From a virus: a stretch of 39,011 nucleotides of DNA. Below the pieces are notes generated by a model. That model saw nothing but the letters and a program-made list of their open reading frames with translations. It was not told the DNA's origin and ran no database searches. The stretch covers positions 1 through 39,011 of IMG/VR virus record IMGVR_UViG_3300009620_000012; one strand, given 5' to 3'. A program made the position numbers and the translations under genes. Below, piece after piece: positions 1 through 39,011 of this stretch (positions within the stretch are counted from its first letter, which is position 1; every line of letters begins with the position of its first letter).

Positions 1-669
1 ACTTACTGGATGGGCTACGATAACTTCTACAGGAATACTGGTCAGGTAGAAGTTATCCCGTGTACAGTACGCAGATATATCTTTAATGATATTAATGCTT
101 CTTATTATGATAAAGTATATACTGGAATTAACTCTGAGTTCAGAGAAATTATATGGTTGTACGCCTCAGGAACAGGAACCGAATGTGATAAATATGTAAT
201 TTTTAATCCTGAGGAAAGTTACTGGGTATACGGTGATATGATCTTTACCACTTTTGCAGATAAGGAAATTTTTGGAAATACAATTACCACAGGAGTTACG
301 GCTGCTGGAAATAATATTTATAATAATGAACCAGTATCTATATTTACAGGAAATGGGGAAACTCTTATATCTTTTGTTGAGTCTGGTGATTTTGATGTGG
401 CTGATGGTAATGCCATTATGTTTATGAATAGGGTTATTCCAGATTATGATTTATCCGGTGGTAAAATTAAAATGAAGATCATTACCAAGGAGTATCCTGA
501 GAGTACAGATAGTGTGACAAAAGAATTTGATATCTTTAATACAACACAAAAAGTAAATTTTAGATCTAGAGGAAGGCAAGCAAAAGTGAGGGTATCTTGT
601 GCGTCTAATAATGCAAGCTGGAGATGGGGATCAATTCGGCTTGGACTGCAAGGAGATGGGGGTAGGTAA
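1..669 (+). CDS. Tail protein, C-terminal part (5' end outside window)
   Basis: The frame is open to base 1, with Thr-Tyr-Trp before the first Met at base 10, so this is the 3' part of a longer gene. It begins with a block reading WMGYDNFY, then VEVIPCTVRRYIFNDIN, then a beta-rich stretch with few charged runs. Phage tail or DNA-stabilisation proteins of marine podoviruses carry this type of repeat block (a Trp-Met-Gly-x-Asp-x-Phe-Tyr followed by a Pro-Cys motif). I therefore call it a virion tail component and cannot say which one. It is followed by a TAATG overlap with the next gene, so the two are translationally coupled. The Met at base 10 is internal and should not be taken as the true start. 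Confidence 0.6.
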   Translation, partial: TYWMGYDNFYRNTGQVEVIPCTVRRYIFNDINASYYDKVYTGINSEFREIIWLYASGTGTECDKYVIFNPEESYWVYGDMIFTTFADKEIFGNTITTGVTAAGNNIYNNEPVSIFTGNGETLISFVESGDFDVADGNAIMFMNRVIPDYDLSGGKIKMKIITKEYPESTDSVTKEFDIFNTTQKVNFRSRGRQAKVRVSCASNNASWRWGSIRLGLQGDGGR

Positions 670-944
670 TGGCAAGATACCCTACACTACCTTATATGAT
701 TGGGAACAACGACCTTCAACAAATATACCGGGAGGTTCAAAGATGGAGTTCAGTACTTATTAGTGAATTAGATAGTCGTGATCTTAAAGTTGATACAAAA
801 CCCTCAACTAATATTTATAGGGTTGTTACAGTTACAAGCATAGGTAGACCAAGTAAAGGAGACATTGCATACTCTGCAAGTACAGGGAAGTTTAAAGGAT
901 ATGTAAGTCTTGGTTCCACAACAGAATGGCAGGATTTAAATTAA
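669..944 (+). CDS. Small virion-associated protein, unknown function (91 aa)
   Basis: The start is set by the TAATG overlap with the preceding tail gene. The protein has an N-terminal helix-forming stretch (residues 15-40) and a C-terminal part rich in Ser, Thr and Gly, ending SLGSTTEWQDLN. That ending resembles the short beta modules seen in tail-fibre-linked proteins, but I recognise no family. Its place between a tail gene and the large internal proteins suggests a structural or assembly role, which is inference only. Confidence 0.65.
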   Translation: MARYPTLPYMIGNNDLQQIYREVQRWSSVLISELDSRDLKVDTKPSTNIYRVVTVTSIGRPSKGDIAYSASTGKFKGYVSLGSTTEWQDLN

Positions 945-1150
945 TGACAACATTTAGTGAACATTTTAATCTTGTGAATAGTAGTACTCTTCTGGGGAAC
1001 TACAATACAGGACAGGCTATTGATCCCTTTCATCGACGGCTCGATGAGAAGCAGGAGCAGTTTGGGAAAATGAAGAAGATAGGATATAATGATAGTAACT
1101 TTATAGCAGAGCAGACATCTCCACAATCTAATTATGGAAGATTAAAGTAA
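944..1150 (+). CDS. Hypothetical protein in late operon (68 aa)
   Basis: The start ATG at 944 overlaps the previous stop (TAATG), which is preferable to the in-frame ATG at 926 inside the upstream gene. It is a short polar protein with a charged centre (FHRRLDEKQEQFGKMKK) and no membrane segment. The stop overlaps the next ATG in the same TAATG manner, so it sits in a strictly coupled late operon. No family is recognised. Confidence 0.6.
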   Translation: MTTFSEHFNLVNSSTLLGNYNTGQAIDPFHRRLDEKQEQFGKMKKIGYNDSNFIAEQTSPQSNYGRLK

Positions 1151-1869
1151 TGGCTTTAGCTGAAATGTTGCAAGCAAGAGAGACTATTAGTGGTGAGCCG
1201 GGTGCTCCTCCTAGTATGGAAATGATGTCTGCAATACAAAGTGGTTCTTCGGGAGCACCTCCACAAGGCGGTCCTCCACAAGGTGGTCCTCCCCAAGCTG
1301 GTAACATGCCTGTCTTCGTTCCTGAGGGAGGACAAAAGGAAGAGCCTTCTTTAAATGCCCAATTAAAAAAGGTAGTTCCATATCTTACGGCTTCGCTTTC
1401 TGAAGATGCAATTAAACCTAAGATTCTTGAAGAGGCTGAGGAAGCAAAGAAAGTAGAGGCCACAGAAGCTCTGCAACAATTGGCGGCAATGGAAAATCCA
1501 GCCATAGGAAGATTAAGTCAATCTGCTATAAATCCTCAGATAGCTATGGAAGATGGAGGGCTAATTAGTCTGGCAGCAGGAGGAGAGTTTTCTGGAAGAG
1601 TACCGGGTACGGGACACGGAATGGAAGATAATGTTCGTATGCCTATTAAAGAAGGTGGGAAGGATGTAGCCACTCTTGCTGTGAGTCCTTCTGAATATGT
1701 GGTAGATAGTCATACAATGGCGGCTCTGGGTAATGGCAATGCAGATCGGGGAGCTGATGTTATGGATGAAACTGTAAAACAAATTAGACAAAAGGCATAT
1801 GGTTCAGATAAACAGCCCAGAGAAATAAGCGGACTGGCTGCTCTAAAACCATTAATAGAAAGGGTTTAA
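1150..1869 (+). CDS. Virion-associated protein with Pro-Gly-Gln repeat (239 aa)
   Basis: This acidic protein starts in a TAATG overlap. Residues about 36-50 form a low-complexity stretch of repeated Gly-Gly-Pro-Pro-Gln units, encoded by near-identical 12-base repeats around 1256-1300. The second half has a Gly-rich segment followed by a compact block (SPSEYVVDSHTMAALGNG). Proteins of this shape, with an N-terminal linker and a C-terminal 'SEYVV' type block, recur in the late regions of marine podoviruses, but I know of no assigned function. It lies directly upstream of two large candidate internal virion proteins. Confidence 0.6.
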   Translation: MALAEMLQARETISGEPGAPPSMEMMSAIQSGSSGAPPQGGPPQGGPPQAGNMPVFVPEGGQKEEPSLNAQLKKVVPYLTASLSEDAIKPKILEEAEEAKKVEATEALQQLAAMENPAIGRLSQSAINPQIAMEDGGLISLAAGGEFSGRVPGTGHGMEDNVRMPIKEGGKDVATLAVSPSEYVVDSHTMAALGNGNADRGADVMDETVKQIRQKAYGSDKQPREISGLAALKPLIERV

Positions 1870-1872
1870 ACA

Positions 1873-4020
1873 ATGGGTATGTTATCTTCATTATTTGGTT
1901 TTGGTGGTAGTAAACCGGCCACACAACAGACAATTCAAGCTTCAAAACTTCCTAAGGAAATTGCTCCTTTTGCTAAGGATGTTCTGGAAGATGCTCAAAA
2001 ATTATACGAAGCACAGATGGAAGAAGGATATAAGCCCTACTTAGATCCGACTATAGCTCCCATGACACCGGAGCAACTACAAGCTCAGGAAGGTCTTAAG
2101 GGTCTGGTTGGGACGTCTAGACCACTTCAAGAAGAGGCTCTGGGAATGTACCGGGCTGGGGCAGATAGATTTACAGATCTTTCTCCTGAGCAAATGGAAG
2201 GCTATATGTCCCCGTATCAACGTGCTGTTACAGATATAGAGAAACGGGAAGCTCAGAAAGTTTTTGAGAGTCAAATTATGCCGCAATTTGAGAAACAGGC
2301 TGTCTCGGCTGGGGGTATGTCTGGTATGGGTTCCAGAGCTGGTGTTCAGGCTGCACAACTTGGTCAGGCTCAAATGCAGCAAATGGGAGATATTGAAGCG
2401 AAGGGATTACAAGCTGCTTATCAAGATGCACGAAATTTATTCCAACAGCAACAACAGGCACAAAGATTAGCAGCCGGGGATATAGCAGGAATGGGTCCAG
2501 CTATGTTAGCCTCGGGTATAAGTGAGCAAGGTTTGTTATCAACAATTGGAGAACAGAAACAGGCTTTGGGACAGCAAGCCTTGGATGAAGCTTACTATAG
2601 ATATCTGGAAGAGCAAGCATACCCACAAGAAAAACTTGCAGGTTATTCAGGATTTGTTTACGGTAATCCATTAATGCAACAACGTGATGTGACAACTACC
2701 AGACCTGCTCCACAAGGTCCAAGTACGGGATCACAACTTTTGGGTCTGGGAATGACTGCTGCCAAGATGTACGGCATGGGTGGTGGCTTTGGAAATGCTC
2801 CCGGAGGATTTAGTTGGGGTAACTTATTCAAGAAAGAAGGAGGTGGATTATCTTCTCTTCCGGTTGTGTATAGACAAATCGGGGGTGGTGATCTTGATGA
2901 GGGTGAAGCTACCAATCTCTTAGCACTATCGGAGGAAGAAAGAAACGAAGCTGAAAAATTAGCAATGAGAAAGGCTAGTCCTACAGATAGAGTTGAAGCT
3001 GAAATAAAGAAAGCTACGGATAGGCTTAGAGCAGGTAGGCTTTCTTCAGAAGAGTACCAAACTAAACTTGAGGAAGATGCTAGTAATCTGAAAGGTTTAT
3101 ATACACGTCGAGCAGGAGAGAGAAAAACAGCCAGCCAAGCTTATCAAGATAGAGTAGACGAGGCAAGAAAGCAGACCTTTGAAGAGCAGCGAAGACTGGT
3201 TCCCACAGGACATCCCGGTTACGTACGAGCTATGAGATCCCTTCTTCGGGGAACTCCAGCAGGAGCACCCCAAAGAAGTTTTATAGAGTCTTTACTAGGT
3301 GGAACAACTGAATATCTAGGAGGAATGCAAGAAGGTGAAGCAGCTCAGCAGAAGGCACTTAGGGATATCGAGAAACGGAGAGGTACAGCAGAGCTTTCAG
3401 ATTTAAGAGATTACGAAACTCAACGAGCGGCTGATGAAGCAGCAGCTTTTAAAGGTGAGTTAGATCTTATTAAAAATGTTAATCCGTCACTCTGGAAAGA
3501 AGCACAGAAAAAAGAAGCACAACTAAGAAAAGCAGGTCTTGATGAAGCTCTTATACGAACACAGATGAGACATTATCTAGGACAGGCACAGTATAATAAG
3601 GCAAGAGCTTTAAAGGAGGCAGGAATTGGAGCTGACATTAAGCCCGGTGTTTATAACGCCATTCGAGGAACCTTCAAAGATATGGTTGAAGGCGGTATGT
3701 TCACAGGTGTGCCAACGGCAGACGGTGGTTTCAGGATTACCGGAATTAGAGGTAAGGGCCAGATTAAACCAGCAGATACAGCGGAAATAAATAAGATTCT
3801 GGCAGATGCTTTAGAAATAAAGGATGTAGCTAAGGCTGGTAAATTTATTCAAGATAAATTAGCAAAGTTTGGAGTGGAAAGACAAGATCCGATTCCACTC
3901 CCAGAAAATAAGGCTCACCATATAGTAGGTCATAAATATAAAGTAAGGATGGGAGGAAAGGATAAGGTAGTAATATTTAGGGGAGACGATAGTTTTGAGG
4001 ATGTTGACGAAAAGGAATAG
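1873..4020 (+). CDS. Large helical virion protein (715 aa), unknown function
   Basis: The start ATG follows AAAGGG at a normal distance. The N-terminus is a short Gly/Phe-rich hydrophobic tail (residues 1-14), followed by long Gln/Ala/Glu-rich helices (about 40-260). Next comes a Gly-rich hydrophobic hinge (about 285-315), then strongly charged coiled-coil-like helices to about 610. A compact C-terminal domain lies after about 620. The composition and position next to the 1412-aa protein suggest an internal, ejected or tail-associated protein. No catalytic motif was found. Confidence 0.6.
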   Translation: MGMLSSLFGFGGSKPATQQTIQASKLPKEIAPFAKDVLEDAQKLYEAQMEEGYKPYLDPTIAPMTPEQLQAQEGLKGLVGTSRPLQEEALGMYRAGADRFTDLSPEQMEGYMSPYQRAVTDIEKREAQKVFESQIMPQFEKQAVSAGGMSGMGSRAGVQAAQLGQAQMQQMGDIEAKGLQAAYQDARNLFQQQQQAQRLAAGDIAGMGPAMLASGISEQGLLSTIGEQKQALGQQALDEAYYRYLEEQAYPQEKLAGYSGFVYGNPLMQQRDVTTTRPAPQGPSTGSQLLGLGMTAAKMYGMGGGFGNAPGGFSWGNLFKKEGGGLSSLPVVYRQIGGGDLDEGEATNLLALSEEERNEAEKLAMRKASPTDRVEAEIKKATDRLRAGRLSSEEYQTKLEEDASNLKGLYTRRAGERKTASQAYQDRVDEARKQTFEEQRRLVPTGHPGYVRAMRSLLRGTPAGAPQRSFIESLLGGTTEYLGGMQEGEAAQQKALRDIEKRRGTAELSDLRDYETQRAADEAAAFKGELDLIKNVNPSLWKEAQKKEAQLRKAGLDEALIRTQMRHYLGQAQYNKARALKEAGIGADIKPGVYNAIRGTFKDMVEGGMFTGVPTADGGFRITGIRGKGQIKPADTAEINKILADALEIKDVAKAGKFIQDKLAKFGVERQDPIPLPENKAHHIVGHKYKVRMGGKDKVVIFRGDDSFEDVDEKE

Positions 4021-4031
4021 GAAAATAATTA

Positions 4032-7000
4032 ATGGCAACTTATTCTAGTTCTGATTTTGAAGTAATAGAAACTCCTTCTCCTCCAGAGGGGGGAGGAGGT
4101 AGGAGAACTTATTCTAGTTCTGATTTTGATGTAATAGAAGAAGAGTCTACCCAAGAAGCAGGACAGAAAAAAGTAGAACTGACTATGGACGATCTCAATG
4201 CCAACACGGCTTGGCTTGGGGCGGCTAATAAAATCTACGAACACGAGGCAGGAAAGAAGTTCGAGGCCGGGGACGATGGCTACGATAATATTTCTGATTG
4301 GTTTAAGAAACGTCACGCTAATCTGGGATGGCAAATTGATAACATGATTCTGACAGCGGCTGATGTTGAGACTGATGCCTTTGGAGAGATGAGTGATGAA
4401 GTAAAGGAAGCATGGGGTGACTCACTGGATATATGGGAGAGGACTAAGGGAGATGCAGCCTCTACTTGGAGGGCGCTTGGTAGTGCAGCAACAGATTCTG
4501 CAAATCTCCTAAGTGTAGCTGCTGCGGTGGGTGCTGGTGTATTAGGTTCGGTTGCTGGTCCCGGTGGTACTGTAGGAGGAGCAACTGCTGGGTGGATGGC
4601 AGGTCAGGTAGGAAAGAAAGCTGCTATGGCTGCATTTAAAAAAGCATTAAGAAAGCATCTTACCAAACAAAATTATTCAAAGGAAGCTATTAAAGAGGCT
4701 GTGGACCTCGGGGCTACGAAGTTAATATCAAAAGAGGTTCTTGAAAGAACATCTAAGCAAGCTGCCAAAACTGTCGCTAAAAAGAAGTATGCAAAATTAG
4801 GTGCGATTGGTGGTGCATGGGCTACCGCTGAGTCTCTTCCCCGACAACATTTTGAAAAAGCAGTTGGTAAAGAAGGTGCCGAGGGTATTACTCCTGTAGA
4901 AACGGCATTTGATGTACTCTTAGGTGCGGGAGCTGTTGCTGGCTTACCACTTGTAGGAAAGGGTCTTAAGAAAGGATACAGAGCACTCCGAGGACGGGGC
5001 GATGATGTTGTTACGGAGGGAGTCGAGGAGGCAGCAGAAACAGTAGCAAGAGAAGTTATTGATGAGGCGCAAGTTGGTACAGTAGGTGTACCAAAGCTTG
5101 ATTGGAGACCCGGTGTAACTAGTGGATCAACTCCTATAGCCGGGAAGCGTCTTATAGGAGAAGCTGATGAGGTACTTGCCAGAGTTGGAGAAGATGTAGT
5201 AGATGGTCCCAATCAAAAAGTAGTTAAGATATCTGCCGATGAAATTGTTGAGGGTGCTCCTGTACAAAGAACTCGTATTGTGGAGACGTTGGCTAAACTT
5301 AATACAAAGGCTGGTCGCTTGTTGTCTTCCAGTGCAGCTCTTCCCAAGACTCTGATGAATGCTGCTATTCGCAGAGAGAGACACGACAAGGCAATGGTGC
5401 TGGACATCAAGAAATCTCTACGAGATATTACTATAGCAGCCAAGCAAGAAAAGGCACCGGATGACCTTATTAACAAGTTTCTTGATGGTGATGAGATTGA
5501 GAGAGAAGCTGCACAAGAGATTTTATCTCGACTTGGCGATGGCAACGGCGAAACATTAAAGGCTCTTCGGGGAGCACAAAAAAAGATTGCAGATAATGAA
5601 ACAAAACTTAATGATATCTTAGGGCTTAAAGGAACTGAAAAGTTAGGTGTTAATAGAACAGACGGGGAGCTGTATCTTACCCGAACCTTTGAGGCCCATC
5701 ATAATCCTGCCTATCTAAAACGTATACAGAAAGCTTTAAAAGGAGAAAAAGTAGATGGTGCCTTCCTAACAAAAGTGCAGAATGCCCGGACACATCTAAA
5801 AAGTGATGAGGCCACCAAGCATTTGTCTAACGATGAAATAGATGGAATGATAGAACATCTTGTTGCGAATCTTGCAAAGCCTCAAGAAGGAGACTTTCTT
5901 CTCTCGCTAGGTAAGCAATTAGATGCTCTTGTGGGAAGGACGGCATTGGGTGCACACGCTGCTACTATTTTAAAAAAACGGGGAAAATTTGATAAATCTA
6001 TTCTCAGACTTCTGGGAGAAAAAGAAAGCGGTGTCCAGAAAATATCTGAAACACTTACTAAACAAAGACAACTTCTTAGCCATCTTGAATACGTTGCACA
6101 GGTAGACAATTTTGCCAAGTCAGCTCTTCGTCAATCTGGTGATGTTGCCACGGTGAAGTTAGGAGGGTTCCTTAGCTTTCTTCCTAAACAAGAAGTGAAG
6201 ATGGTCAAGGGAAAACTTCAGATTGATGCCGGGGAGAATCTATTCGATCTAACAGAGAAAGCTGCTGGAAGCTTTGCTAAAAGTAGTACAATGTTAAAAG
6301 ATATTTATACCTCCCCACAATTTTATCGATATATAGATAGAGGTATAAATTACTGGACGCCTCAAAGTGCAGGAGGGCAGCTTTTTGGTAATGTATTTGG
6401 TAATGCAGCGGCTTTTGGTCAGGCTACTCAAACCATCTTGGATGTTCCAGCGTATGCAATTAATACCTACGGTGCTTTCCAGTCTCTGGTATCCAATGGT
6501 TATGTACTGAATCTGGGTGCCGGAAAAGCGGCACGAAGAGCTTTATCAGATATGTTTGAACAGGTTCGTCTGAAAAATCCAGAAGCTTTAAAGAAGCTTG
6601 CAAAGTTAAAAGAGGATGGGGTTATAGATAGTGATCTCTCCTCAGAGATGATTATGAAAAATATTAATCTGTACGGGAAAGATCCGAACAGACCATTTTC
6701 CAGAGCGTACCGGGGAAGCATGAACTTCCTGAGTCGGGCTTATGGATCTCCTGATACTTACGCAAAGCTTATAGCACACGAGGTTGAATTCAATAATCTC
6801 AAGAAGATGTTTCCAAAGAGAAATGTAGATGAACTATTTGATATGGCTTCCGAGAGGGTGCGTGATGTAATCCCCTCGTACAGTGTTGCTTCTCCTGCTG
6901 CCAGACAATTATCTCAATTACCAATTGGAACTTACGCTTTGTTCCCCGCAGAGATGGTCCGAACAACAAAGAATACACTCAAGGTAGCTCTGAGAGATAT

Positions 7001-8270
7001 TAAAGAAGGACTAATGAAAGACGCTGATGGGAAACATAATGCACGTCAGGTTATTCACGGCCTGAAGAGACTGACAGGTCTAGGGACAACTCTTACTGGC
7101 GTTGGTATGTACACTCAGAATAACAATGAGCAGCTTGGAATAACGAATGATGATGTACGTTTGATTGATGTTGTTACTCACGGGTGGGGCAAAGGAAGTA
7201 ATAGATTCCATCTAACAGGAATGGAAGAAGGATCGGACGGGAAGATCTATACCAGATTTATTAACTCCACCACTTTCGATGCTCAAGATTATCTGAAGGT
7301 TCCTGTCCGACTCTTCACTGGTAGAATCTTGGCAGGGGAGGATGTGTCTGACTTTGAGGTAGAGGAAGCGGTTAAGGCTATGCAGCAAGCTGCCATAGGT
7401 CCGTATACAAATCCAAAGTTTCTTACTGAAGCCCTGATAAATGTTGTTGCTAATAAACATCCAACTAGAGACACGGCCCTGTTTCAAGACTACCGAGGGG
7501 GTGCGCTTGGTTTCATGGAAAATGTTGGGATAGGTATAGCCGAGATTGCCTCAGCTTTCGAGCCGGGAACTTCCCAAGCTCTGATGTCATGGTTTAGGGC
7601 TATGGATGCGGAGGAGGTTCAAGATCTAGCAACGAGTGCTTCTGGATGGCCTCTCCGGGAAGCTGATATCTTTAACTGGTTGTTCACTGGTATACGCACC
7701 ACTACTATGGATGTTGATAAGTCTCTGGGATTTACTATGTCTAGTCAGATAAAAAATATCGAGGCAACCAATAGAGAATTTATGAACTATATGAGGGGAC
7801 TCAAACCTCAACAGTTTACCCCTACTATGGCTCAGGAAATTGTTAGCAGGTATCGGGAGCTGCAAGGTATAAAGCGGGAGAACTTTACTAAGTTGGCTCA
7901 GACAATTGACCTTGCCTCAAATATGAATTACTACGCTCCTGATAAAAGTGGTAAGGAACAATCTCAGAAGTACGGTTATGATCGAGTTTTTCGAGCAGCT
8001 ACAGATGATTTCTTTTATAAAGAAAATCCCGAGTTAGTTCGGGGCATAGCTGCTTCTGCAATGGAGAATGCTTCTCACGGAGCGTTTCAACCAGACGATC
8101 CGGCGAGTGATGGTAGGCTTATCAAAATACTTCAACAAAAATTCCAGAGTATAGAGCCGAGTAAGATAGATATATTAAGTATGTTGACTCAAGCTTTCAT
8201 GGAAGAGATGAATGTTCCGGTCCTTGGAAAAGCACCAAGATCGCAACCGGGCCTTAGTTACAGACCATAA
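4032..8270 (+). CDS. Giant internal/ejection virion protein candidate (1412 aa)
   Basis: This is the largest gene of the window. It starts 11 bases after the previous stop. The N-terminus carries a perfect-length tandem motif, TYSSSDF(E/D)VIE, at residues 3-13 and 26-36. An Ala/Gly-rich hydrophobic stretch follows at about 155-200 (AAAVGAGVLGSVAGPGG), and long amphipathic helices take up the rest. Large late proteins of this design in short-tailed phages (such as T7 gp15 and gp16) are ejected into the host to form the DNA channel, so a similar role is likely here by analogy. I found no lysozyme or transglycosylase signature. Confidence 0.65.
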   Translation: MATYSSSDFEVIETPSPPEGGGGRRTYSSSDFDVIEEESTQEAGQKKVELTMDDLNANTAWLGAANKIYEHEAGKKFEAGDDGYDNISDWFKKRHANLGWQIDNMILTAADVETDAFGEMSDEVKEAWGDSLDIWERTKGDAASTWRALGSAATDSANLLSVAAAVGAGVLGSVAGPGGTVGGATAGWMAGQVGKKAAMAAFKKALRKHLTKQNYSKEAIKEAVDLGATKLISKEVLERTSKQAAKTVAKKKYAKLGAIGGAWATAESLPRQHFEKAVGKEGAEGITPVETAFDVLLGAGAVAGLPLVGKGLKKGYRALRGRGDDVVTEGVEEAAETVAREVIDEAQVGTVGVPKLDWRPGVTSGSTPIAGKRLIGEADEVLARVGEDVVDGPNQKVVKISADEIVEGAPVQRTRIVETLAKLNTKAGRLLSSSAALPKTLMNAAIRRERHDKAMVLDIKKSLRDITIAAKQEKAPDDLINKFLDGDEIEREAAQEILSRLGDGNGETLKALRGAQKKIADNETKLNDILGLKGTEKLGVNRTDGELYLTRTFEAHHNPAYLKRIQKALKGEKVDGAFLTKVQNARTHLKSDEATKHLSNDEIDGMIEHLVANLAKPQEGDFLLSLGKQLDALVGRTALGAHAATILKKRGKFDKSILRLLGEKESGVQKISETLTKQRQLLSHLEYVAQVDNFAKSALRQSGDVATVKLGGFLSFLPKQEVKMVKGKLQIDAGENLFDLTEKAAGSFAKSSTMLKDIYTSPQFYRYIDRGINYWTPQSAGGQLFGNVFGNAAAFGQATQTILDVPAYAINTYGAFQSLVSNGYVLNLGAGKAARRALSDMFEQVRLKNPEALKKLAKLKEDGVIDSDLSSEMIMKNINLYGKDPNRPFSRAYRGSMNFLSRAYGSPDTYAKLIAHEVEFNNLKKMFPKRNVDELFDMASERVRDVIPSYSVASPAARQLSQLPIGTYALFPAEMVRTTKNTLKVALRDIKEGLMKDADGKHNARQVIHGLKRLTGLGTTLTGVGMYTQNNNEQLGITNDDVRLIDVVTHGWGKGSNRFHLTGMEEGSDGKIYTRFINSTTFDAQDYLKVPVRLFTGRILAGEDVSDFEVEEAVKAMQQAAIGPYTNPKFLTEALINVVANKHPTRDTALFQDYRGGALGFMENVGIGIAEIASAFEPGTSQALMSWFRAMDAEEVQDLATSASGWPLREADIFNWLFTGIRTTTMDVDKSLGFTMSSQIKNIEATNREFMNYMRGLKPQQFTPTMAQEIVSRYRELQGIKRENFTKLAQTIDLASNMNYYAPDKSGKEQSQKYGYDRVFRAATDDFFYKENPELVRGIAASAMENASHGAFQPDDPASDGRLIKILQQKFQSIEPSKIDILSMLTQAFMEEMNVPVLGKAPRSQPGLSYRP
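4037..4139 (+). repeat. 34-bp in-frame direct repeat (two copies)
   Basis: Bases 4037-4070 and 4106-4139 match at 33 of 34 positions. They lie 69 bases apart, an exact multiple of three, and encode the duplicated TYSSSDF motif at the start of the 1412-aa protein. The single difference changes Glu to Asp. Confidence 0.9.
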
Positions 8271-8283
8271 GAAGGAGTTAGTA

Positions 8284-8526
8284 ATGCCAGCAGATACAAC
8301 AATGATTTGGAATGCCATATTAAGTTTGGCTTGTGGTTCCTTCATATGGTGGATCAGGGGAATAAATAATCAGGTAACGGATCTTCGCAAAAGAGTAACA
8401 GATACCAGAGAAGAGTTTGCCAAGACCTACGCTACCAAGGCTGAGGTGGAGAGGGATCTTAAAAAGATTATGGACAGGTTCGATAAGCTGGAAGAAAAGC
8501 TTGATGCACTACTAATGAGGAAATAA
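8284..8526 (+). CDS. Membrane-anchored coiled-coil protein, lysis candidate (80 aa)
   Basis: AAGGAG lies six bases before ATG 8284, which fixes the start downstream of the longer open frame. Residues about 7-24 form one hydrophobic segment (IWNAILSLACGSFIWW). The rest is a charged coiled coil (residues 30-78). One TM plus a coiled coil, encoded immediately before an endolysin, fits a holin-like or inner-membrane spanin-like protein. Which one cannot be decided from sequence alone. A second holin candidate lies on the other strand at 11151-11555. Confidence 0.65.
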   Translation: MPADTTMIWNAILSLACGSFIWWIRGINNQVTDLRKRVTDTREEFAKTYATKAEVERDLKKIMDRFDKLEEKLDALLMRK

Positions 8527-8531
8527 GTTAG

Positions 8532-8915
8532 ATGGCTGACTGGCAATACTTCACGGAGAATGAGTTACGTTGTAGCGGTACAGGGGACTGCTTCATGGAT
8601 AAGAATTTCATGAAGAAGCTGATCCAACTCCGGGAAGACTATGATAAGCCCATGATAGTCTCTTCCGGTTATAGAGACATATCTTACAACACAGCAATAG
8701 GTGGGTCTCCTAACTCTGCTCATACATACGGACGAGCTGTTGATATAGTGGTAGGAGGAGAGGAAGCCTATAGACTCTTACGTCTGGCTGTGATCCACGG
8801 CTTCAAGGGAATCGGTGTGTCCCAGAGAGGCAACTTCAACAGACGTTTCCTGCATCTGGATATGATGGATGATAGTGACAAGCATCCCCGACCTTGGGTG
8901 TGGAGCTATAAGTAA
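8532..8915 (+). CDS. Endolysin, M15 family peptidase (127 aa)
   Basis: Peptidase_M15_3-type zinc peptidase that would cut peptide cross-links in peptidoglycan. The sequence shows the family core: SSGYR at 44-48, then H64 with D71 in the HxxxxGRAVD block, and the HLD triad at 108-110. These give the two His and one Asp zinc ligands. At 127 aa it is the normal size of a single-domain phage endolysin, with no cell-wall-binding domain and no signal peptide, so it needs a holin. It ends the plus-strand late operon and faces the convergent minus-strand operon. Confidence 0.9.
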   Translation: MADWQYFTENELRCSGTGDCFMDKNFMKKLIQLREDYDKPMIVSSGYRDISYNTAIGGSPNSAHTYGRAVDIVVGGEEAYRLLRLAVIHGFKGIGVSQRGNFNRRFLHLDMMDDSDKHPRPWVWSYK

Positions 8916-8931
8916 TAGCTTAGAAGGCTAT
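8915..8931. terminator. Short hairpin between convergent operons (weak terminator candidate)
   Basis: ATAGC and GCTAT pair across a 7-base loop in the 18-base gap between the endolysin stop and the stop of the opposing gene at 8934. The position suits a bidirectional terminator, but the stem is only 5 bp and there is no T-run on either strand. Confidence 0.25.
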
Positions 8932-8933
8932 CA

Positions 8934-9248
8934 CTACCATCCCATAATTACTCTTGTTTCTTCTGGTACGCTGTCAATTGTAAATGGAGGATCAAATGTT
9001 ATCTCCACATGTGCTCTCTGAACATTTTCCACATAACACGCTTTGGTTATACTACTAATAATATCATCAGCGAAAGGACAGAACGCACTCGTTAGAGTAG
9101 CAATGATATCTACCGAACCTTCTTTTTCATCTATGATAATATCATATATTAATCCCAAGTCATATACGTTGACACTGATCTCAGGATCATATACTTCTTT
9201 GAGATTGGCTATTATGTGATTTTTATCTATCATTTCAGAATCAACCAT
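8934..9248 (-). CDS. MIP18/DUF59-family Fe-S cluster assembly protein (104 aa)
   Basis: Shows the family pattern DPEI (21-24), then YDLGLIY (29-35), a TLTSAFCP block with the conserved Cys57, and a C-terminal FDPPFT segment (85-90). Bacterial relatives (SufT, PaaD-like) help load iron-sulfur clusters onto target proteins. The length is typical of a single-domain member. ATG 9248 follows a GGGGG stretch. It is the last gene of the minus-strand operon that starts at 15500. A phage copy might support Fe-S enzymes of the host, or the phage's own putative Fe-S nuclease at 18217-19077. That link is inference. Confidence 0.85.
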   Translation of the reverse strand: MVDSEMIDKNHIIANLKEVYDPEISVNVYDLGLIYDIIIDEKEGSVDIIATLTSAFCPFADDIISSITKACYVENVQRAHVEITFDPPFTIDSVPEETRVIMGW

Positions 9249-9271
9249 CAATATAGTACCCCCATATTACT

Positions 9272-9319
9272 AAATCCTCTGTACGGCGTTTTAAGCCCCG
9301 TACAGAAGAATAAGGATTT
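9272..9319. repeat. Two-tier inverted repeat between HNH and Fe-S genes
   Basis: CTGTACGG (9279-9286) pairs perfectly with CCGTACAG (9298-9305). Outside it AAATCCT (9272-9278) pairs with AGGATTT (9313-9319), leaving a 7-base bulge AAGAATA on one side. The 15 base pairs in two tiers fill most of the 115-base spacer. A second small dyad, GGAC-ATTTT-GTCC, lies at 9332-9344. No T-run follows on the transcribed (minus) strand. Confidence 0.75.
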
Positions 9320-9363
9320 CCGTGTGTTCGAGGACATTTTGTCCGTGGAAGGGTATCCTAGCC

Positions 9364-9777
9364 TCATCCTAGAGCTTCTTTTTCTGCAACAAAGGGATCA
9401 TACGGAAGATCTATTACCATATCTAAGCTAGACAGTCTGTTTTGAATATTTTCTTTCAGTTGAATGTTATTTTCCACTGTTGAACGCAAACTCCATCCCA
9501 GATCTTCAAGATCTTCTTCATCCCAGTCAGGTGACTTCAAAAGACTACCATATTTTTTTAAATATCTTTCTTTTATATGTTTAGCTCTTCCCCTCACATC
9601 AAAAATCAATTTGCTATTTATTGTGCTATTACATTCCCTACAAGAATCTACAACAGGAACAGGATCTATATAACTGGACTTCTTCTTTCTGACTGGCTCA
9701 GAAGAATAATAAGAGACAGGTATAGTATGATCTAGTGTGTCTGGATTTGATGCTCCACAATAATAACAAATTGTCAT
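9364..9777 (-). CDS. HNH endonuclease, free-standing (137 aa)
   Basis: Carries the zinc-binding HNH pattern: C4-x2-C7, then LDHTIP with D16-H17, then C46-x2-C49-N50. A Lys/Glu-rich helical tail follows. HNH nucleases are often encoded beside phage terminase genes, either as homing enzymes or as packaging cofactors. Here the gene overlaps the stop of the terminase small subunit by four bases (ATGA-type junction at 9774-9777). It is visibly more A/T-rich than pyrB upstream, so recent gain is possible. Confidence 0.85.
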   Translation of the reverse strand: MTICYYCGASNPDTLDHTIPVSYYSSEPVRKKKSSYIDPVPVVDSCRECNSTINSKLIFDVRGRAKHIKERYLKKYGSLLKSPDWDEEDLEDLGWSLRSTVENNIQLKENIQNRLSSLDMVIDLPYDPFVAEKEALG

Positions 9778-10265
9778 TCTATATCTACCACGGTCCCATC
9801 CTCTTGACCGACTGTGCTCGGCCCTCCTGCATCTTCTTCAGTGTCCTCTTCAAGAATTCCCTCAGAGAAATCACACTTCGATAAAAGCTGAACAACTTTT
9901 TCTTCTCCTAATACATTAAGACATCCCACAATGGCTGTCTCCAGTGTTTCCTTATCCATCAATCCAGTTGAATCGGAGTTAGCTCCCCGAACTCTGGACA
10001 ATAATTCCAAAGCTTTGATTGCACTATTCGTATGCCCACTCGATTTGGCAAAGGCATACTGACCTTCAAGCTCCTCGATAACATTAACATTCGTTTCAAG
10101 CTGCTGCTCCAGTTCGTGTATCCGGTCGATTACTTCTTGCATTTGTAGCAAGCGGTAACCCTGATTGGCAGAGGAGCGGGAAGAATAGCCAGCAGCCTTT
10201 GCTGCCTCGGTTGCATTGCGGTGCAACACATAAGCTTGGGAAAACTTTTCCTGTTTATTATTCAT
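9774..10265 (-). CDS. Terminase small subunit-like protein (163 aa)
   Basis: The N-terminus matches the Terminase_2 type: KQEKFSQAYVLHRNATEAAK, then AGYSSRSSANQGYRLLQ, then an EVIDRI helix. Together these form the helix-turn-helix that recognises the packaging site. The centre holds the usual long helical oligomerisation part. The C-terminus is very acidic (about residues 130-163), where the family usually contacts the large subunit. It lies on the strand opposite to, and more than 20 kb from, the large subunit gene (33129), in an operon with pyrB and the holin. It overlaps the pyrB stop by eight bases. Confidence 0.75.
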   Translation of the reverse strand: MNNKQEKFSQAYVLHRNATEAAKAAGYSSRSSANQGYRLLQMQEVIDRIHELEQQLETNVNVIEELEGQYAFAKSSGHTNSAIKALELLSRVRGANSDSTGLMDKETLETAIVGCLNVLGEEKVVQLLSKCDFSEGILEEDTEEDAGGPSTVGQEDGTVVDIE

Positions 10266-11142
10266 TACTTAATATCTCATTCAGGATAGCCATACGCATA
10301 TACAATCCATTTTCAATTTGTTTAAAGTAGTAGGCTCTGGGGTCTGAGTCAAACCAAGTGGGTATTTCTTTATTACGAGGGAAGGGGTGCATCACAATCA
10401 TATCCTTCTTGAACTCATTTACATTATCTTTGACTAACTTATACTTACCTACAGAGCCTCTCTCTTCCTGAACTCTGGTCATATACAGAACGTCTGTCTG
10501 TTGGCAAATAAACTTTGTCAGAACTCCCGAGGAGAATATATTTATTCCTTGTCCGTACCGGAATGGAGCGACAAGATTATCAGGACTTACCAACTGAATT
10601 TTCACATTGAATAATTTCAGAACTTCCAATAGACTGTGAATTGTTCTGCCATTCTTAAGATCCCCCATCAATGTTAGTGTAAGATTATCTATTTTTCCAA
10701 ATCTTTGCCAGATTGTATATAGATCTAGCAGAGTTTGTGTGGGATGTTCTCCCACTCCATCTCCTGCATTGATGATGGGAACAGAAGACACATGAGAGGC
10801 TCTCCGGGAAGCCCCTACTTCGGGATGTCGCAGGGCAATCACATCCACATAGCTGGAGAGAGTTCTGATGGTATCTTCCAGAGTCTCTCCCTTTGCCACA
10901 CTGGAATACTGTACCCCATTAATAGGTAAGACATCGTAGCCTAATCTTTTCATGGCCGCAAAGAAACTTGAGCTTGTTCTGGTGGACGGCTCATAGAAAA
11001 GATTAGCTAGTAGCTTGGTAGGCTTGCCCCTATCAAAGAATAACTGGCGATTAGGCCCATTATTCTGATAGTGTTGAGCAAGATTAAACAAGGCAGTAAG
11101 GCTGTCCTTGTCATACTCTTCTATAGATAGGAGATGTCTCAT
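10258..11142 (-). CDS. pyrB: Aspartate carbamoyltransferase catalytic chain (294 aa)
   Basis: Catalyses carbamoyl phosphate + aspartate to N-carbamoyl-aspartate, the committed step of pyrimidine synthesis. All hallmark motifs are present: FYEPSTRTSSSF (49-60, S53-T54-R55-T56), K84 in the mobile loop SSVAKGE, R105-H106-P107-E108, HPTQTLLDLYT (133-143), GDLKNGRT with R166, RVQEER (R223, Q225) and HPFPR (252-256, Phe replacing the usual Leu). The length is close to that of bacterial PyrB, and no pyrI-like regulatory chain is nearby. It sits between the holin and terminase small subunit genes, within one overlapping operon. The intact active site argues for a working enzyme. Whether the acceptor is still aspartate cannot be proved from sequence. 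Confidence 0.93.
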   Translation of the reverse strand: MRHLLSIEEYDKDSLTALFNLAQHYQNNGPNRQLFFDRGKPTKLLANLFYEPSTRTSSSFFAAMKRLGYDVLPINGVQYSSVAKGETLEDTIRTLSSYVDVIALRHPEVGASRRASHVSSVPIINAGDGVGEHPTQTLLDLYTIWQRFGKIDNLTLTLMGDLKNGRTIHSLLEVLKLFNVKIQLVSPDNLVAPFRYGQGINIFSSGVLTKFICQQTDVLYMTRVQEERGSVGKYKLVKDNVNEFKKDMIVMHPFPRNKEIPTWFDSDPRAYYFKQIENGLYMRMAILNEILSNE

Positions 11143-11150
11143 TAAATTTT

Positions 11151-11555
11151 CTACTTCTTCATGTTGTCTCGGGAAACTCCCTTCATCTTCTCAGCGGTAC
11201 GCATTGTACCTAGACCAAGCAGAGCAAGTACTAGTCCAGTAAGCTCTCCAGTTTCCAGAACTGGTAAGGTAACAGTGGGATACCACATCACCACAACCCA
11301 AGCTGCAATAGGAGCGCCAATGAATTGCCAAGCCAGAGCGAAGGCGCATATCCACATGATGCTCGGTCTAGCTCCGGCGACGAATATGGAGGGATGTTTC
11401 GCTTGTTCAAGGTTCGTAGCTGCTTGAGCCAAGTCCAGAGTAAGTAACTGTGTCTTAAACTCAGCCTCAAGCTTGGTCTTCAGATCTTTGTCCTCCACAA
11501 ACTTGTCAAGAACCTTTCCTGCCACTCCCACGATTGATTCTACTATTCCAAACAT
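11151..11555 (-). CDS. Holin, GTA three-TM type (134 aa)
   Basis: Matches the 3TM holin family known from gene-transfer agents and many alphaproteobacterial phages. It has an N-terminal amphipathic helix (FGIVESIVGVAGKVLDKF), a charged linker, then the ARPSIMWICAFALAWQFIG membrane segment (about 63-81). A Trp/Pro-containing hydrophobic segment (about 84-97) and a third hydrophobic helix (GLVLALLGLGTMRT) follow. It would make the inner-membrane lesion that releases the endolysin. The start is set by a TAATG overlap with the methyltransferase stop at 11555. It is separated from the endolysin by 2.2 kb and lies on the other strand. Confidence 0.85.
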   Translation of the reverse strand: MFGIVESIVGVAGKVLDKFVEDKDLKTKLEAEFKTQLLTLDLAQAATNLEQAKHPSIFVAGARPSIMWICAFALAWQFIGAPIAAWVVVMWYPTVTLPVLETGELTGLVLALLGLGTMRTAEKMKGVSRDNMKK

Positions 11556-12241
11556 TATTTAGGTTCTCCTTGTAATTCTGTTACGTGTGGTTTGCTTTCT
11601 ATTTTGAAACCTCTCACGGTAAACTCCCCGTCTTCCTTATCTATGTTGTCCGCAAATAAATATATCTTAAGATCCTTAAATGCGATGCTCGCTTTAGCTA
11701 CAAATTGTATCCAATCTTCCGTAGAGAAAATAGATACGTGTGCATTGGACCCATCCTTCAGTTTCTTAAGGGCCGGGAAACAAGCGACGTTAAGGAACAC
11801 CATCTTATTGGCTTTGGAAAAGATCTCTTGGAGTACCCATCCCAGATCAGCCTCAGGTATGTGTTCCAGAACATCTGTGCAAATGACCGCATCGAATTTA
11901 CCACTGGGTAGACTTGCATGTTCCTCATAAGCTGGATCGTAGAGAGCACATAAATCAATACCCCAATACTCAGGAAGAGGTTTATTTATTTCGTTTGTTA
12001 TTGTGTGAAACTCTTCAGTGTATAAGGCTCCCTTCCCGGAGCCATAATCTAGCACAGAATCACACTCATTTTTCTCCAGATAGGCTTGGATAATATCTAC
12101 AAATTTTAACAGGCTTCTTCCATTGAACATTCTGTCCGAGATATCATGCATAACTTTGTATTCTTCCAGAAGAGATGTATATTTCTTGGAAGGCTTGTCC
12201 CGATTGAAGTGTTCTCCCGGAGAGATATCCCTAGTTGTCAT
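11555..12241 (-). CDS. Class I SAM-dependent methyltransferase (228 aa)
   Basis: Rossmann-fold methyltransferase. Motif I VLDYGSGKG (63-71) binds AdoMet, an acidic residue in GIDL (94-97) takes the position for the ribose hydroxyls, and DVLEHIP (123-129) is motif IV of the small-molecule methyltransferase type. No target-recognition domain or DPPY/NPPF motif is present, so it is unlikely to be a classical DNA methylase. Neighbouring genes encode glycosyltransferases, which suggests a role in modifying a glycan or other small acceptor. It overlaps the upstream 784-aa protein by 11 bases. Confidence 0.85.
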   Translation of the reverse strand: MTTRDISPGEHFNRDKPSKKYTSLLEEYKVMHDISDRMFNGRSLLKFVDIIQAYLEKNECDSVLDYGSGKGALYTEEFHTITNEINKPLPEYWGIDLCALYDPAYEEHASLPSGKFDAVICTDVLEHIPEADLGWVLQEIFSKANKMVFLNVACFPALKKLKDGSNAHVSIFSTEDWIQFVAKASIAFKDLKIYLFADNIDKEDGEFTVRGFKIESKPHVTELQGEPK

Positions 12242-14585
12242 AGTAATCTCTGAAGACTGGTCTGGATTCTTGCTCTTCTTTGATGTCCCAAAGATCTGCT
12301 ACCATTGTACCCTCCCCGTGAAAGGAAAGAATACCATCCAAAGCTGAGTCCGAGAATATTTTCTCGCAGTCTTGGGCCATTGCCAGAAGTTCTCCGGTTG
12401 TCCAGTAAGTCTCATCTTTAACATTCACTTGAATGTATTTTGGCTTGGGCGTTTCTCCACCTTCAATGTCCCCCACAGTCTCTGTCATTTCTTTCTTTGT
12501 GGGTTTCTTCCTGCAACATTCAAAGCCAAAGAGATGGATATCCCGGAACCCCATTGTGTGAAGTAGTCCGATAGAGCGCATTGCTGCACATGTCCCACCT
12601 GTAATAAGGGTAGCTCCTTTGGGTATTCCCAGCTCTTCATTAAGTTTGACTTGATGGTTCTCTATAATTGATCCTTGTTCGTTTTCTTGGCGAAGAGAAT
12701 CTGTGAAGGCGTGCCAACCCCAGATGCGAGCATCACTATCCAGAAGAAAATTAGTTACAGATGGGTCTGTCATCGAAGCAATAAAGAAATTTGTCTGGGG
12801 ATCAATGGTCTTGAACAAATCTTTCCGAACAATATTGTGGGTGCTTTTTCCTGTTATAGATCTTGGGTCCAGAACAACACATCCCCACGGTTTTATTTTA
12901 TTTTTAAGAAGGTGGGGATAGGCATGTTTAACCGTTACCACCTTGGAGTCTGGATTTTCCTTGATAAACTTTTTCAGTTTCTTATAATCTAGATAAGGAC
13001 CAGCCGATACTATAATACCCTTTTCTTTGTGCGGGGGATGCTTCGATACCCATTTCTTGGAATCAAGCAGTTCCATATTAGTTTTAATATTACTTTTGAT
13101 GTAGTCCTTGGAGACACAATCTCTGGGATGCACAACAATAGGAACACGTTTCAGATCTTCAGGAATATCTTCCAAGTCAGGATTGTGAAGAAAGACTACC
13201 AGATGGGTGTGTCCTCCTCCTGCTACCTTATCACTGGATGGCAGTACATACTTTCGAGTGATTGACTTCTCGTCAAAATCTGTCCAGCCATCTTCTGTTG
13301 TTTTCTGGGCGTCTACTTTCTTTGTCTGAACCTTATCAAATACTTTTTTAATTCCTTGATATTCTTCGGGAGGCATTCCATCATCGTCGTCCTTTGTAAA
13401 GAAGTGATCACCCACTACCACCGGAATGTTTTTTAATACAATATATTCATGCTTGACTGTCTTCTCACTATTCCCGCTACCTATTAAAGCAAAGTCTACC
13501 TTATCAATATAAATACCATTAAGTGTCTCTTGTACATTACCTTTATATAATTCATAAGTAAACGTCTTATTTTTTTCATCCTTCATATGCTCTGCAAATT
13601 CATCCAGACGTTTTACTACTGCCGCCTTGGTATTGTGTGGCTTGGCATTAAACTCTTCCTTGTCTGTCTGGGTAGTAGCCTCCTCGAATAGGTCGTAACC
13701 TATGTAGTGAACCTTATCGTTGTTGTCAAAGGATGCCAGAGCCATTTCTATGGCCCTTCCCCCATTCCATGTCCCCGTCTCCAGAATGGTCTTGGGCTTA
13801 TAAAATCTTATCAGATCAGCAAGCTGTCTATATCTATTAGGAAGGATGTCCGGGGAAGTTTCGGTATCAGATAAAGGAAGTATCCTGTTACCAAAACTAT
13901 CTCGGGCAGCTTGCATGTCCTTATTCTTTAAGCTAATAAGAATATTATCCATATCTTCTATCTCGTGAAGAGACATGCCGTGAGAATTATAAATAGTAAC
14001 AAGTCTGCCAAGAATAAAGGAACTACCCCATTCTCGATAGTTCATATACTCTCCTGACATGTAAGCTCCACGCCAATCTCCCAGCAAATCAACACTGGTT
14101 TGTCTACCAATGTTGAATGCCAGAAGGTGATCATTCTCTGGAATAGATGCAAAATCTACATCACTATCTTTCTTTGGAAAGTATCGGTCTAAGGTTGTAG
14201 TACGTATATCTTTCAGGTTAAGACAGAGAGGATCTATCCAGAGAAGCCAACAGCCTTTGTTATTAAAGGCACATTCACTTATTGCAAATACCTTGGAAGC
14301 TGTTCCAATCCCATCGAGAAGATCAGTATAAACAACAGCACCACCCTCGGTGCCATCGTGAGATTTGTTTTCTTCTATAAATGTAGTGTACTCTTCTACA
14401 TCGGACAAGTTGTGATACTTAATATTCTTAGCCTTGGGCAACGAGTAATTAGATATATCCATGTCATGGTAATAACAATGGAACTCAATACTGGGTTGCC
14501 AATTATTCTTGAACTGCTCAAGAAGTCTGGAGCCATTATGTTTTAGCTCGTTCTCATCGAAGCATGTTACTACTTTATATTTCAT
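12231..14585 (-). CDS. Three-part protein: GT-like, methyltransferase-like and DUF115 domains (784 aa)
   Basis: Residues 1-230 look like a degenerate glycosyltransferase, with an alternating hydrophobic/charged pattern and CWLLWIDPLC at 112-121. Residues about 245-450 form a second Rossmann domain with a methyltransferase motif I (TILETGTWNGG, 267-276) and IGYDLFEE (295-302). Residues about 520-770 match DUF115/MptE-like: GIIVSAGPYLDYKKLKKF, VVLDP (570-574), then TLITGGTCAAMRSI (659-672) and FRDIHLFGFECC. DUF115 occurs in Maf-type flagellin glycosylation proteins and in archaeal pterin kinases. The fusion probably builds or transfers a sugar or modified small molecule. The substrate is unknown. 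Confidence 0.75.
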   Translation of the reverse strand: MKYKVVTCFDENELKHNGSRLLEQFKNNWQPSIEFHCYYHDMDISNYSLPKAKNIKYHNLSDVEEYTTFIEENKSHDGTEGGAVVYTDLLDGIGTASKVFAISECAFNNKGCWLLWIDPLCLNLKDIRTTTLDRYFPKKDSDVDFASIPENDHLLAFNIGRQTSVDLLGDWRGAYMSGEYMNYREWGSSFILGRLVTIYNSHGMSLHEIEDMDNILISLKNKDMQAARDSFGNRILPLSDTETSPDILPNRYRQLADLIRFYKPKTILETGTWNGGRAIEMALASFDNNDKVHYIGYDLFEEATTQTDKEEFNAKPHNTKAAVVKRLDEFAEHMKDEKNKTFTYELYKGNVQETLNGIYIDKVDFALIGSGNSEKTVKHEYIVLKNIPVVVGDHFFTKDDDDGMPPEEYQGIKKVFDKVQTKKVDAQKTTEDGWTDFDEKSITRKYVLPSSDKVAGGGHTHLVVFLHNPDLEDIPEDLKRVPIVVHPRDCVSKDYIKSNIKTNMELLDSKKWVSKHPPHKEKGIIVSAGPYLDYKKLKKFIKENPDSKVVTVKHAYPHLLKNKIKPWGCVVLDPRSITGKSTHNIVRKDLFKTIDPQTNFFIASMTDPSVTNFLLDSDARIWGWHAFTDSLRQENEQGSIIENHQVKLNEELGIPKGATLITGGTCAAMRSIGLLHTMGFRDIHLFGFECCRKKPTKKEMTETVGDIEGGETPKPKYIQVNVKDETYWTTGELLAMAQDCEKIFSDSALDGILSFHGEGTMVADLWDIKEEQESRPVFRDYYDN

Positions 14586-15345
14586 AAGGTTTTACTTTCC
14601 CCATACCTGCCAGATAGGTGTAATCTCCGTTCCACTCTGCGGCATACTGTCCATCAATAGTTCGACCACACTCCCAGTCTTTAAACCAAGGCCCACCAGT
14701 TGTGAAGTGTACGTTCTTGGCTTCTATTCCTTCGTCAGAGTGGTTGTCCAGCCAGTTCCATTCCTCATGGATAGGGCCAATGTCTCCATCCTTATCAGGT
14801 AACCACCCAAAGCCGTGTAGCCATCTGCCTGTTTGAGTATTGACAGCCTCAACCGTAAGATTTTGATTGAGGGGATGAGCACAATTCCACAGAACAAAGC
14901 TCGACCAGTTCTTCCTTCGGTAGTTTTCCTGTACCTTACCATCCATCTTCAGGCCGGGACCGGGAGCATACTTATGCTTGACACAATAAACAGGATAGTA
15001 GGACATATCATATTCCTCGAACAGCTCATTGATGTCCGTTCGCAGATACATATCACAGTCCATATATAAGGCCCAGCCTTGATACATATTCAGGGCCGGA
15101 ACTAGAAATCTAGTAAAGCTGAACTCACTGGAGAATGGGTGGCCGTCAATCCGATCTACATCTTGACCGTCAAGTACATCATATTTCCTATTATACATGC
15201 CCATATGCTCAACAACATCACGGCGAATAGGAACAATTCGTACATTATCAACGGCGATCCTCTCGATGGTGAACTTCAAAACTTCATAAGCCACGTCCTC
15301 CTTGGGATCGTAGCCAATGTAAACTGTATTGGGTTGTTTTTTCAT
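14575..15345 (-). CDS. Glycosyltransferase, GT-A fold with DxD motif (256 aa)
   Basis: Starts YIGYDPKEDVAYEVL, typical of GT8-like enzymes. It has the metal-binding DxD motif in LYMDCDMYL (D96, D98) and later FGWLPDKDGD and HFTTGGPW, which fit the acceptor-side conserved blocks. It would transfer a sugar from a nucleotide-sugar donor to a surface glycan, virion protein or DNA base. The target is not visible. Its ATG overlaps the stop of the upstream zinc protein (ATGA), and its own end overlaps the start of the 784-aa protein by 11 bases. Confidence 0.8.
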   Translation of the reverse strand: MKKQPNTVYIGYDPKEDVAYEVLKFTIERIAVDNVRIVPIRRDVVEHMGMYNRKYDVLDGQDVDRIDGHPFSSEFSFTRFLVPALNMYQGWALYMDCDMYLRTDINELFEEYDMSYYPVYCVKHKYAPGPGLKMDGKVQENYRRKNWSSFVLWNCAHPLNQNLTVEAVNTQTGRWLHGFGWLPDKDGDIGPIHEEWNWLDNHSDEGIEAKNVHFTTGGPWFKDWECGRTIDGQYAAEWNGDYTYLAGMGKVKPYEI

Positions 15346-15500
15346 GTTACTCCTTGTTGCTCCATTTTAGTTGCCCTAGAATTTGTGACATCCAGACAAT
15401 GTTTACATAAATATATTCCCTCTCTATTATAGAGTGAGGGGGCGGGTTCTTCTGGTAGAAAGCCTAGCTTACAAATATAACAACACGTTTGCTCATTCAT
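15342..15500 (-). CDS. Four-cysteine zinc-finger protein, first gene of operon (52 aa)
   Basis: Encodes QTCCYICKLGF at the N-terminus and LCKHCLDV near residue 33, so C7-x2-C10 and C32-x2-C35 can bind one zinc. The ATG lies about 15 bases downstream of the predicted transcription start and after a GGAAGAG Shine-Dalgarno. The stop overlaps the ATG of the glycosyltransferase (ATGA). Because it is promoter-proximal, a regulatory role is conceivable, but no function is known. Confidence 0.75.
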   Translation of the reverse strand: MNEQTCCYICKLGFLPEEPAPSLYNREGIYLCKHCLDVTNSRATKMEQQGVT

Positions 15501-15521
15501 TTTACTCTTCCACATACATAT

Positions 15522-15550
15522 ATTATACTACAAAAAGCTATGCTTGTCAA
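15522..15550 (-). promoter_or_regulatory. Perfect consensus sigma-70 promoter for the 15.5-8.9 kb operon
   Basis: On the minus strand TTGACA (15550-15545) and TATAAT (15527-15522) are separated by exactly 17 bases. The predicted start point is near 15515, giving a leader of about 15 bases before ATG 15500. It lies in the gap after the ribonucleotide reductase gene. Confidence 0.85.
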
Positions 15551-15565
15551 GTACTTTTTTTAAAA

Positions 15566-17242
15566 CTAAGCTCCGCAAATACCACTACTACCACTAATAT
15601 CACAAATATCGTGAACTTGTATGTTGTCCTCAAACTCTTCTCCTAGTTTTTCCAGAGCTTCCTCGTAAGGGATGGCAGTAAGAGGCTGTCCACCTCGACA
15701 TCCATCCGGGAAGCAAGTAAATCCACGCAGACGGTGGGCATATTTGGCTAGTGTCTGGGTAAATTTCTCCACACTATCCTCATTATTATTTTCTGTTCCC
15801 CACTCAGGTAGATTGATGGTGCTGGATATAGCCATGTCCACATACTCTTGCACATTAGCTTGGAAGTTAAGGCGTCTTTCATAATCTCCCACAAGATCCA
15901 AGGCAGATTCAATTTGGTCTGGTTTTGTACCGTAAATCTCAATCATCTCCTGAGCAGCACTGTCTACCACATATTGATAATGCCACCGCTTGTTTTTAAG
16001 GTACCTTCTCTTATAGGCCACAGCAAAGATAGGCTCTATTCCTGTGGATGTGCCAGCCAAGATACCTATAGTGCCGGTAGGAGCTATGGATCGTACTGCT
16101 ATTGGCCGTGAGACCGAAAGTTTATCGGCAAAGTGTCTGGCCGTCTTGTTTGACTCAGCCTCATAGACCTTTAGCCACCTGTGTAATTCAGGAGTTGTTT
16201 CGTATCTACCTCCTCGCTGGATAAGCCATTCGTGTAGACCCATCAGACCCAGACCTAGCCGTCTATTCTTTTCTCGAACTTCATGTACTTTGGTGTAGGG
16301 TAGCTGCGCTCGGAGCGTACCGCACAAGAGAAACTTGGTTGCTAACGATACCACTTCTCGCAACTGGTTAAGATCGTCAATTCGAGCAAAATTAAGACTA
16401 CCAAGATTACACACATCAGAATCATCCTCGGAAGTAACTTCTGTACAGGCGTTGCGTAACGTCTCATTCTCTTTCTCAAAGAAGTTAAAAGAGAAGCCCG
16501 GTTCAGCCGTTCGCAAAGCTTGATGTACATTAGTTTTAAATACATCTCCTACCTCTCCTGTCTCCCAGTAATTAAGTAACCATTCGGTATCGTAGTTAAC
16601 AGAGATGTTGGTCATATCCAAGGGAGCTGGAAAATTAAAGTCATCCTGCTTTACATCAAAGATTGTTTGTCCTGTAGTTCCTACTGGCATATCAAACCAG
16701 TTCTTTGATATTAGAAATTTATCTATGTCTGAGTGTTTCCAATTCAGGCTGGCATAAATAGCTGATCTTCTGGACCCACCTTGCATTACATGGCGACCAA
16801 TCTCATTGATCATTTGCATCTTCGGAATAGGTCCACTACTAACACCACCCGTCCCCTTTAGTATCTGCCCTTCCGGTCTATAGATGGAATAGTCAGTTCC
16901 AATACCACCCCCGGTCATCAGGCACGACTCTGATTGCCAACTAAGCTTGGCCCAATCTTCTCGGGTATCTTCTTCTGCTTTTAGAAGGTAGCAATTATTA
17001 AAGAACTTCTTATCACGCCCTGCATAATAAAGATACCTACCTCCGGGTATGAAGCGAAGGTTGGATATATGATCTATCAATTCTTCCTTCTCATCTAGGG
17101 TGAGGTGACTTTGACAGACATCATTAACCAAGGTACATGAAAGCTCGTGAAAGGTCTCAGCATCCTCGTGGGAATATTTTGTGTTGAAAATATCCTCACT
17201 GAACTTGGATCGGAATTGCGGATTTCTATTTGATTTAAACAT
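15566..17242 (-). CDS. nrdJ: Ribonucleotide reductase, class II (B12-dependent) type (558 aa)
   Basis: Reduces ribonucleotides to deoxyribonucleotides for phage DNA synthesis. The N-terminal half has NNCYLL (C84), whose partner C278 in DVCNLGSLN completes the substrate-reducing pair. The radical site is N264-A-C266-T-E268. PTGTIGILAGTSTGIEP, the conserved phosphate-binding block, follows at about 395. C547 and C556 at the very C-terminus are the usual shuttle cysteines. It has no N-terminal ATP-cone and no nearby nrdB, and its compact size matches the adenosylcobalamin class common in marine phages. It is the last gene of the replication block. Confidence 0.88.
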   Translation of the reverse strand: MFKSNRNPQFRSKFSEDIFNTKYSHEDAETFHELSCTLVNDVCQSHLTLDEKEELIDHISNLRFIPGGRYLYYAGRDKKFFNNCYLLKAEEDTREDWAKLSWQSESCLMTGGGIGTDYSIYRPEGQILKGTGGVSSGPIPKMQMINEIGRHVMQGGSRRSAIYASLNWKHSDIDKFLISKNWFDMPVGTTGQTIFDVKQDDFNFPAPLDMTNISVNYDTEWLLNYWETGEVGDVFKTNVHQALRTAEPGFSFNFFEKENETLRNACTEVTSEDDSDVCNLGSLNFARIDDLNQLREVVSLATKFLLCGTLRAQLPYTKVHEVREKNRRLGLGLMGLHEWLIQRGGRYETTPELHRWLKVYEAESNKTARHFADKLSVSRPIAVRSIAPTGTIGILAGTSTGIEPIFAVAYKRRYLKNKRWHYQYVVDSAAQEMIEIYGTKPDQIESALDLVGDYERRLNFQANVQEYVDMAISSTINLPEWGTENNNEDSVEKFTQTLAKYAHRLRGFTCFPDGCRGGQPLTAIPYEEALEKLGEEFEDNIQVHDICDISGSSGICGA

Positions 17243-17249
17243 TATCTAC

Positions 17250-17549
17250 CTATTCATTATAATAGAGTTCAAGGATTAGCTGGGCGTAATGGATAGCCTT
17301 TTCTACATCTTTCTTTCCTTCTCCCTTCTTACGGTGTCGAGTAATATACTTTACCACGTTTCCCTCAAAATAGTCAAGACCATTCTGAAATATATATTCT
17401 ACTGGCTGGATACCACAATCTTTATAGTGTTGTCCCCCTACCTGTTTGTTCAGGGCATTCTCTTCTTTCATTCGTCGGAGATAGTAGTCGTAGGTTCCTT
17501 CTCTATCACCAGCCTCACAAGAGGTAGTTAATTTTTCGTCGGACTTCAT
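17250..17549 (-). CDS. DUF3310 protein (99 aa)
   Basis: Carries the DUF3310 signature KQVGGQHYKDCGIQPVEYI, then LDYFEGNVVKYITRHRKK and DVEKAIHYAQLILEL. The family is common in phages and is sometimes annotated as a nucleotide kinase. Its biochemical activity is not firmly known. AGGAGATACAG precedes ATG 17549, which is preferred over an upstream in-frame ATG. It lies just upstream of nrdJ, consistent with nucleotide metabolism. Confidence 0.85.
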   Translation of the reverse strand: MKSDEKLTTSCEAGDREGTYDYYLRRMKEENALNKQVGGQHYKDCGIQPVEYIFQNGLDYFEGNVVKYITRHRKKGEGKKDVEKAIHYAQLILELYYNE

Positions 17550-17868
17550 CTGTATCTCCTGATTTGATTGCATTCAAGGTGAAGGTCCGAACCATCCCCG
17601 GTTCAAGACCTGCGAGTATACAAGTATCCTCAAAGCTTTCACACGTTACACCAACAGAAGAAAAGACCCAAGCATGGGCCTGATCTCTTTGTAGTTTTAT
17701 ATTACTACTCTCTTGTACGTCTTCAGGTTTAATAAGATCAATGATGGCCTGAAAAATTACTGCCAGATGAAGACTTTTAATAGGATCTTTCTGAGCCACA
17801 TCATAAAGAGATTCAAAATCTATATTATTATTCAATTGGATCTTGAACAGGTCTATAAAACTTACCAC
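17515..17868 (-). CDS. Conserved phage protein, unknown function (117 aa)
   Basis: The first available start is a GTG at 17868. It lies inside the 3' end of the upstream GIY-YIG gene (41-base overlap), and no good Shine-Dalgarno is visible there. The second half reads RDQAHAWVFSS, then CESFEDTCILAGLEPGMVR, a pattern seen in small phage proteins of unknown role. The long overlap suggests that the upstream gene arrived by insertion close to, or into, the original 5' end. Confidence 0.65.
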   Translation of the reverse strand: MVSFIDLFKIQLNNNIDFESLYDVAQKDPIKSLHLAVIFQAIIDLIKPEDVQESSNIKLQRDQAHAWVFSSVGVTCESFEDTCILAGLEPGMVRTFTLNAIKSGDTDEVRRKINYLL

Positions 17869-18217
17869 CTATATAATTATTGTAGTAAGCAGGTTCGTCT
17901 GTTCCCTCTAGCTTTGCGGTTAATACATGATTAATTATTTGATAATAACACTCATAGTATCTTAGACTCCGTTTATTCTTATACTCTCCAATAACCTGAA
18001 ACCGGAAATGTTTCTTTCCTAGTTTTTTAATCTCTTCGTTTAGAGTCTTGTTTGATCCAGTGTAAAGCTTCCAGTCCGACTCAACTTTCTTTTTATTTTT
18101 TTTAACAAAGTATTGTTTACAACCTATGTAAGCTTTCTTTGTTTCCTTCTGAGTTATAAGATAGACAAACCCAAAAGTATTTTTAGTGTCGAGTTTCTGA
18201 GGATACTCCCAATGCAT
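17828..18217 (-). CDS. Putative GIY-YIG family endonuclease (129 aa)
   Basis: FVYLITQKETKKAYIGCKQ (residues 17-35) fits the GIY-YIG core (V-Y-L, then Y-I-G). The downstream RSLRYYECYYQ helix supplies the usual Arg and Glu. Lys- and Asn-rich composition with A/T-rich codons contrasts with the neighbouring nuclease gene and is typical of free-standing homing endonucleases. The start is set by a TAATG overlap with the upstream stop. The divergence from the canonical motif leaves the family assignment probable, not certain. Confidence 0.65.
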   Translation of the reverse strand: MHWEYPQKLDTKNTFGFVYLITQKETKKAYIGCKQYFVKKNKKKVESDWKLYTGSNKTLNEEIKKLGKKHFRFQVIGEYKNKRSLRYYECYYQIINHVLTAKLEGTDEPAYYNNYIGGKFYRPVQDPIE

Positions 18218-19077
18218 TACCAGTTCACCACCTCTTCTACATCAGGTTCTTTTGCAACTTGTGTGAGAAATCTCTTACCCTTTGCATACTGGAACACACG
18301 CAGACCCCTACCTTGGTTTGTATCCTCCCAACATTCTCTTTTATGCCCACAATAAACACAACCAACAGCAAGCTTATGATTGCCAGACTTCCCATCAGGA
18401 ACATCAGCATAACACCGATCAGGTATCCGGCTATCTGCAACCATTCCTTTAAGGTATTCCACTCTCTGTTTAGCATTAATCATTTCCATCTGATGTACAG
18501 GAGTCAGGCAGATCTCTCCTGTTGATTTGTTAATAGCAAGAAAAGCAGCTCGACTAACTGCATTAGCGTGAGCATAGGCTGAGATCTGAGCAATGTATCC
18601 AAAGGGATCATCCTCCCCGAGTTTGTGATACTTAAACTTATCAAAGCCGGGACCACTTGCAGACTTACAGTCAACCAGAACACCATCAATCATAGCATCT
18701 TGGTGGCCCTTTACACCTTCTACTTCAACCTCTCTTTGCTGATCAGTTACCGTGTGACCTGAGATAGAAGCGCAAAGAAGAAGTAGCTCTTCCAAGATAT
18801 ACCCATATAAAAACTTTATTCGAGTAGAGGGCTGAAGCTGGACATCGTTCAAGGGTTTGTTAAGATCATACCAAAGCTGTCTGTTTGGTTTGCCAATGGC
18901 AGATAGTCGTAGGTTGGCACGATCTCTGGGCTTCTCATATAAGAACTCCTTGATGTGAACCTTAAGCATATCACCAAAGGTATCTATATGTTTGTCTACT
19001 TCCTCTTCATCCATATCAATAGGATCAAGAGTAAAGAGGTTGTAGATATCCTTAACTAATGTTTCAATTTGTTTCAT
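18217..19077 (-). CDS. PD-(D/E)XK exonuclease, Cas4/AddB-like, possible Fe-S cluster (286 aa)
   Basis: RecB-type nuclease core: E96/E97 in the helix before the core, then GHQDAMIDG (D127) and VLVDCKSA (D136, K138), then a QISAYAHA helix with Gln164. The C-terminal half carries C222, C240-x2-C243 and C249. The last three form the CX2CX5C pattern that holds a 4Fe-4S cluster in Cas4 and AddB. It probably processes DNA ends during replication or recombination, since it sits next to the ssDNA-binding protein and PolA. No Shine-Dalgarno is adjacent to ATG 19077. A strong one lies upstream of a hairpin (see 19085-19139). Confidence 0.8.
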   Translation of the reverse strand: MKQIETLVKDIYNLFTLDPIDMDEEEVDKHIDTFGDMLKVHIKEFLYEKPRDRANLRLSAIGKPNRQLWYDLNKPLNDVQLQPSTRIKFLYGYILEELLLLCASISGHTVTDQQREVEVEGVKGHQDAMIDGVLVDCKSASGPGFDKFKYHKLGEDDPFGYIAQISAYAHANAVSRAAFLAINKSTGEICLTPVHQMEMINAKQRVEYLKGMVADSRIPDRCYADVPDGKSGNHKLAVGCVYCGHKRECWEDTNQGRGLRVFQYAKGKRFLTQVAKEPDVEEVVNW

Positions 19078-19084
19078 TGGAGTA

Positions 19085-19139
19085 GTAGAGGGGGTGCCAC
19101 AATGCTACCATTCAAAACAAAGTGACACCCTCCCTCCTT
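19085..19139 (-). promoter_or_regulatory. Shine-Dalgarno followed by hairpin before nuclease start codon
   Basis: On the minus strand AAAGGAGG is followed directly by an imperfect stem. GAGGG plus TGTCAC pair with GTGGCA plus CCCTC across a two-base bulge, enclosing a 21-base loop. Ten bases then lead to ATG 19077. Folding would bring the ribosome site close to a start codon that otherwise has none. It could equally be a processing or termination hairpin after the ssb gene. Confidence 0.5.
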
Positions 19140-19147
19140 TCTAGTTG

Positions 19148-19603
19148 TTAAAAGGGTGCAGCTTCCTCTTGCACATAGCCTCCTTCTACTGGTTCAAAGT
19201 CTTGGTCATCTCTGGTGTACTCAATGAAGTCCACCACCTGCACTGCTGCCAAGTCAGCAGATACTCCTGATTTACCAGCATAGTTCCACTCGTAGGGAAC
19301 GGCCTTAACATTTACCGTGCTACCATTAGCAATCAGCTTGCCATTCCAGATATTATTCTGAGAGTCTTTTATAAAGGGAGCGGCACGTTGGCTACCATCA
19401 GGACGCAAGACTTTACGCTTAATGGTAACAAAGTCACCCCGGTCGTCATCCTTGTTACTGATGGGAAGGCCAGCCCCTTCGATAACAGCTCGATTGTTAT
19501 CATTAACCTCAACTTGAATAGACCAAACCGGATCGAACTTGGTGTTCGGCTCGGTGATCGAGGCATAGTGGCACTTGCCAGAAATGTAAATCGGATCGTT
19601 CAT
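19148..19603 (-). CDS. Single-stranded DNA-binding protein (151 aa)
   Basis: The fold signature resembles T7 gp2.5/DUF2815-type ssDNA-binding proteins. It starts PIYISGKCHYASITEPNT, continues with beta-rich segments (DPVWSIQVEV; TIKRKVLRPDGSQRAAP) and ends in a strongly acidic Glu/Asp tail terminating in a hydrophobic AAPF. Such tails recruit replication partners. Its position between the nuclease and PolA supports the call. GGAG sits six to seven bases before ATG 19603, so the longer frame upstream is discarded. Its own promoter lies at 19738-19767 and gives a structured leader of about 130 bases. Confidence 0.75.
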   Translation of the reverse strand: MNDPIYISGKCHYASITEPNTKFDPVWSIQVEVNDNNRAVIEGAGLPISNKDDDRGDFVTIKRKVLRPDGSQRAAPFIKDSQNNIWNGKLIANGSTVNVKAVPYEWNYAGKSGVSADLAAVQVVDFIEYTRDDQDFEPVEGGYVQEEAAPF

Positions 19604-19622
19604 TCTGTTCTCCTTTAAAACA

Positions 19623-19658
19623 CTGCACCATTGCAGCCATGAGTGGGGATCATTCCCC
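19623..19658 (-). promoter_or_regulatory. Two small hairpins in the ssb leader
   Basis: CTGCA-CCAT-TGCAG (19623-19636) and GGGGA-TCAT-TCCCC (19645-19658) are perfect 5-bp dyads with 4-base loops. They lie between the large hairpin at 19663-19712 and the ssb Shine-Dalgarno. Confidence 0.6.
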
Positions 19659-19662
19659 AAGA

Positions 19663-19712
19663 CTAATCTACGCTCTGTAGTACTACTTCGTACTACTACA
19701 GAGCTTGATTAG
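19663..19712. repeat. Long inverted repeat, family copy 1 (loop class B)
   Basis: The outer arms are CTAATC/GATTAG and the main stem is GCTCTGTAGTA/TACTACAGAGC (11 bp). The 11-base centre is CTACTTCGTAC. Its sequence is identical to the copy at 32478-32527, about 12.8 kb away. It is the only copy outside the early region and lies in the leader of the ssb gene. Confidence 0.95.
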
Positions 19713-19737
19713 GTACTACCAACTAAGCAACGAGTGA

Positions 19738-19767
19738 ATTGTACCACACCTTCAGGGTGTATGTCAA
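19738..19767 (-). promoter_or_regulatory. Sigma-70 promoter for ssb
   Basis: On the minus strand TTGACA (19767-19762) and TACAAT (19743-19738) are separated by 18 bases. The predicted start is near 19731. The -35 box overlaps the end of the endonuclease VII gene, and the transcript would begin just before the long inverted repeat. Confidence 0.7.
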
Positions 19768-20216
19768 CAGTTATTATCATGTTTTTCTAAATAATTTACA
19801 GCCCTCCTTAAATTGTGAACATCCTCCTCAAACATACCGAGACCCTTATTGCAATGGTCACACAGCCAATCTCTAAATGCCATTGTTTTTCGATCATGGT
19901 CTACAACCCATGTATTAGATTGGTGTCTCGATTCAGGAACTAGTTTATCTCTAACCTCCTTATCTCCAGAGAGACAAATGGGACAGTGGTGATCATCTGG
20001 TTTTTTGTGTGTCCTTCTTATATTGTCTGCAAATTTTTTGCGTTCGTTGTCACATGCTTTACAGACATTCTTAAATCTTTGTGATCCATCAGCCCTATAA
20101 ATTCCAGTTGCAAAGTCCTTTAAACTTTTTTCTTTTTTACAATATTTGCAAACTCTTGTTCCTTTACTTTGATCTATTGACGCTACATCTGGAAACATCT
20201 CAAATTGATCTGTCAT
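19764..20216 (-). CDS. Recombination endonuclease VII family protein (150 aa)
   Basis: It has an N-terminal zinc site (C23-x2-C26, C52-x2-C55), then the endonuclease VII core: C78-x2-C81, WVVDHDRKT with D106-H107-D108, and FRDWLCDHCNKGLGMF with C119-x2-C122-N123. The family includes the T4 junction resolvase, but in phages many members are free-standing homing nucleases. The extra zinc site and its insertion between polA and ssb favour a mobile gene here. It starts in a TAATG overlap with the polA stop. Confidence 0.88.
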   Translation of the reverse strand: MTDQFEMFPDVASIDQSKGTRVCKYCKKEKSLKDFATGIYRADGSQRFKNVCKACDNERKKFADNIRRTHKKPDDHHCPICLSGDKEVRDKLVPESRHQSNTWVVDHDRKTMAFRDWLCDHCNKGLGMFEEDVHNLRRAVNYLEKHDNNC

Positions 20217-21853
20217 TAATGTGTCTCCGACCAGTTGGAGCCAACCTTATGGCTGGAGTCCAGATCACATTTAAAGTTTAGTATCCCCTGCGTAGAATGG
20301 ATAGCTTCCTTTGTTATCTGGCCGAAGCGTTCAATGTCGGGCTTGGCTACCTCAAACTGATACTCATCGTGTACTGAGGCTACTAGCTTGGCATCCAGCC
20401 CTGAGCTTTGTATCCCCTTATCCATTTCCACGAGCCATTGTTTGCAAACGACAGCCCCGGCTCCTTGGATAAGAGTATTTAGAGCAGCATGATCAGACCT
20501 TATATGTAACCTTCGACCATCTAAGCCCTTGATCATGCCACTCTGAGCTGCTTCCTGTATGTTAGTTCGGAGTGTCTTCAAGGGTGGAATATTCTTTAGA
20601 AACTTTTCTATTAGTTCACGCCCCGTTCGAGAAGAACCTCCTACTATCTTTCCTATCTTGGCTGCTCCTGCTCCGTAGAGAAAGGCATAGATAAAAGTCT
20701 TTGCTTGATCTCTTGTCTTTAGACCAGCGGCCTTCTGATTAGCTGTATGTATATCTCCTGTAAGAACTTCTTTTGTAAAGCTTTCATTATCCATATAATG
20801 TGCCAGACAGCGAAGCTCCAGCCCACTGGCATCTGTACCTACAAGTCTGTGTGTCTCTGGATTTGATACCGTCCAGAGGGATCGACACTCCTTCCCGAAT
20901 GGAGAGTAGACTGCCGGAACCTGTGCCATGTTAGGCTTGTGGTGAGCCATACGTCCTGTTATGGTACGAAGGGTAAGAACCTTACCGTGGACTCGACCAT
21001 CCTCCTGACACTCTTGTATCCACGCTCTAAGAAGTCCGGTACGCTTCTGAAGAAGGAAGTATCTACTAAACATCTGAGCCTCAGGCATGTCTTTAATCTT
21101 AGAAAGGACATTTTCATTAACAATAATATTACCCTTATCTGTATGCTTCTTGGGCTTCCATCCTCTCTCTACCAGACGTTCAGCAATCTGTTTCCTACTG
21201 GCTATGTTAAATGGAATATGTTTAACTTTAGTTTTTAACTGAACTTCTGTGGGTTCAAACATTTCGTTGGCCTGAAATTCAAGCTGACGTTGTTCGTCTT
21301 CCAGTCTAGCCAAGAGGATCTGGCCCTCCATAAGATTGAAAGCAAAGCCATTATCTTGTTGTCTGTCTATTATTATTCTTATCTGACGCTCCAGATCATA
21401 CGCCTCTGGACTAAAAATTCTCCCTTCTTGTTCAAGACTAACCCCAAGCTTCCGGGTAAGTTCAGTATCCCGAATGCAGTACTCCAACATCTTCTCACTA
21501 TACTCTTCGAACTCAGTGAACTCTCCCTTGGTATAGTCGAGCCGCTCACCCCAAGATGCCAGAGAGTGTCCTCCATCCCGGACAGGATTGTACAGTTGAG
21601 ATTCAATTAATGTATCTCTGATCTTATGGGATTTTATTTTAGCATTAGCCAGTCGGTTAAGGATGGGGCCGTCGAAGCTAAGACCATTGTGCATAATAAA
21701 TTGATCTATCTTTCCAGACCATCCCCCGAACTGACTACATTCATCTCCAACCCATTGTCTTGTTTCTCCTGTTTGATAATGTTGAGCGACTATGCAATGT
21801 ATCTTTGTTGCATCTAGGCTGTCTGTCTCTATATCAACAACTGCTTTCATCAT
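20216..21853 (-). CDS. DNA polymerase I family (T7-like) with 3'-5' exonuclease (545 aa)
   Basis: The replicative polymerase. The exonuclease domain has D7-I-E9, then HNGLSFD with D61, and YCIRDTE with D129. The polymerase domain has motif A DASGLELR (341-348), motif B RDQAKTFIYAFLYGAG (381-396), nearly identical to the T7 O-helix, with Tyr389 at the nucleotide-discrimination site, and motif C VHDE (494-497). At 545 aa it is much shorter than T7 gp5 and lacks room for the thioredoxin-binding insertion, so its processivity partner must differ. It overlaps the upstream nuclease gene by 20 bases. Confidence 0.95.
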   Translation of the reverse strand: MMKAVVDIETDSLDATKIHCIVAQHYQTGETRQWVGDECSQFGGWSGKIDQFIMHNGLSFDGPILNRLANAKIKSHKIRDTLIESQLYNPVRDGGHSLASWGERLDYTKGEFTEFEEYSEKMLEYCIRDTELTRKLGVSLEQEGRIFSPEAYDLERQIRIIIDRQQDNGFAFNLMEGQILLARLEDEQRQLEFQANEMFEPTEVQLKTKVKHIPFNIASRKQIAERLVERGWKPKKHTDKGNIIVNENVLSKIKDMPEAQMFSRYFLLQKRTGLLRAWIQECQEDGRVHGKVLTLRTITGRMAHHKPNMAQVPAVYSPFGKECRSLWTVSNPETHRLVGTDASGLELRCLAHYMDNESFTKEVLTGDIHTANQKAAGLKTRDQAKTFIYAFLYGAGAAKIGKIVGGSSRTGRELIEKFLKNIPPLKTLRTNIQEAAQSGMIKGLDGRRLHIRSDHAALNTLIQGAGAVVCKQWLVEMDKGIQSSGLDAKLVASVHDEYQFEVAKPDIERFGQITKEAIHSTQGILNFKCDLDSSHKVGSNWSETH

Positions 21854-22310
21854 AGGTCATATCCATTAGGTATGCATCACTGGTTGAGATGTGAAAGAAC
21901 TTCTCTCCTTTCTGGATGTTCCGGTTGGGAGCCTCTCTAACATCACAGTCAAGAAGAGTATGACCATCTATATGCCATGCCTTCTTGCAATCATTCCGGA
22001 ACACAACAAATGTTAGTACATCATCGGGACATTCCTCTTTCCATTTATCAAGAAGCCTTCTCTTTCTTTCAGGGATACGTATCTCATCCCAAGAGTCAGG
22101 CCAATCTCCCCTCCAAGAATATTTTATCTCTACCTCGTAGAGAAGTCTGGGTAGGTCACCATCTACTGTGCAGACTATATCAAAGTAATATGTATCGTTC
22201 GTAGAGATGTTAGAGTGATCGTGTTCTTTAAGCCAACCTACCATATGCTTCTTAGCTTTGGTGTCGGCTATATCGTAGAGTGTTTTATTAAAGGGCTTCT
22301 TGACTTGCAT
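21834..22310 (-). CDS. Putative PD-(D/E)XK-like nuclease (158 aa)
   Basis: The sequence YYFDIVC followed by YEVEIKYSW fits the D...(E)xK arrangement of restriction-fold nucleases. A conserved-looking helix follows (IRIPERKRRLLDKW). Its position directly before polA would suit a resolvase or repair nuclease such as T7 gp3, although it does not look like gp3. No zinc or HNH motif is present. The assignment rests on one motif. Confidence 0.5.
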   Translation of the reverse strand: MQVKKPFNKTLYDIADTKAKKHMVGWLKEHDHSNISTNDTYYFDIVCTVDGDLPRLLYEVEIKYSWRGDWPDSWDEIRIPERKRRLLDKWKEECPDDVLTFVVFRNDCKKAWHIDGHTLLDCDVREAPNRNIQKGEKFFHISTSDAYLMDMTYDESSC

Positions 22311-22312
22311 TT

Positions 22313-22921
22313 TTACTCTCCTTGATAAACGTGATTTCTTTCTATCTTAAATTTGCGTAAGATTTTGCTGTTGATGGAAACTCTTTTCTTATATTGTTTA
22401 TTACTTAATTTTCTTTTTCGTTCTGTATCAATTAGAAAGTCATACTCCCATTCATTAATCCAATCCTTTTCATAAATGTATTCGGTTGTCACTTCATTGA
22501 AGGATTTATCTACATCCTTAAATACTTTTTTTATGTTTGTAAAGATTAGATTAGACGGCAGATCTGTAAATTTATTTATACAAATATTACCCACCTGAGT
22601 TGAATTACCATTAAGAGAATTAGTAATTCGACATAACTCACATATGGGAGTTTTACCACACAAACAACTTTCCCACTCCTCCTTTCTTGCAAAATCAATC
22701 CTAACTAATTTCCATTCTAGTTTTGCCTCTTCCCATATGTCAGCCTCAGATAATTCAAGAATCCTTTTAATAAAAGTTTCAGAATATTTGGTTTTATGAA
22801 CTTCATTAAATTCTTTGCAGCTATAACAGTATGAATGGTCAGCGTATATTGCAAGGGCATCGGAGGAACCACACTTAGAACATGGTTCCATCATTGGTTT
22901 CTCAAGTTCCACTTTATTCAT
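22313..22921 (-). CDS. Zinc-ribbon protein related to the primase N-terminus (202 aa)
   Basis: The first zinc ribbon (MEPCSKCGSSDAL, then YCYSCKEF) closely copies the N-terminus of the adjacent primase-helicase, and the match is visible at DNA level too. The rest is different: a second cysteine cluster (SCLCGKTPICELC, then VGNICINKF) of a type seen in small phage and bacterial proteins of unknown role, followed by a Lys-rich helical tail. It has no TOPRIM or helicase motif. A/T-rich codons and Lys/Asn content resemble the HNH and GIY-YIG genes. It could be a mobile gene with a captured zinc ribbon or a DNA-binding accessory to the primase. Its start overlaps the primase stop. Confidence 0.65.
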   Translation of the reverse strand: MNKVELEKPMMEPCSKCGSSDALAIYADHSYCYSCKEFNEVHKTKYSETFIKRILELSEADIWEEAKLEWKLVRIDFARKEEWESCLCGKTPICELCRITNSLNGNSTQVGNICINKFTDLPSNLIFTNIKKVFKDVDKSFNEVTTEYIYEKDWINEWEYDFLIDTERKRKLSNKQYKKRVSINSKILRKFKIERNHVYQGE

Positions 22922-24539
22922 CCTCCAAGAAGGGGTTATCGATCTGTGTCATTCTACCAGTTTCTTTGTCGTAATGCAAGTGACAAGCAACACCAGTGTC
23001 TCCGGTGTATCTATTCTTCAGGATACGAACGGTGGTTGTGTTGGCCTCCACCTCATCTTCCGCTTGCTGGTTGCGCTCCAGAGCTATGACACTATCACTT
23101 AGATGTGCTATACTGGCAGAGCCACGCAGATGCGAGAGAGATACCTCCCTCCCCTCCTCGTGACCTCTATCACCACCCGGCCTACGAAGATGACTGACAA
23201 GTAGCAAAGCTATCCCAGTCTCCTCAACCAGAGAACGTAGCTTGGTCATCAAGACATCGATAGACTTACGCTCATCTCCAAAGTCTTCCTGACCTGATAC
23301 TAGAATAGATAGGTGATCCAGAAAGACCCACTTACAATCAAGAGCCTTTGCCATATACCGGACACGATCAAGGATCTCATCGTTGCTTATGGAACCAAAG
23401 TGATCAAAGGCAAAGAACCTTCGGCTACCTACTGTCTTGTCTTGCCACTCCTTTAATTGTTCCGGGGTGAATCGATCTCGTATTTCTTTTATATATAGTC
23501 TGGCATTAGCCTCAACACTCATAATGTTAAATGTTGTACTACGTGTGCTTTCTTCCAGAGCAAGTAGTCCAAGGTTGTCTTGGGTGCTTCCCATAATGTG
23601 ATGCATTAGTTCACGCATAACACTGCTCTTACCCATACCAGCACCAGAGGTGAAGGTAACTAGCTCTCCGGTACGCATACCGTAGGTCTTCTCATTTAGT
23701 TTATCCCAAGGATAAGAACATGTCTCATGGTATGTCTCATCGTAGAGACTGTCTCCCAGATCACCAAGATTTATAATACCAGCAGGAGTATATGCCTTTG
23801 CAGTCCACCACGCTCGGACAAACTTTTCGGATTGACCAGTTTTTAAATACTCGTTTGCATCCTTCATATCAAGATACATGATCTTGCATTTATTAGGCTC
23901 AAACAATCTGGCTACTTCAGTAGCAGCAGACTTACCTTGGGCATCATTATCAAAACAAAGTACTACAGTATCGAATTTATTTAGATAATCAAGTGACTGT
24001 TTGCAGTTCTTCAGGGCAGAGGCAGCTCCATTCTTTATGGACACACAAGGATATTTAGATCCTGTAAGCTGGAAGGCACTCATTGCATCAAGCTCACCTT
24101 CGCATACAGTAATGTACTTTTGTGACTGACCAAAGATGTGTTGACCAAACAGACCACACTCACTTAATGGTCCTTCAGACCAGAAGTCTTTAATCTTTAC
24201 ACTTCGATACTTACTTGCCTTGTAGTTACCATCTTTATCATGGTAGTCATACTTATGTTCAACTATAACTTGGTTATCGAAAGCGACAGTAACTCCATAC
24301 TTCTTGCACGTCTCCGCTGTAATCTTTCGATCAGTAATGTCTGCTGTTTTAAATGTACGTTTAGTTCGGCTATTCATGGGAATTACCTTAGCTTTGGTTT
24401 CTATTTCTATTTCTGTTTCGTACCCCACACTACCGTAGGTTTCACAACTGTAACACCAAGTATGATCAAAATAGGTAACAAGGGCATCCGATGATCCACA
24501 TTTAGAACACGGGCCTTTCATTGCCTTTTTGGTTTGCAT
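22914..24539 (-). CDS. Primase-helicase, T7 gp4-like (541 aa)
   Basis: Unwinds DNA and makes primers at the fork. The N-terminal zinc ribbon has C11-x2-C14 and C29-x2-C32. The TOPRIM domain has CEGELDA (E147, D151) and CFDNDAQG (D197, D199). The helicase has Walker A SGAGMGKS (298-305), then LALEEST, Walker B WVFLDHL, H3 LLLVSHLRR and H4 LRGSASIAHLSDSVIALER. The length is near that of T7 gp4 (about 566 aa). All key residues are intact, so it is predicted active. It pairs with the PolA two genes downstream. Confidence 0.95.
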   Translation of the reverse strand: MQTKKAMKGPCSKCGSSDALVTYFDHTWCYSCETYGSVGYETEIEIETKAKVIPMNSRTKRTFKTADITDRKITAETCKKYGVTVAFDNQVIVEHKYDYHDKDGNYKASKYRSVKIKDFWSEGPLSECGLFGQHIFGQSQKYITVCEGELDAMSAFQLTGSKYPCVSIKNGAASALKNCKQSLDYLNKFDTVVLCFDNDAQGKSAATEVARLFEPNKCKIMYLDMKDANEYLKTGQSEKFVRAWWTAKAYTPAGIINLGDLGDSLYDETYHETCSYPWDKLNEKTYGMRTGELVTFTSGAGMGKSSVMRELMHHIMGSTQDNLGLLALEESTRSTTFNIMSVEANARLYIKEIRDRFTPEQLKEWQDKTVGSRRFFAFDHFGSISNDEILDRVRYMAKALDCKWVFLDHLSILVSGQEDFGDERKSIDVLMTKLRSLVEETGIALLLVSHLRRPGGDRGHEEGREVSLSHLRGSASIAHLSDSVIALERNQQAEDEVEANTTTVRILKNRYTGDTGVACHLHYDKETGRMTQIDNPFLEDE

Positions 24540-24545
24540 TACTTC

Positions 24546-24755
24546 TTACATCCTTCCTTTGCTAAAGTCAAACATTTCTTGACAGATGTCACGTCTAATT
24601 CCTGCGATCTCTTTTTCAATAGAAACAAGTGCCTCTACTTTTTCTACCTTCTCCATTGCCATCCACTCATCTCTAAAGGATAGTTGAAAACTTTTTCTAC
24701 TCCCTATTTTGTAAACCTCCAGAAGAATATCTCTTCCTTCCTGCTCTCTTGACAT
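24546..24755 (-). CDS. Hypothetical early protein (69 aa)
   Basis: AAGGA lies eight bases before ATG 24755 (protein begins MSREQEGRDILLEVYKIG), which is preferred to the much longer upstream extension. The C-terminal half is a charged helix (AMEKVEKVEALVSIEKEIAG). It overlaps the preceding gene by 59 bases, unusually long for this region, so one of the two starts may be misplaced. Confidence 0.6.
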   Translation of the reverse strand: MSREQEGRDILLEVYKIGSRKSFQLSFRDEWMAMEKVEKVEALVSIEKEIAGIRRDICQEMFDFSKGRM

Positions 24756-24906
24756 AATAAATTTCCTTAGGGTTGGTTCCAAGATGTAAGGTAACTGAGC
24801 TTCTGTTTTCGATTTCTTCCTGTGCTTCTCTCCTCGTTTTAAAATTTTCAATAACCACATCACCATGTTCTTTCCTTAGCATTAAGTTCCAAGGATTAAC
24901 AGTCAT
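24697..24906 (-). CDS. Small conserved-looking phage protein (69 aa)
   Basis: Begins MTVNPWNLMLRKEHGDVVIE, then FKTRREAQEEIEN and a C-terminal basic stretch KRAGRKRYSSGG. The 'NPWNLMLR...FKTRREA' type is familiar from small phage proteins without known function. The ATG at 24906 lies 11 bases before the upstream stop, so coupling is likely. No strong Shine-Dalgarno is seen. Confidence 0.6.
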   Translation of the reverse strand: MTVNPWNLMLRKEHGDVVIENFKTRREAQEEIENRSSVTLHLGTNPKEIYYVKRAGRKRYSSGGLQNRE

Positions 24907-25084
24907 CGAACTGATCATTCCATATTTCATTTACAAAGTCATCCTTATCTAGCATAATCTCTTCGACTTCCCGACGAGCTAGCCGCTTGGCTTCTTTATT
25001 ATTGTAACCTTCCTCACTATACTGACGTACTAAATCACGGAAGATAGCACTTCGTTCTTTTTGCCATAGATTCTTAGGCATCAT
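24896..25084 (-). CDS. Hypothetical helical early protein (62 aa)
   Basis: A GGAGGAGGG sequence directly precedes the ATG-ATG start. It is a highly charged single helix-rich protein (FRDLVRQYSEEGYNNKEAKR, then RREVEEIMLDKDDF) with an acidic C-terminus. No family is recognised. The start overlaps the upstream stop by four bases. Confidence 0.65.
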   Translation of the reverse strand: MMPKNLWQKERSAIFRDLVRQYSEEGYNNKEAKRLARREVEEIMLDKDDFVNEIWNDQFDDC

Positions 25085-25251
25085 CCCTCCTCCAGATCCA
25101 TGAAGAACTGATCTATATCTTCAGGATCATAAACATCGTATCCAGTTTCTTTTATAAGATCCCACACCTCTTCGGAGTAACCATAAGCTAACCTAAGTTT
25201 GGTGTCCTTTTGTTTAAGATGTTCAGAGAAATTATATATCTTTGCTGTCAT
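25081..25251 (-). CDS. Hypothetical acidic early protein (56 aa)
   Basis: Chosen start ATG 25251 lies six bases after a GAGG within the 3' end of the upstream gene. The protein reads MTAKIYNFSEHLKQKD at the N-terminus and ends DPEDIDQFFMDLEEG, strongly acidic. No family is recognised. Acidic small early proteins in phages are often inhibitors or DNA mimics, but nothing here proves that. Confidence 0.6.
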   Translation of the reverse strand: MTAKIYNFSEHLKQKDTKLRLAYGYSEEVWDLIKETGYDVYDPEDIDQFFMDLEEG

Positions 25252-25483
25252 CCTCATCCTCATTCGTAATATTTTTATAGGTGTCTCTTGAATAATAATG
25301 ATCTAGTTCTGCCCATGATAAAAGCATGTTACTTCGATCTTGTTTGACGTCAGCTAACTCTTCTCGGAGCTTTTTAATTTCTATATTTTTATTTTCTACA
25401 AGCATTTTAAGTTGGTTAACTTGCTTTCTTAGAACTTTTAACTCACTAACATTTTGATTCATTGTAAGATTAGCCTTTAACAT
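25232..25483 (-). CDS. Coiled-coil early protein (83 aa)
   Basis: GGAGAG precedes ATG 25483. Residues about 10-50 form a clear leucine/isoleucine heptad coiled coil (LKVLRKQVNQLKMLVENKN, then KKLREELADVK). The C-terminus is acidic (NEDEDDSKDI). Oligomerisation is likely. The partner and function are unknown. Confidence 0.65.
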   Translation of the reverse strand: MLKANLTMNQNVSELKVLRKQVNQLKMLVENKNIEIKKLREELADVKQDRSNMLLSWAELDHYYSRDTYKNITNEDEDDSKDI

Positions 25484-25643
25484 CTTTACTCTCCATCAGT
25501 TTAATTAATTGAGTAACACGCTCTTGTAGTACACTTAACTCTTGAAAAACTCTATCGATCTGCTTCAATACGTGAGTAGGAAACTCTTGTCTAAGTTGCT
25601 CTTGTATCTGATGTATCTCCTCTATCTCCTCAGGTGTTGTCAT
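25470..25643 (-). CDS. Coiled-coil early protein (57 aa)
   Basis: AAAGG lies six bases before ATG 25643 (MTTPEEIEEIHQIQEQLRQE). It is entirely helical with heptad spacing (VLKQIDRVFQELSVLQERV). It lies directly upstream of another coiled-coil gene with a 14-base overlap, so the two products may pair. That is inference. Confidence 0.65.
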   Translation of the reverse strand: MTTPEEIEEIHQIQEQLRQEFPTHVLKQIDRVFQELSVLQERVTQLIKLMESKDVKG

Positions 25644-25677
25644 TGTAAACCTTTCTTTCTGGAATGTCAACAAGAAA

Positions 25678-25693
25678 CTTCATACTAATGAAG
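25678..25693. repeat. Small hairpin straddling a stop codon
   Basis: CTTCAT-ACTA-ATGAAG is a perfect 6-bp dyad that contains the TAG stop of the gene ending at 25685. It fills the gap to the next gene, as larger hairpins do further right. Confidence 0.55.
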
Positions 25694-25876
25694 GCGTCCT
25701 ACCCGGATCTGGTATGGAAAACCACTCTCGAAACCCTCCAGCCCATGACGGTGAAGGAAGAGTCGAGCATCCTCCTCCGTTGAGAAAGTTTTTAATGCCT
25801 TACCTTCTTCATCTATCATGGCATCTATTTCTTCAAACCTCCCCATAAAATCGTGTTGAATAATAATATATGACAT
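25685..25876 (-). CDS. Hypothetical early protein (63 aa)
   Basis: AGGAGG precedes ATG 25876 at a good distance. The sequence reads as a small alpha/beta protein: SYIIIQHDFMGRFEEIDAMI, then FSTEEDARLFLHRHG and PYQIRVGRLH. Such 'strand, then TEEDA helix, then strand' proteins are common phage orphans. The function is unknown. Confidence 0.7.
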   Translation of the reverse strand: MSYIIIQHDFMGRFEEIDAMIDEEGKALKTFSTEEDARLFLHRHGLEGFESGFPYQIRVGRLH

Positions 25877-25891
25877 TTATTTTCCTCCTAT

Positions 25892-26083
25892 TTAGAAAAC
25901 TATCCGAGGATGTAGCTCCTCTTTTTTAAGTTCCTCGTATACTTTATTAACGTAATGCTTATCAACCACATCCATATTACTCTCAACATGTGAGGTAACT
26001 TCCTCAATATTACTCGCTCCATTTTCAATAGCGTCATAGATTAACTCTTCCATTTCCATGATCCAGTTTTTTATCTTAGACAT
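25892..26083 (-). CDS. Hypothetical acidic helical early protein (63 aa)
   Basis: AAGAGG precedes ATG 26083. Acidic helices with a pattern resembling a small winged-helix-like unit (MEMEELIYDAIENGASNIEE, then VVDKHYVNKVYEELKKEE). No DNA-binding motif can be confirmed, and the function is unknown. Confidence 0.65.
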   Translation of the reverse strand: MSKIKNWIMEMEELIYDAIENGASNIEEVTSHVESNMDVVDKHYVNKVYEELKKEELHPRIVF

Positions 26084-26099
26084 ATCTACCTCTTAAAGT

Positions 26100-26124
26100 T
26101 AGGGGGTGAGCGAACCCACCCCTA
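26100..26124. repeat. Intercistronic GC-rich hairpin
   Basis: TAGGGG-G-TG pairs with CACCCCTA across a short loop, between the stop at 26133 and the Shine-Dalgarno of the next gene. It is unrelated in sequence to the 50-bp repeat family but occupies the same kind of position. No T-run follows on the minus strand. Confidence 0.7.
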
Positions 26125-26132
26125 TTTATTTA

Positions 26133-26309
26133 TCAAGAAACTTCCTCACTCTGGAGCCAGCCCCTGAAAAGCTCATGGATGACCTCCCGATACTCTTCTT
26201 GATCATCGAACTGAGCAATCACCAACGAGCCAACGACATCGCCAAGCCTCCCGTACTCCTTAATTGTGAGGTCAACGGGGTCGTTCCACTTGATAAGTTC
26301 TTCAGCCAT
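26133..26309 (-). CDS. Hypothetical early protein (58 aa)
   Basis: AGGAG lies seven bases before ATG 26309, so the upstream extension is dropped. Reads MAEELIKWNDPVDLTIKEYG, then FDDQEEYREVIHELFRGW. It is followed by the hairpin at 26100-26124. No family is recognised. Confidence 0.65.
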   Translation of the reverse strand: MAEELIKWNDPVDLTIKEYGRLGDVVGSLVIAQFDDQEEYREVIHELFRGWLQSEEVS

Positions 26310-26319
26310 CTTCAATCTC

Positions 26320-27228
26320 CTAAGCTGCAAGCTGTTGCCAAGTATCAGAAGCTAACATCTTCCGTACTTTATCTTCTCTGAATACCTTGGTTGTTGGATT
26401 ATCGGTATGGGTAGACCAGTAAGTAGCAGCCTGATAAGCTGTCCAGAGTGTACCACTATCTCTCTGACCGTAGCTCTCGTAAGCACCCTTACCAAGAAGG
26501 TGTCGGTTTTCCTCATCAAAGACTTTCATCAGGTTACTTAACATAACTTTATTAGCTACCTTCTCACGCTTAACATTATCCATTCGAGATGCAAGTGTCT
26601 TGGTAAATAGATCGACAGCCTGATCTCTCTGCACAGAAGTATTATACCACGCCCTCATAGTATCCATACCATCCGAGGCAATGTACTCTGCTGCTCCCTT
26701 AACTTTGGCAGCAAAGGTTGGCACGTCGAAATTCTTGGTGTGCCTACCGTACATATAAGCTAGCTTATTTCCATTGACCAAAGTATTATAACACATGGAC
26801 CTCCAGAGACCCATCATACCACTATTTGCCCACGTTCTATTATGACTGGTACGAAAGCAGAACTCAGGAACAACATTATCTCCTCGCCCATCTATGGTCT
26901 GTTCGTGGGCCGGGAACCTAGCCCGGAGTTCAAGCTGTGCTCCACCATTATATACATTGGTATCAAAGTTAGCGTCAGTCATATCAATACCAGACATCGT
27001 AAGGGCTTCCTCAACCTGCTCAACGATGTCGCCATATTGTACGACCTCATAGTTATCAGAGACAATACCTAACATTACCGCCGACTCAGGAATGCCCCAG
27101 TCATGGTGTTTCTTTCTTTGAATACCTACTCCAATACTTGCAGGGACCACCACCCCAGAGGAGTGGTAGGGATCAACATAGAGCGGCACCTTCTCTACCT
27201 TGAAGTTAATTATATCTTTATTAAACAT
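26320..27228 (-). CDS. DUF932 family protein (302 aa)
   Basis: The family is found in phages and plasmids (often as 'phage/plasmid-like protein') and has no established biochemical role. The match is by overall pattern: VPLYVDPYHSSGVVVPASIG, ESAVMLGIVSDNYEVVQYGD, a central ARFPAHEQTIDGRGDNVVPE block, SHNRTWANSGMMGLWRSMC, and a C-terminal TLWTAYQAATYWSTH. AGGAGG lies nine bases before ATG 27228. It is the only large protein of the early region, surrounded by small orphans. It overlaps the upstream gene by eight bases. Confidence 0.8.
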   Translation of the reverse strand: MFNKDIINFKVEKVPLYVDPYHSSGVVVPASIGVGIQRKKHHDWGIPESAVMLGIVSDNYEVVQYGDIVEQVEEALTMSGIDMTDANFDTNVYNGGAQLELRARFPAHEQTIDGRGDNVVPEFCFRTSHNRTWANSGMMGLWRSMCYNTLVNGNKLAYMYGRHTKNFDVPTFAAKVKGAAEYIASDGMDTMRAWYNTSVQRDQAVDLFTKTLASRMDNVKREKVANKVMLSNLMKVFDEENRHLLGKGAYESYGQRDSGTLWTAYQAATYWSTHTDNPTTKVFREDKVRKMLASDTWQQLAA

Positions 27229-27460
27229 CTTCATCCTCCTGTCCAATTAGTTTAACACCATCAAATGGCACCTCGATAAGGGTACCTGTCTTCTCGTCTC
27301 TCACTCGAAAATACTTTACGCCACTGTCATAGGTATTTAGTGTACCTTTCCGAGTTAACTTCTTCCACCCAACACTAGGTAAGTCTGATTCACTTACCCA
27401 ACCGCACGGCTTATCGTGCTTATCGACAGGCATCTCCTTAGTATACATAACATCAATCAT
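27221..27460 (-). CDS. Hypothetical early protein (79 aa)
   Basis: AGGAGG lies just upstream of ATG 27460. Small beta-rich protein (WVSESDLPSVGWKKLTRKG, then YFRVRDEKTGTLIEVPFDGV) with an acidic tail. Overlaps the DUF932 start and is probably co-translated with it. No family is recognised. Confidence 0.65.
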   Translation of the reverse strand: MIDVMYTKEMPVDKHDKPCGWVSESDLPSVGWKKLTRKGTLNTYDSGVKYFRVRDEKTGTLIEVPFDGVKLIGQEDEDV

Positions 27461-27673
27461 TTAATCCTCCTTGGATGTTGAGATGTATCGGCCTCGGATC
27501 GGATGATATCCGGCAAGTTTAATGATGTATTCCTCAGCCTTTGTTCCGGCATCCTCCCCGAAAGAGGCTGTGATTTTACTCACTATGTCACGCATAGTCC
27601 AACCGTGAAGTCGGGAACGCTTTCCCTCCTCCATTATACGGTGGATCTCCTCAGTTAATTTATCGATAGCCAT
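27461..27673 (-). CDS. Hypothetical early protein (70 aa)
   Basis: Helical N-terminus (DKLTEEIHRIMEEGKRSRLH), then GWTMRDIVSKITASFGEDAG and a basic C-terminal YHPIRGRYIST. The middle has helix-turn-helix-like spacing, but this is not strong enough to call a regulator. It ends one base after the next gene's start and overlaps the upstream gene by 19 bases. Confidence 0.6.
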   Translation of the reverse strand: MAIDKLTEEIHRIMEEGKRSRLHGWTMRDIVSKITASFGEDAGTKAEEYIIKLAGYHPIRGRYISTSKED

Positions 27674-27891
27674 TCTTCGTATCCTTCTGTTAGTGACTGC
27701 ATCTCGTGCTCAATCCAACCATTAAGTTCTTCTACATCTAACTCTTCATCGTCGAACTCCTCAACCGGCTTAGTCGCCCCAACACAACATAGCTCTATAT
27801 ATTCCTCCACCATAGGACGATACCAAATATCTGAGTTACTCTCCAGAAACTTTCGAACTTCTAGTGCTGTACTAAAATCGGGAGCTAACAT
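27655..27891 (-). CDS. Acidic early protein (78 aa)
   Basis: GGAGG lies seven bases before ATG 27891. The centre is very acidic (PVEEFDDEELDVEELNGWIE) after an N-terminal helix ALEVRKFLESNSDIWYR. It contains a CC pair (ELCCVGAT). The function is unknown. Confidence 0.65.
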   Translation of the reverse strand: MLAPDFSTALEVRKFLESNSDIWYRPMVEEYIELCCVGATKPVEEFDDEELDVEELNGWIEHEMQSLTEGYEEWLSIN

Positions 27892-28142
27892 TATACTACC
27901 TCCTTCCATGCTATCTGAGGTTCAAACTTGATAACATCTCCATTATTATCTTGAGTAGTTGTTGCGTTAAAGCCGTCTATAAAATTAAACAAGACGTTCT
28001 TATCTTGTGGATGGAAGAGCTTAAGAGCTACTGAACCTTGGTCCTTGGTTTCAATTCGTATAGTTATAACAGAGAAATTACGACAATCGAAATGCTCTTC
28101 TTCCATTCCGATCTCGGTTACATTGTGTATATTAATGTCCAT
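27891..28142 (-). CDS. Hypothetical beta-rich early protein (83 aa)
   Basis: AAGGA lies before ATG 28142, and the stop overlaps the next ATG. It alternates strands (CRNFSVITIRIETKDQGSVA, then LKLFHPQDKNVLFNFIDGF). No motif or family is recognised. Confidence 0.65.
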   Translation of the reverse strand: MDINIHNVTEIGMEEEHFDCRNFSVITIRIETKDQGSVALKLFHPQDKNVLFNFIDGFNATTTQDNNGDVIKFEPQIAWKEVV

Positions 28143-28383
28143 TGGAATGTCCTTCCAGTTTAGTAAGAGTTACTTCTGATATAGTTGCACTCAATACAGA
28201 TGTGATCAGGTTTATCGCAAGCATATCCATTGGTGCCTTACTAAAGGCAAACGAGAAGACAGCCCGGAGAGAACCTGCCACGATCTCAAGCTCGTCGCCT
28301 TCCTTTGCTCCCTCCAAGAGCAGATTCAGCTCACCTCTAATCATATCCTCAGCCTGTTTCATTTTATCATCGTTCTTGATCAT
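28132..28383 (-). CDS. Hypothetical early protein (83 aa)
   Basis: Helical, with a moderately hydrophobic second half (PMDMLAINLITSVLSATISE) that may be a membrane-proximal or buried helix, and an acidic first half (EGAKEGDELEIVAGSLR). The start overlaps the upstream stop. The function is unknown. Confidence 0.6.
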   Translation of the reverse strand: MIKNDDKMKQAEDMIRGELNLLLEGAKEGDELEIVAGSLRAVFSFAFSKAPMDMLAINLITSVLSATISEVTLTKLEGHSNGH

Positions 28384-28589
28384 TAGACTTCCTTTGCATT
28401 TTCTATATCAAAGAAGCACGAACCGTCAGTCTCAATAGTATCCCATTCATTGTCCTCTAGTTGAAAGACCTCCTCGTCTACTATATCGTAGAAGTCTTGA
28501 CCTTCCGGGTCAATGTCAGTAGATACCTCTACAAAAGCTCTTTGATGGACGGTCCGGTATACCTTAACTCTATATGTCTTCTCTGTCAT
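28383..28589 (-). CDS. Hypothetical acidic early protein (68 aa)
   Basis: GGAG lies seven bases before ATG 28589. Starts with a basic strand (EKTYRVKVYRTVHQRAFVEV) followed by an acidic body (DIDPEGQDFYDIVDEEVFQ). Lies in a run of overlapping small genes. No family is recognised. Confidence 0.65.
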   Translation of the reverse strand: MTEKTYRVKVYRTVHQRAFVEVSTDIDPEGQDFYDIVDEEVFQLEDNEWDTIETDGSCFFDIENAKEV

Positions 28590-28740
28590 AATCTATCTCC
28601 GGTTTGATGTCTTTCTTTCTTGAAGGTACGATCCTTTTCTTATACTGTCCCTTTCGAAGGGACGTAGCGTAGGGATTTCGGGAAGCTACTCCATGTCTAT
28701 GGTGGGATCGCCCCACTGTGGTTTTCTTTCTTCGCTGCAT
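28570..28740 (-). CDS. Very basic small protein (56 aa)
   Basis: Starts MQRRKKTTVGRSHHRHGVAS, then RNPYATSLRKGQYKKRIV. Lys, Arg and His dominate the first 45 residues and the tail is acidic. Short basic proteins with an R-N-P-(Y/F) core and a K-K-R tail are frequent in marine phages and probably bind nucleic acid. AAGG lies eight bases before ATG 28740. It overlaps the upstream gene by 55 bases and the downstream gene by 20. This overlap and the short length make it the less certain of the three genes here. Confidence 0.55.
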   Translation of the reverse strand: MQRRKKTTVGRSHHRHGVASRNPYATSLRKGQYKKRIVPSRKKDIKPEIDYDREDI

Positions 28741-28862
28741 AGTGCTGCCTTTCTATAATCTTCATAGTGTTTCTCCTTCTTCTCAGGAAACCACCACCAT
28801 GTAGGCATAACATCATAAAACCGACGTTGATCTTCAGACCATTCGTGCTTGGTCATCACCAT
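28686..28862 (-). CDS. Small Trp-rich charged protein (58 aa)
   Basis: GGAGG lies exactly five bases before ATG 28862, directly downstream of the sigma-70 promoter at 28884-28912. The protein contains MPTWWWFPEKKEKHYEDY, with three consecutive Trp and alternating Lys/Glu. The clear promoter and ribosome site make it a confident gene despite its size. The function is unknown. Confidence 0.7.
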   Translation of the reverse strand: MVMTKHEWSEDQRRFYDVMPTWWWFPEKKEKHYEDYRKAALCSEERKPQWGDPTIDME

Positions 28863-28883
28863 AGAAACCTCCTTTATTTGTGT

Positions 28884-28912
28884 AGTATAACATACTCAGA
28901 TCAACAGGTCAA
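28884..28912 (-). promoter_or_regulatory. Sigma-70 promoter inside the early region
   Basis: On the minus strand TTGACC (28912-28907) and TATACT (28889-28884) are 17 bases apart. The predicted start near 28877 gives a short leader with GGAGG before ATG 28862. It overlaps the 3' end of the gene at 28909-29058, so it is an internal promoter that would boost the small-gene run to its left. Confidence 0.7.
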
Positions 28913-29058
28913 CTCCGTTCGGACCACTCATTCTCAGCTCTCTCACGAGCTTCTATGATAGTTTCCCAAGCATTCTTGTGCCAACCTGAGTTTACCAGAA
29001 GATTATAATGATGCTCGAACATATTTTCTTTTAGCTCGTCGTTTCCTGCGTGACTCAT
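28909..29058 (-). CDS. Hypothetical acidic early protein (49 aa)
   Basis: Reads MSHAGNDELKENMFEHHYNL, then SGWHKNAWETIIEARERAEN. Its ATG overlaps the upstream TAA (TAATG), so it is coupled. It looks like a single helical hairpin. No family is recognised. Confidence 0.65.
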   Translation of the reverse strand: MSHAGNDELKENMFEHHYNLLVNSGWHKNAWETIIEARERAENEWSERS

Positions 29059-29258
29059 TAGCTAATTCCTCTCACTCTCCAGTAGCGTTTGATTACCTCG
29101 TCCCAAGGAACCTCTCCCCGGTACATCTCAGTCCACCATTCGGGACCAATAGTATCCACAAGCCATTCCTCAATAGCAAGAGCACCAACGGCGATCTCCA
29201 TATCGGAGCCTTGTTCAACAATAATGTTCGGCAGTCCTCTTTTATTTAGTTCAGTCAT
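29058..29258 (-). CDS. Hypothetical early protein (66 aa)
   Basis: Sequence includes GLPNIIVEQGSDMEIAVGAL, then IGPEWWTEMYRGEVPWDEVI. Trp-rich second half, no membrane segment. Coupled at both ends with its neighbours (8-base overlap upstream, TAATG downstream). The function is unknown. Confidence 0.65.
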   Translation of the reverse strand: MTELNKRGLPNIIVEQGSDMEIAVGALAIEEWLVDTIGPEWWTEMYRGEVPWDEVIKRYWRVRGIS

Positions 29259-29421
29259 CTTTGACCTCCATCAGCATAGTGGTTAGACAATCAGGCTCAT
29301 CGATCTCAAACTTGACAAGCCGTCCGCCTCGGCGAACTATCTCAGCTTCAAAGAGCCGACCTTCATCCATCAGATCCTGAAAGGACACATCGGCTTCGAT
29401 CACACGGTAGGTTGAGGTCAT
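29251..29421 (-). CDS. Hypothetical early protein behind a repeat hairpin (56 aa)
   Basis: Start chosen at ATG 29421 because GGAG lies six bases upstream. The alternative ATG 29433 touches the hairpin at 29435-29486 and has no ribosome site of its own. Protein begins MTSTYRVIEADVSFQDLMDE and ends in an acidic segment. The function is unknown. Confidence 0.65.
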   Translation of the reverse strand: MTSTYRVIEADVSFQDLMDEGRLFEAEIVRRGGRLVKFEIDEPDCLTTMLMEVKDD

Positions 29422-29434
29422 CACATTCTCCATT

Positions 29435-29486
29435 CTAATCTTCGCCCTCTAGTATCGAAAGATACTCTACTAGAGGGCTAGATTAG
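29435..29486. repeat. Long inverted repeat, family copy 2 (loop class A, GAAA)
   Basis: Outer arms CTAATCT/AGATTAG and stem GCCCTCTAGTA/TACTAGAGGGC. The inner alternative stem is GTATC-GAAA-GATAC. It lies 6 bases after the TAA of the membrane-protein gene and just before the next Shine-Dalgarno. The C-G pair at stem position 3 replaces the T-A of other copies, with both arms changed. Confidence 0.95.
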
Positions 29487-29492
29487 GGTAAG

Positions 29493-29657
29493 TTAGTTCC
29501 GAATTGTGTTGATTACACCGTAAGCAAAACCACCCAGAGACATAGTATAAGTTCCCAGAGCGATTAGTCGGGACTCGTAGATCAGCCCAAGTCCTTCAAG
29601 ACTTACGAACAAGCCGATCATACCGACTATAACATAGAGCAGATACATGATTCGCAT
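29493..29657 (-). CDS. Small two-TM membrane protein (54 aa)
   Basis: AGGAAAAG precedes ATG 29657. Nearly all of the protein is hydrophobic: MYLLYVIVGMIGLFVSLEGL is one membrane helix and LIALGTYTMSLGGFAYGVI the second, with short polar ends. Small early membrane proteins in phages may alter host permeability or block superinfection. Neither can be shown here. Confidence 0.7.
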   Translation of the reverse strand: MRIMYLLYVIVGMIGLFVSLEGLGLIYESRLIALGTYTMSLGGFAYGVINTIRN

Positions 29658-29667
29658 GATTCTTTTC

Positions 29668-29952
29668 CTACATATCCTGATAAACAACTTGGTCGTACCT
29701 GTTTTGAGCAGGTAAGTCAACCACATTCTTACTACGCAATCTTGTATTACCAATCAAGCGCATGTAATCCCGGATTGTTCCGCCATTAGCGGCAGACAAT
29801 CTCCGAGCATGTAGGGCAACAGATTTATCAAAGGCAGTGCGGCTTCCAAAAGGAACAAGTTTATCTCGCTTTCGCTCGATCTTCTCATCCATCCAGAGAT
29901 TATAGCCAGCCTCTCGCTTGAGGTTATCTTCATATATAATAACAGTTTGCAT
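29668..29952 (-). CDS. Hypothetical basic early protein (94 aa)
   Basis: Basic and helical (LWMDEKIERKRDKLVPFGSR, then SVALHARRLSAANGG), with a 'NGGTIRDYMRLIG' segment. The overlapping alternative frame on the same strand gives a poorer protein and is not used. A GAAAGAAG sequence precedes ATG 29952. The function is unknown. Confidence 0.65.
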   Translation of the reverse strand: MQTVIIYEDNLKREAGYNLWMDEKIERKRDKLVPFGSRTAFDKSVALHARRLSAANGGTIRDYMRLIGNTRLRSKNVVDLPAQNRYDQVVYQDM

Positions 29953-30021
29953 AGCACTTCTTTCGGTTAGGTTAAGTTAAACGAGTAGTTTAAGGTCATG
30001 CTCAGGACCAAATTGCACTTA

Positions 30022-30072
30022 CTAATTCGTCTCCCTAGTATCGCAAGATACTCTACTAGGGAGACTAATTAG
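30022..30072. repeat. Long inverted repeat, family copy 3 (loop class A, GCAA)
   Basis: Arms CTAATT/AATTAG, stem GTCTCCCTAGTA/TACTAGGGAGAC (12 bp), inner stem GTATC-GCAA-GATAC. It begins exactly one base after the TAA of the gene ending at 30074. Several stem positions differ from other copies, with matching changes on both sides. Confidence 0.95.
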
Positions 30073-30073
30073 G

Positions 30074-30754
30074 TTAGCTCGATGCTACTCGACTGGCCTT
30101 CTTCTTTGCTGTACCGTGAGCTGGGAAACCCACGATAACCTTCCGGTTACGTTTCTCGCAAAGCATACAGTCAGCACAAGATATATCATCTTTGTATGTA
30201 GCAGGACAGACAACAATCTTCCTGCCTTTGGCAGTCCGGGTGTTAGTTGTCTGGTCGATTGGCAAGACCGTTGTAACAGGAAAAACATCAAGATCATATA
30301 GCTCATCCGCATGATCAAGATTATTAGCCGAGAGGTTTACCGTGAAACCTATGTTGTTCATCATGTAAACGGTAACCCTGTTGTCCCAATTATTCAGGAC
30401 ATCGTAGTGTGTATAGGTAAACCCACGTTTATTTTCATTAGCTCTGGCTAACTCTATACATTTATCAGTGTCAAGGTTTACCTTGTCACCGGGAAGATCC
30501 CCGGCTTGGTTGTGTCTCCACTTTTGCAAGGGAGGTAGGTCTTTGACCTTACTAATAAAGGTAGACCAATCATCACCTCTCTCGCCTTGGGACACTTTGT
30601 CCCAGTGGAGTTTCAGGGGACCACTCTCTGCGTAGCAGCCGCCCTCATTAGCATTATTAAAAGGGCAGACTGTGGGACAAGTCGCCCCGGCAGAGGTGGT
30701 CACTGGAATGGGACCAACTTTCGCATTCTTACTTTTGACAGTCATGTGATACAT
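30074..30754 (-). CDS. Cys-containing phage protein, unknown function (226 aa)
   Basis: The N-terminus is striking: KSKNAKVGPIPVTTSAGATC, then CPTVCPFNNANEGGCYAESG, giving C26, C30 and C40. A second cluster, DISCADCMLC (two CxxC spacings in a row), lies near residue 195. A proline-rich centre includes QAGDLPGD and GFTYTHYDVLNNW. Proteins with this start (Lys-x-Asn-Ala-Lys-x-Gly-Pro-Ile-Pro) recur in many unrelated phages, but I know of no proven function. The cysteines could bind zinc or an Fe-S cluster. The gene is followed at once by a repeat hairpin. Confidence 0.7.
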   Translation of the reverse strand: MYHMTVKSKNAKVGPIPVTTSAGATCPTVCPFNNANEGGCYAESGPLKLHWDKVSQGERGDDWSTFISKVKDLPPLQKWRHNQAGDLPGDKVNLDTDKCIELARANENKRGFTYTHYDVLNNWDNRVTVYMMNNIGFTVNLSANNLDHADELYDLDVFPVTTVLPIDQTTNTRTAKGRKIVVCPATYKDDISCADCMLCEKRNRKVIVGFPAHGTAKKKASRVASS

Positions 30755-30756
30755 AG

Positions 30757-30963
30757 TTAAACCTCATATGTCTGTTCAAGTTTCAAGAAACTTAGGTCAA
30801 GTTCCCTTATCTTAGTAAGGTAAAGGTCGTTCATGTGTTCTCCCGCTACGTCCTCCACTTGGAGGATGTCAGTGTCCCCATAAACCGGATAATAATAAAC
30901 TGGATCATCCAATTTTATAGGCGGCAAAGCTACGAACAAAACATAGTAAGGAGTTGATTCCAT
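30757..30963 (-). CDS. Hypothetical early protein (68 aa)
   Basis: AGGGG lies seven bases before ATG 30963 (MESTPYYVLFVALPPIKLDD), so the longer upstream frame is rejected. Beta-rich N-terminus with several Tyr (VYYYPVYGDTD), helical C-terminus. The function is unknown. Confidence 0.65.
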   Translation of the reverse strand: MESTPYYVLFVALPPIKLDDPVYYYPVYGDTDILQVEDVAGEHMNDLYLTKIRELDLSFLKLEQTYEV

Positions 30964-30973
30964 TAGATTTCCC

Positions 30974-31150
30974 CTAGAGCTGTTTGGCTGGTTCTTCAAA
31001 GATATAGCCAAGCCGTTTGGCATACATAATTGTGTCGGCAGTCAAGGTCTTTGTACCTGCTATCTTAGCAAGTAACCTTGAGGTTTCACAAGCAGGATAG
31101 ACAACATCGTTGCCATACTGATCTTTGATTTCAATCAAACACCTAGTCAT
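30974..31150 (-). CDS. Hypothetical early protein (58 aa)
   Basis: GGAGG lies five bases before ATG 31150 (MTRCLIEIKDQYGNDVVYPA), inside the 3' end of the upstream gene. Reads CETSRLLAKIAGTKTLTADT, then a short C-terminal helix. No family is recognised. Confidence 0.65.
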   Translation of the reverse strand: MTRCLIEIKDQYGNDVVYPACETSRLLAKIAGTKTLTADTIMYAKRLGYIFEEPAKQL

Positions 31151-31313
31151 TCGGACCTCCATCTCTTATTTGTTTTCTCAATTTATTCATTACTAAGGAA
31201 AACTGGGGGTGATTTTGATTGCGAACGGGAAGATTACGAAGCAACCATCTAACATTAGATGGATCACTTATATCCCGTCGTAATTCTGGAACATTCATGT
31301 CGAGCGGTATCAT
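31143..31313 (-). CDS. Hypothetical basic early protein (56 aa)
   Basis: GGAGG lies eight bases before ATG 31313, four bases after a repeat hairpin ends. The protein reads MIPLDMNVPELRRDISDPSN, then VRWLLRNLPVRNQNHPQFSL, and is basic. Overlaps the next start by eight bases, a normal coupling in this run. No family is recognised. Confidence 0.65.
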   Translation of the reverse strand: MIPLDMNVPELRRDISDPSNVRWLLRNLPVRNQNHPQFSLVMNKLRKQIRDGGPND

Positions 31314-31329
31314 TAGATAATCCTCCTTT

Positions 31330-31380
31330 CCAATTACGCTCTCTAGTATCGTAAGATACTCTACTAGAGAGCTTAATTGG
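31330..31380. repeat. Long inverted repeat, family copy 4 (loop class A, GTAA)
   Basis: Arms CCAATTA/TAATTGG, stem GCTCTCTAGTA/TACTAGAGAGC, inner stem GTATC-GTAA-GATAC, one C/T mismatch between arms and stem. It begins one base after the TAA of the gene at 31382 and ends four bases before the next GGAGG. Confidence 0.95.
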
Positions 31381-31381
31381 G

Positions 31382-31588
31382 TTAGAACCTTTCGTGGTCT
31401 TGATCAGAGTAAGGACCAGTTGGCACAAGCGGTGACTTTCTAGCTATAACAATGGTGTCATTATCATAGTCTATGTCACATCTTGATCTAGGATCAAAGA
31501 ACATATGAATAAAATCAGGTTTTCCCCAGACCATAACAGCATGGAGATATTCCTGATCCTTTCTAAATCCTATGAAGTGAATAGCCAT
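31382..31588 (-). CDS. Hypothetical early protein (68 aa)
   Basis: Reads MAIHFIGFRKDQEYLHAVMV, then WGKPDFIHMFFDPRSRCDID. A small alpha/beta protein with a 'D-x-D-N-D-T' strand. Starts just two bases before the end of the upstream zinc protein. It is followed by a repeat hairpin one base after its TAA. The function is unknown. Confidence 0.65.
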   Translation of the reverse strand: MAIHFIGFRKDQEYLHAVMVWGKPDFIHMFFDPRSRCDIDYDNDTIVIARKSPLVPTGPYSDQDHERF

Positions 31589-31589
31589 T

Positions 31590-31847
31590 CTACCTACTCC
31601 ATTTACAGTTCAGGGGAAACTTACCTTGTTTCCAGTCTTTGTGCAGTTTTACATTGCGATCCCAATTCTTATTATTAAAACTACCGACTGGTTCCCCTTG
31701 AAAGGGAGCCTTAGGGCAGCCACAACTTTCTTGGAATATATCAAACCTTTTACCACAGCCTGTGCAAGTAAATACAGCAGGTTGGGCCGGAGGGAACTGT
31801 GCTTTACAAAAGCTGGGACATCCCCAAACACATTTTGTCTTTGACAT
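31590..31847 (-). CDS. Cysteine-rich zinc-binding protein (85 aa)
   Basis: Contains many Cys: CVWGCPSFC, then CTGCGKRF and SCGCPKAPF, enough for two zinc sites, of which CTGCG is a classic zinc-ribbon knuckle. The second half is basic with Trp (NWDRNVKLHKDWKQGKFP). It probably binds nucleic acid or a host protein. The exact role is unknown. Confidence 0.7.
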   Translation of the reverse strand: MSKTKCVWGCPSFCKAQFPPAQPAVFTCTGCGKRFDIFQESCGCPKAPFQGEPVGSFNNKNWDRNVKLHKDWKQGKFPLNCKWSR

Positions 31848-31891
31848 AGCCTGTCCTCCTTTTAATTTAAAGTGTTAACTTTGTATATTCT

Positions 31892-31919
31892 GGAGAACAG
31901 GACTTCTTAGTCCTGCTCC
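31892..31919. repeat. Intercistronic hairpin, unrelated to the 50-bp family
   Basis: CAGGACT-TCTT-AGTCCTG is a perfect 7-bp dyad, extended outside by GGAG/CTCC with an AA bulge. It fills part of the 88-base gap between the genes at 31936 and 31847, again just after a stop codon. No T-run follows on the minus strand. Confidence 0.75.
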
Positions 31920-31935
31920 CCAGACCATACCAAGT

Positions 31936-32199
31936 CTAGCTAGCTGCTACCATCGCAGCAAAGTAAGGGCTGTCCGTGGGAGGCTTCTCAGCCCAAGCAA
32001 CAGCACTTTCTTGCTCCTCCTTCGGAGCATTCTCCACGTTCCGAATAACCTTGGTGGAAACTCCCTTGGGAGTTACATACTTAATTCGGACCGGAAGTCC
32101 AGCATCCACCACCTTAGCAAAGATCTCTTTGCCACGCTCAAGTTCGACCCAATTCGAGCCGTCCCACACTTCAAAAGTCTTTGTCGTTTTCTTTGCCAT
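31936..32199 (-). CDS. Hypothetical early protein (87 aa)
   Basis: GGAGG lies five bases before ATG 32199 (MAKKTTKTFEVWDGSNWVEL). An earlier in-frame ATG overlaps the ribosome site and is rejected. Beta-rich, with RIKYVTPKGVSTKVIRNVEN in the middle and an Ala-rich end. No family is recognised. Confidence 0.7.
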   Translation of the reverse strand: MAKKTTKTFEVWDGSNWVELERGKEIFAKVVDAGLPVRIKYVTPKGVSTKVIRNVENAPKEEQESAVAWAEKPPTDSPYFAAMVAAS

Positions 32200-32236
32200 G
32201 ATATCCTCCATTGGCGTTCGGCCAAAATCGGCCAGT

Positions 32237-32287
32237 CTAATTACGCTCTCTAGTATCGCAAGATACTCTACTAGAGAGCTTAATTAG
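32237..32287. repeat. Long inverted repeat, family copy 5 (loop class A, GCAA)
   Basis: Arms CTAATTA/TAATTAG, stem GCTCTCTAGTA/TACTAGAGAGC, inner stem GTATC-GCAA-GATAC. It begins one base after the TAA of the gene at 32289 and lies just upstream of the GGAGG of the next gene. Confidence 0.95.
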
Positions 32288-32288
32288 C

Positions 32289-32456
32289 TTAGTTAAGAAG
32301 CTCAGACTCAACTTCGTGAAGATCGTCGAAGCTGCTTACCCAGTTCCCTTCACTATCGTGAAGGTCTATACCGAAACCACCGGGAGCTACGCTAACTTGG
32401 AACTTGTCGTTGAACTTAAGGCTAAGTTCAAAGTTGGTCTTCATTAGATCGGTCAT
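32289..32456 (-). CDS. Small early protein between two hairpins (55 aa)
   Basis: GGAGG lies six bases before ATG 32456. The protein reads MTDLMKTNFELSLKFNDKFQ, then VSVAPGGFGIDLHDSEGNWV, and ends acidic. It is bounded by repeat copies 5 and 6, so gene and hairpin form one compact cassette. No family is recognised. Confidence 0.75.
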   Translation of the reverse strand: MTDLMKTNFELSLKFNDKFQVSVAPGGFGIDLHDSEGNWVSSFDDLHEVESELLN

Positions 32457-32477
32457 TGAAACCTCCAGTTTGAGTTA

Positions 32478-32527
32478 CTAATCTACGCTCTGTAGTACTA
32501 CTTCGTACTACTACAGAGCTTGATTAG
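32478..32527. repeat. Long inverted repeat, family copy 6 (loop class B)
   Basis: Arms CTAATC/GATTAG, stem GCTCTGTAGTA/TACTACAGAGC, centre CTACTTCGTAC. It is identical to the copy at 19663-19712. It begins one base after the TAA at 32529-32531 and lies 10 bases before the GGAGG of the next gene. Confidence 0.95.
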
Positions 32528-32528
32528 G

Positions 32529-32699
32529 TTAGGTCAAAAGACTATAGGTGGCTAGTATAACTAGCCCAGTGGAAAGCATCCAATCGGTCCAAAGCATCTC
32601 GGTTTTCCTATCTCCAATTAAGCTCTCTAGTATCGTAAGATACTCTACTAGAGAGCTTAATTGGGTTTCATCATCCCGGTTGTCAAGTCTCTTCGCCAT
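32529..32699 (-). CDS. Possible small membrane protein read through a repeat hairpin (56 aa)
   Basis: The frame runs ATG 32699 (MAKRLDNRDDETQLSSLVEY) through repeat copy 7, which encodes an amphipathic stretch, into a hydrophobic C-terminus (MLSTGLVILATYSLLT), and stops at the TAA before copy 6. AGGA lies upstream, but a perfect 10-bp hairpin (32705-32727) stands between it and the start codon. An alternative is a 22-aa peptide starting at ATG 32597. Both share the hydrophobic end. Two palindromes inside the frame keep confidence low. Confidence 0.4.
   Translation of the reverse strand: MAKRLDNRDDETQLSSLVEYLTILESLIGDRKTEMLWTDWMLSTGLVILATYSLLT
32550..32566. repeat. Perfect 7-bp hairpin GGCTAGT-ATA-ACTAGCC
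   Basis: A 17-base perfect dyad with a 3-base loop inside the small open frame at 32529-32699. It adds to the unusual palindrome density of this stretch. Confidence 0.75.
32614..32664. repeat. Long inverted repeat, family copy 7 (loop class A, GTAA), fully paired
   Basis: The only copy with an uninterrupted 19-bp stem (CCAATTAAGCTCTCTAGTA and its complement). The 13-base centre can form GTATC-GTAA-GATAC. Unlike copies 3-6 it is not preceded by TAA (the base triplet reads AAA), and an open reading frame passes through it. Confidence 0.95.
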
Positions 32700-32704
32700 T
32701 CATC

Positions 32705-32727
32705 ATTTGCATAGTAGCTATGCAAAT
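32705..32727. repeat. Perfect 10-bp hairpin ATTTGCATAG-TAG-CTATGCAAAT
   Basis: A 23-base dyad with a 3-base loop. On the minus strand it is preceded directly by GCAGGA and followed five bases later by ATG 32699, so it may place a ribosome site next to the start codon when folded. Confidence 0.8.
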
Positions 32728-32772
32728 CCTGCATAGGGCGAAAAGAGCTTTGTTCTCAAGACTTTGGCAGCT

Positions 32773-32798
32773 TTCCGTAGCTTCGAAGCAGTACGGAA
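32773..32798. repeat. Compound dyad TTCCGTA...TACGGAA around GCTTCGAAGC
   Basis: 7-bp outer arms (32773-32779 and 32792-32798) enclose a 10-base perfect palindrome (32780-32789). It could be an operator or a stem-loop in an early leader. Confidence 0.75.
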
Positions 32799-32838
32799 TA
32801 CCAACAAATTCCCCTCAACTGGGATGAAATTTGTATTA

Positions 32839-32888
32839 CTAATCTACGCCCTGTAGTACTACTTCGTACTACTACAGGGCTTGATTAG
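32839..32888. repeat. Long inverted repeat, family copy 8 (loop class B)
   Basis: Arms CTAATC/GATTAG, stem GCCCTGTAGTA/TACTACAGGGC, centre CTACTTCGTAC. It differs from copies 1 and 6 by one compensated stem pair (C-G for T-A). It lies in the control region with no gene directly upstream. Confidence 0.95.
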
Positions 32889-33002
32889 GATTCCTGAGAT
32901 TTTATTTTCTCTGGCCTAGCGCATTATGCATGGGGGTGGGGAAAAAACCGGGCGCACGCATATATATATAAAACCACACTCTCATATATTTAGCAAAATT
33001 TA

Positions 33003-33046
33003 AGGGTTGGTCATCAAATGTAAAAGTCGGTCTTTACAGAACCCTT
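33003..33046. repeat. Imperfect dyad overlapping the upstream terL promoter
   Basis: AAGGGTT pairs with AACCCTT, and inside it GTAAA pairs with TTTAC. The right half contains the -35 box of the promoter at 33033-33061, so this is an operator candidate. Confidence 0.5.
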
Positions 33047-33061
33047 CTAAGCTATTATTAT
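33033..33061 (+). promoter_or_regulatory. Sigma-70 promoter P1 of the packaging/head operon
   Basis: TTTACA (33033-33038), 17 bases, TATTAT (33056-33061). The predicted start near 33068 gives a leader of about 60 bases without an evident ribosome site. Confidence 0.55.
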
Positions 33062-33093
33062 TATTATCTTATTTATCTTTTTTAGTAGAGCTA

Positions 33094-33122
33094 TTGTATA
33101 TCTAATATTTATAGTGTATAAT
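33094..33122 (+). promoter_or_regulatory. Sigma-70 promoter P2 directly before terL
   Basis: TTGTAT (33094-33099), 17 bases, TATAAT (33117-33122). The expected start point, seven bases on, is base 33129, which is the A of the terL ATG. A leaderless transcript is therefore predicted. Confidence 0.6.
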
Positions 33123-33128
33123 AGTACT

Positions 33129-34667
33129 ATGAAAGATTTAAATAGTAACTACATAGAATCATATATAGCACTTCAAGGGCTTCTGTCTCAAGAAGTAGAT
33201 ACTCAATGTAATGAGGACTTCTTATCCTTTGTTCGATTGATGGCTCCTACTCTTATATCTAACTTTAAGATGGGGCGTCACATAGAAGTCATAGCTGAGA
33301 AGCTCCAACAGATAGAAGAAGGAAGTCTTAAAAGACTGATGGTCTTTCTTCCTCCTCGTTCCTCCAAGTCCATGATCTGTTCAAAGCTCTTTCCGGCTTG
33401 GTATATAGGAAAAAATCCTGAAGATGAGATCTTAACTATATCTCACTCGGATCAGCTAGCCAGTGACTTCGGTCGGTCTGTTCGAGATCTGGTAAACATG
33501 GAAGAGTTCCAGAAGATATTCCGGGGTGTGTCTCTCCGCACGGATGTGCGAGCTGCTGGTAAGTGGAAGACAAACCATAATGGTACTTACTACGCTGCCG
33601 GGGTTCGATCTCAGATTGCTGGACGAGGTGCTCATGTAGCTATACTGGACGATGCTATGTCAGAGGAAGATGCTATCTCCTCTGCTGGTCGCAGATTCAT
33701 CAAAGAGTGGTATCCAGCAGGACTCAGAACACGTATCATGCCCGGAGGTTCCATAGTAATAATCAATACCAGATATCACTACGATGATCTGTGTGGATGG
33801 CTTCTTAAACAACAAGAGGATATGTCGGACTATGAAACTATCCCTTGGGATGTTGTTCGTATACCGGCATGGATAGACGAAGAATCTTCCGACTTACTGA
33901 ATCTTCCGGTTGGTTCAAGTTACTTTCCGGAATGGAAACCTGCCTCGGTTCTTCAGATAGATGAGAATGAAATTAAAGCCAGCAATGGAGCCAGATACTG
34001 GAATGCTCTTTATATGCAAGATCCAACTCCAGAAGAGGGTGGTCTTATAAAGAAAAAGTGGCTTAAGAACTGGGACGAAGCAGAGCCACCAAGCTGTGAC
34101 TTTATTATTCAAACATTCGACACAGCCTTTTCTACTCGAACGACGGCTGATTTTAGTGTTATACAAACATGGGGTATATTTTATCAGTATAATCAAGACG
34201 GGAAAGGTTATGAAGACTTTGCCCCTCATCTGATTTTACTGGGTAATATAAAGGGCCGCTTTGAATATCCTGAACTACGCAGGATGGCTCAGAAGCTCTA
34301 CGAGAAGCACCGTCCTGATGTGTGTATGGTGGAGAAGAAAGCCAGTGGTCAATCTCTTCTGCAAGATATGAGACGAGCAGGACTTCCAGTAATGGAGTAT
34401 CTTCCTGATCGAGATAAGGTATCCAGAGTTTATGCATCTACTCCTATAATGGAAGCTGGCCGACTATGGATACCAAAGGGTAAGAAATGGGCAGATGACC
34501 TCATTGAGGAATTAATCCGGTTTCCAAATGCAGCTCACGATGATCAGGTGGATGCCCTGACAATGGCGGTTAACTACATGAAAGAGTCTTGGCATCTCAC
34601 ACATCCCGAAGATCCTGAGTATGAGGAGAAGCCCCGAGGAAAGGCTCCCACGTATTGGAATGTATAA
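33129..34667 (+). CDS. Terminase large subunit (512 aa)
   Basis: DNA-packaging motor. ATPase: a modified Walker A LPPRSSKS (74-81) and Walker B VAILDDAM (D174-D175). Nuclease: QTFDTAFS (D331), VEKKASGQSL (E402) and AAHDDQVDALTMAV (D471, D472, D475), which together form the RNase H-like metal site. Full length for the family. ATG 33129 is preferred over GTG 33114, because the -10 box of P2 lies between them. No Shine-Dalgarno precedes either. It is the first gene of the rightward packaging and head operon. Its small-subunit partner is at 9774-10265 on the other strand. Confidence 0.93.
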   Translation: MKDLNSNYIESYIALQGLLSQEVDTQCNEDFLSFVRLMAPTLISNFKMGRHIEVIAEKLQQIEEGSLKRLMVFLPPRSSKSMICSKLFPAWYIGKNPEDEILTISHSDQLASDFGRSVRDLVNMEEFQKIFRGVSLRTDVRAAGKWKTNHNGTYYAAGVRSQIAGRGAHVAILDDAMSEEDAISSAGRRFIKEWYPAGLRTRIMPGGSIVIINTRYHYDDLCGWLLKQQEDMSDYETIPWDVVRIPAWIDEESSDLLNLPVGSSYFPEWKPASVLQIDENEIKASNGARYWNALYMQDPTPEEGGLIKKKWLKNWDEAEPPSCDFIIQTFDTAFSTRTTADFSVIQTWGIFYQYNQDGKGYEDFAPHLILLGNIKGRFEYPELRRMAQKLYEKHRPDVCMVEKKASGQSLLQDMRRAGLPVMEYLPDRDKVSRVYASTPIMEAGRLWIPKGKKWADDLIEELIRFPNAAHDDQVDALTMAVNYMKESWHLTHPEDPEYEEKPRGKAPTYWNV

Positions 34668-34670
34668 AAT

Positions 34671-34699
34671 TTGGGAAACCCAAGAAGATGTGCTATAAT
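34671..34699 (+). promoter_or_regulatory. Extended -10 sigma-70 promoter after terL
   Basis: TTGGGA (34671-34676), 17 bases, TATAAT (34694-34699) with TGC directly before it, the extended -10 form. It lies four bases after the terL stop and would start transcription near 34706, just ahead of the next gene. Confidence 0.55.
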
Positions 34700-34733
34700 A
34701 GTAGTACGACTAAAGAAGGGGAATTATGAAATT

Positions 34734-35720
34734 ATGACTAGAGCATTCGATCTGGCACTGCACCGAGCCAAGCATATGTCTCGCCCGAGACCTCCAAGTA
34801 TTACAATTGGAATAGATTTTAGCCAAAGTTCTATGCCGATGGCAGGAGGTGGTGGTCTATCTTCCATTCAGAAAAGAATGAATATAGGTGGAGAGCCACA
34901 CCGGCTTTCCTATATTAATTCTGATGAAGCTTCTCTCTTGAAACAACTGGGTGGTCTAGGCCAACCTGTAAGAGGAACTAGAGGTGTTCCTGCCTATATT
35001 GGTGTGGGTGATGAAGAAGGTATTAGTGAAGATTATGGTGTAGAAGGTTCTATGGGTGGTGGTGTAGATATGGGAGAAATGGGATCAAGTGAGTCCTATA
35101 CGGGCATCGGTAAACATGCTGGAGAATTTGAAGACGTCGCTGTGCACACGAAGGCAGCCCAAGACATGCGAGACGCACTCGCCCTACAGATGGCTGCCCC
35201 GCCAGACCCTACTGCGCCAGAGGGTGGATATTGGGGAGTGCCTACAAAAAGTGAAGGTATTATGGGTTGGCTAGCGAATCAATTGGCATCAGGAGTAGGC
35301 GCAACACTAGGAGGTCTATTTGGTCTTCCGGGGGCGATGGCGGGAGCGAAATTTGGTCCGGATGTGATGAATAGTATTATATCAGCAATAAAAAGTCCTT
35401 CTTTCACACCACACGATATTTTCGGAACGGATATGAGTAAATCTTTAGGTAAAGGTGATCTAGATGATCCAGATGATACTCCAACAGAAGAAGATGAAGA
35501 AAAGAAAAAGATCATAGCGGAAGAGGAAAAGAAAGAAGAAAAAAAACTGAGGGGTATTTTGGCATATTTTGCCAAAATGGGAGGTGTATCTCCCTTAGGA
35601 TATACAGATTCGGAAATAGAACTTTTTAAAAGGATATATCCTCCCGATCATCCAATCTGGGAAGATATAAATAGAGAGCGAGAGCCAATGTGGCCTAGTA
35701 TAGAAGACGCAGAAGTTTAG
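34734..35720 (+). CDS. Hypothetical head-region protein (328 aa)
   Basis: ATG 34734 is chosen over a TTG that would overlap the promoter at 34671-34699. GAAGGGG lies 12 bases upstream. Gly/Met-rich N-terminal half (MPMAGGGGLSSIQKRMNIGG), then a hydrophobic glycine-zipper-like stretch (about 190-220, VGATLGGLFGLPGAMAGAKF) as in membrane-active virion proteins. A very charged Glu/Lys helix (about 245-275) and a short C-terminal domain follow. Its place between terminase and portal suggests a virion or packaging accessory. No family is recognised. Confidence 0.6.
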   Translation: MTRAFDLALHRAKHMSRPRPPSITIGIDFSQSSMPMAGGGGLSSIQKRMNIGGEPHRLSYINSDEASLLKQLGGLGQPVRGTRGVPAYIGVGDEEGISEDYGVEGSMGGGVDMGEMGSSESYTGIGKHAGEFEDVAVHTKAAQDMRDALALQMAAPPDPTAPEGGYWGVPTKSEGIMGWLANQLASGVGATLGGLFGLPGAMAGAKFGPDVMNSIISAIKSPSFTPHDIFGTDMSKSLGKGDLDDPDDTPTEEDEEKKKIIAEEEKKEEKKLRGILAYFAKMGGVSPLGYTDSEIELFKRIYPPDHPIWEDINREREPMWPSIEDAEV

Positions 35721-35730
35721 GAATATTTAG

Positions 35731-38283
35731 ATGGCAACAGAACGTAATCCTTTCGAGATGATACCAGAAGAAGTTGGTAATGTCATACCTATGCCTAGTA
35801 TGGAAGAGACTGGGGAAGCTACCTTTGAGGTTGATCCCCTAGATGGAGGAGTCACAGTGGACTTCTCAGAGTCGGTGGAGATGGAAGCCTCGGAAGATAT
35901 TGCTGAATGGTACGGGGATATATCAGAATCTCTGGATGAATCTGATCTGGCAAGTATAGCTGGAGATGTTATAGAAAACTTCGAAGCTGATAAGGAATCC
36001 AGAGCTGAGTGGGAGTCCATGTTCGAGCGAGGCTTCGACCTACTAGGTCTACGGCTTGAGTACGGAACGGAACCCTTTGAAGGTGCTTGCACGGCTGTCC
36101 ACCCTCTCTTGATTGAGTCGGCTGTTAAGTTCCAGTCAAAAGCATCGGGAGAACTCTTTCCTTCCAGAGGTCCGGTCAAGGCACAGATATTCGGTAAGTC
36201 TACCCCGGAGAAAGAATTACAAGCTAATCGTGTTCAGAACTTTATGAACTATCAGCTCACAGAGCAGATGCCGGAATACTTTGATGAATTTGAAAGGATG
36301 CTCTTTCACCTTCCCTTGATTGGGTCTTCCTTCAAGAAGATTTACTACGATGCTACGATTAAGCGTCCCCGATCAGAATTTATACCGATTGATCAGTTCT
36401 ATATATCTTATTATGCAACCGATCTTGGTAATGCAGATCGCTACACTCATGTTATTTATCGGAGTCCTGTGGAAATAGCCCGAGATATTCGGGTAGGTGT
36501 CTATCAAGATATAGATCTTCCTACTCCTTCCGTGAGTAATATGACAGCTTTCTCCGAGAAGATGGATACCATCATTGGTCTCTCTCCCTCCTCGGATAAC
36601 GATCCTCAATATGTTTTACTTGAACAACACTGTTATCTTAGTCTTGACGAAGAAGATGAAGCACTTCCGTATATCGTAACTGTGGAAGAGCAATCTCGAC
36701 AAGTACTTAGTATTCGTAGAAACTATAAGCAAGATGACCCGAACAAAGAGAAAATAAGTCACTTTGTGCATTATAGATTTGTTCCGGGCTTTGGTTTCTA
36801 CGGGCTGGGTCTTATTCATTTTCTGGGTAACCTGACAATGAGTGCAACGGCAGCTATGCGTTCCTTGATAGATGCCGGTCAATTTGCCAATTTACCCGGA
36901 GGGTTTAAGGCCAAGGGAGTGCGGATGGTTGGTGACAATGATCCTATCGCTCCCGGCGAGTTCAAGGAGGTTGAGGCAACTGGTATAGATTTATCAAAGG
37001 CTATTGTTCCCCTTCCCTACAAAGAGCCTTCCTCTACTCTATTCCAGATGCTGAATTTCGTGGCTGCTGCTGGTCAGAAGTTTGCGGACAGTACAGAGCA
37101 AGTTATCTCTGATGCTGCCTCCTATGGACCCGTTGGTACGACTATGGCTCTATTAGAAGCTAGTAGTAAGTTCTTCACGGCAATTCATAAAAGACTACAC
37201 AAATCGCAAAAGGATGAGTTCAGAATTCTTGCTCGAATTGATTATGATTATCTTCCCGAAGAATATCCTTACGATGTTCCCTACGAAGATCGTAGTATAT
37301 TCAAGAATGATTTTGACGGTAGGATAGATATTATCCCGGTTAGTGATCCTAATATTCCCAGTAACGCACACCGTATGATGATGGCAAACATGGCTCTTCA
37401 GATGGCCCAGCAATCACCCCCCGGTATGTTTAATCTGGAAGCACTAAACCGGACTATTCTTAATGCAGCTAATATGCCAAATGTGGAGGAGATACTTCCT
37501 CCCAAGATTAAACCAAAACCTATGGACCCTGTATCGGACATCATGGCTGCTACCAAGGGAGTACCGATTGCAGCATTCCCCGGACAGAATCATGATGCTC
37601 ATATTCAGGTAAAGATGGCCTATCTGCAAGATCCCATGAATGGTGCTAATCCTATTATGCAACGTATTAAACCTATTCTGGAAGCTAATATTCAAGAACA
37701 TTCTATTATGAAATATCAAGAACAGATGAGCGGTATTACTCAAGAAGCTCTGAAGAAAGTACCAGAGCAAGCTAATAATCCTGCTGTTGTGGAGATGGCA
37801 ATGGCCGAGGCTGCTCAACAGATAGTGAATGCAAACCAAGCTATGGGTCAAGCACAGTCTCCTGAACAACAGCTTCTGGCTATAGAACAGTCCAAGGTTG
37901 AACTGGAGAAACAGAAGTTACAGTCTGATACAGCTACTAATGCCGCTGAACTTGAGCTTAAGAATAAGAAGCTTGAGCTTGAGGAGAATGAACAGATTAT
38001 TGGGATGTTGAAATCAGGAGCCACGGATAACTTCAAACGTGAAAAATCAGAAGCGGATCGAGGTAGTAAAGAAAAAATAAAGAGTATGGAGCTTGTGACC
38101 AAAGCTGCTCTGGAAGAATTTAAGATTGATAAAGAAGATGAGCGAGAAGTTATGAGAGTAATGAAAGAGATGCTCATGGCAAATATGAAAGAGAATAACG
38201 AACTTGACACAAAGGGTCTGGATGCTCTTGTCAAGATGGCTCTAGCGCAACAAAAGGAGATAAGTAATGATGAAGAAAGGTAA
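35731..38283 (+). CDS. Portal protein (850 aa)
   Basis: Large portal of the P22/marine podovirus kind, forming the ring through which DNA enters. Evidence: position after the terminase. The N-terminal segment is typical of such portals (WESMFERGFDLLGLRLEYG, then PFEGACTAVHPLLIESAVKF). A central wing/stem follows, with FVPGFGFYGLGLIHFLGNL and SATAAMRSLIDAGQFANLPG, then AASYGPVGTTMALLEASSKF. Residues about 690-850 are a long Gln/Glu/Lys coiled coil, like the barrel of extended portals. The first 90 residues are acidic. Confidence 0.85.
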   Translation: MATERNPFEMIPEEVGNVIPMPSMEETGEATFEVDPLDGGVTVDFSESVEMEASEDIAEWYGDISESLDESDLASIAGDVIENFEADKESRAEWESMFERGFDLLGLRLEYGTEPFEGACTAVHPLLIESAVKFQSKASGELFPSRGPVKAQIFGKSTPEKELQANRVQNFMNYQLTEQMPEYFDEFERMLFHLPLIGSSFKKIYYDATIKRPRSEFIPIDQFYISYYATDLGNADRYTHVIYRSPVEIARDIRVGVYQDIDLPTPSVSNMTAFSEKMDTIIGLSPSSDNDPQYVLLEQHCYLSLDEEDEALPYIVTVEEQSRQVLSIRRNYKQDDPNKEKISHFVHYRFVPGFGFYGLGLIHFLGNLTMSATAAMRSLIDAGQFANLPGGFKAKGVRMVGDNDPIAPGEFKEVEATGIDLSKAIVPLPYKEPSSTLFQMLNFVAAAGQKFADSTEQVISDAASYGPVGTTMALLEASSKFFTAIHKRLHKSQKDEFRILARIDYDYLPEEYPYDVPYEDRSIFKNDFDGRIDIIPVSDPNIPSNAHRMMMANMALQMAQQSPPGMFNLEALNRTILNAANMPNVEEILPPKIKPKPMDPVSDIMAATKGVPIAAFPGQNHDAHIQVKMAYLQDPMNGANPIMQRIKPILEANIQEHSIMKYQEQMSGITQEALKKVPEQANNPAVVEMAMAEAAQQIVNANQAMGQAQSPEQQLLAIEQSKVELEKQKLQSDTATNAAELELKNKKLELEENEQIIGMLKSGATDNFKREKSEADRGSKEKIKSMELVTKAALEEFKIDKEDEREVMRVMKEMLMANMKENNELDTKGLDALVKMALAQQKEISNDEER

Positions 38284-38452
38284 GGGTTACCCGGAACATG
38301 TACTGAGTAAGAGTAAAACATTTGGAAATCCATTCCAGAAAGATGTTCTGGGACTTCGAAGTGAACGTGCTGTTCTGAATGAGTGGGAAGATTACTCTTG
38401 GAAAATGCCAGAACCAGAGAAAAAGTCACGTAAGAGTACTATGTATAGTTAA
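38267..38452 (+). CDS. Small basic head-region protein (61 aa)
   Basis: AAGGAG lies seven bases before the ATG-ATG start, and the gene overlaps the portal stop by 17 bases. Basic (KGKGYPEHVLSKSKTFGNPF, then PEPEKKSRKSTMYS). Ends in a TTAATGG overlap with the next gene. The function is unknown. Confidence 0.65.
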   Translation: MMKKGKGYPEHVLSKSKTFGNPFQKDVLGLRSERAVLNEWEDYSWKMPEPEKKSRKSTMYS

Positions 38453-38646
38453 TGGATATCTGGGATGAAATAGTTATTGAGTTTAATGAAGAATTAAATA
38501 AACTCAAGACTACTTTGGGTAATGGTTCAGCAGAAGACTATTCTCACTATCGACAGATTGTCGGTTCCATATCTGGGATAGAATGGGCCAGAGATAATCT
38601 GACAAACATTGTTAAAAAACGTATCTATCAGGAGGATGATGAATAA
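38452..38646 (+). CDS. Small acidic helical head-region protein (64 aa)
   Basis: Helical protein (WDEIVIEFNEELNKLKTTLG, then DYSHYRQIVGSISGIEWARD). The YRQIVGSISGIEWAR block is common in small proteins near phage head genes (often 30-80 aa), though its role is unknown. Coupled to the upstream stop. Confidence 0.7.
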   Translation: MDIWDEIVIEFNEELNKLKTTLGNGSAEDYSHYRQIVGSISGIEWARDNLTNIVKKRIYQEDDE

Positions 38647-38647
38647 G

Positions 38648-39011
38648 ATGCAACAAGTTAGTATGGGTGCGGCTCTGAAAAATGATCTCTGGGTTACAGA
38701 TCTGGAGGAAGTTCCTGATCCGAGTCCGTTACCTGCGTTACCGGGATTTCATATTCTGGTGCGTCCTGTATCAGTAAAGAGTATTACCAAGGGCGGTATC
38801 TTTATACCGGACTCAACAAAAGATGATATGTCATATCTAACGACCGTGGGTCAAGTTCTTCAGCTTGGAGATTTATCTTATCTTGATAAGGATAAGTTTC
38901 CCGGAGGTGCTTGGTGTACCGTGGGAGATTATGTCTGTTACGGTAAACATGCCGGAACCAAGCTTTTCTATAAGGGTGTTCGACTTATCCTTTTGTTTGA
39001 TGATCAGATTG
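38648..39011 (+). CDS. GroES-like co-chaperonin, 3' end outside window
   Basis: Residues about 30-120 show the Cpn10 fold pattern: PGFHILVRPVSVKSITKGGI, then FIPDSTKDD (mobile-loop side), TTVGQVLQLGD, and GDYVCYGKHAGTKLFYKGV. Phage GroES homologues work with the host GroEL, usually to fold the capsid protein. An N-terminal extension of about 28 residues precedes the domain. The start is uncertain: GGAGG at 38631-38635 could serve ATG 38639 or ATG 38648, which share the frame. It lies in the head operon, presumably just before the scaffold or capsid genes. Confidence 0.85.
   Translation, partial: MQQVSMGAALKNDLWVTDLEEVPDPSPLPALPGFHILVRPVSVKSITKGGIFIPDSTKDDMSYLTTVGQVLQLGDLSYLDKDKFPGGAWCTVGDYVCYGKHAGTKLFYKGVRLILLFDDQI

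Follow-up and report, generated by a model that had tools for sequence, protein, structure and literature searches.

The window, 39 kb of DNA from an uncultured marine phage (IMG/VR record IMGVR_UViG_3300009620_000012; 39,011 nucleotides), carries its early genes on the minus strand, leftward from about 33 kb, and its late genes, including terL and the portal gene, on the plus strand. Eight inverted repeats of 50-52 nt each were identified in its sequence at positions 19663, 29435, 30022, 31330, 32237, 32478, 32614 and 32839, as the first-pass annotation had claimed, whereas 200 first-order shuffles of the window yielded hairpins of such design with a mean of 0.015 and a maximum of one. The architecture described there, an outer arm, a small mismatch, an inner stem ending in AGTA/TACT and a centre of 11 or 13 nt, was borne out in all eight copies, with outer arms of 6-7 bp and inner stems of 11-12 bp, except for the unbroken 19-bp stem of the 32614 copy. 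The centre is TCGNAAGATACTC in five copies (type A) and CTACTTCGTAC in three (type B), and the orientation is identical in all eight. Since the flanking genes are located on the minus strand, the messenger corresponds to the reverse complement of the strand displayed in the earlier annotation, which is corrected in this respect. In messenger sense, the type A copies follow the layout outer stem, mismatch, inner stem ...AGUA - GA - GUA UCU UNC - GA - UACU..., with the tip GA-GUAUCUUNC-GA. The folds of the window hairpins are very stable. Other, unrelated hairpins occupy some further gaps of the same early operon.

Among the eight copies, all on the minus strand, the one nearest to terL is a type B hairpin (32839..32888; inner stem 32848-32880; mRNA tip GUA-GUACGAAGUAG-UAC) that scored 30.4 bits with CM R1, a covariance model built from type A, and that has a counterpart at the same place in the relative L004 (L004 4023-4055). 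The GA-capped type A copy with the 19-bp stem (32614..32664; 73.4 bits) lies just downstream of a promoter-like TTGACA. This motif belongs to a putative sigma70-like promoter read from the sequence at 32658..32686 on the same strand (-35 box TTGACA at 32681-32686, spacer of 17 nt, weak -10-like CAATTA at 32658-32663), the -10-like element of which falls inside the outer arm of the hairpin. A possible minus-strand ORF for a 22-aa membrane peptide, MLWTDWMLSTGLVILATYSLLT, may be present between this hairpin and the next one (32529..32597); a longer listed ORF, 32529-32699, would pass through the 32614 hairpin. The type B hairpin at 32478..32527 is followed 21 nt downstream by the Shine-Dalgarno (SD) sequence and ATG of gene 32289-32456. 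Type A hairpins directly after a stop codon were found at 32237..32287, with the SD and ATG of gene 31936-32199 located 37 nt downstream, at 31330..31380 (76.8 bits), with the SD and ATG of gene 31143-31313 located 16 nt downstream, and at 30022..30072, where the stop codon is that of the DUF7227 gene (30074-30754). The type A copy at 29435..29486 starts 6 nt after a stop codon and lies 13 nt ahead of the SD and ATG of gene 29251-29421, and the type B copy at 19663..19712 is located between an endonuclease-VII-like gene (stop 19764) and an ssb-like gene (ATG 19603), both named by judgement of their sequence. A stop codon precedes the hairpin by less than 10 nt in five of the eight copies, four of these directly, and by 51 nt in the 19663 copy; accordingly, the proposal that the repeats sit between single genes applies to most copies.

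The constant element of the family is the tip, a tandem GA/GA with a mini-stem of 2-3 bp and a loop of 3-5 nt. Further tips, namely GA-AGUUCUUAC-GA, GA-ACAUAGU-GA, GA-GCAAAGC-GA and GA-UUACUUAA-GA, were present in the same contigs in hairpins picked by their arms only, and the number of distinct GA tip sequences over all loci amounts to 72. At least two terminal pairs are possible inside the GA/GA in 58 of these 72 tips, compared with 24 (maximum 37) with the letters shuffled, and a U or C precedes the 3' GA in 71. We read the tip as a tandem G.A internal loop that carries a mini-stem, the G.A pairs probably being sheared. The three type B tips of the window are devoid of the tandem GA. Additionally, a sample independent of the hairpins was assembled via the neighbouring protein DUF7227 (79 loci, 761 kb). 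It contained 63 hairpins of such size compared with 1.0 expected, and GA..GA (or AA..GA) tips were detected in 40 of the 63 in gene sense, in none in antisense, and at 23 of the 79 loci. Tips of this kind occurred in 43 of 116 hairpins of the DUF7227 sample versus one of 72 in 579 kb of control DNA.

The hairpins are built from an outer stem rich in A and U and an inner stem that is strictly Watson-Crick paired and bears the constant tip, the two stems being separated by a mismatch of one nucleotide, often A.G. When type A copies were collected solely by their 13-nt tip, with the arms unconstrained, the first eight stem positions counted from the tip were 100% Watson-Crick in the resulting 65 distinct copies, and all four pair types occurred at positions 6-8. 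The lack of any G.U among the first eight pairs is stricter than in a usual RNA hairpin and counts against reading the elements as processing hairpins. A slipped AGU/ACU pairing that might serve as a switch, the type A ACU being able to pair with either of two AGU, was dropped because it is absent from variants with CCU/AGG or UGU/ACA ends. In alignment A3, consisting of 29 diverse copies, both sides were changed at 15 of 21 pairs, and the covariation score was 0.602, whereas shuffling gave 0.182 (0/500) and sliding of the partner no more than 0.19; the copies are related by descent, and these counts, like those for wobbles and folding, do not represent independent events. Among pairs with Watson-Crick neighbours, the wobbles in messenger sense comprised 19 G.U and no A.C, the U-A pair of the tip was replaced by U.G in five of the 29 copies, and in 69 of 70 copies the messenger strand formed the more stable fold of the two strands, by a mean of 3.3 kcal/mol. 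These data indicate that the fold is under selection as RNA in the early messenger and that the sequence of the stem is not.

With respect to the placement of the hairpins, an SD sequence and start codon were located within 70 nt downstream in 79% of 141 GA-capped hairpins, compared with 25% of random positions and 9% on the opposite strand, and an ORF of at least 40 codons ended just upstream in 85% of them versus 34% at random. For the CRP/HMO-class copies (n = 89), the respective values were 85% for SD and start and 96% for an ORF end just before the hairpin. Among 80 distinct type A copies, 53 of 79 had an SD sequence and start codon no more than 60 nt downstream, as opposed to three of 80 on the other side. 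Gene orientation was set by these SD/start and stop tests, the ORF lengths near terL having given an ambiguous estimate. No mixed orientation within one record was found, and in whole contigs the copies were restricted to the early operon, with none in the late operon. At least five T within 25 nt after the hairpin were detected in only one of the 141 copies of the relatives, in agreement with the earlier view that no T-run follows and that the repeats are not ordinary terminators. Moreover, a promoter-like arrangement, TTGAC..N15-19..-10-like, was present directly upstream of 27 of the 141 hairpins versus 1.3% of random positions. The -10 box of the typical form, TTGACA-N17-TATATA/TAATTA, falls within the outer arm, and such promoters are predicted to start transcription at the foot of the inner stem. 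For these copies the 5' outer arm, coinciding with the -10 box, would stay untranscribed from that promoter, yet the arms are complementary, an observation that counts against the processing-hairpin reading.

The hairpins were also compared at orthologous gaps, in contigs that had partly been picked for carrying a hairpin somewhere and not for carrying one before these genes: a family hairpin was present ahead of the gene 32289 homologue in 11 of 12 relatives, down to a protein identity of 29%, and a GA hairpin ahead of the gene 31936 homologue in 13 of 18, whereas the gaps before polA (0/23) and DUF932 (0/21) never contained a hairpin. The 19663 hairpin was retained only in homologues with at least 90% identity. 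A lack of dyads in relatives with the same gene order had been named in advance as evidence against a conserved role; for the genes at the head of the operon, the relatives retained them. In L008 and L009, whose terL is 90% identical, hairpins are absent, and since the early genes there are unrelated this absence provides no test of conservation. The window and L004 differ by gene-plus-hairpin units, including an extra 79-aa gene with hairpin in L004 and gene 31143 with its hairpin in the window only, and the 32478 gap carries type B in the window and type A in L004. The notion that the repeats are recombination boundaries is weakly supported by these differing cassettes; the hairpins nevertheless persist at orthologous gaps and are thus functional parts rather than mere seams.

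The hairpin family is widespread, with well over 100 marine phage sequences: the type A core was present in 62 IMG/VR stretches, type B in eight, and a second stem class, AACACTT-GA..GA-AAGTGTT, in at least 120. Among cultured phages, Puniceispirillum phage HMO-2011 carries two GA-capped hairpins (4-42 and about 1208) in the same setting, Roseobacter phage CRP-345 one at about 831, between the gp02 stop (806) and the gp03 start (888), and Roseobacter phage CRP-1 one at about 1003, again in the same setting. No GA-capped hairpin was detected in CRP-2, no convincing copy in the pelagiphages examined, and a search of T7 for perfect 8-bp stems around a centre of 8-16 nt gave no hairpin, hence none with a GA tip. 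The exact type A core was absent from 84,980 cellular genomes in a GTDB scan, and the CRP-type pattern gave 45 scattered cellular matches, approximately the chance expectation. CM R1 did not match the CRP-345 copy, which was found by the stem-plus-GA rule. A search of Rfam with 28-33.2 kb of the window and with six relatives placed no family near its gathering score, and blastn of the window hairpin region against 50,697 phage records returned nothing useful because the letters of the stem are free. Hairpins and inverted repeats are unmentioned in the CRP-1 paper, no paper with both 'HMO-2011' and 'hairpin' was found among the open-licence papers searched, and the family is apparently undescribed. 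The HMO-2011 group is counted in the literature as one of the most abundant groups known from the ocean (PMC6918029). Phages of marine Alphaproteobacteria, including HMO-2011, contain a structured RNA family that is absent from Rfam and that gives a handle on the organisation of their early expression. The invariant tip on free stems represents a clean example of selection on structure only and can be used as a search key for further such elements.

With about even confidence, we interpret the hairpins as cis-acting RNA elements of the early polycistronic messenger, that is, as putative intercistronic processing or stability hairpins comparable to the RNase III sites of T7 and GA-capped in design. 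They would punctuate the messenger between a stop codon and the next SD sequence, and where a promoter initiates the transcript they would stand at its 5' end. A host ribonuclease, with RNase III as the natural candidate, would cut at or beside the hairpin, and/or the folded hairpin would shield the new 5' or 3' end, which might result in a separate, stable and translatable mRNA for each early gene. The earlier suggestion of RNA processing or 3'-stability elements gains support from the messenger-sense wobbles, the fixed orientation, the stop-hairpin-SD placement and the lack of a U-run. The data demonstrate RNA-sense selection on the fold along with the orientation, placement, conservation and spread of the hairpins; we infer cleavage or protection, the enzyme and the role of the GA tip. 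RNase III has no need for a conserved tip, and cleavage by itself would therefore leave the invariant GA/GA unaccounted for. Since a constant tip also points to specific recognition, a dedicated RNA-binding protein was kept as the main rival explanation, possible but somewhat doubtful: the GA tip may be the site of a specific protein, a phage- or host-encoded candidate, and may act as a translational switch near the ribosome binding site or in RNA polymerase modification or antitermination. In the latter version, the protein-bound RNA would be loaded at the transcript start and again between genes, similar to the nut/put sites, which are RNA elements of antitermination. The conserved tip on free stems, its frequency in the unselected DUF7227 sample and the location of hairpins right where promoter-initiated transcripts start and ahead of ribosome binding sites fit this explanation, whereas the unrelated hairpins in other gaps of the same operon and the type B copy, without tandem GA, in a gap where L004 has type A fit a less specific role. 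We suggest only tentatively that the tandem-GA-capped hairpin might be a new class of phage riboregulatory element, recognised by a dedicated candidate protein that coordinates the whole early operon, and common to several lineages of marine phages, the abundant HMO-2011 group being one of them.

An element acting at the DNA level, such as an operator or cruciform for a regulator or resolvase or a seam for the swapping of single genes, appears unlikely. The perfect inner stems, the cassettes that differ between the window and L004 and the promoter overlap of some copies are compatible with it, but G.U is allowed and A.C is not, in messenger sense only, and this disfavours a DNA-level role and with it the protein-binding cruciforms of the first-pass annotation. 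Furthermore, the tandem G.A of the sense strand is T.C on the opposite strand, the orientation is fixed relative to the genes, orthologous gaps keep their hairpins, and the stem sequence, unlike an operator, is not conserved. Strong hairpins at gene ends might also be taken for sites of intrinsic termination or attenuation in the early operon; given the single U-run among 141 copies, and the copies before many early genes and even directly after the promoter, where termination would silence the operon, this explanation is highly improbable. The same low probability is assigned to a pure 5' or 3' mRNA stabiliser, a roadblock without cleavage whose tip is unrecognised, which agrees with the very stable folds and with the transcript start that is predicted, for promoter copies, at the foot of the inner stem but leaves the invariant GA tip unexplained unless it is needed for folding. 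Several copies per genome in many genomes are reminiscent of a selfish mobile repeat of the REP/MITE type, an extremely improbable origin with respect to the single orientation, the stop-to-SD placement, the late operon free of copies, the stems that are unalike between copies yet paired, and the absence of the type A core from the 84,980 cellular genomes scanned.

Compared with known systems, the tip resembles K-turn and K-loop RNAs, which contain tandem sheared G.A pairs and a three-nucleotide bulge on one strand, in its 5' GA facing a 3' YGA at the end of a stem. It differs in that a consistent 3-nt bulge is lacking; in 58 of the 72 tips the interior pairs immediately next to the GA pairs, or with a single bulged base in between. 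The stoperators of mycobacteriophage L5 are short fixed dsDNA sequences bound by a repressor; they likewise represent oriented, repeated intergenic sites of the early region, one of them at a promoter, but have a fixed sequence instead of the variable paired structure observed here. REP/MITE elements occur in either orientation without a tie to transcription, as opposed to the one orientation per record of the hairpins, and the U-run of intrinsic terminators follows almost none of them. The hairpins also resemble the RNase III hairpins of T7, such as R1.1, a 60-nt hairpin between the early genes 1.0 and 1.1 that is cut by RNase III (PMC6121014). The T7 hairpins are about 50-60 nt long and located between early genes just upstream of ribosome binding sites, with one also between promoter and first gene, have one orientation and lack a U-run; the present family agrees in these traits, including the position between early genes on the transcribed strand. 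The T7 sites are characterised by an asymmetric internal loop (4/5 nt in R1.1, PMC6121014), an AAGGUC-type stem and variable tips, whereas here neither such a loop nor a conserved R-site sequence of the T7 type was found, the letters of the stem vary and the tandem GA/GA tip is constant. The extended start-associated sequences (ESAS) of cluster K mycobacteriophages, imperfect inverted repeats just upstream of small-gene starts, are of unknown function, lie nearly all in one orientation and are conserved with particular gene families (PMC3203893). The hairpins are similarly repeated, oriented and near the starts of small genes, but each ESAS is a 17-bp repeat whose consensus sequence is conserved and tied to a start-associated sequence (PMC3203893), as opposed to stems that vary freely with compensation and keep only pairing and the GA tip. 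Since the hairpins appear to work like those of T7 and are placed like the ESAS but lack the defining sequence features of both, we call the family known in kind, as intercistronic hairpins of phage mRNA, and its GA-capped design new.

The outer-arm complementarity of the tandem-GA-capped family hairpins is retained in copies that directly follow promoters, as in the relatives' loci L044, L031 and L071 and at window position 32614, even where the 5' arm is identical with the -10 box, in which case this arm would lie outside the transcript starting from that promoter. Many early promoters additionally share a conserved word, ATGATGA/AATGACGA, in the spacer between the -35 and -10 elements (for instance in L035, L044, L042 and at window 32664-32680). 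A separate 10-bp hairpin, ATTTGCATAG-TAG-CTATGCAAAT, is located just upstream of the early promoter at 32705-32727, and an identical copy is present at 3879-3901 of the relative L004. Between the divergent operons, the G/C-rich stretch GGGGGTGGGGAAAAAACCGGGCGCACGC is followed by a TA repeat (32930-32960), which together represent a possible packaging or replication site.

Other early gaps devoid of a GA hairpin are occupied by unrelated hairpins of the CAGGACT..AGTCCTG and CAGGG..CCCTG types (window 31891-31924; L004 about 1920-1970 and 2690-2740), and hairpins in general may therefore be a common feature of such gaps.

The terL genes of L008 and L009 are 90% identical to that of the window, and the early genes upstream of them belong to an unrelated set without family hairpins; a sharp mosaic boundary thus adjoins terL. 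Elsewhere in the window, the ORF at 10258-11142 on the minus strand reads, by eye, like an aspartate carbamoyltransferase gene (pyrB), an uncommon metabolic gene in phages.

In the CRP/HMO-class loci L211-L290, a GTCCRAYRTYGGAC-type palindrome forms a second element immediately 3' of the GA hairpin, as it does in HMO-2011 (L376, about 1255-1275), and compensating changes are present in this palindrome. The Shine-Dalgarno sequence (ACGGAGTT) follows directly and is a possible pairing partner of the flanking AACCGT, suggesting a fold that would sequester it.
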